The position numbers were made by a program, and so were the translations under genes. The notes under the pieces are model-generated. The model searched no databases and was not told where the DNA came from. It worked only from the letters and a program-made list of their open reading frames with translations. Shown in pieces: positions 1-64,000 of a stretch of DNA of 64,000 nt. The first letter of the stretch is position 1. Every line of letters begins with the position of its first letter. The stretch lies in assembly GCA_903832005.1 (NCBI GenBank), contig CAIKZO010000028.1, positions 124,001 to 188,000 of the forward strand. Reading direction: 5' to 3'. The DNA is from Enhydrobacter aerosaccus (lineage in GTDB: Bacteria; Pseudomonadota; Alphaproteobacteria; Reyranellales; Reyranellaceae).

Positions 1-645
1 GCCGCAGCCAACATCCCGACCGTGCTGTTCATCAATCGCATGGCCGGCCCCGCCCTCACCTTCGTGGGAGCCGATGACGTGGCGATCGGCCGGCGGACCG
101 CCACGGCTCTGTTCGAGGCTATGGCCGGCCGGGGCCGTGTCGTGGCCCTCGATGGGCCGTCCACGGCGCCGACCAGTCGCGCGCGGGCGCGCGGGTTCGA
201 CGAGGCGCTGGCCCAATTTCCCGGGATCGAGCTGGCGGGCCGCGCGGTCGGCCATCTGGCGCAGGCGCCGGCCAAGGCCGCGATGGCGGAGCTGTTGGCG
301 AAGGATGCGAGGATCAATGGCGTTTGGACGGCCAACGATCCGATGGCGCTGGGTGCTCTCGACGCGCTGGAAGCGGCGGGGCGGCAGGCCAAGGTCGTCG
401 GCATCAACGGCGCGCCCGATGCGATCGAGGCCATCGCGCGCGGCACCCTGCTGGCCAGCGCCGACTTCAGCGCCTTCAACATCGCCACGATTGCCGCCCG
501 CGCCGCGCTCCGCCATTTGCGCGGCGAGCCGGTGCCAAAAGAAATCCTGCTGCCGGCCGAGCTGATCGACCGATCGAACTTCTCCCGCTGGCGTCTGTCC
601 TATGCCGAGCGGCGCTGTCCCGCGTGGCGCGAGATCGTGCGATAG
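1..645 (+). CDS. Periplasmic sugar-type ABC substrate-binding protein (5' truncated)
   Basis: The frame is open from the first base of the window, so the start lies upstream and only the last 214 residues are present. The sequence is that of a type 1 periplasmic binding protein (Peripla_BP_4/LacI-like fold): a VGADD segment at the domain crossover, an ARARGFDEAL helix, the GVWTANDPMALGALDAL hinge motif and a VVGINGAPDAIEAI strand-helix. Such proteins capture a sugar or similar small solute in the periplasm for an ABC importer. The other transporter genes, if any, are outside the window. The gene ends 7 nt before the next reading frame. The substrate cannot be told from this fragment. Confidence 0.8.
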   Translation, partial: AAANIPTVLFINRMAGPALTFVGADDVAIGRRTATALFEAMAGRGRVVALDGPSTAPTSRARARGFDEALAQFPGIELAGRAVGHLAQAPAKAAMAELLAKDARINGVWTANDPMALGALDALEAAGRQAKVVGINGAPDAIEAIARGTLLASADFSAFNIATIAARAALRHLRGEPVPKEILLPAELIDRSNFSRWRLSYAERRCPAWREIVR

Positions 646-652
646 TCGGCGG

Positions 653-979
653 ATGCGTTTCCTCGTTTTCCTCTGCCTGCTTTTTGCCGTTGGTACGGCC
701 CAGGCCCAGACGCGCGCACCGGCTTCGGCGGCACCGACGCCGGGCCAGATCGACATCAACAGCGCCAGCCGCGACGAGCTGATGACCCTCGACGGCATCG
801 GCGAAATGCGCGCCGATGCGATCATCCGCGCCCGCCCCTTCAAGGTGAAGACCGACCTGGTCGAGCGCCGGCTGGTTCCCGAGGAACTCTACGGCAAGAT
901 CGCCGACAAGGTGGCCGCGCGCGCCGTCCCCGTGCCGCCGGCGCCCAAGCCCGCCGCGCCGGTGCCGACCAAGCGCTGA
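653..979 (+). CDS. Secreted helix-hairpin-helix (ComEA-like) protein
   Basis: The protein has 108 residues. Residues 1-19 form a signal peptide ending in a TAQAQ-type cleavage site. A short Ala/Pro linker follows, then a helix-hairpin-helix pair beginning DINSASRDELMTLDGIGEMRADAII, which is the ComEA/T2SK-like non-specific DNA-binding fold. The tail is rich in Pro, Lys and Ala. The ATG at 653 was chosen because it gives a clean signal peptide; an ATG at 602 in the same frame would bury it. The stop overlaps the mnmE start by one base (TGATG), so the two are probably translated together. A role in DNA uptake is known for ComEA but is not shown here. Confidence 0.75.
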   Translation: MRFLVFLCLLFAVGTAQAQTRAPASAAPTPGQIDINSASRDELMTLDGIGEMRADAIIRARPFKVKTDLVERRLVPEELYGKIADKVAARAVPVPPAPKPAAPVPTKR

Positions 980-2355
980 TGGACACCGACACGATCTACG
1001 CACTCGGCACACCCACGCCGTCGCGTGCCGCGCCGGGCGCCGTGTCGGTCATTCGCCTCAGCGGCCCGCGCGCGCCCGATGCACTGATCTTCCTCACCGA
1101 ACTCAAGGCCTTTAAGCGCGGCTACTCCGTGCGCGATCCATCGTTGCCCGAGCCGCGCCGCATGGTGGTGCGCGGCATCCTCGATCCAGAAACCTCAGAG
1201 GAGATCGACCGCGGGCTCGTCGTCTGGTTCGAGGCGCCGCACACCGAGACCGGCGAGATGATGGCGGAGCTGCATCTCCATGGCGGGCGCGCCGTCGTGA
1301 ATGCAGCGCTGGCGGCCATCGCGCGGCTGGGCTTCTGCCGTCTGGCCGAGCCCGGCGAATTCACGCGCCGCGCCTTCGAACACGGCAAGCTCGACCTCAC
1401 GCGGGCCGAGGCGATTGCCGACCTAGTGGCGGCCGAGACCGATCAGCAACGCAAGCTGGCCATCCAGCAGGCGGGCGGCGCCCTGCAGCGCCTCTATGAC
1501 GACTGGCGCACGGTGGGCTTGCGGGCGCTCGCCCATCTCGAAGCAGCGATCGATTTTCCCGACGAAGACTTGCCGGACGGCATTGCCGGCGAAGTGAAGA
1601 CCGCGCTCGCATCGCTGCAAGGCGAGATCGGCGCCCATCTCGACGACAGGCGTGGCGAGCGGCTGCGCGACGGGCTGCACATCGCCATCATCGGCCCTCC
1701 GAACGCCGGAAAATCCTCGCTGCTCAATCTGCTGGCACAGCGCGATGCCGCCATCGTGTCGGAGACCGCCGGCACGACGCGCGATGTGATCGAAGTTCAT
1801 CTCGATCTCGGCGGCTGGCCGGTCGTGCTGGCCGACACGGCAGGGCTTCGCGAGTCGACCGACACGATCGAGCAGGAAGGCGTGCGTCGCGCCAAGGCGC
1901 GCGCGGCTGCTGCCGACCTGCGCGTGCTGGTGCTCGATGCCGCATCCAACTGGCAGGCCGACATGCAGGCGCTTACCGCGAGCACCGAGCGATGGGATGC
2001 GGCGCGTGACATCGTTGTGATCAATAAGACCGACCTCGCTCCCGCAAGTGGCGTCGGCATCGTTGCCTTGTCGGCGGCATCTGCCACAGGGTTGCCAGAG
2101 TTGCTGGAGCGCCTCGAGCGTTCGGCCGCGAACTTGATGGAAGAAAGCGCCGCCCCGCCGCTCACGCGTGCGCGTCATCGTGAAGCGCTGCTCGAAGCGC
2201 ACGCGGCACTGGGTCGCGCACTCGACGCGCCGGAGATCGCGCTCGCGGCGGAGGATTTGCGCCTCGCGATGCGCGCTTTGGGCCGAATCACGGGCACCGT
2301 GCGCATCGACGAGCTGCTCGACGTGATCTTCCGGGATTTCTGCATCGGGAAATAG
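979..2355 (+). CDS. mnmE: tRNA modification GTPase MnmE
   Basis: With MnmG, MnmE makes the carboxymethylaminomethyl modification at U34 of certain tRNAs in the cytoplasm. The protein has 458 residues, normal for the family. It shows the N-terminal folate-binding domain (DTIYALGTP, LHGGRAVV), the G1 loop GPPNAGKSSLLN, the G2 stretch TAGTTRD, G3 DTAGLRES, G4 NKTD and the invariant C-terminal CIGK whose Cys is needed for the reaction. The start overlaps the stop of the upstream helix-hairpin-helix gene. Its partner mnmG lies about 19 kb downstream instead of next to it, so the usual neighbourhood has been opened by inserted genes. Confidence 0.98.
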   Translation: MDTDTIYALGTPTPSRAAPGAVSVIRLSGPRAPDALIFLTELKAFKRGYSVRDPSLPEPRRMVVRGILDPETSEEIDRGLVVWFEAPHTETGEMMAELHLHGGRAVVNAALAAIARLGFCRLAEPGEFTRRAFEHGKLDLTRAEAIADLVAAETDQQRKLAIQQAGGALQRLYDDWRTVGLRALAHLEAAIDFPDEDLPDGIAGEVKTALASLQGEIGAHLDDRRGERLRDGLHIAIIGPPNAGKSSLLNLLAQRDAAIVSETAGTTRDVIEVHLDLGGWPVVLADTAGLRESTDTIEQEGVRRAKARAAAADLRVLVLDAASNWQADMQALTASTERWDAARDIVVINKTDLAPASGVGIVALSAASATGLPELLERLERSAANLMEESAAPPLTRARHREALLEAHAALGRALDAPEIALAAEDLRLAMRALGRITGTVRIDELLDVIFRDFCIGK

Positions 2356-2361
2356 AAAACA

Positions 2362-2378
2362 CGACGGACAATCCGTCG
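2362..2378 (+). terminator. Short hairpin after mnmE
   Basis: A perfect 7-bp inverted repeat (CGACGGA / TCCGTCG) with a CAA loop lies 6 nt after the mnmE stop. No run of T follows it, so it could be a weak terminator or an mRNA 3' end stabiliser. Confidence 0.4.
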
Positions 2379-2415
2379 CGTGCACGCGCGCGGCTGCGGG
2401 TGTTAGCTGAGAGGC

Positions 2416-2508
2416 ATGAACCGCATCATTGCGTACACCTCGTGGGCCGGCATTGGCCTCGCGCTCCTGATCATCATGGTCAAGACGATCGAACTCTACG
2501 GCAGCTGA
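2416..2508 (+). CDS. Possible 30-residue single-pass membrane peptide
   Basis: A short frame begins with ATG after a GAGAGG sequence and encodes 30 residues: a short polar start, one hydrophobic stretch (WAGIGLALLIIMV) long enough to cross the membrane, then KTIELYGS. It lies between mnmE and the convergent paoC-like gene and ends 2 nt before that gene's stop. I do not recognise a family. The Shine-Dalgarno-like sequence sits only one base from the ATG, which argues against efficient translation. Conservation in relatives would decide whether it is real. Confidence 0.35.
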   Translation: MNRIIAYTSWAGIGLALLIIMVKTIELYGS

Positions 2509-2510
2509 GC

Positions 2511-4607
2511 CTAGCTCAGCGCCGGCAGCACCTTGTCGAGCGTGATCGGATACTCGCGCACCCTGGCCCCGCACGCATTGTAGATCGCGTTGGCCACGGC
2601 CGCGCCCGCGCCACAGATTCCCAATTCACCGACGCCCTTCGAGCCCAAGGCGTTGGCGTAGCCATCGAAGGCCGAGAGCGCGATTGCTTCGACGGCGGGA
2701 ATGTCGGCGTGCACCGGCACGTGATAGTTGGCGAGATCGACGTTCACGAACGAGCCGTAGCGCGTATCGACCGGTGACTCCTCGAACAGCGCCGAACTCA
2801 CGCCCCAGATCATGCCGCCGATCATCTGCGAGCGCGCGGTCTTGGCGTTGAGGATGCGGCCGGCGTCGAACACGCCCAGCATGCGGCGCAGGCGCACCTC
2901 GCCGGTGTCGGCATCCACGCCGACTTCGGCAAAGTGTGCGCCGTAGGCAAACTGCGCGAACTTCTTGTACTCGTCGCCGGGCGCGACCTTGCCCATCGCC
3001 GTCAGGCCCTGCGGCCCTTCGCCCTTGTCGACCTTGGCCTTCAGCTTCTTGCAGGCATCCAGCAGCGCGGCGCCGCAGCTCGACGCACCGAACGAGCCAC
3101 CGGAACCTGGCGTGATCGGATAGGAGCTATGGCCGAGCTTCACGGTGACGCCCTCGAGTGGGATGTCGAGCGTCTCGGCCGTGATCTGCGCGAAGATCGT
3201 ATAAGAGCCGGTGCCGATGTCGGTCATGTCCATCTCGACCGTCGCCGACGTGGCGCTGTTCATGGTCACCTTGGCCTCGGCCTTGCGCAGGATGTTGCCG
3301 CGGATCGCCGACGCCACGCCCATGCCGACCAGCCACTGGCCCTGCCTGTTGGACCCGGGCTTGGCGTTGCGCTTGTTCCACCCGAAGCGCTCGGCGCCTT
3401 GCTGCAGGCAAGGCACCAAGTTGCGCGTCGAGAAGGGAATGTGCTTCTCGGGATCTTCCTTGGGCTCGTTCTTCAGGCGCAGCTCGATCGGGTCCATGTC
3501 GAGTTTCACGGCGAGCTCATCCATCGCCTGTTCCAGCGCCAAAAGTCCGATCGCCTCACCCGGTGCCCGCATCGAGCCGGGGATCGGCAGGTCAAGCACC
3601 GCCGTGCGCTGGGCGGTCAGGCGGTTGGGCGCGGCATAGAGCGAGCGTGTCGGCGCCACGATCGGCTCGACAAAATCGTCGGCGCGCGCGGTCTGCGCCA
3701 GCGATTCGTGCGCGATGCCGGTCAGGGTGCCGTCCTTGGCCGCGGCCAGGCGCACCCTCTGCACCGAGGCGCCCCGATGGGTCGTGACATGGAACATCTG
3801 CTGGCGCGTCAGCACGACCTTTACCGGCCGTTTCAACTCGCGCGCCGCCAGGGCTGCCAGGATCGCATCGCCATAGACCGGCAGCTTGCCGCCGAAGCCG
3901 CCGCCGATGAATTCGGCAATCACCTCGACCTGGTCCGGCGGTACCTTAAGCGTGGCGGCGATGCACTGATGCGCCGACTCCACGAGCTGAACCGCCGTGC
4001 GCACGGTGAGCAGATTGCCCGTCCATTCCGCGGTGCTGGCGTGGGGCTCCATCTGGTTATGGTTCTGATAGGGCGTTTTGTAAGTCGAATCGACCGTGAC
4101 GGCGGCGGTGCGCATCGCCGTGTCGATGTCGCCGATCTTGCTGGCGGCGGCCTTGCCGACATTGTCCGCCTTCGGCTCCCGGATCTCCGCGCCGGGCGCC
4201 TCGAGATCGAACGAGCCCTTGGTGACGGCATAGTCGATCTTGATCAGCGCCGCGGCCTCGCGCGCGGCCTCGAACGTCTCAGCCACGACCAGCGCCACCG
4301 GCTGGCCGAAATACTGGATCTTCTTGTCGGCGAACTGGGGCTTGGGCCGGGCGAACGGGTCCTCGGCTTTGGCCACCCACGGCGCCTGTTCGGGCGCGTT
4401 CTCGTAGGTCATGACCAGCAGCACACCCGGCTGCTGTTTGGCTTCGTTGGTGTCGATGCTCTTGATCTCGCCAGTGGCGATCGTTGCCGTGGCGATGGCG
4501 CCGAAGGCCAACTTCGAGGCTTTGTCGTCGGCGGCATAGATCGCCCTGCCGGTAACTTTAGCGTGGCCGTCGATACGGTCGATCGGCTCTCCGATGATAC
4601 GCGCCAT
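2511..4607 (-). CDS. paoC: Molybdopterin-binding subunit of a PaoABC-type aldehyde oxidoreductase
   Basis: This is the large catalytic subunit of a xanthine oxidase family enzyme: 698 residues that bind the molybdenum cofactor and oxidise an aldehyde or aromatic substrate with water as oxygen donor. Visible motifs are RIDGHAKVTGRAIYAAD at the N-terminus, FIGGGFGGK and MRAPGEA in the cofactor region, GGSFGASS, and the catalytic glutamate in KGVGELGICGAGAAVANAI near the C-terminus. The ATG at 4607 is 2 nt from the stop of the FAD subunit gene. The length and the companion subunits match E. coli PaoC better than cytosolic XDH. No maturation factor gene (paoD/xdhC) is adjacent. The substrate is unknown. 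Confidence 0.88.
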   Translation of the reverse strand: MARIIGEPIDRIDGHAKVTGRAIYAADDKASKLAFGAIATATIATGEIKSIDTNEAKQQPGVLLVMTYENAPEQAPWVAKAEDPFARPKPQFADKKIQYFGQPVALVVAETFEAAREAAALIKIDYAVTKGSFDLEAPGAEIREPKADNVGKAAASKIGDIDTAMRTAAVTVDSTYKTPYQNHNQMEPHASTAEWTGNLLTVRTAVQLVESAHQCIAATLKVPPDQVEVIAEFIGGGFGGKLPVYGDAILAALAARELKRPVKVVLTRQQMFHVTTHRGASVQRVRLAAAKDGTLTGIAHESLAQTARADDFVEPIVAPTRSLYAAPNRLTAQRTAVLDLPIPGSMRAPGEAIGLLALEQAMDELAVKLDMDPIELRLKNEPKEDPEKHIPFSTRNLVPCLQQGAERFGWNKRNAKPGSNRQGQWLVGMGVASAIRGNILRKAEAKVTMNSATSATVEMDMTDIGTGSYTIFAQITAETLDIPLEGVTVKLGHSSYPITPGSGGSFGASSCGAALLDACKKLKAKVDKGEGPQGLTAMGKVAPGDEYKKFAQFAYGAHFAEVGVDADTGEVRLRRMLGVFDAGRILNAKTARSQMIGGMIWGVSSALFEESPVDTRYGSFVNVDLANYHVPVHADIPAVEAIALSAFDGYANALGSKGVGELGICGAGAAVANAIYNACGARVREYPITLDKVLPALS

Positions 4608-4609
4608 GC

Positions 4610-5596
4610 TCAGGCCTTTGCGGACAGGTCGGTGAAGGCCCGCGCGATCGTGCGCCGGGCGAGCGGGATCTTGAAGTCGTTGCCGCCATGGCCCTGGGCG
4701 CCGTCGACGGCGACGGTGCCCGCGGTGGCGAAGGTCTTCTCGCTTGCGATGGCGCCTGCCATGCCCTGCTCGGCCTCGCGCGCGCGCCACGGCATCGTGC
4801 CGACGCCGCCCAGCGCCAGCCGCGCACTGCGCACCTTGCGTTCGTCGTCGATGTCGAGGATGGCCGCGACCGAGACCAGGGCGAAGGCGTAGGACGCGCG
4901 GTCACGCACCTTGCGATAGCTCTGCTTGCCCGCCGGTGCCGGCGGCAGGGTGACCGAGGTGATCAACTCGCCCGGCTCGAGATTGGTGTCGCGCTCGGGC
5001 GAGCCCTCGGGCTGGCGGTAGAGTTCGGCGATGGGGATGGTGCGGCCCTTCTTGCTGCCGCCTTTGGTCTCGATCCGGGCGTCTAGTGCCATCATCGCGA
5101 CGGCCATGTCGGACGGATGCACGGCGATGCAGGCGTCGCTGCCCCCCAGCACCGCGTTCATGCGATTGATGCCCTGCAGGGCCGAGCATCCGCTGTTGGG
5201 CTGCCGTTTGTTGCAGGGTTTCGACACGTCATAGAAGTAGGGACACCGCGTGCGCTGCAGGAGATTGCCGCCGGTGCTGGCTTGGTTGCGCAACTGGGCC
5301 GAGGCGCCGTTGACAATGGCGCGGGTCAGCATCGGATAGCGTTCCATCACCCGCTTGTCGGCGGCGAGATCGGTGTTGGTCACCATCGCGCCGATGGTGA
5401 GGCCGCCGTCGGCGGCATCGGCGATGTCTTTCAACGGCAGCCGCGAGACGTCGATCAGATGGGCGGGCTTCTCGACCTCGACCTTCATCAGGTCGAGGAG
5501 ATTGGTGCCGCCGGCGATGAAGCGCGCGCCGGGCTGTTGCGCGGCGGCGACGGCGGCATCGATGTCTTTTGCGCGTTCATAAGTGAAGGCTCTCAT
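4610..5596 (-). CDS. paoB: FAD-binding subunit with extra [4Fe-4S] site (PaoB-like)
   Basis: This 328-residue flavoprotein passes electrons from the iron-sulfur subunit to the final acceptor. The FAD pyrophosphate-binding loop is seen as FIAGGTNLLDLM near residue 33, followed by LTIGAMVTNTDLA and the QASTGGNLLQ segment. Directly after comes RCPYFYDVSKPCNKR...GCSALQG, the cysteine-rich insert that in E. coli PaoB holds an additional [4Fe-4S] cluster. This separates the protein from ordinary XDH FAD subunits. The start ATG overlaps the stop of the Fe-S subunit gene by 4 nt (ATGA), so translation is coupled. The C-terminal CO dehydrogenase flavoprotein domain is complete. Confidence 0.88.
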   Translation of the reverse strand: MRAFTYERAKDIDAAVAAAQQPGARFIAGGTNLLDLMKVEVEKPAHLIDVSRLPLKDIADAADGGLTIGAMVTNTDLAADKRVMERYPMLTRAIVNGASAQLRNQASTGGNLLQRTRCPYFYDVSKPCNKRQPNSGCSALQGINRMNAVLGGSDACIAVHPSDMAVAMMALDARIETKGGSKKGRTIPIAELYRQPEGSPERDTNLEPGELITSVTLPPAPAGKQSYRKVRDRASYAFALVSVAAILDIDDERKVRSARLALGGVGTMPWRAREAEQGMAGAIASEKTFATAGTVAVDGAQGHGGNDFKIPLARRTIARAFTDLSAKA

Positions 5597-6234
5597 GTCG
5601 GGGCGCCTTCTGAAGCGGCCACGATCGCAGCCACGATGTTGGGATAGGCCGAGCAGCGGCAGATGTTGCCGCTCATGCGCTCGCGAATTTCTTCGACGCT
5701 GCCGACCGGCTTGGCGTCGAAGTCCATCGACGCCGCCGAAGGCGCGCCGCGCTGCATCTCCGCCACCATGCCGACCGCCGAGCAGATCTGGCCCGGCGTG
5801 CAGAAGCCGCACTGGAACGCGTCGGCCTTCACGAAGGCGGCCTGCATTGGATGCAGCTTCTCGCCTTCGGCGAGGCCTTCGATGGTGGTGATCTTGTCGC
5901 CGTCGCGCGCCGCCGCCAGCGACAGGCACGAATTCATGCGCACGCCGTTGATCAGCACGGTGCAGGCGCCGCACTGGCCGTGGTCGCAGCCCTTCTTGGT
6001 GCCGGTCAGGCCCATATGGTCGCGCAGTGCATCGAGCAGGGTCGTCCTCGGGTCGAGCGAGAGCTTATGAGTCTCGCCGTTGACGTCCAACTGCATGTCG
6101 ATGTTCCCCGGTTTGTCGGAAGCGGCGGCGATCTGGATTTCCCGGGATTGGGCGTGCGCGAAGCGGCCGGCGAATACCGCCGCCAGCGCCGTCGTGCCGA
6201 GCAGGCGGCGCGAGAGAAGAAAGCGTTGTGACAT
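5593..6234 (-). CDS. paoA: [2Fe-2S] subunit with Tat signal (PaoA-like)
   Basis: This 213-residue subunit carries two [2Fe-2S] clusters. A plant-ferredoxin-type site is seen in GCDHGQCGACTVLINGVRMNSC, and the second, alpha-helical site in CGFCTPGQI...NICRCSAYPNIV. The N-terminus LLSRRLLGTTALAA followed by AHAQS looks like a twin-arginine signal, implying export of the folded enzyme to the periplasm as for E. coli PaoABC. The ATG at 6234 was chosen because it places the twin arginine about 10 residues in; a longer frame upstream adds only unstructured sequence. It is the first gene of the three-gene minus-strand operon. Confidence 0.88.
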   Translation of the reverse strand: MSQRFLLSRRLLGTTALAAVFAGRFAHAQSREIQIAAASDKPGNIDMQLDVNGETHKLSLDPRTTLLDALRDHMGLTGTKKGCDHGQCGACTVLINGVRMNSCLSLAAARDGDKITTIEGLAEGEKLHPMQAAFVKADAFQCGFCTPGQICSAVGMVAEMQRGAPSAASMDFDAKPVGSVEEIRERMSGNICRCSAYPNIVAAIVAASEGAPT

Positions 6235-6242
6235 GTTGGGAC

Positions 6243-6268
6243 AACGACCGCCGCTCGGGCCACGTTCC
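6243..6268 (-). promoter_or_regulatory. EcfG-type promoter match upstream of paoABC
   Basis: On the minus strand GGAAC (6268-6264) is followed after 17 nt by CGTT (6246-6243), matching the alphaproteobacterial EcfG general-stress promoter pattern GGAAC-N16/17-CGTT. The -10 element lies only 8 nt before the paoA ATG, so the transcript would be leaderless or nearly so. That is unusual, and the match may be chance. Confidence 0.35.
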
Positions 6269-6356
6269 CGCCCCTTTTGCAACGACTCCGGGCCCCCTCC
6301 GTTGGACTCGGGTACTTCCCAATCATGGGTGAGTGCGCAGTGTAGGGGGTCGAACC

Positions 6357-8449
<2,093 letters not shown>

Positions 8450-8453
<4 letters not shown>

Positions 8454-11023
8454 GCGTCAAAGGCAATCTTGCCACCTACCACGCCAAACGCGACTTCTCG
8501 AAAACGGCCGAGCCTTCGGGCAAGGCCGCGATCGTAGCGGGGGCGGGACTGCGCTTCGTGATCCAGCGACACGACGCCACCCGCCTCCACTACGACTTTC
8601 GTCTCGAACTCGATGGCGTGTTCAAGTCTTGGGCGGTGACGCGCGGGCCTTCGCTCGATCCGCACGACAAGCGGCTGGCGGTCGAGGTCGAGGATCATCC
8701 ACTCGACTACGGTGACTTCGAAGGCACGATTCCCAAAGGCCAATATGGTGGCGGCACCGTGCAGCTCTGGGATCGCGGCAGCTGGAGTCCCGAAGGCGAC
8801 CCGCACGAGGGGCTGAAGCGCGGCGACCTGAAGTTCTCCCTGGACGGCGACCGCCTGCACGGCAGCTGGGTGCTGGTCCGCATGAAGTGGGACCGCAAAG
8901 GTGGCAAGCGAACCAACTGGCTGCTGATCAAGCATCGCGACGCTGCCGCTGAAGAAGGCAATGGCGACAAGCTCTTGAAAGATCCCAAGTCGATCGCCTC
9001 GGGCCGTACCCTGAAGGAGATCGCGCTCGGGACGGGCAAGGCGCCGACGCCGTTCATGAGTGCGAAGAACAAGCGCTCCGCCGGCGCGGTCTGGAACAGC
9101 AAGGAAAGCGCCAAGAAAAACGCGCCCAAAAAGGCTGAGGGCAAGCAGCCGAAGAAGGTCGGCCATATGCCGACGTTCGTCGAGCCGCAGCTTGCCAAGC
9201 TGGTCGAGCGGGCGCCGTCGGGCGCGGGCTGGGCGCACGAGGTGAAGTTCGACGGCTACCGCCTGCAGCTTCGGGTCGAGAATGGCGAGGCGACCCTACG
9301 CACGCGCAAGGGGCTCGACTGGACGCGCAAGTTCTCGGCGATCGCGGAAGCGGCGGAGGCGTTGCCCGACTGCATCATCGATGGCGAGGCCTGCGCGCTC
9401 GACCATCACGGCGCCCCGGACTTTGCCGCCTTGCAGGCCGCACTGTCGGAAGACGAGTCCAAGAATTTGATCTTCTTCGCCTTCGACCTGCTGTTCGCCG
9501 AAGGGCTCGACCTGCGCGGACTGCCGTTGTCGCAGCGCAAGGACGCACTGCAGACCCTGCTCGCCTCGACCAAGGCGAAGAAGCAGACCTTGCGCTACGT
9601 CGACCATTTTGAGACCGGCGGCGACGCGGTGCTGCAATCAGCCTGCAAGATGCACCTCGAGGGCATCGTGTCGAAGGAACTCGATGCGCCGTACAAATCC
9701 GGGCGCGGCGGCGGCTGGGTGAAGGCCAAGTGCCGCGCCGGCCACGAGGTCGTGATTGGCGGCTGGACCAGCGAAGGCAAGAAGCTGCGCTCGCTGCTCG
9801 CGGGTGTCCATCGTGGCAAGAAGCTCGTTTATGTCGGCCGGGTCGGCACCGGCTTCAGCGAGAAGGTGATGCGCGAAGTGCTGCCGAAACTGAAGGCGGT
9901 CGAGAGCAAGAAATCGCCGTTCGACGTCGCTGCCTCGCCGCCGCACGAGAGCAACATGCACTGGGCGCGGCCCGATCTGGTGGCCGAGATTGAGTTCGCC
10001 GGCTGGACCGGCGCCGGCAATGTGCGCCAGGCTGCCTTCAAGGGGTTGCGCGAGGACAAGCCTGCCGATGAAGTCGAAGCCGAGAAGGCGGTGAAGACGA
10101 AACTTGCCCCCGTCCGCAGGGTGGGCCCCGGCATGGTCATGGGCGTCTCGATCTCCCATCCCGACAAGCTGCTGTGGCCGGACGACGGCGTCAGCAAGCT
10201 CGACCTCGCCAAATACTTCGAAGAGGTCGGTGCGTGGATGCTGCCGCATATAAAAGGCCGCCCCTGCTCGATCGTCCGCACGCCCGACGGCATCGACGGC
10301 AAGCAGAAATTCTTCCAGCGCCACGCCATGGCCGGCGGCTCGCATCTGTTCGAGGCGGTGAAGGTCAAGGGCGACAAGCAGCCCTATCTGCAGATCGACC
10401 GGGTCGAGGGGCTGGTCGCGGCAGCACAAATGGGCGCGACCGAGGTGCATCCGTGGAATTGCCAGCCCGACCGGCCGGAACTGCCGGGCCGGCTGGTGTT
10501 CGATCTCGATCCCGCGCCCGACGTGAAGTTCGCCGAGGTGATCAAGGGCGCGCAGGAGGTGCGTGAGAGGCTCGAAGCGCTCGGCCTCGAGACCTTCTGC
10601 AAGACGACCGGCGGCAAGGGGCTGCATGTCGTGGTGCCGCTCACCGACGACAAGAAGAGCCCCGACTGGGACGCCGCCAAGCTGTTCGCCAAGGAGATCT
10701 GCCGGCGCCTCGCCGCGCGCGCGCCCGAGCGCTATGTGCTGAACATGGCGAAGAAGGAGCGCACCGGCCGCATCTTCCTCGACTATCTGCGCAACGACAA
10801 AACCGCGACCGCCGTGGCGCCGCTGTCGCCCCGCGCTCGCCCGGGCGCGCCGGTGTCCATGCCGATCGAGTGGAAGCTGGTAAAGGCGGGCCTCGACCCG
10901 ATGGCCTTCACGGTACGTACGGCGCCCGCGCTCCTGAAGAAGAGCAAGCCGTGGCGCGACTACGCCGCCTCGGCGAAGCCGCTGCGCGCGGCGATCGAAG
11001 CGTTGATCGAACAGAAACGGTAG
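8450..11023 (+). CDS. ligD: Multifunctional DNA ligase D for non-homologous end joining
   Basis: LigD repairs double-strand breaks together with Ku. The 857 residues show all three domains in the order phosphoesterase-ligase-polymerase. The 3'-phosphoesterase domain (about 15-150) has [17 protein letters not shown] and [13 protein letters not shown] with the metal-binding His, Asp and Glu residues. A Lys-rich linker follows. The ATP-dependent ligase domain has the nucleotidyl Lys at about residue 266 in [10 protein letters not shown] and a C-terminal OB fold. The primase-polymerase domain starts about 565 ([11 protein letters not shown]) and has the catalytic FDLDPAPDV. Start and katE stop overlap by 4 nt; ku follows 8 nt downstream. 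All catalytic motifs look intact. Confidence 0.97.
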
Positions 11024-11031
11024 AGGTTCCC

Positions 11032-11877
11032 ATGGCTCGCAAACGCACGGCGGCTCCCAAACGCGCGCCCTCCTCGCACAAATCGCTGCGGCCGACCTGG
11101 GAAGGTCATCTCCGGCTCTCGCTCGTGACCTGCCCGGTTGCGCTCTACACGGCGACGGAGCGCACGTCCGAGATCCATTTCAACATGATCAATCCCAAGA
11201 CCAACAACCGCATCCGCATGCAGACCGTCGATGCCGGCACCGGCAAGCCGGTCGACCGGGCCGACCTGGTGCGCGGCTTCGAGGTCTCCAAGAACAAGTA
11301 CATCCTGCTCGAGAAAGAAGAGCTCGACGCGGTAAAGCTCGAATCGACACGCATTATCGACATCGAGGAGTTCGTCGATGCCGACACGATCGACCGCATC
11401 TACTGGGACGAGCCCTATTACCTGGCACCCGCCGGCAAGACCGGCATCGAGGCCTTCTCCGTGATCCAGGCGGCGATGGGCAAGCAGAAGAAGGTGGCGT
11501 TGGGCAGGGTCGTACTGCACACGCGCGAGCGGGTCTGCGCGCTGGAGCCGCGCGACACCGGCATTCTTCTCACGACCTTGCGCACCCATGACGAGATCCG
11601 CGATGCCAGCGAGATCTTCGACAAGAGCCTGCCCAAGCCGGAGCGCGGCATGCTCGAGATCGCCGAGAAGATCATCGAGCAGCAGGCCGCCGAGTTCGAT
11701 CCCACCGAATTCAAGGACCGCTACGAGGACGCGCTGCGCGAGCTGATCGCGCGCAAGAAGAAGGGTAAGATCGTTGCCACCGAGGCCGAGCCCGACGAGG
11801 ACGACGGCAAGGTCGTCGACCTGATGGACGCGCTGAAGAAGAGCCTGAAGGGCGGCGGCCGCAAACGGGCGGCCTAG
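11032..11877 (+). CDS. ku: Ku protein, NHEJ end-binding factor
   Basis: Bacterial Ku forms a homodimeric ring that threads onto broken DNA ends and recruits LigD. The protein has 281 residues, usual for the family. The core begins RPTWEGHLRLSLVTCPVALYTAT and contains the conserved VDRADLVRGFEVSKNKYILLEKEELD and the ring-bridge region with YYLAP and LHTRERVCALEPRDTG. The C-terminal tail is acidic and then basic (KGGGRKRAA), a common DNA-contact extension. The N-terminal Lys/Arg-rich stretch before residue 20 is also typical of alphaproteobacterial Ku. TAGAGG lies just before the ATG. It is the last gene of the katE-ligD-ku run. Confidence 0.97.
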   Translation: MARKRTAAPKRAPSSHKSLRPTWEGHLRLSLVTCPVALYTATERTSEIHFNMINPKTNNRIRMQTVDAGTGKPVDRADLVRGFEVSKNKYILLEKEELDAVKLESTRIIDIEEFVDADTIDRIYWDEPYYLAPAGKTGIEAFSVIQAAMGKQKKVALGRVVLHTRERVCALEPRDTGILLTTLRTHDEIRDASEIFDKSLPKPERGMLEIAEKIIEQQAAEFDPTEFKDRYEDALRELIARKKKGKIVATEAEPDEDDGKVVDLMDALKKSLKGGGRKRAA

Positions 11878-11884
11878 GCGCGCC

Positions 11885-12358
11885 TCAGCTCGGGAGCTGT
11901 CCGGCCAGCTCCTCCAGCTGGGTAAGGCAGGTGCCCCAGCCCTGGAAGAAGCCCATCTCCTCGTGCTTCAGCCGATCCTCTGGGCTCTTGTGGCGGACCA
12001 GCGCGCGGTAGCGCGTGCCGCCCGCGACGGCTTCCATCATGATGTCCGCGGTCATGAAGCCGTCGGCATTGGGCCGGAACGACGGGCCGAGCGCGTCGGT
12101 CCAGACCAGACGGCGTTGCGGATCGACGAGCAGGACGCACCCCGGCTTTTCGGGAAAGGCTTCGCCGGTCGGTGAGCACATCACGAGATTGAACGCGCCG
12201 CCGGGCACCAGCTCGATCGATGCTTTGACCACGCCGTAGGGCTTGGGCGCGAACCACTGCTTCATCAGCTCCGGCTCCGTCCACGCGCGCCACAGCTGGG
12301 CTGGGCTCGCCTTCACGACGCGTTCGAGGAGAAGGTCGAGGTCCTTATTTACGTCCAT
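11885..12358 (-). CDS. SRPBCC (AHSA1/Aha1-like) domain protein
   Basis: This 157-residue protein of the START/Bet v1-like fold shows the family opening [32 protein letters not shown], then [16 protein letters not shown], and the closing amphipathic helix [19 protein letters not shown]. Members bind hydrophobic ligands or act as small enzymes of unknown substrate. The start lies 14 nt inside the end of the upstream arsR-type gene, so the two form one operon. Pairing of an ArsR repressor with an AHSA1 protein is a common bacterial arrangement and suggests that the repressor senses conditions under which this protein is needed. The function is not known. Confidence 0.85.
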
Positions 12359-12686
12359 TTGAATGCTCCTCTGCGGCCAAGGCTTCGACGAAACTGTCCA
12401 GCTGGTTCAGGCGGGCCTCCCAGACGCGGCGCTCGCGGGCGAGCCAGGTCTGAGCGGCGGTGAGGGCCTTGGGGCGCAGCTGGCACATGCGCACCCTCCC
12501 CACCTTGCGGGAGGCGACCATCTTGCTCTCCTCGAGCACGCGCATGTGCTTCATGAAGCTGGGCAACGCCATGTGATGGCGCCGGGCGAGGTCGCCGATG
12601 CTGGCCGGTCCATTGGCCAACTGCGCGATCACCGCGCGGCGCGTGCCGTCCGACAGGGAATGAAAGACGCGATCAAGGTGAGCCAT
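12345..12686 (-). CDS. ArsR/SmtB-family winged-helix repressor
   Basis: This 113-residue regulator begins [52 protein letters not shown], the helix-turn-helix of the ArsR superfamily with the recognition helix around [10 protein letters not shown]. The metal-binding ELCVCDL motif of true metal sensors is absent, so it probably does not sense metal. It is followed by an overlapping SRPBCC gene. An imperfect palindrome covers its own start codon and a second copy lies about 47 bp upstream, which suggests autorepression. It is divergent from the peptide transporter operon, which could share the control region. Confidence 0.88.
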
Positions 12687-12696
12687 ATGGCTAAGT
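12679..12696 (-). promoter_or_regulatory. Putative ArsR operator copy 1, covering the arsR start codon
   Basis: The minus strand reads ACTTAGCCATATGGCTCA, containing the perfect 12-bp palindrome AGCCATATGGCT. The arsR ATG lies within it. A related 18-mer at 12726-12743 matches at 14 positions. A repressor dimer here would block the promoter or translation start. The assignment is inference from symmetry and repetition. Confidence 0.5.
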
Positions 12697-12725
12697 AATT
12701 GGCGGCCGCCTCGACGTCAAGACAC

Positions 12726-12743
12726 TAATCCATTCGGCTAAGT
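12726..12743 (-). promoter_or_regulatory. Putative ArsR operator copy 2
   Basis: The minus strand reads ACTTAGCCGAATGGATTA, a degenerate copy of the palindrome at 12679-12696, 47 bp away (between four and five helical turns). It lies in the 245-nt divergent region between arsR and the peptide transporter operon. Outside these two sites I see nothing specific in that region. Confidence 0.45.
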
Positions 12744-12931
12744 GTTCTCCGCTCCCCGCAGCGCGAGGCTCGGAGGTCGTGGCTGCCCGCGACGTTGTGA
12801 CAGACCCCCTGACATTGTCTCGCTTCCCACCGGCTTTGCGCATAGGCTGAATCCAACACGCCCAAACATAAGGGCGGTTGCCGGTCGTGATCAGTGCGAC
12901 CGGAATGGGACAGGAAGCGCTGCGAGGGCCT

Positions 12932-13930
12932 ATGCCGGCACTCCTCGACGTCAGGGATTTGCACACCGAGTTCAGGACCGGTGCCGGGATCGTGCGCGCC
13001 GTCGATGGCGTGTCCTACACGGTCGACGCCGGCGAGACCGTCGCGATCGTGGGCGAGAGCGGCTCGGGCAAGTCGGTCGGCGCCATGTCGATCCTGCGCC
13101 TCATTCCCGATCCGCCGGGCCGCATCACCAAGGGCGAGGTTTTGTTCGGTGGCCGCGATCTTCTGCGCCTGTCGCCGCAGGAAATGCGCGCGGTGCGCGG
13201 CGGCGAAATCGGCATGGTCTTCCAGGAGCCGATGACCTCGCTCAATCCGGTGCTGACCATCGGCCGCCAGATCACCGAGACCCTGGAGCAGCACCGCGGC
13301 GCCGACCGGGCCGCGGCGGAACGGCGTGCGGTCGAACTGCTGGGGCTGGTTGGCATTTCCGATCCGGAACGGCGCCTCAAGCAGTATCCGCATCAACTGT
13401 CCGGCGGCATGCGCCAGCGGGTCATGATCGCGGTGGCGCTGACTTGCGAGCCGCGCCTGATCATCGCCGATGAGCCGACCACCGCGCTCGACGTCACCAT
13501 CCAGGCCCAGATCCTCGAGCTGATGGCCAATCTCACGCGCCGGCTGAACGTCGCGCTGATCATCATCACGCACAATCTCGGCGTCGTCGCGCGCTATGCC
13601 CAGCGGGTGAACGTGATGTACGCCGGCCGTCTGGTCGAAAGCGGGCCGGCGGCGGAGGTCTATCACGACCCGCGCCACCCCTACACGATGGCGCTGCTGC
13701 GCTCGGTGCCGCGCCTCGACAAGCCACGCCAGGCGCGGCTGGATCCGGTCGAGGGCCAGCCGCCCGACCTCACGCGCCTCGATGGCGGCTGCGCCTTCCG
13801 TCCGCGCTGCCGATTCGCGGTCGAGGCTTGTGCGGCGGCGCGGCCCGCGCTCGAAGCCGCCGGCGCCGCGGGCCACCTGTCGGCGTGCTTCCGGCGCGAC
13901 GAGATCGCAACTGCTGCGGTTGCTGCATGA
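12932..13930 (+). CDS. Peptide/nickel-type ABC transporter ATPase, DppD/OppD-like
   Basis: This 332-residue ATP-binding protein is one of the two motor subunits of a peptide-class ABC importer. Walker A is [12 protein letters not shown], the Q-loop is [15 protein letters not shown], the signature is [12 protein letters not shown] and Walker B is [12 protein letters not shown]. The C-terminal oligopeptide-transporter domain has [14 protein letters not shown], the cysteine motif that in related proteins binds a [4Fe-4S] cluster. The ATG at 12932 follows GAGGG; in-frame alternatives at 12905 (ATG) and 12878 (TTG) would add 9 or 18 non-conserved residues. It is the first gene of a five-gene transporter operon and overlaps the next by 4 nt. 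Confidence 0.92.
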
Positions 13931-14913
13931 TCGACGCGCGCCCCCTGCTCGAGGTCAAGGGACTGCGCATGCACTTCCCGATCTCCGAGGGAATCATGCT
14001 GCGCCGCCAGATCGGCGAGGTGAAGGCAATCGATGGCGTCGACTTCAGCCTGAAGCGCGGCGAGACCTTGGGCCTCGTCGGCGAGAGCGGCTGCGGCAAG
14101 ACCACGACCGGGCGCTGCATCCTGCAGCTCGAGAAGCCGACCGCGGGCGAGATCCTGTACGACGGCGTCGACATCAACAGCCTGTCGCCGGGCGACCGAC
14201 GTGCGCTGCGCCGGCGCATCCAGGTGATCTTCCAGGACCCCTACAGCTCGCTCAATCCGCGCATGAAGGTGGGCGATATCATCGGCGAGCCGATCCACGT
14301 CCACGGGCTGGTGCCCGATGCCGCCAAGCGTGTCGCGCGGGTGCGCGAGCTGCTGTCGATCTGCGGCCTCGATCCCGGCTTCGCCGATCGCTATCCGCAC
14401 GAGATGTCGGGCGGCCAGCGCCAGCGGGTCGGCATCGCGCGGGCGCTGGCGCTCGAGCCGGAGTTCATCGTCTGCGACGAGGCGGTGTCGGCGCTCGACG
14501 TGTCGATCCAGGCGCAGGTCATCAACCTGCTGGAAGACCTGCGCGAGCGCTTTGGCCTCACTTATTTGTTCATTGCGCACGACCTGTCGGTGGTGCGCCA
14601 TCTGTGCCAGCGGGTCGCGGTGATGTACCTCGGCCGCATCGTCGAGCTCGCGTCCTGCGACGAGCTGTTCGACAACCCGCTCCATCCCTACACGCGCGCG
14701 CTGCTCGCGGCGGTGCCGGTGCCCGATCCGACGATCGAGGCCGGCCGCGCCTTCCAGCCGGTGCGCGGCGAAGTGCCGAGCCCGATCAACCCGCCCGGCG
14801 GCTGCGTGTTCCATCCGCGCTGCCCGGTCGCGGTCGACGGCTGCCGGCGCACGCGGCCCGAGCTGCGCGAGCTGCGGCCCGGTCATTGGGTGGCGTGCAG
14901 CGAAGTGAGTTGA
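13927..14913 (+). CDS. Peptide-type ABC transporter ATPase, DppF/OppF-like
   Basis: This is the second motor subunit, 328 residues, pairing with the preceding DppD-like protein. Walker A is [13 protein letters not shown], the Q-loop [12 protein letters not shown], the signature [15 protein letters not shown], Walker [13 protein letters not shown] and the H-loop IAHDLSVV. The C-terminal domain again carries the cysteine motif [14 protein letters not shown]. The N-terminal insertion [16 protein letters not shown] is typical of OppF-type subunits. The start overlaps the previous stop (ATGA). Both ATPase genes precede the binding protein and permease genes, the reverse of the classical dppABCDF order. 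Confidence 0.92.
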
Positions 14914-14941
14914 GCGAAAAAGAAACAATAGGGAGGCTAAC

Positions 14942-16540
14942 GTGAAGATCCGAAACGGATGGCGAGCAACTCTGGTCATTGCCCTGTTGGCGACGACGCC
15001 CGCCCTGGCGCAGACGCCGAAGAAGGGCGGCACCTTCACCTACATGATCCCGGCCGATGCGCCGCCCAGCCTCGACGGGCACAAGGAAAACACCTTCGCC
15101 ACCCTGCAGGCCACCGCGCCGTTCTACAGCACCTTGATCGCCGTCAATCCGGACAATCCATCGTCGACAACCGACTTCGTCTGCGACCTCTGCACCGAGA
15201 TGCCGAAGCCGACCGACGACGGCAAGACCTACACCTTCAAGATCCGCAAGGACGTGAAGTTCCATGACGGCACGCCGCTCTCTGCCGCCGACGTGGCGCT
15301 CAGCTGGCAGTACATCGTGCATCCGCCCAAGGGCGTGTCGAGCGCGCGTGAGAGCTACATGGTGATGGTCGACACGGTCGAGAACCCCGACCCCGAGACC
15401 GTCGTGTTCAAGCTGAAGTTCGCCACCAGCGCCTTCCTGCCGGCGCTCGCCGATCCCTATGCCTACATCTACAAGAAGGAGACGCTGGAGAAGGACCCGA
15501 GCTGGTTCGAGAAGAACGTGATGGGCTCGGGCCCGTTCAAGTTCTCCGCCTACGAGATCGGCCAGTCGATCAAGGGCACGCGTAATCCCGACTACTATCA
15601 CGCGGGCCAGCCCTATCTCGACGGCTTCGTCGCCATCTTCGCAGCCAAGCAGTCGGTGCGTGTCGATGCCATCCGCGCCGACCGCGCCGTCACCGAGTTC
15701 CGCGGCATGCCGCCGTCGGCGCGCGACGAGCTGGTCAAGGAACTGGGCGACAAGGTCACGGTGCAGACCAGCGACTGGAACTGCGTCAACCTGCTGACGC
15801 CCAACCAGAAGAAGAAGCCGTTCGACGACGTGAAGGTCCGCCGCGCGCTGGCGCTGGCGATCGATCAATGGAAAGGCGCGCCGGCGCTGTCCAAGATCGC
15901 CACCGTCCACACCGTGGGCGGGCTGGTTTTCCCGGGCTCGCCGCTGGCGGCGACCAAGGACGAGCTGATCAAGATGTCGGCCTTCAGCACCGACATGGAC
16001 AAGGCGCGGGCCGAGGCGAAGAAGCTGCTCAAGGAGGCCGGCGCCGAGAACCTGAAGTTCGAGCTGATGAACCGCAACGTCGACCAGCCATACAAGTTCA
16101 TCGCCACCTGGGCGATCGACGAATGGAGCAAGATCGGCGTGAAGGCGACGCAGAAGGTGCTGCCGACCGGCCCGTTTTACGAGGCGCTGCGGTCGGGCAG
16201 CTTCGAGGTCGCCGTCGAGTTCAACTGCCAGAACCTGGTCAACCCGCTGCTCGACGTCGCCAAGGTGCTGCCGCGCTCGGTCTATCCCGAGAACTACGGC
16301 GGCTACGAGGACCCCAAGCTGATCGAGCTCTACAACACGATGCTGACGGAGACCGATGCCACCAAGCAGCGCGAGAAGATGCGCGCTTTCGAGACCTATG
16401 CGCTCGACACACAAGTCGACACGATCATGACGCCGTGGTGGGAGCGCATCATCGTGGCGCGCTCCTACATGAAGGGCTGGAAGATCAGCCCCAGCCATTA
16501 CATCAACCTCAACCTTGCGAACATCTGGCTCGACAAGTAG
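14942..16540 (+). CDS. Peptide-type ABC transporter substrate-binding protein (SBP_bac_5)
   Basis: This 532-residue periplasmic solute receptor of the dipeptide/oligopeptide/nickel class has a signal peptide at residues 1-24 ending ATTPALAQ, followed by TPKKGGTFTYM, the family's usual mature N-terminus. The family signature is seen in YTFKIRKDVKFHDGTPLSAADVALSW. It begins with GTG at 14942 after a GGAGG six bases upstream. The 28-nt gap before it is A-rich. The ligand is not evident: relatives bind peptides, opines, sugars or metal chelates. It is expected to deliver substrate to the two permeases encoded immediately downstream. Confidence 0.92.
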   Translation: MKIRNGWRATLVIALLATTPALAQTPKKGGTFTYMIPADAPPSLDGHKENTFATLQATAPFYSTLIAVNPDNPSSTTDFVCDLCTEMPKPTDDGKTYTFKIRKDVKFHDGTPLSAADVALSWQYIVHPPKGVSSARESYMVMVDTVENPDPETVVFKLKFATSAFLPALADPYAYIYKKETLEKDPSWFEKNVMGSGPFKFSAYEIGQSIKGTRNPDYYHAGQPYLDGFVAIFAAKQSVRVDAIRADRAVTEFRGMPPSARDELVKELGDKVTVQTSDWNCVNLLTPNQKKKPFDDVKVRRALALAIDQWKGAPALSKIATVHTVGGLVFPGSPLAATKDELIKMSAFSTDMDKARAEAKKLLKEAGAENLKFELMNRNVDQPYKFIATWAIDEWSKIGVKATQKVLPTGPFYEALRSGSFEVAVEFNCQNLVNPLLDVAKVLPRSVYPENYGGYEDPKLIELYNTMLTETDATKQREKMRAFETYALDTQVDTIMTPWWERIIVARSYMKGWKISPSHYINLNLANIWLDK

Positions 16541-16547
16541 AGCCTAG

Positions 16548-17519
16548 ATGTACCGCTACATCCTGAACCGTCTGCTGCTGTCGATCCCGACCCTGATCGG
16601 GGCGGCGGCGCTGGTGTTCATCCTGATGCGACTGATCCCGGGCGACATCTGCATGGTGCGCCTGGGCGGCAGCGGCGGCTCGATCAGCGCCTCGGCGCTG
16701 GCGGTGTGCCACGCCCAGGTCGGTGCCGACCGGTCGATGCCGCTGCAGTTCCTCGACTTCATCGGCGGCTTCGCCACCGGCAACTTCGGCATCTCGATGT
16801 GGTCGGGCAAGCCGGTCGTGCTGGAGATCGCCACGCGCCTGCCGGTGTCGCTGGAGATCGCCATCCTCGCCACCGTGGTGGCGGTGCTGATCGCCATTCC
16901 CCTCGGCACCATCTCGGCGCTGAAGCAGAACAGCTGGCTCGACCACATCGTGCGCACGGTGGCGATCGCCGGCATTGCCACGCCCTCGTTCTGGCTGGGC
17001 ATCCTCTCGATCCTGGTCGTGCTCGACGTGTCGCGCTGGCTGTTCGGGTCGCCGTGGATGCCGTCGATCGACTATGTGCCGTTGTGGGTCGACCCGCTGC
17101 AGAACCTGTCGATCGTGATCCTGCCTGCGCTGACCATCGGCTATCGCTATTCGGCAGTGACCATGCGCATGACCCGCTCGGCCATGCTCGAGGTGCTGCG
17201 CGAGGATTACATCCGTACCGCGCGCGCCAAGGGCCTGCTCGAGCAGCTGGTCGTCAACCGCCACGCGCTGAAGAACGCGATGCTGCCGGTGGTGACCCTG
17301 ATCGGTATCGAGTTCGCCTTCCTGATCGGCGGCCTCGTCGTCACCGAGCAGGTGTTCAACCTGAACGGCATCGGCCGGCTGTTCGTACAGGCCGTGCAGA
17401 ACCAGGATTATACGCTCACCCAAGCGCTGGTCATGCTGACGGTCGCGGTCTTTGTGGTGACCAATCTCGTGGTCGATGTCCTGTACGCGTGGCTCGATCC
17501 GCGCATCCGTTTCGGTTGA
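16548..17519 (+). CDS. Peptide-type ABC transporter permease, DppB-like
   Basis: This 323-residue inner-membrane permease starts MYRYILNRLLLSIPTLIGAAALVFILMRLIPGD, the typical DppB/OppB N-terminal helix. A periplasmic loop of about 70 residues follows, then further transmembrane helices. The cytoplasmic EAA coupling loop is seen as EVLREDYIRTARAKGLLEQLVVNRHALKNA, which contacts the ATPases. It begins 7 nt after the binding protein stop. The first periplasmic loop contains two Cys (GDICMVRLGG and AVCHAQV), which could form a disulfide. Confidence 0.93.
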   Translation: MYRYILNRLLLSIPTLIGAAALVFILMRLIPGDICMVRLGGSGGSISASALAVCHAQVGADRSMPLQFLDFIGGFATGNFGISMWSGKPVVLEIATRLPVSLEIAILATVVAVLIAIPLGTISALKQNSWLDHIVRTVAIAGIATPSFWLGILSILVVLDVSRWLFGSPWMPSIDYVPLWVDPLQNLSIVILPALTIGYRYSAVTMRMTRSAMLEVLREDYIRTARAKGLLEQLVVNRHALKNAMLPVVTLIGIEFAFLIGGLVVTEQVFNLNGIGRLFVQAVQNQDYTLTQALVMLTVAVFVVTNLVVDVLYAWLDPRIRFG

Positions 17520-17532
17520 GGCAAGCACGCTC

Positions 17533-18417
17533 ATGACCGTCGCTGCCGATCATCCCATCACTCTCCGCCGTCGCCGCTGGCTCGACGCCGCGCTGACCTT
17601 CGTTCGACGCCAGCCGCTCGGCACGGTCGGCCTCGTGGTGGTGATCGTGGCCGCGCTCGCGGGCCTCTCGGCCGAGTGGATCGCGCCCTATAATCCCACG
17701 TCCAACGACTTCGCCGTCATGACCGAGCCGCCCAGCGCCGCGCATTGGCTGGGCACCGATCAGTTCGGCCGGGACCTGCTGTCGCGAATCATCTATGGCG
17801 CCCGCACCGCGCTGATCATCGGCTTCGTGTCGGCCTTTGTCGGCGGCTTCGCGGGCCTCGTGCTGGGCGTGGGCAGCGCCTACTTCGGCGGCCTGATCGA
17901 CCTCGCCCTGCAGCGGGTCATGGACATCCTTATGGCCTTCCCGCTGATCATCATGGCGCTGGCCGTGGTGGCGATCTTCGGCACGGGTGTGCAGAACGTG
18001 ATCATCGCCATCACCGTGCCCCTGATCCCGCGCTGCGCACGCGTGGTGCGGGCGAGCGCGTTGTCGATCCGCGAGGTGCCCTACATCGACGCGGCGCGAA
18101 CCTGCGGCTTCGGCCATGTCCGCATCATCCTGCGCCACATGGTGCCCAACGTGGTGGCGCCGTTCCTGATCATGCTGACCGCTTTCGTCGGCCAGGCGAT
18201 CCTGGCCGAAGCGTCGCTCTCCTACCTCGGCCTCGGCGTTCAGGAGCCGGTCCCGGCCTGGGGCCTGATGCTGCAGGGCGGCGCCGAGGAATACGCCTCG
18301 ACCGCGCCGTGGATCGCGATCTTCCCCGGCCTCGCCATTGCGCTGACCGTCTTCGGCTTCAGCCTGTTCGGTGACGCGCTGCGCGATGCCATCGATCCCA
18401 AGCTGCGCGAGCGCTGA
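17533..18417 (+). CDS. Peptide-type ABC transporter permease, DppC-like
   Basis: This 294-residue partner permease has an N-terminal cytoplasmic Arg-rich segment, a transmembrane helix (LGTVGLVVVIVAALAGL) and then the DppC/OppC signature HWLGTDQFGRDLLSRIIYGARTALIIGF. The EAA loop is REVPYIDAARTCGFGHVRIILRHMVPN. The ATG at 17533 was chosen over a start at 17476, which would overlap the preceding permease gene and add no conserved sequence. A GAGG lies about 11 nt upstream. It completes the importer: two ATPases, one receptor, two permeases. Confidence 0.92.
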   Translation: MTVAADHPITLRRRRWLDAALTFVRRQPLGTVGLVVVIVAALAGLSAEWIAPYNPTSNDFAVMTEPPSAAHWLGTDQFGRDLLSRIIYGARTALIIGFVSAFVGGFAGLVLGVGSAYFGGLIDLALQRVMDILMAFPLIIMALAVVAIFGTGVQNVIIAITVPLIPRCARVVRASALSIREVPYIDAARTCGFGHVRIILRHMVPNVVAPFLIMLTAFVGQAILAEASLSYLGLGVQEPVPAWGLMLQGGAEEYASTAPWIAIFPGLAIALTVFGFSLFGDALRDAIDPKLRER

Positions 18418-18448
18418 CTCGGGCGTCGTTCGGCGGTAAAAGCGAACG

Positions 18449-19312
18449 ATGGCCAACGTCGACCACGTCAATGTCTTCACCCTGGGCGGCAAGGGTGGCA
18501 ATCCCTGCCCGATCGTCACGGATGCGCGCGGCCTGACGCCTGAGGCAATGAAGGAGATCGCGCGACGCTTCGGCCACGAGTCGGGGTTCGTCCTGCCGCC
18601 GCGCAACAGCGATTACGATTTCACGTTCCGCTACTGGGTTCCAAACCACGAAATGGAAATGTGCGGCCACGCTACCATCGGCGCGCTCTGGTTGTTGGCG
18701 GGCCGGGGCGGACTCTCCGGGCGGGAGTCGCTGCGGATTGAAACCTTGAGTGGTCCGGTGACCGGCTTCGTGCGCTCGGAAGCCGATGGGCCGTCCGTCC
18801 AGATCACGCAGCCGGTCGGCAAGGTCGTCGCTCTCGATGCCGAACAAGAGAAAGACGTTCTTGGCGTCTTGAAGCTCGATCGCAAGGACCTGCTGGAGGT
18901 CCCTCTTCTCAACGCGAGTACCTCGCGGGTGAAGACGCTCATTCCCGTCCGCGATCCCGATCGGCTGAATGCGCTCAAGAGCGACATGGCCGCGGTCGAA
19001 GCCGTCTGCACGCGCATCGGGTCGACCGGCCTCTATCCCTACGCGATCCTGGACCGGCCGGGCCGTGCCTTCGAGGCGCGCCAGTTTCCGCGCTCGTCCG
19101 GGTACCCGGAGGATGCGGCGACCGGCATTGCCGCCACGGCACTGGGCTTCGGTCTGCTGCGCGAAGGGCTGATCGATCCGGACGATCGCGAAGTGCGCAT
19201 CATCCAGGGCCGGGCCATGGGCTCTGCCTCGGAGATCCGCGTGCGCATCGGCTTTGCCGGCACCCAGCCCGTCGGCTGTCTCCTGGGCGGCACGGTCACG
19301 CGGGCGGCGTAG
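18449..19312 (+). CDS. PhzF-family isomerase/epimerase
   Basis: This 287-residue protein has the diaminopimelate-epimerase-like double-hotdog fold of the PhzF family. The catalytic Glu region is seen as FGHESGFVLPP, followed by FRYWVPNHEMEMCGHATIGALWLL, and the second half has GYPEDAATGIAATALGFGLL, with the DxATG-type motif that closes the active site. PhzF itself isomerises a phenazine precursor, but most family members have unknown substrates and no phenazine genes are nearby. It lies 31 nt after the transporter operon and may be co-transcribed. Its last 17 nt overlap the convergent amidohydrolase gene. Confidence 0.85.
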   Translation: MANVDHVNVFTLGGKGGNPCPIVTDARGLTPEAMKEIARRFGHESGFVLPPRNSDYDFTFRYWVPNHEMEMCGHATIGALWLLAGRGGLSGRESLRIETLSGPVTGFVRSEADGPSVQITQPVGKVVALDAEQEKDVLGVLKLDRKDLLEVPLLNASTSRVKTLIPVRDPDRLNALKSDMAAVEAVCTRIGSTGLYPYAILDRPGRAFEARQFPRSSGYPEDAATGIAATALGFGLLREGLIDPDDREVRIIQGRAMGSASEIRVRIGFAGTQPVGCLLGGTVTRAA

Positions 19313-20582
19313 CCTCCACGCGCCGGATGTGGGGCGCCGCGTTGCAGGGCGTGTAGCGAGCACCGCCTTTCATGATGAAGGCGAAGCGGTTCTTGTCCTG
19401 CAGCACGCGCACGTCGCTCAACGGATCGCCGTCGACCAGCAGGAGATCGGCGAGGTAGCCCGGCTTGATCTGACCAAGCTCGTGGCCGCGCTTCATGATC
19501 TCGCCGCCGGTACGCGTGGCGGCCTGCAGCGCCTCGCTGGCGGAGAAGCCGAAGTGGGTCACGAAATGCTCGAGGTCGCGGGCGTTGGTGCCCTGGGGAT
19601 TGGCGGCGAAGCCGTAATCGCCGCCGACCACGATGCGGATGCCGCGCTTCTTCATCTCGGCGTGGGTCCGGCAGGTCGCCTCGTAGAGCGGCTTCAGCCG
19701 CTCGAGAAAAATCCGGCCCTGGGGCGTGTTGTCGCCGCGCAGCTGGGCCATGCGGTTCACCACCAGGCCGATCGCCGGTCCGGTGAAGACGCGGTCCTTC
19801 ACGCCCTCCAGCATGTCGAGCGCTTCGCTATCGGCGAAGTCGCAATGATAGATGATGTCGACGCCGTGCCGCACCGAGCGCTTCACCGATTCGGAGGCGC
19901 GGGCGTGCGCGGCGACGCGGCGGCCGATCCCGTGCACCGCCTCGACGGCGACGGCGATCTCGCCGTCGGTCATGACGGTGGCCTCGTTGGGCGCGGACTC
20001 GGTGCCGGTGTCGCCCGAGATGTTGAGCTTCACGATATCGACGCCCTCGCGCAGGCAGAGCCGCACGGTGCGCAGCATTTCGTCGGCGCCATCGACGGCG
20101 ATGCCGAAGCTTTCCTGATGCAGGTGCAGGCGCCGTCCATCGCCCAATCCGCCAGTTACCGTCAGCTCGGGACTGGCCGCCAGCAGACGCGGCCCGTCGA
20201 TCAGTCCGCTCTCGATGGCGTCGCGCACGGCGACGTCGAGCCGGATCTTGGCCGCGGCCGCGCTGCAGGCGCTGGTGAAGCCCGCCCCCAGCAGTTTGCG
20301 CGCGGCGTCCATGGTGAGCAGCGTGTGCTCTTCCGGCGGCAGTTCGCCCAACTGCGTGCCGCGCGCCACGTCGACGAACGACAGATGCGCATGACCCTCG
20401 ATCATGCCGGGCATCAGGAATTTGTTGCTGGCGTCGATCCGCTCCGCGCCTTCGGCCGCCGTGAGGGTCTCGGCTTGCGGCACGAGGGCGGCGATGCGCT
20501 CGTCCTCGATCAGCACCTTGGCCGCGAACGGCGCTGCACCCGTGCCATCCCACACCCTGGCATTGTCGATCAGCAGCCGCAT
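19296..20582 (-). CDS. Amidohydrolase-family metal-dependent hydrolase
   Basis: This 428-residue protein is of the imidazolonepropionase/prolidase-like branch of the amidohydrolases. The metal-binding HxH is in FLMPGMIEGHAHLSFVD around residue 70, a Lys/His region follows in DIVKLNISGDTG, further His residues occur in VAAHARASESVKRSVRHGVDIIYHCDF, and the last metal Asp is in VVGGDYGF. The closing domain reads LGQIKPGYLADLLLVDGDPLSDVRVL. Such enzymes cleave amide, ester or peptide bonds. The neighbouring peptide-class importer makes a peptidase-like role conceivable, but that is inference. It is convergent with phzF and overlaps it by 17 nt. Confidence 0.85.
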   Translation of the reverse strand: MRLLIDNARVWDGTGAAPFAAKVLIEDERIAALVPQAETLTAAEGAERIDASNKFLMPGMIEGHAHLSFVDVARGTQLGELPPEEHTLLTMDAARKLLGAGFTSACSAAAAKIRLDVAVRDAIESGLIDGPRLLAASPELTVTGGLGDGRRLHLHQESFGIAVDGADEMLRTVRLCLREGVDIVKLNISGDTGTESAPNEATVMTDGEIAVAVEAVHGIGRRVAAHARASESVKRSVRHGVDIIYHCDFADSEALDMLEGVKDRVFTGPAIGLVVNRMAQLRGDNTPQGRIFLERLKPLYEATCRTHAEMKKRGIRIVVGGDYGFAANPQGTNARDLEHFVTHFGFSASEALQAATRTGGEIMKRGHELGQIKPGYLADLLLVDGDPLSDVRVLQDKNRFAFIMKGGARYTPCNAAPHIRRVEATPPA

Positions 20583-20637
20583 GGCGTTCTCCCTATGGCC
20601 GTCGATTATTTTGAATTCATCCTATCATCCGCGAACT

Positions 20638-20665
20638 GCTCTGCACCGGGCGTACGGTACAGAGC
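20638..20665. promoter_or_regulatory. Imperfect 11-bp inverted repeat in divergent intergenic region
   Basis: GCTCTGCACCG and CGGTACAGAGC form an 11-bp inverted repeat with one mismatch around a 6-nt centre. It lies in the 163-nt region between the minus-strand amidohydrolase and the plus-strand cysteine-rich protein. It could be an operator or a hairpin in either leader. No T-run follows it. Confidence 0.4.
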
Positions 20666-20745
20666 TTTCGGAGGACGATCTTCTACCGTTGTTTGTGGGC
20701 CTGAATTGCTACACCCTTGCGCCAAAGCCTTAAGGGAGGGTCGCG

Positions 20746-21270
20746 ATGCGTACGCTTTGGATTGCTGTTGTGTTGTTCATCGCCGGTATGTCGACTTCCG
20801 TTTGGGCGCAGTCGTGGGAAGTACACCTGGTTCTGATACCGGAGAAGTCGGTTCCGATTTGCTCGACCTATCAGACCTTCAATTACAAGTTGGAGCTTCA
20901 AGGCAGCACGCTCAGTATCGCGTCCAATGCCGGCGCAAAGCTGGTCGCAACCGTTGGACCGGATGGGACGGTGCGGCAGGATTTTAAAACGCCGAGTGGT
21001 CTTTCCCTGACCATCGCGGGCAATGCCCAGACGCGTGATCTGGACATCATAAACGCGCCCTCGAAATGCCAATGGAAAATGGCCCAAGGCCCCGGCTCCT
21101 GTTCCCAGCAAAATCAGCGGTGTGAAAGTTTCTGCCAGACACAACGCCCCGGCCTCGGCGACAGGATCTCGTGCATGAGCGACTGCTCGAGTCGCCAGAC
21201 GTCTTGCTTGAACACGGGCACCTACACGTGGACGAACTCCCCGACGGTAAGCGGCCTCGACAAGAATTAG
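20746..21270 (+). CDS. Secreted cysteine-rich protein of unknown function
   Basis: This 174-residue protein has a signal peptide (MRTLWIAVVLFIAGMSTSVWAQ). I do not recognise a family. The middle part (about 25-110) is rich in beta-type alternation. The last 65 residues hold seven of the eight Cys, including two CX3C units (CESFC and CMSDC) separated by 12 residues, a helical-hairpin disulfide pattern. The even Cys count and export suggest a disulfide-stabilised periplasmic or extracellular domain. A GGAGGG lies upstream of the ATG. It is transcribed away from the amidohydrolase and ends 2 nt before the convergent small membrane protein gene. Confidence 0.7.
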   Translation: MRTLWIAVVLFIAGMSTSVWAQSWEVHLVLIPEKSVPICSTYQTFNYKLELQGSTLSIASNAGAKLVATVGPDGTVRQDFKTPSGLSLTIAGNAQTRDLDIINAPSKCQWKMAQGPGSCSQQNQRCESFCQTQRPGLGDRISCMSDCSSRQTSCLNTGTYTWTNSPTVSGLDKN

Positions 21271-21272
21271 TC

Positions 21273-21431
21273 TCAGCGAAGATTGATCTTGCGGCGATGC
21301 TCTTCGGCCAACCGACGCGCTTCCTGCTGCTCGGGCGTCAACGGCCGGATCCAGTTCATCAGCGCGTTCATCAGCGGTGTGAGAAACACGAAGATCAGGA
21401 CGACCCCGATGATCAGCCAGTGGATTTTCAC
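21273..21431 (-). CDS. Small single-pass membrane protein
   Basis: This small protein has 52 residues if started at the GTG at 21431, which gives MKIHWLIIGVVLIFVFLTPLMNALMNWI as a membrane anchor and then a charged tail, PLTPEQQEARRLAEEHRRKINLR, likely a short cytoplasmic helix. GAGGTGA lies immediately upstream. A longer in-frame version of 82 residues begins at 21521 but has no better support. The family is unknown to me. It is divergent from mnmG, and the two share an AT-rich upstream region. Confidence 0.6.
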   Translation of the reverse strand: MKIHWLIIGVVLIFVFLTPLMNALMNWIRPLTPEQQEARRLAEEHRRKINLR

Positions 21432-21540
21432 GATCACCTCGCGGCAAAGCTTAGGTCGCCAGTAGCGACCGTAATAGGGGATCAGGCGCTGCGGGCTTAA
21501 AATGGCGTGATGTCGATTCACCCGTCCCGAGGGCTTTCCC

Positions 21541-21578
21541 TTAAATACCGCTTATTTAAAGCGTTACCATTCAGTAAC
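21541..21578. promoter_or_regulatory. AT-rich palindromic segment upstream of mnmG
   Basis: In an otherwise GC-rich region, TTAAATA and TATTTAA form a 7-bp inverted repeat around CCGCT (21541-21559), followed at once by GTTAC and GTAAC around CATTCA (21563-21578). It sits 54 nt before the mnmG start and may hold promoter or operator elements. No DnaA box is visible beside it. Confidence 0.4.
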
Positions 21579-21631
21579 TACCCGCGCCGCGATCTGGACC
21601 GCGCCCGAGCGGGGAGCGTAAAAGGCGCGCA

Positions 21632-23539
21632 ATGAGCGGGACATTCTCCTATGACGTGATCGTGGTCGGCGGCGGCCATGCCGGCTGCGAGGCCGCGGCT
21701 GCGTCGGCGCGGCTGGGCGCGCGCACCCTGCTGCTCACGCACCGGCTCGATACGATCGGCGAGATGTCGTGCAATCCCGCGATCGGTGGGCTGGGCAAGG
21801 GACACCTCGTACGCGAGATCGACGCGCTGGACGGCGTCATGGGCCGCGCCATCGATCGCGCCGGCATCCAGTTCCGCACGCTCAATCTCTCCAAAGGTCC
21901 TGCGGTGCGTGGACCGCGCGCCCAGGCCGACCGCAAGCTCTATCGCCAGGCCATGCAGGCGCTCCTGGCCGAGCAGGCGAACCTCGACATGCGCGCCGAG
22001 GCCGTTGCCGACATTCTCGTAGATGCGCGCGGGGCGTGTATCGGTATCGTGACGGAAGAAGGCGAAGAGATCTCGGCGGGACGGGTTGTGCTGACCACTG
22101 GAACGTTCCTCCGAGGCCTGATTCACCTGGGTGAAATCAAGATCCCCGCGGGGCGTGCGCGTGGTCAAAAGGACGGTGTGCCGGAAGATCTCGCCGCCGA
22201 TGCGGTCGAACAGCCGTCTACATTACTCGCGCAAAGGTTGCAGTCTCTGGGCTTCGCGCTGGGCCGCCTGAAGACCGGGACGCCCGCGCGACTCGATGGC
22301 CGCACGATCGATTACAGCGCGCTCGACCGACAGGACGGCGATACGCCGCCGCTGCCCTTCTCTTATCTGACGCGTGAGATCACGACGCCGCAGATCGCCT
22401 GCTACGTGACCGAGACGACGCCGGAGACGCACGCGATCATCCGCGCCAACCTCCACCGCGCACCGATGTACTCGGGCCAGATCGAGAGCGTCGGTCCGCG
22501 CTACTGCCCGTCGATCGAGGACAAGGTCGTGCGCTTCGCCGGCCGCGAGCGGCATCAGATCTTCCTGGAGCCGGAAGGGCTCGACGACCCGACGGTCTAC
22601 CCGAACGGCATCTCGACCTCCCTGCCACGCGAAGTGCAGCTCCAGCTTTTGCAGACCATCCCGGGGTTGGAGCGGGCAGTCATGCTCCGGCCAGGGTATG
22701 CCATCGAATATGATCATGTCGACCCGCGGGAACTGCACGCGACGCTCGAGACGAGGCGGGTGCCGGGCCTCTACATGGCCGGTCAGGTCAACGGCACCAC
22801 GGGATATGAGGAGGCCGCGGCTCAAGGACTGATCGCCGGGCTCAATGCGGCCTTGGCGGCGGCGGGATCGGCACCCTTCTCAGTCGACCGTGCCGATGGC
22901 TATCTCGGCGTACTGATTGATGATCTGGTCTCGCTAGGCATCACCGAGCCCTACCGGATGTTCACGTCGCGGGCGGAATACCGCTTGTGGCTGCGGGCCG
23001 ACAATGCCGATCAGCGTCTGACGCCGCGTGGGTTAGAGATCGGCTGCGTCGGCGGCGAGCGCGCCGGGGTGTTTCACGTGAAACAACAGGCGCTGGCCGA
23101 GGCCACGGCTCTGGCGCAGAGCTTCCGCAGCAGCCCTTCGGCGCTCGCCCGCAAGGGCGTCACGATCAACCAGGATGGCGTGGTCCGTAACACCTTGGAA
23201 TTGCTGGCTTATCCCGATATGCCGTGGAGCCGGCTGGTCGGCCTATGGCCCGAACTGGCGACGATTCCCGACGACATTGCCGAGCAGCTTACCATCGACG
23301 CCCGCTACGAAGGCTACCTCGGCCGCCAGCGCGACGACATCGCCGCCTACCGCCGCGACGAGGCCCTGGAGCTGCCGGGCGACCTCGACTATGCGGCCGT
23401 CGGTAGTCTCTCGAACGAGATCCGTCAGAAGCTCGACACCCACAAGCCGGCCACCCTGGGCCAGGCCGCCCGGATCTCCGGCGTCACCCCCGCGGCGTTG
23501 GTCGCCCTGCTGAAATATGTCCGACGTCGCGCGGCTTAG
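21632..23539 (+). CDS. mnmG: tRNA uridine-5-carboxymethylaminomethyl modification enzyme MnmG
   Basis: This FAD enzyme works with MnmE on wobble uridines of tRNA. It has 635 residues, normal length. The FAD-binding motif is [29 protein letters not shown] at the N-terminus. Further conserved blocks are [99 protein letters not shown] and [26 protein letters not shown] perfect parS site is embedded in the codons for VFHVKQ near residue 483. It opens the mnmG-rsmG-parAB block, with an AT-rich region upstream. Confidence 0.98.
23070..23085. promoter_or_regulatory. parS: parS centromere site 1 (inside mnmG)
   Basis: TGTTTCACGTGAAACA is a perfect 16-bp palindrome identical to the ParB-binding parS consensus. 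It lies within mnmG and encodes the VFHVKQ stretch. ParB encoded 2 kb downstream would nucleate here and spread. A second identical copy is at 23716-23731. Confidence 0.95.
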
Positions 23540-23566
23540 CCTGACTGGCCACTCAGCCGCCGCCCA

Positions 23567-23605
23567 CACCCTGAGGACCGCCCGAAGGGCGCGTCTCGAA
23601 GGGTG
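23567..23605. repeat. Palindromic intergenic repeat, first unit
   Basis: This is an imperfect palindrome with outer arms CACCCT / AGGGTG and a central GCCCGAAGGGC hairpin, carrying the CCTGAGGA...TCTCGAAGG theme of dispersed palindromes found between genes in many alphaproteobacteria. It lies between mnmG and rsmG and could also act as a transcription or RNA-processing boundary. Confidence 0.65.
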
Positions 23606-23629
23606 GGCAACACGCGCGGTGCTCGTTCG

Positions 23630-23666
23630 CATCCTTCGTGACGGCGCTACGCGCCTCCTCAGGATG
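23630..23666. repeat. Palindromic intergenic repeat, second unit
   Basis: A second palindrome has outer arms CATCCT / AGGATG and an inner GGCGC-TAC-GCGCC stem. It is related to the unit at 23567-23605. Its right end runs directly into GATGAGG, which serves as ribosome binding site for the rsmG GTG at 23678, so the repeat abuts or supplies the translation signal of the next gene. Confidence 0.65.
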
Positions 23667-23677
23667 AGGTGGTGCGC

Positions 23678-24352
23678 GTGAACGTCCAAGCCAAGCTCCG
23701 CGACCTGGGCCTCGATGTTTCACGTGAAACATGGGGGCAGTTGGAGGCCTATGTCGAGATCCTGCTCAAGTGGCAGAAGGCCATCAACCTGATCGGACCG
23801 GCCACGATCGACGATATCTGGAGCCGCCATATCCTCGACTCGGCGCAGGTCGTGCCCCACCTGCCGGAGGGCGCAAAAAGATTGGCGGACCTGGGTGCTG
23901 GCGCTGGATTTCCGGGGCTGGTTCTGGCAGCGCTGCGGCCCGACTTGGACGTGATTCTGATCGAATCGGACGCGCGGAAAGCCGCCTTCCTGGGCGAGGC
24001 CGGGCGGCGTATGGCCTTGATAAAGCAGCCGAAAATCGTCATCGGTCGAATCGAAGCCGTGGCGCCGGCACAGGCGGACGTGTTAACAGCACGGGCTCTG
24101 GCGCCGCTCGGGACCTTGCTCAGTTGGGCCGAGCGCCACCGTTCCGACCCCGCTATTTGCCTTTTCCACAAAGGTAAAGACTGGCAGGTCGAATTGACCG
24201 AGGCCCAGCGCGGCTGGGACATTACCCTTCACCCTTTCCCGAGTGCCACCGACCGTGACGCTGTCCTCCTCCGCATCGGAGACTACCGCCCCCGTGATAA
24301 TCCCGGGGCCGCAGATATTCGCGATCGCCAATCAAAAGGGCGGCGTCGGTAA
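23678..24352 (+). CDS. rsmG: 16S rRNA (guanine-527 N7) methyltransferase RsmG
   Basis: RsmG methylates G527 of 16S rRNA using SAM. This start gives 224 residues. The N-terminal VSRETWGQLEAYVEILLKWQKAINLIGP is the family's opening, the ILDSAQVVPHL segment follows, and the SAM site is ADLGAGAGFPGLVLA. The GTG at 23678 was chosen because GATGAGG lies 8 nt upstream; GTGs at 23669 and 23672 are also in frame. A perfect parS site encodes part of VSRET. The last 19 codons overlap parA in another frame and extend beyond the usual end of the protein, with a basic tail QSKGRRR. Downstream parA and parB are almost certainly co-transcribed. Confidence 0.95.
   Translation: MNVQAKLRDLGLDVSRETWGQLEAYVEILLKWQKAINLIGPATIDDIWSRHILDSAQVVPHLPEGAKRLADLGAGAGFPGLVLAALRPDLDVILIESDARKAAFLGEAGRRMALIKQPKIVIGRIEAVAPAQADVLTARALAPLGTLLSWAERHRSDPAICLFHKGKDWQVELTEAQRGWDITLHPFPSATDRDAVLLRIGDYRPRDNPGAADIRDRQSKGRRR
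23716..23731. promoter_or_regulatory. parS: parS centromere site 2 (inside rsmG)
   Basis: A second perfect TGTTTCACGTGAAACA palindrome lies 646 bp downstream of the first, inside rsmG and reading as part of DVSRETW. Two exact copies so close to parB mark this as the centromere-like region near the chromosome origin. Confidence 0.95.
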
Positions 24353-25121
24353 GACCACGACCGCGATCAACCTCGCCACGGCGCTGGCCGCGGTCGGCGA
24401 GAAGGTGCTGTTGATCGACCTCGACCCCCAGGGCAACGCTTCGACGGGTCTCGGCATCGGCCGCAACGAGCGCGCGCCCGGCTCCTACGAATTCATCCTG
24501 GGCCTCTCGCCTCTGTCGGACTGTATCCGTGCTTCGCAGATTCCGGGTCTCTCTGTGATGCCGGCGTCGGTGTCGCTGGCGGGCGCGGAGATCGAGCTGA
24601 TCGACATGGAGCGCCGCGAGCATCGGATGTTCGATGCGCTCGCCGCCGCGGAGTCGCTCGACGGGCAATCGGCGCGCTCGCGCTGGACGACGATCCTGAT
24701 CGACTGCCCGCCGTCGTTGGGCCTTGTGACGTTGAACGCGCTGGTCGCGGTCGATGCGGTGCTGGTGCCGCTGCAGGCGGAGTTCCTGGCGCTCGAGGGA
24801 ATCGGCGCGCTGGTCAACACGGTGGAGAGAGTCAAAAAAAGACTCAACCCGAAGTTGCATATCGCCGGCGTCGTGTTGACGATGGTCGATCGCCGCAACG
24901 TGCTCAGCCAACAGGTCGAAGCCGACGCCCGCGGGCATTTCGGCGAGTTGGTGTTCGGCACGACGATCCCGCGCAACGTGCGCATCGCGGAGGCGCCGTC
25001 GCATGGATTGCCGGTACTGATCTACGACAATGCCTGCGCGGGATCGCAGGCCTACATCCTGCTGGCAAGCGAGTTCATTCGCCGCCGGCGTAACGCGGCA
25101 CAACAAGGTCCGTCGTCATGA
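24294..25121 (+). CDS. parA: Chromosome-partitioning ATPase ParA (Soj)
   Basis: This Walker-type ATPase binds DNA non-specifically when ATP-bound and drives segregation of ParB-parS complexes. The deviant Walker A is IANQKGGVGKTTTAINLA, with LLIDLDPQGNASTGLG next, the Walker B region IDCPPSLGLVTLNAL, and FLALEGIGALVNTVERV. GTG at 24294 gives 275 residues and places the P-loop about 14 residues in, as in homologues. An in-frame GTG at 24243 would give 292. Either way the P-loop codons overlap the 3' end of rsmG by 59 nt or more in a different frame. The stop overlaps the parB start by 4 nt. Confidence 0.96.
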   Translation: MIIPGPQIFAIANQKGGVGKTTTAINLATALAAVGEKVLLIDLDPQGNASTGLGIGRNERAPGSYEFILGLSPLSDCIRASQIPGLSVMPASVSLAGAEIELIDMERREHRMFDALAAAESLDGQSARSRWTTILIDCPPSLGLVTLNALVAVDAVLVPLQAEFLALEGIGALVNTVERVKKRLNPKLHIAGVVLTMVDRRNVLSQQVEADARGHFGELVFGTTIPRNVRIAEAPSHGLPVLIYDNACAGSQAYILLASEFIRRRRNAAQQGPSS

Positions 25122-26065
25122 GCCAAGCTCCCAAACATCGCGGTCTGGGCCGTGGCCTCTCTGCCCTTCTCGGCGACGACGATGTTGCCGCGACGGTTGC
25201 ACCACAGCCCGCGGCTGCGCCCGTAACGCAGGCCACCGCGCCGCCGCCGCCGCGTCCTGCTGCGAACCGCACGCCGCTCACCTTGCCGATCGGGCAGTTG
25301 CGTCCCGGCAAGTACCAGCCGCGCACGACCTTCGAAGGCATCGACGTGCTGATCGACTCGGTCAAACAGTTCGGCCTCCTGCAGCCGATCCTGGTGCGGC
25401 CGATCCGCGACGAACCTGAGGCCTACGAGATCATCGCCGGCGAGCGGCGTTGGCGCGCGGCACAGAAGGCGCAGCTGCATGACGTGCCGGTGGTGTTGCG
25501 CAGCCTCGACGATCTCGAAGCCTTGCAGCTCGGCCTGGTCGAAAACCTGCAGCGTGCCGACCTCTCGCCGATCGACGAGGCGATGGGCCTGCGCCGCCTG
25601 ATCAGCGACTTCAACCAGACGCAGGAAGAAGTGGCCAAGACCGTCGGCAAGAGCCGGCCGCATGTCGCCAATACGCTCCGCCTGCTCGACCTTCCGCACC
25701 ACGTGCAGGAGATGATCCGCGACGAGAAGCTCACTGCCGGCCACGGCCGCGCACTGCTGGGCTTCCCCGATCCCGCCGCGATGGCCGAGCAGGCGATCCG
25801 CGAGAAGATGAGCGTGCGCGATCTCGAGAGACTTGCCGCCGGCGAGAAGGCCAAGACGCGGCCGGTGCTGAAGACCAAGGGCACGAAGCCGATCCCGTCG
25901 GGCGACAAGACCGCCGACACGCGCGTGCTCGAAAAGCGCATCGAGGAGGCACTCGGCCTCAAGGCGTCGCTCACGATCGAAGGCGGCGAGAAGACGATGC
26001 TGACTTTGGAGATCGCCGACTACGACCAGCTCGACAGCGTCGTGGAGAAACTCACGCGGCGTTAG
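25118..26065 (+). CDS. parB: Chromosome-partitioning CTPase/DNA-binding protein ParB
   Basis: ParB binds parS and slides as a CTP-dependent clamp around it. The protein has 315 residues. The N-terminal KHRGLGRGLSALLGDDD is the Arg-containing peptide that stimulates ParA. An Ala/Pro linker follows. The CTP-binding core has PLTLPIGQLRPGKYQPR and the GERRWRAAQ box, then ENLQRADLSPIDEA, and the helix-turn-helix is around EEVAKTVGKSRPHVANTLRLL. The C-terminal dimerisation segment ends TLEIADYDQLDSVVEKL. The start overlaps parA. Two perfect parS sites lie 1.4-2 kb upstream in the same operon. Confidence 0.97.
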   Translation: MSQAPKHRGLGRGLSALLGDDDVAATVAPQPAAAPVTQATAPPPPRPAANRTPLTLPIGQLRPGKYQPRTTFEGIDVLIDSVKQFGLLQPILVRPIRDEPEAYEIIAGERRWRAAQKAQLHDVPVVLRSLDDLEALQLGLVENLQRADLSPIDEAMGLRRLISDFNQTQEEVAKTVGKSRPHVANTLRLLDLPHHVQEMIRDEKLTAGHGRALLGFPDPAAMAEQAIREKMSVRDLERLAAGEKAKTRPVLKTKGTKPIPSGDKTADTRVLEKRIEEALGLKASLTIEGGEKTMLTLEIADYDQLDSVVEKLTRR

Positions 26066-26072
26066 CGATCAT

Positions 26073-26134
26073 TGGGACCGCGGGCCTCCAGGCCCGCTCA
26101 GATCATGAGGCGGGCCTGGAGGCCCGCGGTCCCA
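26073..26134. repeat. Perfect 25-bp inverted repeat (REP-like palindrome) after parB
   Basis: The arms at 26073-26097 and 26110-26134 are perfect inverted copies separated by 12 nt. Each arm contains its own smaller palindrome GCGGGCCT-CC-AGGCCCGC, so two alternative folds exist. It begins 7 nt after the parB stop and could terminate parAB transcription. The right arm is also the coding 3' end of the minus-strand gene at 26103-26411. The structure resembles a REP doublet. Confidence 0.85.
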
Positions 26135-26411
26135 GAAACTCCGTCGCCAGCAGCGTCCACTCTTCCTCGAGTGACTGCTTCGACACCGGCCGGCCGGCGC
26201 GGCGGTACCAGTAGCCGGCGTTGCTGAGGTCGCCTTCCTGGCGATGGAGATGGGCGTGCACCGAATCGCAATCGGCCTCGCCCTCGTGCGCCTGCACGCA
26301 CTCATGCGCCTTCGCCCAGTCGCCCTTGTTCAGCCACCACAGCGCCTCGATGGCGGGGCCCTTGTCGGTCGGCGCGGCCGGGCTGTTCCGGAAAGTGTCG
26401 AGAAGGGTCAT
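26103..26411 (-). CDS. Conserved hypothetical protein, 102 residues
   Basis: This small soluble protein has no signal peptide. Residues 15-75 are rich in Trp, His, Glu and Ala (IEALWWLNKGDWAKAHECVQ, CDSVHAHLHRQEGDLSNAGYWYRRAGR), suggesting a helical repeat-like fold similar to a pair of TPR-type hairpins, although I cannot name the family. AAGG lies 7 nt before the ATG. The last residues, GPRASRPAS, are encoded by one arm of the large palindrome, so the C-terminus appears to have been supplied by insertion of that repeat. It is convergent with parB. Confidence 0.65.
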   Translation of the reverse strand: MTLLDTFRNSPAAPTDKGPAIEALWWLNKGDWAKAHECVQAHEGEADCDSVHAHLHRQEGDLSNAGYWYRRAGRPVSKQSLEEEWTLLATEFLGPRASRPAS

Positions 26412-26495
26412 GTCTCAACCTTATAATGTTCCTGCGTAGAGGGGGTGGCGGAATCTGAGACAAAATGCCGGAAAAGCTAACGCCACCTGCATCGA

Positions 26496-26521
26496 AAGTG
26501 TCTCAGGATTGGGAGACACTT
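26496..26521 (-). terminator. Hairpin overlapping the hybrid kinase stop codon
   Basis: A perfect 9-bp inverted repeat (AAGTGTCTC / GAGACACTT) with an 8-nt loop overlaps the kinase stop codon and is followed on the minus strand by TTTCG. It is a likely terminator for the kinase, although the T-run is short. Confidence 0.5.
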
Positions 26522-29500
26522 ACGTCGCGTTGAGATCGGCGACCACCCTTTGCCACTCGGCTTGCAGCGGCGGCAGGTCGGCGGTGCGGCCGGATTGCTC
26601 CAGGGCGGCGGCCAAGTCGCCGAGATGGACGGCGCCGGCGGCACGGGCGGCGCCCTTCAGCTTGTGGGCGAGCTCGATCACCTGCGCTGGGTCGGTCGAG
26701 GCTTCTTCGATCTCACCCAGCAGGCGCGCGCCGGCCTCGCGGAAGCGACCGAGCACGCGGGCGACGGCAGCGGCGTTGCCGCCGAACATCTGGCTCACCA
26801 CCGAGCGGTCGATCGCGGCACTGGGCGGCAGCGGCGGTGGCGCGGTCGCGGCGGCCGCAGTCGCCGCGGCGGCGATCGCGGTCCAGCGCGACACGGCCTC
26901 GCGCAGCCGGTCGAGCGTCAGCGGCTTGGTGAGGTAATCGTCCATGCCGGCCACCAGGCAGCGCTCGGCCTCGCCCTTCAGCGCGTTGGCGGTGAGCGCC
27001 ACGATCGGCGTGCGTGTCCGGTCTCCACGCACGACCTCCTCGGCGCGGATCTGGCGGGTCAGTTCGAAGCCGTCCATGTCGGGCATGTGGATGTCGGTCA
27101 GCACCAGCGCATAGGGCTTCGCGCGCCACAGGTTCAGGCCCTCGATGCCGTTGATCGCGGTGTCGAGCGCCACGCCCAGGATCTCGAACTGGCCGACCAG
27201 CACCTCGAGGTTCACGTCGTAGTCGTCGACCGCCAGCACCCGCAGGTCGCCCGTCTGCAAGGGCAACGGTTCGGGGGCCGGCGTGATGGCCGGCATTTCC
27301 GCCGCGCGCTTGACCCTCAGCGCGACCGAGAAGGTCGAGCCTTCGCCCGGCACGCTGTCCACGGAGACGGTGCCGTCCATCAGCTCCGCCAGGCGCCGAA
27401 CGATCGACAGGCCAAGGCCGGTGCCACCATAGCGGCGCGTCGTCGAACTGTCGGCCTGCGAGAACGGCAGGAAGAGTTTGGCCTGCTGGGCGGTGTCCAT
27501 GCCGATGCCGGTGTCGGTGATGGTGAGACCCAGGGTCACGGTATCGACGTCGGCGGCGAGCGCGCCCACGCGCACGGTGATGGCGCCGCGGTCGGTGAAC
27601 TTGGTGGCGTTGCCGATCAGGTTGAACAGGATCTGGCGGATGCGGGTCGCGTCGGCCAATAGCGCGTCGGGCGTGCCCTCCTCGACGAAGGCGCTGATCT
27701 GCAGACCCTTCTTCTGGACCTGCACCGATAGCGTCTCGGTCGTGCCCTCGATCAGGGCGCGCAGCGAGAACGGCGCCTCCTCGAGCTCCATGCGGCCGGC
27801 CTCGATCTTCGAGAAGTCGAGCACGTCGTCGATGATGCGCAACAACGATGCCGCCGAGCTGCGGATCGTGCCCACCATGCGGCGCTGCCGCTCGTTGAGC
27901 GGTTCGCGTTCGAGCAGTTCGGCGGTGCCGACGACGCCGTTCATTGGCGTGCGGATCTCGTGGCTCATGGTGGCGAGGAAGGTCGATTTGGCCTGGTTGG
28001 CGGCCTCGGCTTCGTCGCGCGCGTCTTGCGCCGCGTCGCGTTCCTTGCGCAGGTCGCGCTGGCGATGGCGCAGCTCGGTGATGTCGGTGAACAGCGACAC
28101 GCAGCCGCCCGACGCCGTGCGCGCCGCAGTGAGGCGTGTCCAGGCCTGCGGGCCGACCGGGAACTCGAGCGCGCCCTCGCCGCGGCGATGCTGCTTCACC
28201 ACCATGTCGGTGAGATTGGCGACCTCGACCTCCGGCACCGGCAGGTCGAGCAGCTCGTACTGGGCACGCATGGCGGCGCCTGCGGCGACCTCCAGGGTCG
28301 TGCCCGGACTCACGATCTCGGGAATGTTCCAGTTCACCGCGCGATAGGCGTCGTTGCACTGGATCAGGCGCTCGTCAGGGCCCCAGATCGCCACGCCGCT
28401 GGCCATGCTGCCCAGCGCGTCGTCGAGCAGGGTCTGCGCTGCTTCGGCCTTGGCGCGCGCCTGGTCGGCCACAGCCTGCTGCGCCTTGAGCTCGGTGATG
28501 TCGCGGTAGATTGCCAAGGTGCCGCCGTCGGGCAGCGGCTTGAAGTTGAATTCGATGAAGCGGCCCGAGGCCGTGCGGCGCTCGTAGCGCGTGCCATGGG
28601 GATCGAGCATGCGCAGCGCGCGCTCCTCGACCAGCGCCTCGACGTCGGCCTCGTTGGTGGTGGCGCCGAAATCGCCGCGTCGTACCTGGAAGCGCAGGAT
28701 GTCGCGGCCCGAAGCGCCGGGGAACGCGACCTCGGGCGTCAGACGCTGGAACTCCATGAGCTGGCGGTTGATGAAGCGCCAGCGGAAGTCCTGATCGAAC
28801 AGCATGACGCCGTCGATCATGTTGTCGAGCACGGTCTGCAAGGTGGTGCGCGTGTTTTCCGACTCGACGCGCGCGGCCTTGAGCCGCTCTTCCTGCGCCA
28901 CGATGGCGGTGATGTCGCGATGGATGGTGAGCACGCGGCCGTCGCTCAGCCTGCGATAGGTCACCTCGACGGTGCGGCCTGAGACGGCGCGGCGTCGCTC
29001 GGGCGGCTGGTCGGCCAGGGTGAAGCGGCCGACCCTGCCGGCCACCAGCTCCTCGACACCGCCGGACAATTCGTCGACCGGGCCGTAGTCGCCGCGCACC
29101 GCGCGATAGCGCACGATGTCGGCGAAGGTCGGCAGGGTCGTCAGCAGCTCGTCCGACATCTCGTGGATGCGCGCCATCGCCGGGTTCTGGTAGACCCAGC
29201 GGCCGTCGGCTTCGTAGAGCAGCAAGCCGTCGCTCATGTTGTCGAACACCGACTGCAGCACCGCGCGCGAGTCGGTGGCTTCCTTCTCGCGCTTCTTCAG
29301 CTCGGTGATGTCGATGATGGTGGTGACGGTGCCGCCGCTGCTGGTGCGGCGCGCCTGACCGCGCAGCCAGCGGCCTTCGCCGACGGGATATTCGGCCATG
29401 CCGCCGTTGCGATAGACATGCGTCGTGCCGGAGATGAAGGCTTCCGGGTCGCCGTTGGGCCGCATCGACGCCGGCGCGCGGTAGGCAACGGCGCGCAGCG

Positions 29501-30287
29501 CCTCGGTGAAATTCGAGCCCGGCGTCGTGGCTTCCGGCAGATCGGGCAGGCTCTTGGAATAGTTCAGGTTGGCCAGCACCAGCCTGTCGTCGGCGCCCCA
29601 CAGCACCACCGAGTGCGGCAGGTTCTCGATCGCCTCCTTCAACGTGTCGCGCGCCAGACGCGCGTCGGCTTCGGCCGCCTGATGGCGCTTGGCGAGGTCC
29701 TCGTTGGCGATGGAGAGTTCGATCTGCTGGCGTTGCGCGAGATAGTGCGGGCGATTCTGCAGCACCAGCGCCACGAGGTAGATCAGCGCGCCCGTGGCGA
29801 GTGCCCACGAGAGCGAGTCCTGTGCCTGCAGCAGTCCGGCCGCCAGGATCGACAGAGAAAAGCCCGCGAAAGCAAAATAGGAACGTGGCTCGTAGAGCCG
29901 GCCGGGCGCCAGCGCCGCGCACAGCAGCAGCGCGGTGGTGACCACCAGGCGCGGCTCGGCTGGCGGCAGCATGACCAGGAGCGCGCCGCCCACGCCGTAG
30001 GAGATGCCGGTCAGCGAGGCGTAAACGATGTACTTCACGCGCCAGGTTTCGATCGGCTGCGATTCGGGGTTTGCGCGATAGCCCAGCGACAGACGAATGA
30101 AGCCGGCCATTGCGAGCAGATGAACCGTGAGCGGACCCGCGATCATCCACCACGGCGCGAGGCCCCAGTAGATGAGGGCGAACACAAGCCACAGGGCCAG
30201 CGCCAGGACGCGCAACGCGACATTGCCGGTCATCAAGCGGTCGGTCAGGACACGTTCGACCCTGAGAGTTTCATTCATGGAACGCAT
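26520..30287 (-). CDS. Membrane hybrid histidine kinase with four PAS domains, receiver and HPt
   Basis: This 1255-residue sensor has six or seven N-terminal transmembrane helices (about 20-180), then a helical linker and four PAS domains, each opening with a motif such as [34 protein letters not shown] or [18 protein letters not shown]. HisKA has its phospho-His at about residue 776 in [13 protein letters not shown]. The ATPase domain shows [13 protein letters not shown] and [13 protein letters not shown] receiver has its Asp at about 1065 ([14 protein letters not shown]), and a C-terminal HPt has its His at about 1208 ([12 protein letters not shown]). All phosphorelay residues are present. 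The ATG at 30287 follows GAAGAG. The output regulator is not fused; the OmpR-type gene at 30923 is a candidate partner. Confidence 0.93.
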
Positions 30288-30511
30288 CGTCCGCTCTTCG
30301 TGTTTCCTGACAGTAACGCGAACCGGCGAAAATGTTTCGTTGGTTACGCGGGGGACGGGTATAGCGCGCAAAGTGGCCGCCAGCGCGCTCGCGTAACCCA
30401 CGAAACCAAATTGCAGTCATCTGTAATTCTCGGGAAACCCCTGCCGACTAGGTTCGCGTCATCGAGAAGCGGCCGCGCCGCAAACGGCCCCGCCGAAGTG
30501 GAGAATTCAAG

Positions 30512-30772
30512 ATGATGCAGATCCTGTATCGCCCGATGGTCAAGGAAGCTCTGGTCCTCGTTACCGCCGGTGTGGTCGCTACCCTGATCTGCAGCGGTGT
30601 CTATGCCGCCCCGCTGAGCGACGCCCAGCAGGCCGCTTCCGCGACCACGGCCGAGGCGCCGACCGATCACCAGCTCGCCCCAGTTCCGCAGGACCAGGCG
30701 CGCGAGCAGCTCCTGGCGGCAGTCCGGGGCCAGACGTCGATGACCGCTCCGACCTCGGCTAACAGTCTGTAA
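30512..30772 (+). CDS. Small secreted or membrane-anchored protein of unknown function
   Basis: This 86-residue protein has an N-terminal hydrophobic segment (ALVLVTAGVVATLICSGVYA) ending in an Ala-Pro boundary, which is a signal peptide or anchor. The remaining 55 residues are Ala/Gln/Thr-rich and probably disordered (LSDAQQAASATTAEAPTDHQLAPVPQ). GGAG lies about 10 nt before the ATG. It is divergent from the hybrid kinase and is followed by a strong terminator, so it is probably a single-gene transcript. The family is not recognised. Confidence 0.65.
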   Translation: MMQILYRPMVKEALVLVTAGVVATLICSGVYAAPLSDAQQAASATTAEAPTDHQLAPVPQDQAREQLLAAVRGQTSMTAPTSANSL

Positions 30773-30845
30773 ACGCTACAAAATCTTACTCTGCCGGACG
30801 CACACCTCCGGCGAGCGATGGCCGGGACTCCCATCACCGGCCGGA

Positions 30846-30878
30846 CAGCGGCGCCCCTCTCGGCGCCGCTGTTGTTTT
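30846..30878 (+). terminator. Strong intrinsic terminator
   Basis: A perfect 10-bp GC-rich stem (CAGCGGCGCC / GGCGCCGCTG) with a 6-nt loop is followed by TTGTTTT. It lies 74 nt after the small secreted protein and 45 nt before the response regulator gene, separating the two transcripts. Confidence 0.85.
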
Positions 30879-30922
30879 GGGGACCTTGAGGTTGCCGCTC
30901 CCGGACGGCAGGATGCCTGCAA

Positions 30923-31648
30923 ATGGCCGTTCGCCCCAAAGACACCCGCCCGCACGTCATTGTCGTCGAGGATGAGCAGTTTCAACGCGAAACGCTCACC
31001 GACTTCCTGGACGAGAACGGTTACCGCGCCTCCGGGGTCGATTCCGGGGCGGCGCTCCGCCGACTGGTCGAAAAAGACCCGCCGGCGCTGGTGCTGCTCG
31101 ATCTGCGCCTGCCGGGCGGCGACGACGGTTTTGCCCTCGCGCGCTTCCTGCGGGAGCGCAGCCGCAAGGTTGGCATCATCATGCTGACCGCCAGCGGCGA
31201 CACGGTCGACCAGGTCGTGGGCCTCGAGACCGGGGCCGACGACTACATCGCCAAGCCCTATGAGCCGCGCGCGCTGTTGGCCCGCATGAAGGCCGTCCTG
31301 CGCCGCGCCGGCGGTGCTGAAGCCGCGACCCCGGGCGAGCGGGTGCGGGTCGGTAAATGCATGCTCGACCTCGAGGCGCGGCGCATGACGGCGCTGTCGG
31401 GCGAGGAAGTTCCGCTGCGCGCGGGCGAATTCGAGCTGCTGAAGATTTTTGCCGAGAATCCGAACCGGCCGCTCAGCCGCGACTGGCTGCTGGAGACGAC
31501 CAGCCACCGCGAGATGGAAGCCTTCGACCGCGCCATCGACATCCGCGTCCTGCGGCTGCGGCGCAAGATCGAGGCCGATCCGGCGCACCCCACATCTATC
31601 CGTACCGTGCGCGGCGCGGGCTATATGTTCGTGCCCCCGGAAGACTAG
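30923..31648 (+). CDS. OmpR/PhoB-family response regulator
   Basis: The protein has 241 residues. The receiver domain (about 10-125) has the acidic pair in VIVVEDEQFQ, the phospho-Asp in LVLLDLRLPGGDDG, the conserved Thr region IIMLTASGD and the Lys in DYIAKPYEP. The C-terminal winged-helix DNA-binding domain (about 140-238) shows GEEVPLRAGEFELLKIFAENPNRPLSRDWLL and AIDIRVLRLRRKIEADPAHPTSIRTVRGAGYMF. It is an orphan regulator with no kinase in the same operon. The HPt-bearing hybrid kinase 0.6 kb away on the other strand may be its phosphodonor. A terminator separates it from the upstream gene, and the encapsulin operon begins 110 nt downstream. Confidence 0.93.
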   Translation: MAVRPKDTRPHVIVVEDEQFQRETLTDFLDENGYRASGVDSGAALRRLVEKDPPALVLLDLRLPGGDDGFALARFLRERSRKVGIIMLTASGDTVDQVVGLETGADDYIAKPYEPRALLARMKAVLRRAGGAEAATPGERVRVGKCMLDLEARRMTALSGEEVPLRAGEFELLKIFAENPNRPLSRDWLLETTSHREMEAFDRAIDIRVLRLRRKIEADPAHPTSIRTVRGAGYMFVPPED

Positions 31649-31678
31649 ACACACCAAAGGGTAATCTGGATTTCATCC

Positions 31679-31703
31679 GGAACTCGCTATAGTTCCCCAC
31701 GTT
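31679..31703 (+). promoter_or_regulatory. EcfG-type general stress promoter for the encapsulin operon
   Basis: GGAAC (31679-31683) is followed after exactly 16 nt by CGTT (31700-31703), matching the alphaproteobacterial EcfG consensus. Transcription would start near 31710, leaving a leader of about 50 nt before the EncFtn ATG. Position and spacing are right, but binding is inferred. Confidence 0.65.
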
Positions 31704-31758
31704 TAAGCGCTGAGTACGGCCGGACTCTGGGTTCGTCCGATTGCGGGAGGTTGGACGA

Positions 31759-32169
31759 ATGTCGAGCGAAGCGCTGCATGAAGATCCCAAGAAGATCGGT
31801 GACGATGTCATCGATCACCACCGCGCGATCTCTTCCCTGATGGAAGAACTCGAGGCGGTCGACTGGTACAACCAGCGCGCCAAGGCGACCAACGATCCGG
31901 AGCTGCGCGCGGTCCTCGAACACAATCGCGACGAAGAAAAAGAGCACGCCGCGATGGTGCTCGAGTGGATTCGCCGGCGCGATCCCAAGATGAACGAGCA
32001 CCTCAAGACCTATCTCTTCACCGAAGGCGCCGTCACGGCGATCGAAGCAGAGGCGACAGGCGGCGGTGCGGGTGGTAGCAACGGCGGGAACAAAGGTGGC
32101 GGAGCTCCGGCGAAAGACGGCAGCCTCGGCATCGGGAGTCTGCGCAAGGTCGGAGGACAGGACCAATGA
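31759..32169 (+). CDS. Encapsulated ferritin-like protein (EncFtn), encapsulin cargo
   Basis: This 136-residue ferroxidase is packaged inside the encapsulin shell. It has a ferritin-like two-helix fold that forms its di-iron site only on dimerisation into a ring, as in Rhodospirillum rubrum EncFtn. Metal-site residues are visible: Glu29, Glu30 and Glu32 in SLMEELEAVDW, Trp36 and Tyr37, and Glu60 with His63 in RDEEKEH. A flexible Gly/Asn-rich linker (about 102-119) leads to the C-terminal targeting peptide DGSLGIGSLRKVG, which docks on the shell interior. The ATG at 31759 has GGGAGG 8 nt upstream. The stop overlaps the shell gene start (ATGA). Confidence 0.95.
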   Translation: MSSEALHEDPKKIGDDVIDHHRAISSLMEELEAVDWYNQRAKATNDPELRAVLEHNRDEEKEHAAMVLEWIRRRDPKMNEHLKTYLFTEGAVTAIEAEATGGGAGGSNGGNKGGGAPAKDGSLGIGSLRKVGGQDQ

Positions 32170-32981
32170 ATCATCTATTTCGCGACCGCGCGCCGATTAC
32201 GCCGGCGGGCTGGGAAGAGATCGAGAAGGAAGCCAAGCGCACGCTCCGCGCGCTGCTGGCGGCGCGCCGCGTCGTCGACTTCAAGGGCCCGTTGGGCTGG
32301 GGCGCATCCGACGTCGAGCTCGGCCGCGCCGATCCGATTGCCTCGCCCGACAACGCCAAGCACGTGCAGGCGCGCCTGCGCCGCATCCAGCCGCTGGTCG
32401 AGCTGCGCATTCCGTTCGAGATGAGCCGCGCCGAACTCGACGCGATCGATCGCGGCGCGCGCGATCCCGACCTCGATCCGGTGACGGCGGCGGCGCGCGA
32501 GATCGCCATCGCCGAAGACCGCGCGATCTTCCACGGCTACAAGGCAGCGCAAATCACCGGCATCTGCGAGGCCAGCGCCAAGGTGGCCGTGCCGCTCGGC
32601 GCCAGCCACACCGACTATCCGCTGGCCGTGTCGTCGGCGCTCACCAAGCTGCGCGATGACGGCATCGAAGGTCCCTTCTCCGTGGTGCTGAACGACCAGC
32701 TCTACAAGGACCTCGCGGCGCGCACCGACGGCGGCTATCCGATCATCAGCCACGTCCAGCGCCTGATCGACGGCGAGATCATCTGGGCGCCGGGCATCGA
32801 CGGCGGCCTCGTGATTTCCCAGCGCGGCGGCGATTTCGAGCTGACGGTCGGCCAGGATTTCTCGATCGGCTATCTCGACCACACCAGCGAAGTGGTCAGG
32901 CTCTACATCGAGGAAAGCTTCACCTTCCTGGTCCTGACCGAACAGGCGGCGATCCCGCTGAGCGGCGGGGCGAAAAAATAG
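32166..32981 (+). CDS. Encapsulin nanocompartment shell protein (family 1)
   Basis: This 271-residue HK97-fold protein self-assembles into an icosahedral shell that stores iron oxidised by the EncFtn cargo. The N-terminal helix MNHLFRDRAPITPAGWEEIEKEAKRTLRALLAARRVVDF is the cargo-docking region of family 1 encapsulins, followed by KGPLGWGASDVELG, the E-loop region (VQARLRRIQPLVELRIPFEMSRAELDAIDRGARDPDLD), and the C-terminal AVDVRLY-like strand SEVVRLYIEESFTFLVLTEQAAI. The length fits a 60-subunit T=1 shell. It is translationally coupled to EncFtn. No other cargo with a targeting tail was found nearby. Confidence 0.95.
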   Translation: MNHLFRDRAPITPAGWEEIEKEAKRTLRALLAARRVVDFKGPLGWGASDVELGRADPIASPDNAKHVQARLRRIQPLVELRIPFEMSRAELDAIDRGARDPDLDPVTAAAREIAIAEDRAIFHGYKAAQITGICEASAKVAVPLGASHTDYPLAVSSALTKLRDDGIEGPFSVVLNDQLYKDLAARTDGGYPIISHVQRLIDGEIIWAPGIDGGLVISQRGGDFELTVGQDFSIGYLDHTSEVVRLYIEESFTFLVLTEQAAIPLSGGAKK

Positions 32982-33036
32982 ACCGAACGTCACGGTCGGA
33001 GAGAAGGGGTCGATTTTGGGCTAGTATCCCGCGCCC

Positions 33037-35016
33037 ATGACCCTTTCTCCCGACGCGGCCTTCCAGCAAGGGCTCGCGCTCCACCAGCAAGGCCGCCTCG
33101 ACCAAGCCGAAGCGCTCTATCGCGATGTGCTCGCGGCCCAGCCCCAGCATTTCGGCGCGCTGCATCTCACAGGTCTCCTGCATTACCAGCACGGGCGATT
33201 CGCGGCGGCGGTCGAGTGGATCGAGCGCGCCATCGCGGTCAACCCCGGCGTGCCGGATGCCCACTCCAACCTGGCGCTGGCATTGCTTGAGCTGAAGCGT
33301 CCGCAGGAGGCGCTGGCACGGATCGACCATGCGATGGGCCTGCGTCCCCCCTCGCCCGAGTCGCTGAACAATCGGGGCAATGCGCTGCAGGCCCTGCATC
33401 GGCCGGCAGAGGCGCTGGCCGAGTACGATCGCGCGCTGGGCCTGCGTCCGGATTACGCGCTCGCCCATAGCAATCGCGGCAACGCCTTGCGGACGCTCGG
33501 CCGGCCGGCCGAAGCGCTCACGGCCTACGATCGCGCCCTGCAGATCGTGCCCGGGTATCCGGACGCGCTCAACAATCGCGGCCGCACCCTGCGCGACTTC
33601 AAGCGCTTCGGCGAGGCGGCCCAAGTCTTCGCGCCGTTGCTGTCGATCGTGCCCCTACGGCCGCATGTGCCGGGCCTGTGGTTCGACAGCCGCCTGCAGA
33701 TCTGCGACTGGGCGGACTACGACGGGACGGTGGCGACGCTGAGCGCGGCCCTGGAGCGCGGCGAACCCGTCGACGTCCCGCAATCCGCGGCGAGCTATGT
33801 GCTCTCCCCCGCGGTGCTGCGCCGTTGCGCTGAAACCGAGGTGGCCGGATATGGGCCCGGTGCGGCGCGCCCGCCGGTGTCGCGGGCGCGCGACGGGAAG
33901 CGCCTTCATCTCGCCTACCTGTCGTACGACTTCCGCACGCACGCGGTGGCGGCGCTGATCGCAGGCTTGATCGAGAGGCACGATCGCGCACGGTTCGAGG
34001 TCAGCGCGATCTCCTACGGTCCCGACGACGGCGGCGCCTTGCGGCGGCGGCTGCAAGCGGGCTTCGACAGCTTCCACGACGTCAGCCGGCAGGACGATGC
34101 GGCGGTGGCCGCGCTGATGCGGAGTCGGGGCGTCGATATCGCGGTCGATCTCGCAGGCCTTACCGCCTTCCACCGGATCGGCATCCTCGCGGCGCGCGCG
34201 GCACCGGTTCAGGTGAACTATCTCGGCTTCCCGGGCACCAGCGGCGCGCCGTTCGTCGACTACATCATCGCCGATCCGCACACGATCCCCGCCGGTCAGG
34301 AGCGCTTCTACAGCGAGCAGGTCGTGCGACTGCCCGACACCTACCAGGCGAACGACGATGCGCGCGATCCCGCTGCGATGGCCTCGTCGCGAGGAAACCA
34401 TGGGCTGCCGGCCGAGGGCTTCGTCTTCTGCTCGTTCAACAACGCCTTCAAGATCCGCCCGCAGATGTTCGACATCTGGATGCGGCTCCTGCGACAGGTC
34501 GAGGGAAGCGTGCTGTGGCTGCTCGACGACAACAAGGAAGCGACGGCCATTCTCAAGCGCGAGGCGGAGCGCCGCGGTGTGCCCGCCGCGCGCCTGGTGT
34601 TCGCGCCGCGTGAGGCGATGGATGCGCACGTCGCGCGCCAGCGGCACGCCGACCTGTTCCTCGACACCTTTCCCTACAACGCCCACACGACCGGCAGCGA
34701 CGCGCTCTGGGTCGGCTTGCCGCTGCTGACCCTGGCCGGCCAGACCTTCGCCTCGCGTGTCGCGACGGGTCTCCTTCATGCGGCGGGCGTGCCGGAGCTG
34801 GTGGCGCACACGGCCGCCGACTACGAGGCTCTTGCGCTCGCACTCGCACGCGATCCGGCGCGCCTCGCGGCAGTGAAGGACAAATTGAACGACGTTCGCC
34901 AAAGCAGGCTGTTCGATACGCGCCGTTTCTGTCGGAACATCGAAAGCGCCTACGAGACGATGCAGGCTCGACACCTGCGGGGCGAAGCGCCCGCCGCCTT
35001 CGACGTCGTGGCGTAG
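33037..35016 (+). CDS. TPR protein with O-GlcNAc-transferase-like (GT41) catalytic domain, copy 1
   Basis: The protein has 659 residues. About residues 5-200 form five or six tetratricopeptide repeats with A-xx-H/L-xx-GR periodicity (GRLDQAEALYRDVLAAQP, GRPAEALTAYDRALQIVPGYPDALNNRG). The rest matches the SPINDLY/OGT C-terminal domain: [93 protein letters not shown] and TFPYNAHTTGSDALWVGLPLLTLAGQTFASRV. Bacterial members transfer a sugar to protein targets, whose identity is unknown here. It lies 55 nt after encapsulin and 4 nt before the convergent holA. A paralogue follows at 36095. Confidence 0.92.
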   Translation: MTLSPDAAFQQGLALHQQGRLDQAEALYRDVLAAQPQHFGALHLTGLLHYQHGRFAAAVEWIERAIAVNPGVPDAHSNLALALLELKRPQEALARIDHAMGLRPPSPESLNNRGNALQALHRPAEALAEYDRALGLRPDYALAHSNRGNALRTLGRPAEALTAYDRALQIVPGYPDALNNRGRTLRDFKRFGEAAQVFAPLLSIVPLRPHVPGLWFDSRLQICDWADYDGTVATLSAALERGEPVDVPQSAASYVLSPAVLRRCAETEVAGYGPGAARPPVSRARDGKRLHLAYLSYDFRTHAVAALIAGLIERHDRARFEVSAISYGPDDGGALRRRLQAGFDSFHDVSRQDDAAVAALMRSRGVDIAVDLAGLTAFHRIGILAARAAPVQVNYLGFPGTSGAPFVDYIIADPHTIPAGQERFYSEQVVRLPDTYQANDDARDPAAMASSRGNHGLPAEGFVFCSFNNAFKIRPQMFDIWMRLLRQVEGSVLWLLDDNKEATAILKREAERRGVPAARLVFAPREAMDAHVARQRHADLFLDTFPYNAHTTGSDALWVGLPLLTLAGQTFASRVATGLLHAAGVPELVAHTAADYEALALALARDPARLAAVKDKLNDVRQSRLFDTRRFCRNIESAYETMQARHLRGEAPAAFDVVA

Positions 35017-35020
35017 AGGC

Positions 35021-36064
35021 CTACCGGCGCGCCCTCGCCTGTCGCGCGGCGCTCGCGAGCCCGAGGCACAGCCGGCGGGCGATCGCTTCGTCGGGCAAGC
35101 CCGTGCTCTTGCAGTCCATCTCGGCGTCGAGGATGCGTTTCAGCGCAGCACTGAGCCGCGGCAACGGCCAGGAGCGCAGATGCTGCTCGAAGCGCTGGCG
35201 CACCGGGCCGCCGCGCGGCAGGCCGCGCGCCTTGAACATCGCCGATTCCAGATTGCCGCCGCGCGCGGCATGGCCTGACACCATGTGCAACTGGTCGGCA
35301 TGACGCTGCAGCGAGCGCACGAGCTGCACCGGATTGCCGCCTTCGGCAAAGACACGATCGAGCGCGCGGTCGAGCGCCACCAGGTCGCCGCCGAAGGTGG
35401 CCGCGATCACGCTGTCGATGCCGATCGATGCCGTGTCGCCCAGCACCGCCATGGCGTCCTCGAGGGTGATCGTCTTGGCCTCATCGCCCGCCTTGTAGAG
35501 CATCAGCTTGTCGATCTCGCTGCGCGTCTGGCCGCGATCGCCGCCCAGCCGCTCGACGATCCAGTCGAGCGCCGCGGCGTCGACATTCCACCCCTGCGCG
35601 CGCGCCGAACTCTCGACCAGTCCCTCCAGCGCCTCGGCCTGGTCCATGTAGCAAGGCATGGCGGCCAGGGTAGGCTCGGTCTCGGCCAGCGTGCGCAGCG
35701 CCGAGCGTGGCGTGAGATTGCCGCCCTCGACCACGATCAGCGCGTCGCCCGCGGTCGCGGCCACGAGGTTCTCGAGCGCGGTCGCCGATTCGTCACCCGC
35801 CGGCCGTACGCGGATGACCCGGCGTCCGCCCATCAGCGACATGGCGGAGAATTCGTCGGCCAGGCGCGCCGGATCGTGCTTCAGCGTCTCGCCCGCGATA
35901 TCGACGACGCGGAACGGATCCTTGAGGTCCTCGCACACGGTCTTGGCGAGTTGCAGCGCGCGCTCGGCGACCAGCCCGTCGTCGTTGCCGTAGACCACCA
36001 CGGCGCGGATCTTGGGATCCGGCTTCTTGAGGAACGCTTCGGCCTGGCGCGGTTCGATTTTCAC
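35021..36064 (-). CDS. holA: DNA polymerase III subunit delta
   Basis: HolA is the clamp-loader subunit that opens the sliding clamp. The protein has 347 residues. The N-terminal MKIEPRQAEAFLKKPDPKIRAVVVYGNDDGLVAERALQLAKTV is the typical opening, with the AAA+-like domain following (DEFSAMSLMGGRRVIRVRPAGDE, ALIVVEGGNLTPRSALRTLAE, RLGGDRGQTRSEIDKLMLYKAGD) and the C-terminal collar domain (ALDRVFAEGGNPVQLVRSLQRHADQLHMV). In related bacteria holA sits beside lptE and leuS; here a plus-strand GT41 gene separates it from leuS. Only 30 nt lie between its start and that divergent gene. Confidence 0.95.
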   Translation of the reverse strand: MKIEPRQAEAFLKKPDPKIRAVVVYGNDDGLVAERALQLAKTVCEDLKDPFRVVDIAGETLKHDPARLADEFSAMSLMGGRRVIRVRPAGDESATALENLVAATAGDALIVVEGGNLTPRSALRTLAETEPTLAAMPCYMDQAEALEGLVESSARAQGWNVDAAALDWIVERLGGDRGQTRSEIDKLMLYKAGDEAKTITLEDAMAVLGDTASIGIDSVIAATFGGDLVALDRALDRVFAEGGNPVQLVRSLQRHADQLHMVSGHAARGGNLESAMFKARGLPRGGPVRQRFEQHLRSWPLPRLSAALKRILDAEMDCKSTGLPDEAIARRLCLGLASAARQARARR

Positions 36065-36094
36065 CCGCTCTATATAGGGCTAAAGTCCGTCCCG

Positions 36095-38089
36095 ATGAAC
36101 GCAATTGAGAAAGCCAAGAGGCTGGTCGAGAAGGGCAACGGCTTGATCGGCTCCGGCAGGTTTCCGGCGGCGCTGGTGACGTTCGAAGAAGCCCTGCGTC
36201 TGCTTCCCGGCCATCCTGGAATACTCAACAATCTGGGCGTCGTGCTGGAGAAGCTGGGCCGGCTTGAGGACGCCCTCGACAAGTACGAGATGGTACGTCG
36301 CCTTACGCCACCGCATCCCGGCCTGCTCAACAATTGCGCTGTGGTCCTGCGAAAGCTCGACCGTCCGGCCGAAGCGCTGGAACGGTTCGACCAGGCCCTG
36401 AAGCTCAAGCCCGACTACGCCGAGGCGCTGGCCAATCGCGGCAAGCTTCTCGTAGAGCAGCTCGATCGTCCGGCCGACGGGCTGGCCGGCCTCGACCGTT
36501 CCCTGCAATACCGTCCCGACCATGCCGACACATGGTCGAACAGGGCGGTGGCTCTTGCCAGGCTCGATCGACCGGCCGAAGCCCTCGCGAGTAACGACCG
36601 CGCGCTGGCCCTCGATCCCCGCCACCCCGACGCATTGCATAATCGCGCAGGCGTGCTGGAGCAGATGAAGCGTTTCGAGGATGCCGCGCGCGCCTGGGAG
36701 CGCGTGCTCGAGGTCACTCCGGATCAGCCCTACATCCGCGGCCGCCTGCTGCACGCCCGCCTGCAGTGCTGCGAGTGGCGCGACTACGATGCGCTGCACG
36801 CGCGTATCGAAGAAGGCGTCGCGCGCGGCGAGAAAGAGGACGCGCCCTGGCACATGTCGGTGCATTGCCGCTCGCCCGAGCTGATGCTGCGCTGTGCGGA
36901 GATCTTCAACGCCGATCATCAGCCCCCAATCGCGACACCGCTGTGGAGCGGCCAGCCCTACGATCATGATCGTCTTCGCATCGCGTGGCTGTCGGGCGGC
37001 CTCGGCAACAACGTCGAGGCGCAAACGATTGTCGGCTTGATCGAACGGCACGATCGGGCTCGCTTCGAGACCTTCGGCATTTCGGTCGGCCGCAACGATG
37101 CCAGTTCCATGCGGGCGCGGGTTGAAGCGGCGTTCGACCACTTCGTCGATGCGCGTGACTGGACCGATCGACGGACCGCGCAATGGCTGCGCGACCAGGA
37201 GATCGACATCCTCATCGTCGTCGCGCCTTACATGACCGATTCGCGACTCGGTATTCTGGCGCACCGGCCGGTGCCGCTGCAGATGAACTGGGGCTTTCTG
37301 GGGTCGGTCGGCGCCGACTATGTCGACTACATGCTCACCGACCGTCACGTCGTGCCGCCGGAACACGAAGGCCTGTACAGAGAGAAGGCGCTTCGCCCGG
37401 CCAAGACGATGATGTCGTTCTACGCGCCGCCGGAGATCGCCGGGCCGCTGCCGTCGCGTGGGTCGCTCGGCCTGCCGGAGAACGGCTTCGTCTTTTGTTG
37501 CTTCAACAACAACTACAAGATCCAGCCCGATATCTTTCCGCATTGGATGGGCCTGCTGCGGGATGTGGAAGGAAGCGTGCTGTGGCTGCGCGATGCCAAT
37601 GCTGCCGCAAGCGCCAACCTGCGGGCCGAAGCGGTGCGCCACGGCATCGCCGCCGACCGTCTCGTGTTCGCCCCCTTCGCCGCAACCTACGACGAGTATC
37701 TGAAACGCTTTCGCGTTGCCGATCTCTTCGTCGACTGCCCGCCCTACAACGCGCACACCACGGCCTGCGAGGCGCTGTGGGCTGGATTGCCGTTGGTCAC
37801 CTGTGGCGGCGAGACGGCCGTGTCGCGCGTGGCCGGTGGCCTCTTGCACGCCGCCGGACTAGCCGAGCTCGTGGTCGACAATCTTGCCGACTACGACCGG
37901 CTGGTTCGCGCATTGGTGGCAACACCGCAGCGACTGGCCGACATACGCGCCGCTCTCGACCGTGCCCGCATCGACCGGACGCTGTTGAATCCCGAGGATT
38001 TTTGCCGCCGGCTCGAAGCCACCTTCATCGCGATGCACGAGCGCCAGCGCAAAGGACTGCCGCCCGCCGCCATCGGTATGCCGGCCTAG
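36095..38089 (+). CDS. TPR protein with O-GlcNAc-transferase-like (GT41) domain, copy 2
   Basis: This 664-residue paralogue of the protein at 33037-35016 has the same plan. TPR units cover about residues 5-215 ([73 protein letters not shown]), then comes a GT41 domain with [66 protein letters not shown] and [47 protein letters not shown]. The N-lobe motif differs from copy 1 (LSGGLGNN in place of LSYDFRTH), so substrate use may differ. The ATG is 30 nt from the divergent holA start, so its promoter must lie partly within holA. Its stop overlaps the leuS stop on the other strand. Confidence 0.92.
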
Positions 38090-40713
38090 ACGACGACGTT
38101 CACGATCCGGTTCGGCACGACGATCACGCGCTTGGGCGTCTTGCCCTCGAGTCCTCGTACCAGTTCCGGTAGCGCGAGCGCGGTCTTTTCCGCCACGTCC
38201 TTGGGCGCGTCCTTCGCCAGCTGGATCGTGCCGCGCAACTTTCCATTGAGCTGCACAGCCACCGTGACCGTGTCGTCGATCACGAGGGCTGCATCGGCTT
38301 CCGGCCACGGCGCGTCGGCGAGCAAGGTCTTGTGGCCGAGCTCTTCCCACAGTTGTTCGGCGAGATGCGGCGTCATCGGCCCGATCAGGCGCACGAAGAT
38401 CTCGAGCGCCTCGCGCAGCGCCCAGCCGTCGCTTTCGCCTTTGCTCTTGGCCGTGAAGGCGGAGATCGTGTTGGCAAGTTCATAGAGCCGCGCCACGGCC
38501 TTGTTGAAGTGGAAGGCCTCGATGTCGGCCGAGAGGCCGGCGACGGTCTTGTGCGCCGCGCGGCGTAGATCGGTCGCGGCGCCGGAGAGCGACGCCGGCT
38601 TGGCGGCGCCGACCGCCGGCAGGTTGGTCATCGCTTCGCTGGCGATGCGGTGCAGGCGCTGCTGGAAGCGCCAGGCGCCGGTGACGCCCGCTTCGGTCCA
38701 CTCGAGGTCGCGCTCGGGCGGACTGTCGGACAGCATGAACCAGCGCGCTGTGTCGGCGCCGTAGTCGCGGATGATCTGGTCCGGGTCGACGACGTTCTTC
38801 TTCGACTTGGACATCTTCTCCGAACGGCCGACCTCGACCGGCGACTTGTCGGAGGCGCGCACCAGGTTGCCGCCCGACGTGCGTTCGATTTCTTCGGGCA
38901 GCAGCCACGTGCCGTCGCTCGCGCGATAGGTCTCGTGGCAGACCATGCCCTGGGTGAAGAGACCGTCGAACGGCTCGTCGCGGCCGGTCATCTGCACTTC
39001 GCGCATGGCGCGCGTCCAGAAGCGCGAATAGAGCAGATGCAGGATCGCGTGCTCGACGCCGCCGATATATTGATCGACCGGCATCCAGTATTCGTTCTCG
39101 GCACGATCGAACGGCGCGGTCTCGACGCCGGGCGAGGTGAAGCGGTCGAAGTACCAGCTCGAGTCGATGAAGGTGTCGAACGTATCGGTCTCGCGCCGCG
39201 CCGGGCCACCGCAGATCGGACAAGCAACGTGCTTCCAGGTCGGGTGATGGTCGAGCGGATTGCCCGGCCGGTCGAAGGTGACGTCGTCCGGCAGCTTCAC
39301 CGGCAGATCCTTCTCCGGCACCGGCACCACGCCGTCCTTCTCGCAATGGATCGCGGGAATCGGGCAGCCCCAATAACGCTGCCGGGAGACCAGCCAGTCG
39401 CGCAACCGGTACTGCGTCGTGCCCTTGCCCACGCCCATCTCCTCGAGGCGGGCAATCACTTTGACCTTGGCGTCTTCGACTTCGAGCCCGTTCAGGAACT
39501 CGGAGTTCACGATCACGCCGTCGTCGACGTACGGCATCTCGACCTTAAGCGGCCGTGATTGGTTCTTGTCATCTGGCGGTGCAACCACCTGGAGAATCGG
39601 CAAGCCATATTTGGTCGCGAACTCATAGTCGCGCTCGTCGTGGGCTGGGCAGCCGAAGATCGCGCCGGTGCCGTATTCCATCAGCACGAAGTTGGCGGCG
39701 TAGACCGGCACGGTCCGCCCCGGGACCAGCGGATGCTTGGCGAGCAGCGGCAGCTTGTAGCCCTGCTTCTCTGCCGTCTCGACTTCCGCTGCGGCGGTGC
39801 CGGTCTTGCGGCATTCGGCGATGAAGTGCTGCAGGCCGGGATCCTTGGTCGCAAGCTCGCTGGTGATCGGATGATCGGGCGAGAGCGCCATGAACGAGGC
39901 GCCGAACAGCGTGTCCGGCCGCGTCGTGAAGATCTCGAGCTTGCCACGGTCTGCACCGGACGCATCGGTCAGCTCGAACGCGAGACGCGCGCCGCGGCTC
40001 TTGCCGATCCAGTTCGCCTGCATCAGGCGCACCTTCTCGGGCCAGCGGTCGAGCGTATCGAGGCGGCTCAGCAACTCGTCGGCGAAGCTCGTGATCTTGA
40101 GGTTCCATTGCGTGAGCTTGCGGCGCTCGACGGTGGCGCCGGTGCGCCAGCCCTTGCCCTCGATCACCTGCTCGTTGGCCAGCACCGTGTTGTCGACGGG
40201 ATCCCAGTTGACCCAGGCCTCGCGGCGATAGGCGAGACCGGCCTTCCAGAAGTCGAGGAACATCTTCTGCTCGTGCCGGTAGTAGCTCGGGTCGCAGGTG
40301 GCGAGCTCGCGGCTCCAGTCGAGCGACAGGCCCATCGACTTCAGCTGTGCCTTCATCGTGGCGATGTTGGCGTAGGTCCAGGTCTTGGGATGGGTCTTCT
40401 TCTCGATCGCGGCGTTCTCGGCCGGCAGGCCGAAGGCATCCCAACCCATCGGGTGCAGTACGTTGAAACCCTTGGCGCGCTTGTAGCGAGCGATCACATC
40501 GCCCTGCGTGTAGTTCCGCACGTGGCCCATGTGGATGCGTCCCGACGGATAGGGAAACATCTCGAGCACGTAGTATTTGGGACGCGCCTTATCCATCACG
40601 GCGCGAAAGGTCTCGCGTCCGTCCCAGACCTGCTGCCACTTGGCTTCGGTCTCGCGGAAATTATAGCGCTTGGGTTCGGACGCGGTTGTTGACGACGCGG
40701 GGGACGACGACAC
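38086..40713 (-). CDS. leuS: Leucyl-tRNA synthetase
   Basis: LeuS charges tRNA-Leu with leucine. This class I synthetase has 875 residues, normal length. The HIGH-type motif is [21 protein letters not shown], the editing domain is seen around [21 protein letters not shown] and [20 protein letters not shown], and KMSKS in [20 protein letters not shown]. The zinc-domain region has [25 protein letters not shown]. The C-terminal tRNA-binding domain is complete ([15 protein letters not shown]). A GC-rich hairpin lies in its leader. The stop codon overlaps that of the convergent GT41 gene. Confidence 0.98.
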
Positions 40714-40736
40714 GGAAGGACTCCCAAAACGACAGA

Positions 40737-40762
40737 GGCCGCAGCGAGTGCAAGCTGCGGCC
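40737..40762 (-). terminator. Hairpin in the leuS leader / after the DUF3576 gene
   Basis: A perfect 9-bp stem (GGCCGCAGC / GCTGCGGCC) with an 8-nt loop is followed on the minus strand by TCTGTCGTTTT, ending 24 nt before the leuS ATG. It looks like an intrinsic terminator of the upstream lipoprotein gene or an attenuator in front of leuS. A smaller 6-bp stem (AAGTCA / TGACTT) precedes it. Confidence 0.6.
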
Positions 40763-40800
40763 CCTTAAGTCAAGTACGGACGTGACTTCAGACGCCGCCC

Positions 40801-41391
40801 TCAGGTTCCACCCTGCGCGATGCGAAGCTGGCGGGCGCGGGTAAGGATCGCGTTCTCGATATCGGTGTTGGTGTGCGGATCGACCTGGGCGTCGACCCAG
40901 GCGCCGCCCTTCGGATTGGTCTGCTGCTTGAAGACCGCTACGCGGACGCCGTCGGCGCGCAGCTCGCGGTCGAGGATGGTGATCTGCACCTTCATGCGCT
41001 CGGTCGGCGCCTCCGCCGGCGTGTACCAGTCGGTGATGATCACGCCGCCGAACGGATCGGCCGAGACCAGCGGGATGAAGTTGATGGTGTCGAGGCTGGC
41101 GCGCCAGAGATAGGCGTTGACCGCGACGCCGGTGCCGCTGTCATCCTTCTTCTCGGACTTCGAGCCGAACAGGCCGCCCGGGCCGAACAGGCTGCCGGTC
41201 TCCCGATTCTGGCCTCCCAGGCCCTGCGAGGCCTGCTCCTTACTGGCGCGGCCGGCGCCGTAATCGCGTTCCTTGACGGCGCTGGGATCGCCGCCGCAAC
41301 CGACGAGGGCGGTCAGGAAGAGTGCTGCCAAGAGCACGCGAAGGGGTGTTGCAACCACCGATTTTCTGCTGTCGTCGTCGAAATTCTTCAT
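40801..41391 (-). CDS. DUF3576-type outer-membrane lipoprotein
   Basis: This 196-residue protein has a lipoprotein signal peptide: a basic start, hydrophobic LRVLLAALFLTALVG and a lipobox ending in Cys (VGCGG). A Gly/Ser-rich spacer with GSLFGPGGLFG follows, then the conserved domain VAVNAYLWRASLDTINFIPLVSADPFGGVIITDWY...ERMKVQITILDRELRADGVRVAVFKQ, which I recognise as DUF3576, usually encoded just before leuS in alphaproteobacteria. The function is unknown; an envelope role is likely from location. It should not be confused with LptE, which sits on the other side of leuS in relatives. Confidence 0.8.
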   Translation of the reverse strand: MKNFDDDSRKSVVATPLRVLLAALFLTALVGCGGDPSAVKERDYGAGRASKEQASQGLGGQNRETGSLFGPGGLFGSKSEKKDDSGTGVAVNAYLWRASLDTINFIPLVSADPFGGVIITDWYTPAEAPTERMKVQITILDRELRADGVRVAVFKQQTNPKGGAWVDAQVDPHTNTDIENAILTRARQLRIAQGGT

Positions 41392-41552
41392 AGGAGCCTA
41401 TCCGAATCCGGCCTCGGTGGCGGCGCCCGGGGCGCGGCCGGCGGACCATATGCGCACCACAAGTTGACTGCAAGCGGCCGAATTGAGGCGGATTCTTCGA
41501 TCCCACAGCGAAACTGATAGGGTTTCTATTAAGGACTGATGATCGCTTTACT

Positions 41553-41589
41553 AGCCCTTGTCCCAAGGGCTCGAAAGGCCCCTAGGGCC
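41553..41589. promoter_or_regulatory. Two adjacent hairpins in the 399-nt porin upstream region
   Basis: AGCCCTTG-TCC-CAAGGGCT (41553-41571) and GGCCC-CTA-GGGCC (41577-41589) are perfect stems lying back to back between the divergent lipoprotein and porin genes. They precede the likely porin promoter, so they may be operators or part of the lipoprotein leader. No other gene is visible in 41392-41790. Confidence 0.45.
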
Positions 41590-41652
41590 GGCTGAAATTG
41601 TGACAAAGACGCCACAGGTGCGGAGAGATTCAGGAGCGCGCGCGTCCATTTC

Positions 41653-41681
41653 TTGACCGGCCTTTGACCCACGTGTTCTAT
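41653..41681 (+). promoter_or_regulatory. Likely sigma-70-type promoter of the porin
   Basis: TTGACC (41653-41658) is followed after 17 nt by TTCTAT (41676-41681). The transcript would have a leader of about 100 nt before the porin ATG. A second TTGACC at 41664 lies too close to the same -10. Confidence 0.5.
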
Positions 41682-41790
41682 GCCTCGGTCGCAGGCGGGT
41701 TTGCGCGTGCCTTGGTTGAGGGTAACGCGTCCGTCGGTCAGACAGGCCTTTTAAGTACGTACCAGTCTCTGATCAATGAGAGGGAGAATG

Positions 41791-43185
41791 ATGAAAAAGC
41801 TTTTGCTAGGCTCGACCGCCCTGGCCGTTGGTGGTCTCATGGCCGCCCCCGCCATGGCAGCCGACCCCATCAAGATGGGTGTTGGTGGCTACTACCAGTT
41901 CTACGCACTCGCCGGCCAAGTCGAGAGCAACTACGCCTTGAACGGCACTTCGGTGCAGTACAAGGGCGTGCAGTTCATCCAGGAAGGTGAAATTCATTTC
42001 ATCGGCCAGTCGAAGATGGACAACGGCACGACGATCGGTCTCCGCGTTGAGCTCGAAGCCTGGAACCCGGCGACGAACGCCAACGGCACCGGCGGCGTTG
42101 CTGTCGGTTCGTCGGCCCGCACGATCGACGAAGCCTACCTGTTCGCCTTCGGCGACTGGGGTCGTGTTGAATTCGGCGCCAAGGACGACGCCGGCTACAT
42201 CATGTACTACGGCGCTCCGTCGGCCCTGCTCGGCTTCGGCTTCTTCCAGCACAACTCGTCGTTCAGCTGGACGAACCCGATCGCCAACTCGAACAACAAG
42301 GCGGCGTTCCGCATCTCGACCCAGACGATCGACGGCCAGTATCAGGACGTTAACCGCATCAACTACTACACGCCGCGCTTCGCCGGCTTGCAGATCGGTG
42401 TCGGCTACGCTCCGAAGATCAACCTGTCGGCGGCAACCGGCGCGGCTCTGAACGGCCCGCAGGCGAACACCGGCGGCGTGTGCGGCTTCAACGACGCCAC
42501 CACGGCCAACGCTTGCCCGACCAACGACAACTCGTGGCAGGATGCTCTCGTCATCGGCGCCAACTACCTGAACAAGTTCGGTGATGTCAGCGTCGCTGGC
42601 TATGCATCGTACTCGTACATGTCGTTCGTTGGCGGCCTGGGCAATCTGCCCGGCACCGGCGGCGGCGCCAACACGTCGACGGGTGCGAACCTGACGTCGT
42701 GGAAGCAGATGGTGTTCGGCGCGCAGGTCAGCTACGCGGGCTTCACCCTCGGTGGTTCGTACGGCTGGGACAACAACGGCCTCGGCTCGAACTACTACAC
42801 CAACGTCGACAACGACACGCGCTCCTACGCTCTTGCTTTGATGTATGAGACGGGTCCGTGGCAGTTGTCGGTTGGCGGCGTCGTGTCGTTCAACAACAAC
42901 GGTAACGGCAGCTTGTCGATCACCAACCTGGGCCAGGGCCTGAGCAGCGCTGCTGTTCTCGGTGCTCCGACCTCCACGACCAATGCCTTCGGCGGCAACC
43001 CGAACGTCGGTGGCCTGCAGTTCGGCACCGAAACGGCCACGAAGATCGAAGTTGGCGCCAACTACGCGATCGGACCGGGCGTGAAGATGATCGGTGGCTT
43101 CATCTACAACAACCTGCAGGGACCGTCGAACGCGGTCGCTGGCCAGTCTTGGGCCGCCCTGCTGGGTATGGACTTCCGCTTCTAG
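41791..43185 (+). CDS. Outer-membrane porin (alphaproteobacterial Gram-negative porin)
   Basis: This 464-residue beta-barrel protein has the signal peptide MKKLLLGSTALAVGGLMAAPAMA. The mature part starts ADPIKMGVGGYYQFYALAG and alternates in strands such as GVQFIQEGEIHFIGQSKMDNGTTIGLRVELEAW, GRVEFGAKDDAGYIMYYGAP, INYYTPRFAGLQIGVGYAPK and TKIEVGANYAIGPGVKMIGGFIYNN, ending in a terminal Phe (LLGMDFRF) for BAM recognition. Asn/Gly/Ser-rich loops fit surface exposure. GGGAG precedes the ATG at 41791, preferred over ATGs at 41776 and 41788. Frequent GTT/GCT/GGT codons differ from the GC-ending codons of neighbours, a sign of high expression. It is followed by a strong terminator. Confidence 0.93.
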   Translation: MKKLLLGSTALAVGGLMAAPAMAADPIKMGVGGYYQFYALAGQVESNYALNGTSVQYKGVQFIQEGEIHFIGQSKMDNGTTIGLRVELEAWNPATNANGTGGVAVGSSARTIDEAYLFAFGDWGRVEFGAKDDAGYIMYYGAPSALLGFGFFQHNSSFSWTNPIANSNNKAAFRISTQTIDGQYQDVNRINYYTPRFAGLQIGVGYAPKINLSAATGAALNGPQANTGGVCGFNDATTANACPTNDNSWQDALVIGANYLNKFGDVSVAGYASYSYMSFVGGLGNLPGTGGGANTSTGANLTSWKQMVFGAQVSYAGFTLGGSYGWDNNGLGSNYYTNVDNDTRSYALALMYETGPWQLSVGGVVSFNNNGNGSLSITNLGQGLSSAAVLGAPTSTTNAFGGNPNVGGLQFGTETATKIEVGANYAIGPGVKMIGGFIYNNLQGPSNAVAGQSWAALLGMDFRF

Positions 43186-43208
43186 TCATCTCGACTGGAT
43201 CGAAAGGG

Positions 43209-43240
43209 AAAGAGCGGGCGAAAGCCCGCTCTTTTCTTTT
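43209..43240 (+). terminator. Strong intrinsic terminator after the porin
   Basis: A perfect 11-bp stem (AAAGAGCGGGC / GCCCGCTCTTT) with a GAAA tetraloop is followed by a T-rich TTTTCTTTT-type tract. It lies 24 nt after the porin stop. The opposite strand also carries an A/T-rich tract, but the convergent methyltransferase ends 46 nt further on. Confidence 0.95.
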
Positions 43241-43285
43241 GTGCGTCTTCCTGAGCGCCAGGTGGCAGCGTCAGGTAGCCGTGCT

Positions 43286-44053
43286 TCAGGCGATCGCCTT
43301 GCGCCCCACGACATTCACGAACAGCGTCGGCATGTAGGTCCGCGACACCGGCAGCCGCTCGGTGGCCTGGCGGGCCAATACGGCGCGGTTGTCTTCATGA
43401 TCGAGGACGACCTGGAACAGCCCCTGCTCGACGGCGCCAGCCCGCGAATCGAGCTCCGGCCGTCCGTCCCGTTCCACCCTGTACGCGACGTCGAGGCCGA
43501 CATCGCCACCGCTGTAGAACGACGACAGGATCTCCAGCCCCTCGAACATCAGCATCAGTCCACGCACCGAGAAACGCCAGTAATCGTCGGGCGTGGCATG
43601 GAAGGCCTGCGACCACGGCGTGGCGACGAAGGCGAGGCCTCCCGGCCTCAGCAGGCTCTCGATGTTGCGGGCCGCGCGCAAGGGATCGCGCGTGTGTTCG
43701 AGCACGTGGCAGCAGATCACGAGGTCGAAGGGATCGTCGCCCAGCTTGGCCCCGAGTTGCTTCGGCGAACTGCAAATGTCGAGTACGCTGTCGACGTTGG
43801 CGCCTTCGAGCAGATCGATGCCGACGAACCTGGCGCGATCGCCGAAGCGCTTGGTGACGAGGCCGCGCCAGTTGCGCTCATTGCGATCCGACAGCAGGGC
43901 ACGCGATCCCACCTGTAACACGCGCGGCGCGCGCTTGCCGATCGACGTCGCCAGGCGCTCGAGCAGCAACTCGACCTCGCGCGTAACGCTCGTGCCGACG
44001 ACGCGTAACTCACCCTTGTGATCCGGGGGAGAGGCGCCGCCGGCCGCGGTCAT
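43286..44053 (-). CDS. Class I SAM-dependent methyltransferase
   Basis: This 255-residue methyltransferase has the Rossmann SAM site in PRVLQVGSRALLSDRN (a variant of the usual E/DxGxGxG), then FVGIDLLEGANVDSVLDI, FDLVICCHVLEHTRDPLRAARNIESLLRPGGLAFVATPW, the Methyltransf_11 pattern. The C-terminal half includes YRVERDGRPELDSRAG and a hydrophobic end. The substrate is unknown. Its ATG overlaps the lutC stop by 4 nt (ATGA), so it is the fourth gene of the lutABC operon. The first glycine of the SAM motif is kept but the loop is altered, so SAM binding should not be taken for granted. Confidence 0.8.
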   Translation of the reverse strand: MTAAGGASPPDHKGELRVVGTSVTREVELLLERLATSIGKRAPRVLQVGSRALLSDRNERNWRGLVTKRFGDRARFVGIDLLEGANVDSVLDICSSPKQLGAKLGDDPFDLVICCHVLEHTRDPLRAARNIESLLRPGGLAFVATPWSQAFHATPDDYWRFSVRGLMLMFEGLEILSSFYSGGDVGLDVAYRVERDGRPELDSRAGAVEQGLFQVVLDHEDNRAVLARQATERLPVSRTYMPTLFVNVVGRKAIA

Positions 44054-44733
44054 TCCCGAACCACCACGATATGCATGCGCCGTGGCCCGTGCGCGCCGAG
44101 CTCCATCGCCTGCTCGATGTCGCCAGTGCGCGAAGGCCCGGTGATGGTGTTCACCGTGCGCGGCATGCGGTCCTTGCCGTAGCGCGCGCGCAGCCTCTCC
44201 CACACATCCTCGTAGCCGCCGACGATGTCGGCTTCGCGCAAGACGACAACATGCGTATCGGGCAGGAGGTTGAGCGTCACCGGATGATCCGGCCCGGAAG
44301 CCATCACCAGGGTGCCAGTCTCGGCGATGCCCGCGAAGGCACCGGTGATCGACACCTGGTCGCTGCCCTCACCGCGACCGCGCCGCAGCGACAGCATCTT
44401 CTGGCTGGCCCAGTCGTAGCCCTCGAGCAGCGGCGAGGGCGCCATGGCAGCGCGCGCCGGCAGGTTGTTGCGCGCGAGATAATTGCTGACTTCACCCGGC
44501 ACGTCGCCCGCGGCCACGCGCGCAACGGTGGCGTTGTTGGTCTCGGCCCATTGGCAGAACAGCGCGACCTTCTCGGGCTGCGGCAAGCGCGCACGCGCCA
44601 CATCAGGGCCACGCGGCGGCGCGGCGAGGCGCGCTTCAACCGCTTGTTTGGCCTCGCCTGACAAGGGGCCGCGCTGGAGCGAGCGGCGGATGCCGTTCAG
44701 GATTTGCGAGCGTGGCGAAGAGTCGTCGCTCAT
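44050..44733 (-). CDS. lutC: LutC-type lactate utilisation protein
   Basis: LutC is part of the iron-sulfur L-lactate dehydrogenase complex LutABC (YkgEFG). The protein has 227 residues: an N-terminal helical region (SQILNGIRRSLQRGPLSGEAKQAVEARL), then the LUD domain with VSITGAFAGIAETGTLVMASGPDHPVTLNLLPDTHVVVL and the closing TVNTITGPSRTGDIEQAMELGAHGPRRMHIVV. The ATG at 44733 overlaps the lutB stop. A longer frame starting at 44823 adds unrelated sequence and was rejected. It follows lutA and lutB in the usual order. Confidence 0.92.
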   Translation of the reverse strand: MSDDSSPRSQILNGIRRSLQRGPLSGEAKQAVEARLAAPPRGPDVARARLPQPEKVALFCQWAETNNATVARVAAGDVPGEVSNYLARNNLPARAAMAPSPLLEGYDWASQKMLSLRRGRGEGSDQVSITGAFAGIAETGTLVMASGPDHPVTLNLLPDTHVVVLREADIVGGYEDVWERLRARYGKDRMPRTVNTITGPSRTGDIEQAMELGAHGPRRMHIVVVRE

Positions 44734-46163
44734 GGCCGTGTCCGTGCGCCGCCGTGGCGTGCCCATTGCGCATGGAAAGTGCCGCCGGCTTGCGGGGCAG
44801 GGAAGTCGCGGAAGCGTGTCCATCCGCCGGCCAGTGGCAGGGTGCCGTAGCGGCCATCGGCCCTGCCGAACAGCGCCAGCACGCGATTGGCGATGCCGGT
44901 CAGGCGCCGGTAAAGCTTCGGCCGGCGCGCGAGAAAGCTCCAGAGCGCCAGGCCCTGTCGCACTGCCTTAGGTGTGAGGTGCCGCTCGAATTCGCGCTCG
45001 CGCCAGTGGCGCATCAGCTTCGGCAGAGGAATGCGCACCGGGCAAACGCTCTCGCAGCGGCCGCAGAAAGTCGAGGCGTTGGGCAAATTGCCGGCCTCCT
45101 CGACACCGATCAGTTGCGGCGTCAGCACGGCGCCGATCGGTCCGGGATAGACCCAGCCATAGGCATGGCCACCGATGGCGCCGTAGACCGGACAATGGTT
45201 CATGCAGGCGCCGCAGCGAATGCAGCGCAGGATCTCCTGCATTTCGGTGCCGAGCACGCTGGAGCGGCCGTTGTCGAGGATGACGACATGATAGGCCGAG
45301 GGCCCGTCGAGATCGCCGTCGCGCTTGGGGCCGGTATTGAGCGTGGTGTAGGCCGACGATTCCTGCCCCGTCGCCGAGCGCGCCAGCACGCGCAGCAGCA
45401 CCGCCGCGTCCTCGAGCGTCGGGATCACCTTCTCGATCGTGGCCAGCACGATGTGCATCTTGGGCAGCGTGTTGGACAGATCGGCGTTGCCCTCGTTGGT
45501 CACGAGCATCGACGAGCCGGTCTCGGCCACAAGGAAGTTGGCGCCGGTCAGGCCGACGTCGGCATCGAGGAATTTCTGGCGCAGGACGTAGCGCGCCTCG
45601 GCCACCAGGTCGTTGCGCTCGGTCAGGCGCTTGGTGAAGCCAAGCGGACCATGATGCTCGAGGAACGTGTCGGCGACCTGGTCCTTGGTGAGGTGGACGG
45701 CGGGCGCGATGATGTGGCTGGGCGGCTCTTTGCGCAGCTGGATGATGTACTCGCCGAGATCGGTCTCGATCGGCGCGATGCCCGCCTCTTCGAGATGATC
45801 GTTGAGCGCGATCTCCTCGGCTACCATCGACTTCGACTTGGCGACCGTTCTGGCACCGACGCTCTTGCACAGGTCGGTGATGATGCGCCGCGCATCGGCG
45901 GCGGTCGGTGCCCAATGCACATGGCCACCGAGCGCGATCACCTTGCGCTCGAACTCCTCGAGGTAGAAATCGAGATTGGCCAGCGCGTGGTTCTTGATGT
46001 CGCGGGCGCGATCGCGCAGCAACTCGAATTCGGGCAGGCGCTCGGCGGCCAGGCGTCGGCGCTCCGAGAAGCCGACCTTCAGCATGGCCAGTGAATCCTG
46101 CAGGTTCGGATTGGCCAGCGCGTCGCTGACGTTGTGCTTGAAGTCGTGCGCGGTCGATTCCAT
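44730..46163 (-). CDS. lutB: LutB-type iron-sulfur protein of lactate utilisation
   Basis: LutB is the central subunit of the LutABC complex that oxidises L-lactate to pyruvate. The protein has 477 residues. The N-terminal LUD domain includes SKSMVAEEIALNDHLEEAGIAPIETDLGEYIIQL and DVGLTGANFLVAETGSSMLVTNEGNADLSNTLPKMHIVLATIEKVIP. Two [4Fe-4S] motifs follow, CIRCGACMNHCPVY and CGRCESVCPVRIP, with the fourth ligand Cys placed as in the ferredoxin-like pattern. The C-terminal tail (about 410-477) is basic and less conserved. The start overlaps the lutA stop by one base. Confidence 0.95.
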   Translation of the reverse strand: MESTAHDFKHNVSDALANPNLQDSLAMLKVGFSERRRLAAERLPEFELLRDRARDIKNHALANLDFYLEEFERKVIALGGHVHWAPTAADARRIITDLCKSVGARTVAKSKSMVAEEIALNDHLEEAGIAPIETDLGEYIIQLRKEPPSHIIAPAVHLTKDQVADTFLEHHGPLGFTKRLTERNDLVAEARYVLRQKFLDADVGLTGANFLVAETGSSMLVTNEGNADLSNTLPKMHIVLATIEKVIPTLEDAAVLLRVLARSATGQESSAYTTLNTGPKRDGDLDGPSAYHVVILDNGRSSVLGTEMQEILRCIRCGACMNHCPVYGAIGGHAYGWVYPGPIGAVLTPQLIGVEEAGNLPNASTFCGRCESVCPVRIPLPKLMRHWREREFERHLTPKAVRQGLALWSFLARRPKLYRRLTGIANRVLALFGRADGRYGTLPLAGGWTRFRDFPAPQAGGTFHAQWARHGGARTRP

Positions 46164-46987
46164 CAGCGCGTCACCGTCTCGGGCTCGCCGCCCTCAGGCT
46201 CTCCAATGGGTGCGATCGAGCCCATGTCGGCCAACACTTCGGCCACATGCCTGACCTGTACCGCGCTGCCTTCGCGTTGCAGCTTGCCGGCCATGTTCAT
46301 CAGGCAGCCGAGGTCGCCCGCCAGCAAGGTGCCGGCGCCGGTCGCGGCGATGTCGCCCGACTTCTCGCCGACCATGGCATTCGAGATTTCGGGATACTTC
46401 ACGCAAAAGGTGCCGCCGAAGCCGCAGCAGACTTCCGGCGTCTTCATCTCGCTGAGCTTCAACCCCTCGACCGAGCCGAGCAGTCGCCGCGGCTGTGCCT
46501 TGACGCCCAGTTCGCGCAGGCCGGAGCAGGAATCGTGATAGGTGACAGTGCCCTCATAGCGGGCGGCCACTTTGTCGACGCCCAGCACGTCGACCAGGAA
46601 CGACATCAGTTCGTAACTCCGCCCGGCGAGATTCTCAGCCCGCGCTTTCATCGCGGGATCGTCGTCGAACAGGCCAGGATAATGATGGGACAGCATGCCG
46701 CCGCAGGACCCCGACGGCGCCACGACGGCCTCATAGCCCTCGAAGGCGTCGATGATCTGCGTGGCGATGGCGCGGGTCGTCGCGCGGTCGCCGGAATTGT
46801 AGGCCGGTTGGCCGCAGCAGACCTGCAGCGGCGGGACCTCGACGATGCATCCGGCATCCTCGAGCAATTTGATCGCGGCGAAACCGACCGACGGCCTGAA
46901 AAGATCGACCAGGCAGGTGACGAAAAGCGCAACGCGACGCGCAGGTGGTGAATGTTTGTCGTGCAAATTGGACACGACGGGCACCAT
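46163..46987 (-). CDS. lutA: LutA-type (CCG-domain) iron-sulfur protein of lactate utilisation
   Basis: LutA is the third subunit of the lactate oxidation complex. Its 274 residues carry two CCG (heterodisulfide reductase-like) cysteine domains: VALFVTCLVDLFRPSVG...LQVCCGQPAYNSGD...VAPSGSCGGML and VTYHDSCSGLRELGVKAQPRRLL...TPEVCCGFGGTFCVKYPEIS. The ATG at 46987 was chosen; a TTG at 47011 after AAGGGG would add eight residues. It is the first gene of the four-gene operon and is divergent from katG, with a palindromic operator between them that could affect both. The expected fuel is L-lactate, which fits an aerobic heterotroph. Confidence 0.93.
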   Translation of the reverse strand: MVPVVSNLHDKHSPPARRVALFVTCLVDLFRPSVGFAAIKLLEDAGCIVEVPPLQVCCGQPAYNSGDRATTRAIATQIIDAFEGYEAVVAPSGSCGGMLSHHYPGLFDDDPAMKARAENLAGRSYELMSFLVDVLGVDKVAARYEGTVTYHDSCSGLRELGVKAQPRRLLGSVEGLKLSEMKTPEVCCGFGGTFCVKYPEISNAMVGEKSGDIAATGAGTLLAGDLGCLMNMAGKLQREGSAVQVRHVAEVLADMGSIAPIGEPEGGEPETVTR

Positions 46988-47019
46988 GGCAGCGGTAAAA
47001 AATCGGTGCAATGCCCCTT

Positions 47020-47038
47020 GTTTAGAATTCTTCTAAAC
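47020..47038. promoter_or_regulatory. ICE/Irr-type palindrome in the katG promoter
   Basis: GTTTAGAATTCTTCTAAAC is a perfect palindrome (8-bp arms, TTC centre) matching the TTAGAA-N3-TTCTAA pattern of the iron control element bound by Irr in alphaproteobacteria (consensus from memory). It lies between a -35-like TTGTTT (47018-47023) and a -10-like TATAAG (47039-47044), so a bound repressor would occlude the promoter. It is also 33 nt from the lutA ATG on the other strand. Confidence 0.7.
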
Positions 47039-47043
47039 TATAA

Positions 47044-49281
<2,238 letters not shown>

Positions 49282-49308
49282 AGCCGAGTCCGCGCGATCG
49301 TGATCGGG

Positions 49309-49331
49309 GAGGGGCGGCAACGTCGCCCCTC
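49309..49331 (+). terminator. Hairpin after katG
   Basis: A perfect 8-bp stem (GAGGGGCG / CGCCCCTC) with a 7-nt loop lies 27 nt after the katG stop. It is followed by TCATGGCATTAT without a clean T-run, so termination may be partial. Confidence 0.6.
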
Positions 49332-49350
49332 TCATGGCATTATAACCGTC

Positions 49351-50151
49351 GTGAAGCGGTCCTTTGCCCTTTTAGCCGTCCTGTTTGCTGCCTTGGGCGC
49401 CTCTCATCAGGCGCTGGCCCAGACAACACCGTTCCAAGGCTTTGCCATGCGTCCTCCTTGCGAGGGCGGCGCGCCGCATCCGGCTTATGCGCCGGCAGGT
49501 GGCGCGCCCGTCATCGCGAGCTGGAGCGAGGCCGACCTCGATCAGGCCGCCTGGCAGATGTCACCCTGTCTGCGTTGGAGCGGCGGCAAGACGCGGCTGG
49601 CGACGGCGCTCTCGGCGTCCCTCCATGCCCCATCGCTCGACGACCTGCTGAACCGTTACGGTGCGATCTCGAAGTACACATCGATCCGAGTGTGGTCGAC
49701 CATGCACCAGGCGTGGGAGCCCTTCGCGACCCAGGCCGGCTTCACCGATGGACTCGCGGCGACGTACACCATGCCCGACCTCAAGGCGGCCGACTTCACG
49801 TCCGGCAAGGAGTTCTACTACTACGAGATCGATCCCCGCACCGGACGCACGATTCATCATCTCATCGTGGGTCAGCGCACGGCCGATCGCGTCGAACTCA
49901 TCACTGAGAACCTGACGCCGATCAAATATTCGATGTTCACCGTGTTCGAGCCGCATGCGTTGCGGACGGCGACCTTCATCGAGCGACGCGGACCCAACGA
50001 ATGGGGCTACTACCAGACGATCGGTGTGGGCGAAGGCTCCGACTTCATCGCGGTGCATAGCCCGTCGCCCTATATCAATCGACTGACGGCGCTCTATCGC
50101 TACATGGCGGGAATGCCGACCGATGGCGCGCCGGCGGCCGCCCCAAACTAG
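49351..50151 (+). CDS. Secreted protein of unknown function (possibly DUF6675-like)
   Basis: The protein has 266 residues if started at GTG 49351, which yields a signal peptide KRSFALLAVLFAALGASHQALAQ. The mature part contains WSEADLDQAAWQMSPCLRWSGGKTRLATALSA, LLNRYGAISKYTSIRVWSTMHQAWEPFATQA, FYYYEIDPRTGRTIHHLIVGQRTADRVELITENLTPIKYSMFTVFEP and WGYYQTIGVGEGSDFIAVHSPSPYINRLTALYRYMAG. Many aromatic residues and alternating strands suggest a beta-rich periplasmic protein. I recall a similar pattern in DUF6675 but cannot confirm it. No clear ribosome binding site precedes the GTG. It may share the katG transcript by readthrough. Confidence 0.6.
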   Translation: MKRSFALLAVLFAALGASHQALAQTTPFQGFAMRPPCEGGAPHPAYAPAGGAPVIASWSEADLDQAAWQMSPCLRWSGGKTRLATALSASLHAPSLDDLLNRYGAISKYTSIRVWSTMHQAWEPFATQAGFTDGLAATYTMPDLKAADFTSGKEFYYYEIDPRTGRTIHHLIVGQRTADRVELITENLTPIKYSMFTVFEPHALRTATFIERRGPNEWGYYQTIGVGEGSDFIAVHSPSPYINRLTALYRYMAGMPTDGAPAAAPN

Positions 50152-50160
50152 CCCGTCGAC

Positions 50161-50186
50161 TTAGCCAATTGAATTAGCCAATCGAA
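50161..50186. repeat. 13-bp tandem duplication next to the mltA stop
   Basis: TTAGCCAATTGAA and TTAGCCAATCGAA are adjacent direct copies differing at one base. They abut the mltA stop codon (50187-50189), so on the minus strand the stop is followed by two further TAA triplets. Confidence 0.7.
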
Positions 50187-51290
50187 CTAGCTGCGGTTGG
50201 GCACCAGGACGATCGTCCGGCCCGGTGCGGTCATGCGGCCCGCCCAGTCTTCGGCCTGCGGCGTGTTGCCGAAGAAGATGTCGCCGCGCGCCGGTCCCTT
50301 GATCGCGGCGCCGGTGTCCTGCGCGATCATCAGGTGGCGGTAGGTCTCGGTGGCGTTGGGCTTGCCGGTGACGGGGCGCACAGTCTCGATCCAGACCGGT
50401 GTGCCGTAAGGCGTGTACATCGTGTCCACCGCGAGACTGCGCTGGGCGGTGAGGACCACGCCCTCGGAGCCGGTGGCCGCAGCGGACTTGGTGTCCTTGA
50501 AGAAGATATAGCGCTCGTTCTTGCGCATCACGTCGCGGCCCTTGGCCGGATTGCGCTTCAGCCAATCGCGGATCACAGGCCAGGTAACCCTGTCCTTCTG
50601 CAGCACGCCCATCTCGATCAGCGTGTTACCGATGGCCGTGTAGGTCCGGTTGTTCGAACCGTCGAAGCCCAGGCTCAATGTGCCGCCTTCGGCCAGATGC
50701 ACGCGGCCGCTGCCCTGGACCTGCACTTCGAACAGCGCGACGGGATCCTGCACCCAGGCGATCTCGAGGCCCTTGCCCTTGAGCGCACCCTGCTCGATCT
50801 CGGCGCGCGTGAGATAGGGCTGGTCGGTGAGGTCGGGCGGGCGGCGATAGACCGGCACGGTGAAGATGCGCGACGGCGCCCGGCTGCCGCGTAGCTCGGG
50901 CTCGAAATAGCCGGTGAAGTTGCCCGGCACCTTGACGATCAACGGCCGGAAATTCGACTCGAAGAACGTCCGGGCGCCGCGCCCGTCGCCGTCCTTCACC
51001 GCGTTGGCGGCGTCACAGATCGTCCGCCACTCGGTCGCGGTGATCGTCTTGGCGCCGCCGTCGGTCGACATCCTAGTGTCCGCGCCCGCGGAGAGTTTCG
51101 GGCAGGAGCGCTTGAACGCAGCCAATGCCTCGGAATGACGATCGTCGGACCAGCCGGGAATTTCAGCGAACGACGTCGGCTCCATCGCGACGTTGTTGGC
51201 GGGATCCTTGGTGGTGCTTGAGGCGCATGCCGATAGCAACCCGGCAACGGCGATCAACGCCGCGCCGCCGAACGGAAGAAGTCCTCGCAT
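50187..51290 (-). CDS. mltA: Membrane-bound lytic murein transglycosylase A
   Basis: MltA cuts peptidoglycan to 1,6-anhydromuropeptides at the inner face of the outer membrane. This 367-residue lipoprotein has a signal peptide with lipobox LLSACAS. The double-psi barrel domain has NFTGYFEPELRGSRAPS, YLTRAEIEQGALKGKGLEIAWVQDPVALFEVQVQGSGRVHL, and the C-terminal 3D domain ends HLMIAQDTGAAIKGPARGDIFFGNTPQAEDWAGRMTAPGRTIVLVPN, with catalytic Asp in GDIFFG. AGGGAGA precedes the ATG. It follows the Tim44-like gene with an 17-nt gap, a conserved alphaproteobacterial pair. The Smr-domain gene often found after mltA is absent here. Confidence 0.95.
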   Translation of the reverse strand: MRGLLPFGGAALIAVAGLLSACASSTTKDPANNVAMEPTSFAEIPGWSDDRHSEALAAFKRSCPKLSAGADTRMSTDGGAKTITATEWRTICDAANAVKDGDGRGARTFFESNFRPLIVKVPGNFTGYFEPELRGSRAPSRIFTVPVYRRPPDLTDQPYLTRAEIEQGALKGKGLEIAWVQDPVALFEVQVQGSGRVHLAEGGTLSLGFDGSNNRTYTAIGNTLIEMGVLQKDRVTWPVIRDWLKRNPAKGRDVMRKNERYIFFKDTKSAAATGSEGVVLTAQRSLAVDTMYTPYGTPVWIETVRPVTGKPNATETYRHLMIAQDTGAAIKGPARGDIFFGNTPQAEDWAGRMTAPGRTIVLVPNRS

Positions 51291-51307
51291 CCGGAACGTG
51301 TCTCCCT

Positions 51308-52039
51308 TCAGCCTTCGCTCTCGGTCTTGGTCAGCACCCAGTTGGGGTCCTTCGACTTCGTATCGCGCCGGAAGGTCCACAAATCGACGGCCTTCACCAC
51401 CTCATTGGGATTGCCGTCGACGATCTGGCCGTCGGCATCGCGCGTGACCTGGATCTGCTCGCTGATGAAGCGCACGGTGACCAGCGCATCGTCGCCCTGC
51501 AGGGCGGCCTGGGCAACATCCGATGCCTCGAAGCCGATGAGCGTGACTTCGCGCTTTTCGCGCCGTGTCGCGCGCGCCGTGATCTCACCGTCGAAGCTAG
51601 CGAAGGTCGGTCCGTCGAGCAGCGGACGAAGCGTTGACGTGTCGCCCTTGGCAAAGGCCTCGACGATAGTGCCAAAGGCCGCGCGCGCGCCGCCGGTGAA
51701 GGGCACGGCCTCGAAGGAGGGATCGGCCGCGCGGATCGCGGCGACGCCGGCCGAGGCCGTCGGAAGAACGGTCGCGCGAATGCCACCGGGGCCGCTGGTC
51801 GGCGACGACTGACGCGGCGCGGGCGTCGGAAGCGGAATGACATTGTCGCTGCCGCCGTTGGCGTTGGACGGCGGATCGCCGAGGCGCGGTTGCGCGGCGG
51901 GCGGGTTTGTCGGCGGCGTGAAAGGATCGCGCGCCGGCGGACGCTCATTGCCGGTACGTTTGCCGAGAACGGCGCGCAGTCGCAGGATCAGGAAAACCGC
52001 GACCAGCCCGATAAGAATAATGTCGTAGTTATTGCCCAA
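51308..52039 (-). CDS. Tim44-like domain membrane protein
   Basis: The protein has 243 residues with a TTG start at 52039, chosen because it gives the family's opening (GNNYDIILIGLVAVFLILRLRAVLGKRTGNERPP), a single membrane helix followed by the conserved basic motif. A Pro/Ser-rich linker (about 35-105) leads to the Tim44-like domain (ADPSFEAVPFTGGARAAFGTIVEAFAKGDTSTLRPLLDGPTFASFDGEITAR, KAVDLWTFRRDTKSKDPNWVLTKTES). The mitochondrial homologue docks the Hsp70 import motor on the membrane; the bacterial role is unclear. It is encoded directly before mltA. Confidence in the family is high, in the exact start moderate. Confidence 0.88.
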   Translation of the reverse strand: MGNNYDIILIGLVAVFLILRLRAVLGKRTGNERPPARDPFTPPTNPPAAQPRLGDPPSNANGGSDNVIPLPTPAPRQSSPTSGPGGIRATVLPTASAGVAAIRAADPSFEAVPFTGGARAAFGTIVEAFAKGDTSTLRPLLDGPTFASFDGEITARATRREKREVTLIGFEASDVAQAALQGDDALVTVRFISEQIQVTRDADGQIVDGNPNEVVKAVDLWTFRRDTKSKDPNWVLTKTESEG

Positions 52040-52119
52040 TTTTCGCGCCTGCTGTGGCCTCGCACAAAAATTACATAGGCCCCGAATAGGGAAAGGGCAA
52101 GGCAACGGCCCGCGCCCCT

Positions 52120-53475
52120 TTACGTACCCAAGACCACAATATCGACTAAATCGCTGACACCGCCGACACGCCGACCCAGCCGGCGCTCACGAACCCCGGG
52201 TGCATTGTAGCCCTGTCGCTCGGCCAGCGCATAGGTTTTGCCATCTGTCAGCGCCCTGGTTCTTTCCTCTTTGTTCTGTTTTTCCAGTTTTGCCGTGAAA
52301 TTTACAGCATCGCCGATCACGGTAAATTCAAGCCGCTCGCCATCGCCCACGGCGCCGAACAGCACCTGGCCCGCCGCCGCCGCCAGGCCGATCGTGAGGG
52401 GTGTAAGTCCAGCCGCGCGGCGCTCCTCGATCCAGCGGTCCGCCGCCTCGATCACCGCATCGGCGGCGCGCAACGCATCGGCTGCCGCCGTGGCCGATGG
52501 TGTAACGGCGCCGAACGAAGCCAGGATCCCGTCGCCCAGGAATTTATCGATGCTGCCGCCGTTGCCGACGATCAACGGGCAAATGCGTCCCTGATAATCC
52601 TGCAGCACCTTCATCACGTCGTCCGGCGTCAATTCGGTCGAGAGCTGCGTGAAGCCGCGCAGGTCGACGGTGAGGATGGCGGCGTCGCGCAGCTCGCCCT
52701 CGCCGGCCTTGATCGACAGGTGCGACGAGCGGATGCGATCGGCGACACCCGGATCGAAGAAGCGCGAGAGGTCGCGCGCCGCCGCCCCTTCACTCACGGC
52801 GCGCGTCAGCAGATGGCGCGCGCGGGAAATGGCGACGGCCAGCACGACGGTGGTGAGCAGGATGGCGATGATCTTGTCGACTTCGGCATGCACCAGCAGC
52901 GTGTTGGATGTCATGTACTCGACGAAGTCGTCGGTCCGCACATCCTCCGGCCCGCCCTTGCCGCTCACCACATAGAATACGAGCGCGATCCAGCCGAAGA
53001 CGGCGGTGAAGCCGGTGAAGAGCACGAGGCGCGCCTCGAAGCGCAACGCGCGCAAGGCGATGAACAGGAAGACGTAGAGCAGCGTCGGCACCTTCAGATA
53101 GAAGGCGGCGGGCTGCGCATATTTCAGCGGGAACGAGAAGATCAGCCCCATCAGCAGCGCCATGTCGGCGACCACCGAGACATAGAGCATCCACGGCCGC
53201 AGGAGGCGGAGATAGGCCAGCACCAGGCGCACGACGCAGAATACGCCGTAGGTGACGAAGACCTGGGTCTCGAAGGCGAAGTCGTACTGCACCACGCCGC
53301 CCGGCATCGACGTCGTCTCGTAGACCGTGGCCACCAGGCCGACGATAGCGAGCTGAATCCAGGCGATCAGGATCTCGCTGCGTTCCTGCTGGCGTCGGAT
53401 CGCTTCATGCACGCGCTCGGGAAGATTTTCGCGCCCGCCGCCGTCGAACAGCCAGTCGCGAAAACGTTGCAGCAT
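52120..53475 (-). CDS. Class III adenylate/guanylate cyclase with six-helix membrane domain
   Basis: This 451-residue protein is expected to make a cyclic nucleotide. The N-terminal half has about six transmembrane helices (LIAWIQLAIVGLVATVYE, FVTYGVFCVVRLVLAYL, MLYVSVVADMALLMGLIF, FLFIALRALRF and others). The catalytic domain (about 255-450) has metal Asp residues in AILTVDLRGFTQLS and DKFLGDGILASFG, and the end motif FTVIGDAVNFTAKLEKQNKE. Lys occupies the place of the transition-state Arg in the usual NxxAR pattern. The ATG overlaps the stop of the upstream methyltransferase by one base, so the two are one transcript. The ligand sensed by the membrane domain is unknown. Confidence 0.85.
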   Translation of the reverse strand: MLQRFRDWLFDGGGRENLPERVHEAIRRQQERSEILIAWIQLAIVGLVATVYETTSMPGGVVQYDFAFETQVFVTYGVFCVVRLVLAYLRLLRPWMLYVSVVADMALLMGLIFSFPLKYAQPAAFYLKVPTLLYVFLFIALRALRFEARLVLFTGFTAVFGWIALVFYVVSGKGGPEDVRTDDFVEYMTSNTLLVHAEVDKIIAILLTTVVLAVAISRARHLLTRAVSEGAAARDLSRFFDPGVADRIRSSHLSIKAGEGELRDAAILTVDLRGFTQLSTELTPDDVMKVLQDYQGRICPLIVGNGGSIDKFLGDGILASFGAVTPSATAAADALRAADAVIEAADRWIEERRAAGLTPLTIGLAAAAGQVLFGAVGDGERLEFTVIGDAVNFTAKLEKQNKEERTRALTDGKTYALAERQGYNAPGVRERRLGRRVGGVSDLVDIVVLGT

Positions 53476-54311
53476 CAGCGTTTTTCCAGCCACAGGCTGG
53501 CAGCCAGCGCGTCGGGCGGCCGCTTCAGGCGCGCCGCCACCGAACGGCCCAGACGCTCGGTCAGCCGGCGTTCGGCCCAGACGCTGGAGAACAGGGGCAG
53601 ATAGGCACCCGTCGTCAGCAGTGGCGCCACGCCCTGCTGCTCGTTGTAGTTCCGCCAGCCCCACATCGCCGGATAGTCGAAGGGCAGATAGATGTCGTGG
53701 ATATGGACCAGCACGCCGGCGGGCAGGCGCGGCAGCACACGATTGAACAGGAAATCGACGTCACTGCCCGGCATCAGGATGTGACTGGAATCGATGAACA
53801 GCATGTCGCCCGGCAGCAGGCTGTCGAACGGATCGGAGGGCGCGGCCTGCAGGGTCGAGGTCACGACCGTGACGCCCGGCAGGCCGACGATATCGGCACG
53901 CGGGGCCGGGTCGATGGCCACGATCTCGCCGGCGCCGGCCGACGCCTTGGCCAGCACGCGCGTAGAATGGCCCGAGCCGATCTCGACGATGTGGAGCGGC
54001 TTGCGCTCGCGCACCAGCACATAGGCCATCGCCGCATCGAGTGAGGGAAACCACGCCTGGTCGAGCAGGGGGCCCAGCCGTTCCAACTCGGCGGCATGCG
54101 CGTCCATGAGATCGATCATGGCGAGGAAGACGGCGCGGTTACGCTCGAACAGGCTTTCGACCGCGGCGTAGGATGGCTGCGCGCCGGGCGGCGGCAACAG
54201 CGGCGCATAGCGGTGCGGGATGAACCAGCCGCCGGGCGTCAGGCCCAGAACGGTCGGCAGCCCGAGCTTCAGCCGGCGCCAACGCCCGCGCAACGACAAC
54301 GACTTACCCAT
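53475..54311 (-). CDS. Class I SAM-dependent methyltransferase (Methyltransf_24 type)
   Basis: This 278-residue protein has the SAM-binding strand HIVEIGSGHSTRVLAKA followed by GEIVAIDPAPRADI, VTVVTSTLQAAPSDPFDSLLPGDMLFIDSSHILMPGSDVDFLFNRVLPRLPAGVLVHIHDIYLPFDYP, the class I pattern resembling cephalosporin hydroxylase/Methyltransf_24 proteins. The N-terminus is basic. Such proteins often act in glycan or secondary metabolite modification, but nothing here identifies the acceptor. The stop overlaps the downstream cyclase start by one base. It starts 19 nt after the MBL hydrolase gene, so the three genes may form one operon. Confidence 0.8.
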   Translation of the reverse strand: MGKSLSLRGRWRRLKLGLPTVLGLTPGGWFIPHRYAPLLPPPGAQPSYAAVESLFERNRAVFLAMIDLMDAHAAELERLGPLLDQAWFPSLDAAMAYVLVRERKPLHIVEIGSGHSTRVLAKASAGAGEIVAIDPAPRADIVGLPGVTVVTSTLQAAPSDPFDSLLPGDMLFIDSSHILMPGSDVDFLFNRVLPRLPAGVLVHIHDIYLPFDYPAMWGWRNYNEQQGVAPLLTTGAYLPLFSSVWAERRLTERLGRSVAARLKRPPDALAASLWLEKR

Positions 54312-54330
54312 GCTACGGCACGCCTATCTT

Positions 54331-55179
54331 TTACGGTGCGAGTGTCAGACCTTCGTGCGCCACGACCACCCGCGGCAGGCCGCCGGGTGCGCTGCCCGGG
54401 CGCAGCGCCGCGGCTTTGCGCGCGACGTCGTCCATGAAGGCATCGTCGTGACTCGGGTCGTGATGAAAGAGGACGACGGTGCCGACACCGGCTTCGTCCG
54501 CGATGCGCACGGCTTCCTGCCAGGTCGAATGGCCCCAGCCCTTGTAGCGCGGGTATTCCTCGTCGGTGTAGCTCGAGTCGTAGACCATCAGGTCGGCGCC
54601 GCGACAGAGATCGACGATCGTCTTGTCGCGCTCGCCCTCGCGATGCTCGGTGTCGGTGATGTAGCAGATCGATTTGCCGCCATACTCGACCCGGTAGCCG
54701 GTCGCACCGTTGGGATGGTTGAGCGGCGCCGTCCGCATCGCCACCGTGCCGCACATCAGGGCCTCGCCCGCGGTGAATTCCTTGAAGCCAATGCTCGCCT
54801 GGAAGATCTCGAGCGTCACCGGATAGATCGGCGCCTGCATCAGGTTGCTCACGACCTTCTTCAACGTATAGGGCGCCTCGAGGTGACCGGCCCACATGCG
54901 CACCGAATTGCGCTGGTCGTACAGCGGCGCAAAGAAGGTGAGGCCCGAGATGTGATCGAGATGCGTGTGCGTGAAGTAGATGTCGATATCGAGCGGCGCC
55001 TGGCGCGCGAGCTCGAGCCCGAGCGTGCGGATGCCCGTGCCCGCATCGAAGATCAGTCGGCGACCGCCGGCCGTCACTTCGAGACAGGACGTGTTGCCGC
55101 CGTAACGCGTGTATTCCGGGCCGGCGCACGAAATCGAACCGCGCACACCCCAGAAGCGGACTTTCAGACCTTCGGCCAA
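54331..55179 (-). CDS. MBL-fold metallo-hydrolase
   Basis: The protein has 282 residues with a TTG start at 55179 (MAEGLKVRFWGVRGSISCAGPEYTRYGGNTSCLEV), which has GGGAAG a few bases upstream and matches the usual opening. A GTG at 55215 would add 12 residues. The zinc ligands are in YFTHTHLDHISGL (HxHxDH), then NHPNGATGYRV, DTEH, YDSSYTDEEYPRYKGWGHSTW and LFHHDPSHDD. The pattern is that of a RNase Z/phosphodiesterase-like branch, and relatives include cyclic-nucleotide phosphodiesterase-like and regulatory proteins. The link with a cyclase gene two places downstream is suggestive only. Confidence 0.85.
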   Translation of the reverse strand: MAEGLKVRFWGVRGSISCAGPEYTRYGGNTSCLEVTAGGRRLIFDAGTGIRTLGLELARQAPLDIDIYFTHTHLDHISGLTFFAPLYDQRNSVRMWAGHLEAPYTLKKVVSNLMQAPIYPVTLEIFQASIGFKEFTAGEALMCGTVAMRTAPLNHPNGATGYRVEYGGKSICYITDTEHREGERDKTIVDLCRGADLMVYDSSYTDEEYPRYKGWGHSTWQEAVRIADEAGVGTVVLFHHDPSHDDAFMDDVARKAAALRPGSAPGGLPRVVVAHEGLTLAP

Positions 55180-55389
55180 GATGCTTCCCAAACTGCCTTG
55201 CGACACAGAGTCCACAGGCTGGGCCCGCCGTCAACCGAGGGTAACGCCTTCCTGGTTTGGCCACTTTCTTGCGTGACCCCCGGCAGGCAATCCGGAGTTC
55301 CCTTTGGCCCGTATTGTTGCAGTAACCGAGAGTAATCGTCCCCCGCCGGGCGCGTTGCCTGAACCCTCGTTCGGAGTAATACTTTCGCC

Positions 55390-55761
55390 ATGGACATCGC
55401 CAACCAGACAGCCGGTTCCGCCATGGTCGATCCGCCGATGCGGACGGCCAAGTTCTCCATCGGTCAGGTCGTGAAGCACCGGATTTACCCATTTCGCGGG
55501 GTAATCTTCGATGTCGATCCGGTGTTCGCCAATACCGAGGAATGGCTGTCCTCGATCCCGGAAGAGGTCCGGCCGCGCCGCGACCAGCCGTTCTACCACC
55601 TGCTGGCCGAGAACGCGCAGACCACCTACGTGGCCTACGTTTCCGAGCAGAACCTGCTGGCCGACGAGACCGGCAAGCCGGTCGGCCACCCGCAGGTGCC
55701 GCATTTCTTCAAGGAACTGAAGCGCGGCCATTATGTCTCACGGGACAGGGCGCTTAACTAG
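55390..55761 (+). CDS. hspQ: Heat shock protein HspQ (YccV-like)
   Basis: HspQ modulates Lon protease in enterobacteria and was first described as a hemimethylated-DNA-binding protein. The 123 residues contain the YccV-like domain: AKFSIGQVVKHRIYPFRGVIFDVDPVFANTEEWLSSIPEEVRPRRDQPFYHLLAENAQTTYVAYVSEQNLL followed by GHPQVPHFFKELKRGHYVSR. The N-terminal 20 residues are variable. CGGAG lies 13 nt before the ATG. The 210-nt region between it and the divergent MBL gene shows no clear heat-shock promoter to my reading. Confidence 0.93.
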   Translation: MDIANQTAGSAMVDPPMRTAKFSIGQVVKHRIYPFRGVIFDVDPVFANTEEWLSSIPEEVRPRRDQPFYHLLAENAQTTYVAYVSEQNLLADETGKPVGHPQVPHFFKELKRGHYVSRDRALN

Positions 55762-55871
55762 CGCCTGCGCGCTGAACTGAGTTTGGCCGTGCGCGACGGC
55801 TCGCCATAGCAAGCCGCTATCAAGCCATAGCGAGTAACTTTTCGCGTAGCTTCCACGTCCCCCTTTAGCCT

Positions 55872-55901
55872 GTTCGCAAATCGGCGAACGGACGGTCCGT
55901 C
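55872..55901. promoter_or_regulatory. Two palindromes upstream of the MFS transporter gene
   Basis: GTTCGC-AAATCG-GCGAAC (55872-55889) and GACGG-T-CCGTC (55891-55901) lie 31-60 nt before the start of the MFS gene. The second resembles the short GC-rich operators of TetR-type repressors. No TetR gene is adjacent. The rest of 55762-55931 holds nothing I can name. Confidence 0.4.
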
Positions 55902-55931
55902 AAAAGGGCCGGCTTAAAGGGGATGGAAGTC

Positions 55932-57290
55932 ATGAATGACGCTTCGGTCGTGAGCAGCGGCAGTATCGGCGCCCGACTCGACAGGCTGCCGATGACGGGC
56001 TGGCACAGGCGCATCCTCATCCTGATCGGCACCGGCATGTTCCTGGATGCCTTCGACATCAACCTGGGCGCGGGCGTGCTCGGTGCGCTGGTGCGCGACG
56101 GCTGGTCGACGCTCAGCCTGAACGCGACGTTCGTCGGCGTGACCTTCATCGGCATGACCATTGGTGCAGCGGGCGCTGGCCTGATCGGCGATCGCTACGG
56201 GCGCCGACTCTCCTATCAGATCAATCTCGCGATCTTCGGTGGCGCTTCCTTGCTGGCGGTCTTCGCGCCCAACATGACGTGCTTGATCGTCTTGCGCTTC
56301 TTCATGGGCATCGGCCTCGGTGCGGAAATCGTCGTCGGCTACGCGACGCTCACGGAGTTCATTCCCGCCGGCCGGCGCGGCTACTGGATCTGCATGCTGG
56401 CGGTGATTACCAACGCCTCGCTGTTCGTCGCCAGCGCGCTCAGCCTCTGGCTGATCCCCGTGTTCGGGTGGCGGCCGATGTTCCTGATCGTCGGCGTGGC
56501 GGCGATCGTCGTCTGGAACGCGCGCAAGGCGATGCCGGAATCGCCGCGCTGGCTCGAGGCGAAAGGCCGGAAGCGCGAAGCGGAGATTGTCGTCGAACAA
56601 GCCGAAGCCAGCGTACTGCCTGGGACGATCCTGGCGCCGCCGGCGCTGGACCCAATCGGCGCGACGGTGAACGAGTCGTGGCGCGTCCTGTTGACCGGCC
56701 CGATCATGCTGCGGCTGCTGATCGGTATGTTGCTCAACATCACGGTGGGCTTCAGTCTCTACGGCTTCATCAACTGGCTGCCGACCTTCATGCTGCACAG
56801 CGGCCAGAGTCTCGTCTCGTCGCTGTTCCTCACCATGATCGTGTCGGCGGGCGCGCCGCTCGGGCCCTTCATCGGCATGTTCCTGGCCGACCGGATCGGC
56901 CGCAAGCCCAGCATCGTGCTGTCCTCGCTGGCGGCCGCCGCTCTGGGCTGCGGCTTCGCCTTCACCAAGGATCCGACGGCCTTCGCCATCTTCGGCTTCC
57001 TGCTGGTGACGGCGCTCTACGTGATGGGCCTCGGATTCACGGTCTACACGCCCGAACTATTTGCCACGCCGTACCGCATGCGGGCCGCCGCGATCTGCGG
57101 CGCGACAGGACGGCTGGCCACGGCGTGCGTGCAATACGCCGTCGTCGCCGCCTTCGTTGCGGGTGGTGTGCCGGCAGTGGTTGGCATGCTGATCTGCCTG
57201 CTGGTGGTGCAGGCGATCGTGGTCGGTGTCTTCGGTGTCGAGACCAAAGGCCGGTCGCTCGAGGAGATCGCGGCCCGGACCGCCCGCTAG
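55932..57290 (+). CDS. MFS transporter, aromatic acid/sugar-porter type
   Basis: This 452-residue inner-membrane permease has 12 predicted helices. Helix 1 reads RRILILIGTGMFLDAFDINLG. The loop 2-3 motif is GLIGDRYGRRLSYQ (GxxxDRxGRR), the loop after helix 6 has MPESPRWLEAKGR (PESPRWL), and the second half has FLADRIGRKPSI and VFGVETKGRSLEEI (the ETKGR end motif of the sugar-porter family). These motifs point to the sugar porter/aromatic acid:H+ symporter group. The ATG at 55932 was preferred to one at 55923 that abuts the ribosome binding site. It is convergent with a LysR regulator. The substrate is unknown. Confidence 0.9.
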   Translation: MNDASVVSSGSIGARLDRLPMTGWHRRILILIGTGMFLDAFDINLGAGVLGALVRDGWSTLSLNATFVGVTFIGMTIGAAGAGLIGDRYGRRLSYQINLAIFGGASLLAVFAPNMTCLIVLRFFMGIGLGAEIVVGYATLTEFIPAGRRGYWICMLAVITNASLFVASALSLWLIPVFGWRPMFLIVGVAAIVVWNARKAMPESPRWLEAKGRKREAEIVVEQAEASVLPGTILAPPALDPIGATVNESWRVLLTGPIMLRLLIGMLLNITVGFSLYGFINWLPTFMLHSGQSLVSSLFLTMIVSAGAPLGPFIGMFLADRIGRKPSIVLSSLAAAALGCGFAFTKDPTAFAIFGFLLVTALYVMGLGFTVYTPELFATPYRMRAAAICGATGRLATACVQYAVVAAFVAGGVPAVVGMLICLLVVQAIVVGVFGVETKGRSLEEIAARTAR

Positions 57291-57301
57291 CACCGCGGGC
57301 G

Positions 57302-58270
57302 TTAGTCGGCCGCGACGTCCTCGAGGCTCGACTTTGCCTGGAAGTCGGCGCGCAGCGCGGCGGCAAAGGCCTTGGCCGCCGGCGACCATTCCTGGCCAGT
57401 GAGTGAGGCGATGCCGTATTCGCGCATCAGCGAGACGTCGCTCAGGTGCGCGATGTCGAAGCGCGTGTCGTCGATGATGCCGCCGACGCTCAGCACGATG
57501 CTCGGCAGGACGGTGAGGCCGAGGCCTGCCGATACGAAGCCGAGCAAGGTCGAGACCTTGCTGACGTTGCCGACGGCCGACAGCGTGAACTCTCCGCCGT
57601 CGAGCGCCGCCGTCAGTGCTTCGAGCTTCTTGTGATAACCGGCGAGCGCCATGAACGGATAACGCGACAGTTCCTTGGCGGTGATCGCGCCGCGCGCCAG
57701 CGCGGGATGGCCGTGCGGGCCGACCACCATGAACTTCGACGCGGCCACCGGCTCGAACGAGATACCGCCAAACGCAGCGCCCCGCGCCATCACTGCGAAA
57801 TCGATACGTTGGGAGCGAATGTCGGACGCGAGCTGCGGCGTCACGTCGTCGTGCAGTTCGATGCGGATCGCAGGATTGGCTTTCGTGAAGCGCTGGATGA
57901 CCTGCGGCAGCAGCATGGCCGCCAGCATCGGCGTCGCGGCGACAGCGACCACGCGCTTGCGGCTCTCGCCTTCGGTCCGGAACTCGTCGAGCACGGCATG
58001 GAGATCGTTGATGATCGGCTCGACCCGCAGGCGCAGCCGTTCGCCGGCGGGCGTCAGCACGACGGCGCGGGTCGTGCGTTCGAACAGTCGCGCCGAGACC
58101 GCACGCTCGAGACGCTGGACGCGATTGCTGATCGATGGCTGCGCCAGAAACAGGCGCTCCGCCGCTTTGCTGAAGCTGCCCAACTCGGCGATGGTCAGGA
58201 AGGTTTCCAGTTCCTCCGCGCCGATATTGAGGCGAGACGCTCCACCTGAATGTTTCGGTGAGGCCTGCAC
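57302..58270 (-). CDS. LysR-family transcriptional regulator
   Basis: The protein has 322 residues from a GTG start at 58270 preceded by AGAAGGGA. The N-terminal helix-turn-helix reads LETFLTIAELGSFSKAAERLFLAQPSISNRVQRLERAVSARLFERTTRAVVLTPAGERL, the LysR signature. The C-terminal effector domain (about 105-310) has VVAVAATPMLAAMLLPQVIQRFTKANPAIRIELHDDVTPQLASDIRSQRIDFAVMARGA and KVSTLLGFVSAGLGLTVLPSIVL. It lies between the MFS transporter and the FMN monooxygenase and might control either. It is not divergent from a target, the more common arrangement. Confidence 0.93.
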   Translation of the reverse strand: MQASPKHSGGASRLNIGAEELETFLTIAELGSFSKAAERLFLAQPSISNRVQRLERAVSARLFERTTRAVVLTPAGERLRLRVEPIINDLHAVLDEFRTEGESRKRVVAVAATPMLAAMLLPQVIQRFTKANPAIRIELHDDVTPQLASDIRSQRIDFAVMARGAAFGGISFEPVAASKFMVVGPHGHPALARGAITAKELSRYPFMALAGYHKKLEALTAALDGGEFTLSAVGNVSKVSTLLGFVSAGLGLTVLPSIVLSVGGIIDDTRFDIAHLSDVSLMREYGIASLTGQEWSPAAKAFAAALRADFQAKSSLEDVAAD

Positions 58271-58398
58271 TGACGTTCCCTTCTCCCGCCGCTCGAGCAG
58301 CCGGATTTGCTTCCCGCCACTCTAGGGTCCGGGTCTGGGCAAGGCAACGCAAGCGGGGAGCGGCAGCTCCCGTCGGCAAGTCCTGTCGGCAAGGTCCT

Positions 58399-59754
58399 TC
58401 AGGTAACGACGGGTCGCGGCAGCCCGAGGTTTTCACGCAAGGTCGTGCCGGCATAATCCTGGTGGAACAGGCCGCGCCGCTGCAGTTCGGGCACGACCAG
58501 GCGGCCGAAATCCTCGTAGGCGCCGGGCCGATGTGTCGCCGACAGAACGAAGCCGTCGCACACTTCCGTCAGGAAGAAATCCTCCATCTGGTCGGCCACA
58601 TCCTTGGGCGTGCCGCAGAAGACCACCGATTCGTTCAGCGTGCCGCGCTTGCTGAAGTCGATGAAATCCTGCGGCGTCGGATTGGTCTTGCCGCTGCCCT
58701 TCACCACGCGCTCCTTCAGCCCGAGATTGATGCCGACGGCCGCCATCTGCGTATCGCTGAGCGGTTGGTCGAGCGTGACTTGGCCGAAATCGAAATTCGT
58801 CACTTCGGCGATCAAGGTCAGGCTGTCGGCCGGCGCCGCCGTCGCTTCGATCACCGCCCGCTTCTCTTCGGCGATCGCCCGCGTCTCGCCGACGACCGCA
58901 TAAACGGCGGGCGCCATCTTGACCAGGTTGGGATCGCGGCCGGCGTTGGAGACGGCGTCCTTGAAGGTCCGGTAGATCTGGCGACCGGCCTCGGCCGATT
59001 TCATCGAGGCGAAGATCAGCTCGCCCCATTTCGCGGCGAAGGCCGTGCCGCGGCCGCTCTGACCCGCCTGCATGATCACGGGATGGCCCTGCGGCGACCG
59101 CGGTACGGTGAACGGCCCGCGCGAGCGGAACCATTTGCCGTTGAAGTCGAGTCGCCGAACCTTCTCGGGATGGGCGAACAGGCCGCTCACCGGATCGACC
59201 ACCAGCGCGTCGTCGGCCCAGGTTGCCCAATGGCCCAGCACGCATTCGATGAACTCGTCGGCACGGTCGTAGCGCAGGTCGTGCTCGAGATGCTCCTTCT
59301 GGCCGAAGTTGGCGGCTTCCGAATCGTTCAGCGAGGTCACGACGTTCCAGGCGGCGCGGCCACCGATCATCAAGTCGAGGGTCGCGAAGACGCGCGCGAC
59401 ATGGAACGGCTCGTAGTAAGTCGTCGAATAGGTACCGCCCAGGCCAAGCTTGCTGGTCGCCAGGCCCATCGCGGTCAGGATGGGAATGAGGTCCATCTTC
59501 ACGGCCCGGATGCCATGACGCACGGTCTCCGCATGATCGCCGCCGAGACTGTCCGGCATCGCCAGGCGGTCATCGAAGAAAGCGAGGTGGAATTTGCTTT
59601 CCTCGAGCGACCGCGCGATGCGCTGGTAGTGCGCCGCCGACATGAAATCCTGCTGCGTTGCGGGATGACGCCACGACCCCGGCAAGTTGCTGCAGTTCTG
59701 GGCCTGCAGGAAGGCGATCATCGCCATGCCGCCGCGTTTCAAGGTCCCGGTCAT
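58399..59754 (-). CDS. NtaA/SnaA/DszA-family FMN-dependent monooxygenase
   Basis: This 451-residue luciferase-like flavin monooxygenase uses FMNH2 supplied by a separate reductase. Visible are the family opening MIAFLQAQNCSNLPGSWRHPATQQDFMSAAHYQRIARSLEESKFHLAFFDDRLAMPD, LGLGGTYSTTYYEPFHVARVFATLDLMIGGRAAWNVVTSLNDSEAANFG, RYDRADEFIECVLGHWATW and QGHPVIMQAGQSGRGTAFAAKWGELIF. Family members attack nitrilotriacetate, EDTA, alkylsulfonates or dibenzothiophene sulfone. The substrate cannot be read here. A GGAGGGG lies before the ATG at 59754. No flavin reductase gene is adjacent. Confidence 0.9.
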   Translation of the reverse strand: MTGTLKRGGMAMIAFLQAQNCSNLPGSWRHPATQQDFMSAAHYQRIARSLEESKFHLAFFDDRLAMPDSLGGDHAETVRHGIRAVKMDLIPILTAMGLATSKLGLGGTYSTTYYEPFHVARVFATLDLMIGGRAAWNVVTSLNDSEAANFGQKEHLEHDLRYDRADEFIECVLGHWATWADDALVVDPVSGLFAHPEKVRRLDFNGKWFRSRGPFTVPRSPQGHPVIMQAGQSGRGTAFAAKWGELIFASMKSAEAGRQIYRTFKDAVSNAGRDPNLVKMAPAVYAVVGETRAIAEEKRAVIEATAAPADSLTLIAEVTNFDFGQVTLDQPLSDTQMAAVGINLGLKERVVKGSGKTNPTPQDFIDFSKRGTLNESVVFCGTPKDVADQMEDFFLTEVCDGFVLSATHRPGAYEDFGRLVVPELQRRGLFHQDYAGTTLRENLGLPRPVVT

Positions 59755-59917
59755 TGTCCCCTCCTGTCGCGCACTTTCACGAACTGCATAAGGGACCTCG
59801 GGCCGCCAAGCGACAATTCGAAACCGGCTATGGATTGTTCGGGGGCGGCAATGGGCCAAAGTACCCTCCGCGCCCGACTTATCGGCGCGGGCTATGAGCG
59901 GTTAGCCGCGATCCATT

Positions 59918-59940
59918 CCCCAGTCTCTCGGTGTCTGGGG
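59918..59940 (+). promoter_or_regulatory. Hairpin pairing the CoA-lyase ribosome binding site
   Basis: CCCCAG (59918-59923) can pair with CTGGGG (59935-59940), the only purine-rich sequence before the ATG at 59947. If formed in mRNA it would hide the ribosome binding site. A second hairpin, with one bulged C (59868-59890), lies upstream. The rest of the 192-nt divergent region shows nothing specific. Confidence 0.35.
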
Positions 59941-59946
59941 CATAAA

Positions 59947-60894
59947 ATGCGTCAATTGCCGCGCGCGGCGCGGCGGCTGGAGGCAAGTTTGGACGGATCT
60001 CCCTGTTGCATCCTGAGCGTGCCGGCGAACCGGCCGGCTTTTTTTGCGAAGGCCATCGGCTGCCGTGCCGATACGCTGATGCTCGACCTCGAGGACGCGG
60101 TCTTCCCGGACCAGAAAGAGCAGGCGCGCCAGCAGGCGATCGCCGCGCTGACCGATCTCGACTGGGGCCGCAAGCGCATGCTGGTGCGCGTCAACGCGCT
60201 CGATACGCAATGGGGCGTCGACGACCTCACCTCCCTCGCCACGATCCATCGCCTCGATGGATTCATGGTGCCGAAGGTCGAGACCGCCGGTGATATGGAA
60301 GCGCTGCGGCGGCTGATCGAACGGCCGTTGGCCGGTCGGGAGCAACCGCCCGAGCTGCACATCCTGATCGAGACGGCGTTAGGCGTGGCCAATGTCGAGG
60401 CCATCCTCGGTGCCAGTACGAAGCTTCGTTCGGTCACCTTCGGGTCCGGCGACTATGCCCGCAGCGTTTCGGACTGGTCGGGCTTCACCGGCCAGGGTCA
60501 GGGCCAGGGCGCGGGACGTGCGACGCCGCCGTTGCAGCTTTGGGCCAAGGCCCGTGTCGCCAATGCGGCATATGCCTATGGCGTCACGCCGATCGACGGC
60601 CCCAGCGCGCAGATCAGCGACAGTGCCGCCGCCCGGCGCGCCGCGGAGGAAAGCCGCGACGGTGGCTTCCTGGGCAAGTGGGCAATCCATCCGACGCAAG
60701 TGCCCGACATCCGGGACTTGTTCGCGCCGTCTCCCGAAGCAGTCGCGTGGGCCAAACGCGCGCTGGTCGTGCTCGACGAGGTCGAGGCAAGTGGCGCGGG
60801 TGCGGCCAAGCTCGATGGACGTTTACTGGAAGCCGCCCACCGCGGGATCGCCTTGCGTATCCTGGCCGAGGCCAAAAGCATGGAGGAACAATAA
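59947..60894 (+). CDS. CoA-ester lyase (HpcH/HpaI aldolase / citrate lyase beta-like)
   Basis: The protein has 315 residues in a TIM-barrel fold that cleaves or hydrolyses (S)-malyl-, citramalyl- or related CoA esters with Mg. Motifs are SPCCILSVPANRPAFFAKAIGCRADTLMLDLEDAVFPDQKEQAR (catalytic LEDAV), MLVRVNALDTQWGVDDL, FMVPKVETAGD, LHILIETALGVANVEAIL, SVTFGSGDYARSVS and GFLGKWAIHPTQV. A Gly/Gln run (GQGQGQGAG) forms an unusual flexible loop after the metal site. The ATG at 59947 was chosen; no better start lies nearby. It is followed after one base by a CoA-transferase gene, so the two probably act in one acyl-CoA pathway. Confidence 0.88.
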   Translation: MRQLPRAARRLEASLDGSPCCILSVPANRPAFFAKAIGCRADTLMLDLEDAVFPDQKEQARQQAIAALTDLDWGRKRMLVRVNALDTQWGVDDLTSLATIHRLDGFMVPKVETAGDMEALRRLIERPLAGREQPPELHILIETALGVANVEAILGASTKLRSVTFGSGDYARSVSDWSGFTGQGQGQGAGRATPPLQLWAKARVANAAYAYGVTPIDGPSAQISDSAAARRAAEESRDGGFLGKWAIHPTQVPDIRDLFAPSPEAVAWAKRALVVLDEVEASGAGAAKLDGRLLEAAHRGIALRILAEAKSMEEQ

Positions 60895-60895
60895 C

Positions 60896-62110
60896 ATGAC
60901 CGATCCCGATACTTCTTTGCCACTGCCGCTGGCGGGTGCCCGCGTCATCGACATCGCGACCATGCTCGCGGGTCCGTTCTGCGCGACCACGCTCGGCGAA
61001 TTCGGCGCCGAGGTAATCAAGGTCGAGATGCCGGGCGCGGGCGAAGGCACGCGCTACAGCGGCACGATGACCGGCGCCGGCTCGTCGCTGATGTGGTTGA
61101 GCGAATCGCGCAACAAGAAGAGCATCACGCTCGACCTGCGCACGCCCGACGGCGTCGAGGTCTTCAAGAAGCTGGTGAAGACGGCCGACATCGTGGTCGA
61201 GAATTTCCGCCCGGGCACGCTCGAGAAATGGGGCCTGGGGTACGACGTGCTGAAGTCTGTGAAGCCCGATCTCATCCTCGTGCGCGTCTCGGCCTACGGC
61301 CAGACCGGTCCATACCGCCAACGCCCGGGTTTCGCGCGCATCGCCCATGCGTTCGCCGGCCTCAGCTATCTTGCCGGTGAGCCCGGCCAGCGGCCGGTCA
61401 TTCCTGGCTCGACGTCGCTCGCCGATTACATTTCGGGTCTCTACTCGGCGCTGGGCGCGCTGCTCGCCTACATCTCGCGCGATAAGACCGGCCAGGGACA
61501 GATGGTCGATGTCGGCCTGTACGAAGGCATCCTGCGCATGATGGACGACATGATCCCGCGCTATGCCAAGACCGGTTATGTCCGCGAGCGTATGGGCGCC
61601 GACACGGTCAACCACGTCCCGCACAGCCACTACAAGACGAGCGACGACCAATGGATCGCGCTGGCCTGCACCAACGACCGCATGTGGGAGCGCTTCTGCG
61701 GCGTGATGAAGCGCCCGGACCTCATCGAGCCCGACCGCCTCGCGACGATGAACCAGCGCATCGCCGCGCGCGACGAGGTCAACGAGATCGTCTCGACCTT
61801 CATCGCGACGTTGGATCGCGACGCCTTCCTTGCGCTTTGCATGGAACACGAAGTCCCGGCCGGCCCGATCAACAGTGTCGCCGAGATCTTCCGCGACCCG
61901 CAGATCGAAGCGCGCGGCAACCTGCTGAAGGTCGACGTACCCGGCGAAGGCCCCGTCACCGTGCCGAACGTCGTGCCGCGCTTGACCGGCACGCCGGGAA
62001 GCGTGCGCACGCTCGGACCCTCGGTGGGCCAGCACAATGACGAAATCTATGGTGAACTGGGTCTCGGCGAGGCGGACCGCGCCAGGCTGCGCGAGAAAAA
62101 GATCATCTGA
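60896..62110 (+). CDS. CaiB/BaiF-family (class III) CoA-transferase
   Basis: The protein has 404 residues. Class III CoA-transferases move CoA between carboxylic acids through an aspartyl intermediate. Conserved blocks are LAGARVIDIATMLAGPFCATTLGEFGAEVIKVEMPGAGEGTR, SRNKKSITLDLRTPDGVEVFKKLVKTADIVVENFRPGTLEKWGLGYDVL, SAYGQTGPYRQRPGFARIAHAFAGL, the catalytic Asp region MVDVGLYEGILRMMDD, and EVPAGPINSVAEIFRDPQIEARGNL. GGAGG precedes the ATG, overlapping the end of the CoA-lyase gene, so translation is closely linked. Together with the lyase it suggests activation and cleavage of a branched or dicarboxylic acid; the acid is unknown. Confidence 0.92.
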   Translation: MTDPDTSLPLPLAGARVIDIATMLAGPFCATTLGEFGAEVIKVEMPGAGEGTRYSGTMTGAGSSLMWLSESRNKKSITLDLRTPDGVEVFKKLVKTADIVVENFRPGTLEKWGLGYDVLKSVKPDLILVRVSAYGQTGPYRQRPGFARIAHAFAGLSYLAGEPGQRPVIPGSTSLADYISGLYSALGALLAYISRDKTGQGQMVDVGLYEGILRMMDDMIPRYAKTGYVRERMGADTVNHVPHSHYKTSDDQWIALACTNDRMWERFCGVMKRPDLIEPDRLATMNQRIAARDEVNEIVSTFIATLDRDAFLALCMEHEVPAGPINSVAEIFRDPQIEARGNLLKVDVPGEGPVTVPNVVPRLTGTPGSVRTLGPSVGQHNDEIYGELGLGEADRARLREKKII

Positions 62111-62125
62111 ACGCGGCGGAAGCCG

Positions 62126-63637
62126 TCAGTGTCCCGCCATCGCCCGGCCGATGGCGCCGACATCGGCGGTGGCCGACGGGGTCTCGAGCGCGAGCTTGCC
62201 GTCGAACATCACCACGATCCGGTCGGAGAGCTGCAGGATCTCATCGAGATCCTCGCTGACCAGCAAGACGGCGGCACCCCGATTACGTGCCTGAACGAGG
62301 CGGGCGCGGATTTCCGCCACCGCCGCGAAGTCGAGGCCGAAGCAGGGATTGGCGACGATCACGAGATCGCCTTCGCTCGACAGTTCGCGCGCCAGCACGG
62401 CGCGTTGCACGTTGCCGCCGGAGAGACCCTTGATGGCCGCGTCCGGTCCGGGCGTCTTCACCTTGTAGGCCTCGATCAGTTTGCGCGCCATGTCGCGCAT
62501 CGGACTGCGCTTGAGGCGAATACCGTCGGGTGAGGACGGCGGCTGGTCGAACGACCGCAGCGCCATATTCTCGGCCACCGACATGTCGGCGACGCAGGCG
62601 TTGCGCAACGGCTCCTCGGGTAGGCAGGCAATCTTGTGCCGGATCATTTCCGCGCGCGTCGCCGTATAAGGCGCGCCGTGGACCCGGATCTCGCCGGATT
62701 GCTTGTGGCGCTGGCCGGCGAGAGTCTCGACCAGTTCGCGCTGGCCGTTGCCTGATACGCCCGCGACTCCCACGATCTCGCCGGCGCGAATCTCCAGCGA
62801 CAGGTCCTCGACCGCGAGCTGGCCGACATTGTCGGCGACGCTGAGGCCGTCGAGCTTCAGCACGGCCTTGCCGACCGCATGCTGCTCGCGTTCGACCACG
62901 GCGCGCGTCTCGCGGCGGCCGACCATCATCTCGGCCATCGTGTCGTTGTCGAGCTCGGACGTCGGCTGCGTGCCCACCAGCTTGCCGCGCCGCAGCACCG
63001 TCACCGTGTCGCAGAAGGCATTCACTTCGCGGAACTTGTGGGTGATGGTGACGATCGTGACCAGCTTCTGCTCGGTCATCTTCTTCAGCGTCGACAGCAC
63101 CTCGTCAGCCTCGTCGGGTGTAAGCACCGACGTCGGCTCGTCGAGGATCAGCAGGTTTCGCTTGAGGTAAAGCTGGCGCAGGATCTCGGCCTTCTGCTTC
63201 TGCCCGGCCGCCAAGTCGCCGACCGGCAGATCGACCGGCACGGCAAACGGCGTGGTCGAGAAGAAGTCGTTCAGCACCTTTCGCTCGCTGGCCCAGTCGA
63301 TCACCGCCGGCAGGTCGCCGCGCGACAGCACGAAATTCTCCAGCACCGTCATGTTCGGCACCAAAGTGAAGTGCTGGTAGACCATGCCCAGTCCCAGCTC
63401 GTGGGCCTGGCGCGGATGATCGATGACGACCTGCTGATTGTTCAGCAGTATCTGGCCTTCGTCTGCGGCGTAATAGCCCATGGCGCATTTCACCAGGGTG
63501 CTCTTGCCCGCGCCGTTCTCGCCCAGCAGCGCATGGAAAGCGCCCGCCTTCACTTTCACCGAGACGTCGTCGAGCGCCGCCATGGCGCCGAAGCGCTTGG
63601 TGAAGCCGATTAGCTCGATGGACGGCGCGCCGCTCAC
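62126..63637 (-). CDS. Double-ATPase ABC transporter subunit (BMP/nucleoside-type importer)
   Basis: This 503-residue protein contains two fused ATP-binding cassettes, as in sugar and nucleoside importers. Cassette 1 has Walker [19 protein letters not shown], a Q-loop [16 protein letters not shown], signature [18 protein letters not shown] and Walker [12 protein letters not shown]. Cassette 2 has the degenerate Walker [15 protein letters not shown], signature [15 protein letters not shown] and Walker [14 protein letters not shown], with Asn where Asp/Glu is usual (normal for this family). The [16 protein letters not shown] form is typical of YufO/NupO-like BMP-family importers. GTG at 63637 overlaps the isochorismatase stop. 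Permease genes are expected outside or elsewhere. Confidence 0.9.
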
Positions 63638-64000
63638 GCAATCGCCTTGATGACGGCGGCCGAATTGGCGACGGCGCCGAACACGCCGCCCTGCATCTCG
63701 ACCATCTTCAGGGCGGCGAGATGATTGCCCGGGTCCGTGGCGCCGGTGCAGTCCTCGAGGATCAGGCATTCGAAGCCGCGATCGTTGGCTTCGCGCATGG
63801 TCGTGTGCACGCAGACGTCGGTCGTGATGCCGGTCAGCGTCAGATTGTCGATGCCGCGCGTGCGCAGCATCAACTCGAGGTCGGTGGCGCAGAACGAGCC
63901 CTTGCCCGGCTTGTCGATGATCGGCTCTCCCGCGACCGGCGCGAGATCGGGAATGATCTCCCAGCCCGGCTCGCCACGCACCAGGATGCGCCCGCACGGA
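63634..64000 (-). CDS. Isochorismatase-like cysteine hydrolase (5' truncated by window end)
   Basis: The frame is open at the window edge. About 121 residues are visible, starting [18 protein letters not shown]. The catalytic Cys lies in [48 protein letters not shown], and the Lys region is [22 protein letters not shown], together giving the Asp-Lys-Cys-type active site of the isochorismatase superfamily (the Asp would be upstream). Relatives hydrolyse biuret, ureidoacrylate or nicotinamide. Co-translation with a BMP/nucleoside-type importer ATPase suggests an N-containing heterocycle or urea-derived substrate, which is inference. Confidence 0.85.

Follow-up and report, generated by a model that had tools for sequence, protein, structure and literature searches.

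The EncFtn protein of Rhodospirillum rubrum (Rru_A0973; PDB 5da5 and 33bf) and its encapsulin shell (9ry4) represent the same two protein families as a gene pair located in the 64,000-nucleotide stretch of DNA analysed here (the window). In R. rubrum, residues Glu32, Glu62, His65 and Tyr39 belong to the ferroxidase centre (PMC5012862; this and other papers are cited from excerpts of their text). The R. rubrum protein and the window cargo have the same ferroxidase and secondary-site glutamates and a GSLGIGSL tail, and they differ in a glycine-rich linker that is slightly longer in the window cargo. Chains 33bf and 9ry4 share PDB entries, and residues of 33bf agree with those of 5da5 where the two are aligned; we infer that both 33bf and 9ry4 come from R. 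rubrum. An EncFtn protein with a GSLGIGSLR tail likewise accompanies a family 1 shell in Haliangium ochraceum (PDB 7oe2, 7odw), which is not an alphaproteobacterium. This encapsulin differs from the pair described here in having its host outside Alphaproteobacteria, the class to which EcfG is exclusive (PMC3892343).

Ferritin-type encapsulins mostly occur in hosts that have Bfr, Ftn or Dps as well, and a role in stress has been proposed for these compartments; in Thermotoga maritima and Myxococcus xanthus, encapsulin expression goes up under oxidative stress (PMC11202242). The EcfG/PhyR/NepR regulons of Sphingopyxis granuli and Sphingomonas melonis carry a GGAAC or GCAAC -35 box and a CGTT -10 box with the same spacing as the element examined below (PMC7083833, PMC6599016). 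In Sphingopyxis, GGAAC-N16-CGTT is the general stress (EcfG) promoter, and GGAAC and GCAAC are the two most frequent -35 boxes (PMC7083833), whereas the Sphingomonas general stress promoter is given as GGAAC-N17-20-GTT (PMC6599016). A search of the main text of openly available papers returned no paper that has 'encapsulin' together with 'EcfG'. The excerpts covered by this search draw no link between encapsulin or linocin and the general stress response or extracytoplasmic function, and name no sigma factor for any encapsulin operon; in those of PMC7762939, the subjects are treated separately.

The encapsulin gene pair

The first-pass annotation of the window proposed overlapping genes for an EncFtn cargo and a 271-residue shell, forming a system of the type described in R. 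rubrum, and profile searches with the encoded proteins agree on both points (Table 1). The cargo scores 142 bits against TIGR04535 (cut-off 125) and 134 bits against PF22277, the EncFtn-like family (cut-off 27), and its best PDB chain is 33bf (E 4.2e-45), followed by 5da5, whose molecule name is Rru_A0973. The shell scores 319 bits against NF041155, the model for family 1 encapsulin shells (cut-off 100), and 308 bits against PF04454 (cut-off 24.3), with 9ry4 as its best PDB chain (E 5.4e-94). Chance can be excluded because these family scores lie far above the curated cut-offs. In the open reading frames of the window, the two genes overlap by 4 nucleotides (ATGA), and the cargo gene thus shares an operon with the shell gene, as is characteristic of family 1 encapsulins. 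The ATG at 31759 was taken as the start of the cargo, rather than an in-frame TTG at 31741, because homologues from the genus align from the ATG. The source genome has a single PF04454 gene. Judged by its protein families, the compartment is of the known R. rubrum kind, and homology suggests that it would assemble and load iron to serve as a complete iron-storage compartment.

Table 1. Features of the encapsulin locus, in window coordinates
Feature	Position	Strand	Details
OmpR-type response regulator; probably not a functional part	30923..31648	+	PF00072, PF00486
Predicted EcfG-type promoter	31679..31703	+	-35 GGAAC 31679-31683, 16-nt spacer, -10 CGTT 31700-31703
55 nt from CGTT to ATG	31704..31758	+	GGAGG ribosome-binding-type sequence (31746-31750)
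EncFtn cargo, 136 aa, stop codon included in range	31759..32169	+	PF22277, TIGR04535, PDB 33bf; targeting peptide at the C-terminus (around SLGIGSLR)
Family 1 encapsulin shell protein, 271 aa	32166..32981	+	PF04454, NF041155, PDB 9ry4

Alignment of the cargo with 5da5 and 33bf, at an offset of two residues, equates its Glu30, Trp36, Tyr37, Glu60 and His63 with Glu32, Trp38, Tyr39, Glu62 and His65 of these chains. This supports the earlier assignment of intact ferroxidase residues, as does a comparison of 47 distinct homologues (those that include the start; one is from another family and one is a second copy). E29, E30, E32, W36 and Y37 are invariant in this set, and E59, E60, E62 and H63 are found in 46 of the 47. 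The remaining homologue has a gap at these positions and is presumably L134, which stops at a contig end.

The C-terminal targeting peptide that had also been proposed is present in the window cargo. The sequence LGIGSL occurs within the last 45 residues of every one of the 42 distinct cargos that are 118 aa or longer, so that the loss of the tail in close homologues, which had been named beforehand as evidence against the assignment, was not seen among full-length proteins. Five shorter cargos lack LGIGSL: L132 (106 aa), L184 (82 aa), L134 (cut by the contig end), L165/L205 (the second copy) and L133 (from another family). The second copy resides in genome G063, lacks a shell and an EcfG-type site as well as the targeting peptide, and exists alongside a normal pair elsewhere in that genome. 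For L132, in genome G029, no shell was found and holA follows 69 nucleotides downstream, with the EcfG-type site kept; this is perhaps a decaying copy.

Genomic place and neighbours

The cargo family is present in 46 of 61 genomes of the genus (26 of 37, plus 20 of 24 further ones), and its neighbourhood was mapped in 40 of 47 cargo-bearing genomes (these 46 and G053, from another family). The shell gene lies directly 3' of the cargo gene in most loci of the genus, the exceptions being L132, L133, L134 and L205. The housekeeping neighbours of the pair are parA, parB, holA and leuS. Among the 40 mapped genomes, 31 have holA no more than 4 kb downstream of the pair, and 25 have parB no more than 6.5 kb upstream of it, with several contigs ending too early; in the window parB is 7 kb away. 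Because this holA/parB neighbourhood is kept across the mapped genomes, the pair is an old resident rather than a recent insertion. The initial description of the pair as 'inserted' into a conserved neighbourhood is therefore not upheld, and the variable element is instead the response regulator upstream. Two relatives (L039, and L297, which is of the same family) have the pair elsewhere, outside the usual neighbourhood.

Several other genes in the window surround the pair. Two genes that each combine TPR with glycosyltransferase-41 (OGT-like) domains, at 33037-35016 and 36104-38089, flank holA; of the 46 relative loci that were mapped, 6 show a similar gene, on either strand. At 26520-30401, on the strand opposite to the OmpR-type regulator, lies the gene for a hybrid histidine kinase that joins several PAS_7 domains to a receiver and an Hpt domain; this kinase is possibly the partner of the regulator.

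The upstream element

An element of the form GGAAC-N16-CGTT starts 30 nucleotides after the stop codon of the response regulator. It was first spotted by eye and then tested in the same set of sequences, where G[G/C]AAC-N15-18-CGTT is present in 45 of 47 distinct 200-nucleotide upstream regions, compared with a mean of 0.53 and a maximum of 3 in 200 runs with shuffled sequences, which leave the relatedness of the regions in place. The two regions without the element belong to the second copy that has no shell (L165) and to G053. With these two dropped, G[G/C]AAC-N16/17-CGTT is found in 45 of 45 distinct orthologous upstream regions of the genus (shuffle mean 0.47), a set that takes in the operons with shortened cargos (L132, L184) and the truncated L134. 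The spacer is 16 nucleotides long in 40 of these regions and 17 in 5, and the -35 box is GGAAC in 39 and GCAAC in 6. Since the element is conserved throughout, has fixed spacing and matches the consensus, we interpret it as a predicted EcfG-type promoter.

The boxes persist although CGTT stands at different distances from the ATG (8-9, 35-56 or 75-78 nucleotides). CGTT lies 8-9 nucleotides before the ATG in 21 of the 45 regions and farther away in the other 24. In the short-leader species, the predicted transcription start would coincide with the start codon, which suggests a leaderless mRNA; the group to which the window belongs has a longer leader that contains GGAGG. Several short-leader regions (for example, L110, L113, L117, L123 and L175) have a second G[G/C]AAC-N16/17-CGTT located 90-95 nucleotides before the ATG. 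A block resembling GGCCGGACT..GTTCGTCCG is found repeatedly between the promoter and the ribosome-binding site, both in the window (31718-31739) and in its long-leader relatives. No consensus RNA structure was obtained for the leader by alifold analysis of 23 long-leader sequences, the window has no Rfam match at gathering score, and a sigma-70 scan of 30300-33200 yielded no promoter-like site.

Within the same loci, the element is present in 36 of 38 cargo upstream regions versus 0 of 236 upstream regions of 13 other genes, a comparison set in which operon-internal regions, for example those before parB and the shell gene, were counted. Twelve of the 47 regions additionally match on the reverse strand, perhaps because of a divergent promoter. 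The exact N16 pattern occurs 79 times across the source genome versus 71 times for a reversed control. Given this lack of enrichment, the single site in the window means little alone, and it is the conservation that carries the case.

To compare the element beyond the genus, named loci were drawn as the best 80 of more than 559 and grouped by record title: 10 from the genus (L029, titled Rhizobiales, was assigned here by its neighbourhood), 11 from other Alphaproteobacteria and 58 from outside the class, with one (L064, 'Proteobacteria') left out. The strict site within 200 nucleotides is present in 10 of 10, 5 of 11 and 0 of 58 of these best-ranked loci, respectively, and the difference between the latter two groups is significant (Fisher 4e-5). 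The second group counts L039, which bears the title Reyranella but lacks the genus neighbourhood, and becomes 4 of 10 without it. Widening the search to 250 nucleotides adds one locus from outside the class (L095), with a GCAAC match at -249. An 'extended' -10 pattern gives 9 of 11 versus 0 of 58, but this pattern was picked post hoc and the strict count is preferred.

A second sample covered the class outside the genus, using 59 of 73 genomes with a match (four of the genus and ten with weak matches only were dropped) and seeking the shell within fetched flanks of about 1.5 kb; it overlaps the first sample at L044 and L042 (G238 and G410). Of these 59 EncFtn loci, 10 have the strict site. A shell gene was detected next to 10 of the 59, and 4 of those carry the site, whereas the six shell-bearing loci without it belong to three genera. 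The EcfG-type control predicted from these sites is therefore found beyond the genus, yet it is not universal in the class. The other 49 EncFtn-like loci (within L027 and L238-L296) have no shell in the fetched flanks; their proteins are 93-109 aa long and lack GIGSL in the last 22 residues, and 6 of the 49 have the strict EcfG-type site. A search centred on G238 took in seven genomes, and plasmid records gave two weak matches.

Other ferritin genes of the genus were examined as well. No CGTT site was found within 250 nucleotides upstream of 19 ferritin-domain loci in eight genomes (judged from their sequences, eight are bacterioferritins, ten are of the Dps type and one is neither), and two bacterioferritin-type loci have GGAAC-N16-TGTT at -187 and -169. 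A single PF00210 gene is seen in the source genome, which is 90% complete, and it belongs to the bacterioferritin type. The Dps-type genes of the genus thus lack the site, unlike the DNA-binding ferritin-like proteins that are included in the Sphingomonas EcfG regulon (PMC6599016). Simplified binding patterns of RirA, Irr, Fur, OxyR, IscR and CtrA each matched 0 of the 45 cargo upstream regions, and control through sites of these simplified forms was rejected.

The source genome also encodes candidate general stress components. Genes for PhyR (NF006623, 297 bits, cut-off 240), two ECF sigma factors, a weak NepR candidate and an HWE-type histidine kinase lie side by side on contig C122. Both sigma genes are recognised by the general ECF model but by no EcfG-specific one, the NepR candidate is at the cut-off (24.6 or 25.5 bits, 26 with its neighbours, versus 25.7), and the kinase is nearest to PhyK at 225 bits, under the cut-off of 750. 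PhyR was used as the marker of the system because NepR is a weak one: the NepR model matched 28 of 62 genomes and the PhyR model 50 of 63, although the latter model also matches ECF sigma genes. As a positive control, a small glycine-zipper gene that adjoins phyR was examined: the element is present in all 30 distinct upstream regions examined for this gene and its best relatives in the genus, out of a larger number of matches. Most of these relatives are not known to adjoin phyR. No element was found before nepR-ecfG in L266; in Sphingopyxis this operon has such a site (PMC7083833).

Alternative readings and the predicted role in stress

We considered it exceedingly improbable that the shell is a phage HK97 capsid protein or a bacteriocin. 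Encapsulins share the HK97 fold and were formerly annotated as bacteriocins (PF04454, Linocin_M18; PMC8346489), and membership of an HK97 capsid family had been named at the outset as a result that would contradict the encapsulin assignment. The best PHROG match, however, has an E value of 0.012, against 2e-95 for encap_f1, and the gene sits beside a ferritin cargo with a targeting peptide and among housekeeping genes. It is also very unlikely that the OmpR-type regulator, perhaps with the nearby hybrid kinase, runs the encapsulin as a dedicated two-component system. In favour of this reading, the regulator is encoded directly upstream in the same direction, 110 nucleotides from the cargo gene in the window, and directly upstream in 12 of the 40 mapped genomes altogether. 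It was, however, not seen upstream in the other 28 (some contigs end too early), and in G014, G028, G078 and G081 the regulator is found 6-11 kb downstream of the pair. In L188, L192, L195 and L200, the regulator occupies its usual position but the pair is missing there (L200 is from G005, whose pair is located elsewhere), and in the window an EcfG-type site separates the regulator from the cargo gene. Control by the neighbouring regulator was rejected because it is upstream in a minority of genomes and stands without the pair in four loci; it seems to be an adjacent gene and not a partner of the encapsulin.

Unlikely, in our view, is a plain iron-storage encapsulin, either iron-regulated or constitutive, whose upstream motif is incidental or serves a different ECF sigma factor. 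Many ECF sigma factors have AAC-type -35 boxes in common, which agrees with recognition by a different sigma factor. The absence of genome-wide enrichment of the exact pattern, the part of the class that lacks the site and the lack of a site before nepR-ecfG in the source genome point the same way. In contrast, an incidental motif would hardly be kept in 45 of 45 regions with fixed spacing, be absent from all 236 neighbouring upstream regions and recur before all 30 examined relatives of the gene adjoining phyR, and no RirA, Irr or Fur pattern accompanies it.

It is highly probable, in our assessment, that the two genes form a family 1 encapsulin packaging EncFtn, with its operon predicted to be under an EcfG general stress promoter and deployed in stress as an iron sink. 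The conserved upstream DNA suggests that the general stress response, and not an iron sensor, turns the operon on. Under general stress, PhyR would draw NepR off EcfG, and RNA polymerase carrying EcfG would read the operon from about position 31710. Cargo and shell would be co-translated, and EncFtn decamers would bind the shell interior via their tails and oxidise Fe2+, such that the ferric mineral would be held inside the shell. Within the genus, the compartment may be an iron sink that is brought into play by stress, distinct from the genes of the bacterioferritin and Dps types, which have no CGTT site.

The compartment itself is of a known kind, and the new point is its control, which likely places it in the EcfG general stress response. 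The first-pass annotation had already named control as a new point but gave no mechanism, for which an EcfG-type promoter is now indicated. We lean toward the wider proposal that EncFtn encapsulins across a broad range of Alphaproteobacteria are dedicated EcfG effectors serving as a stress-deployed iron sink, made from a leaderless mRNA in many species and set apart by their promoter from bacterioferritin-type and Dps-type genes in the same genomes that are run otherwise. These findings bear on whether ferritin-type encapsulins serve mainly in iron storage or mainly in stress defence. With a conserved general stress promoter predicted before the encapsulin operon but lacking from the other ferritin genes examined in the genus, one gene deletion would be enough to put this question to the test.
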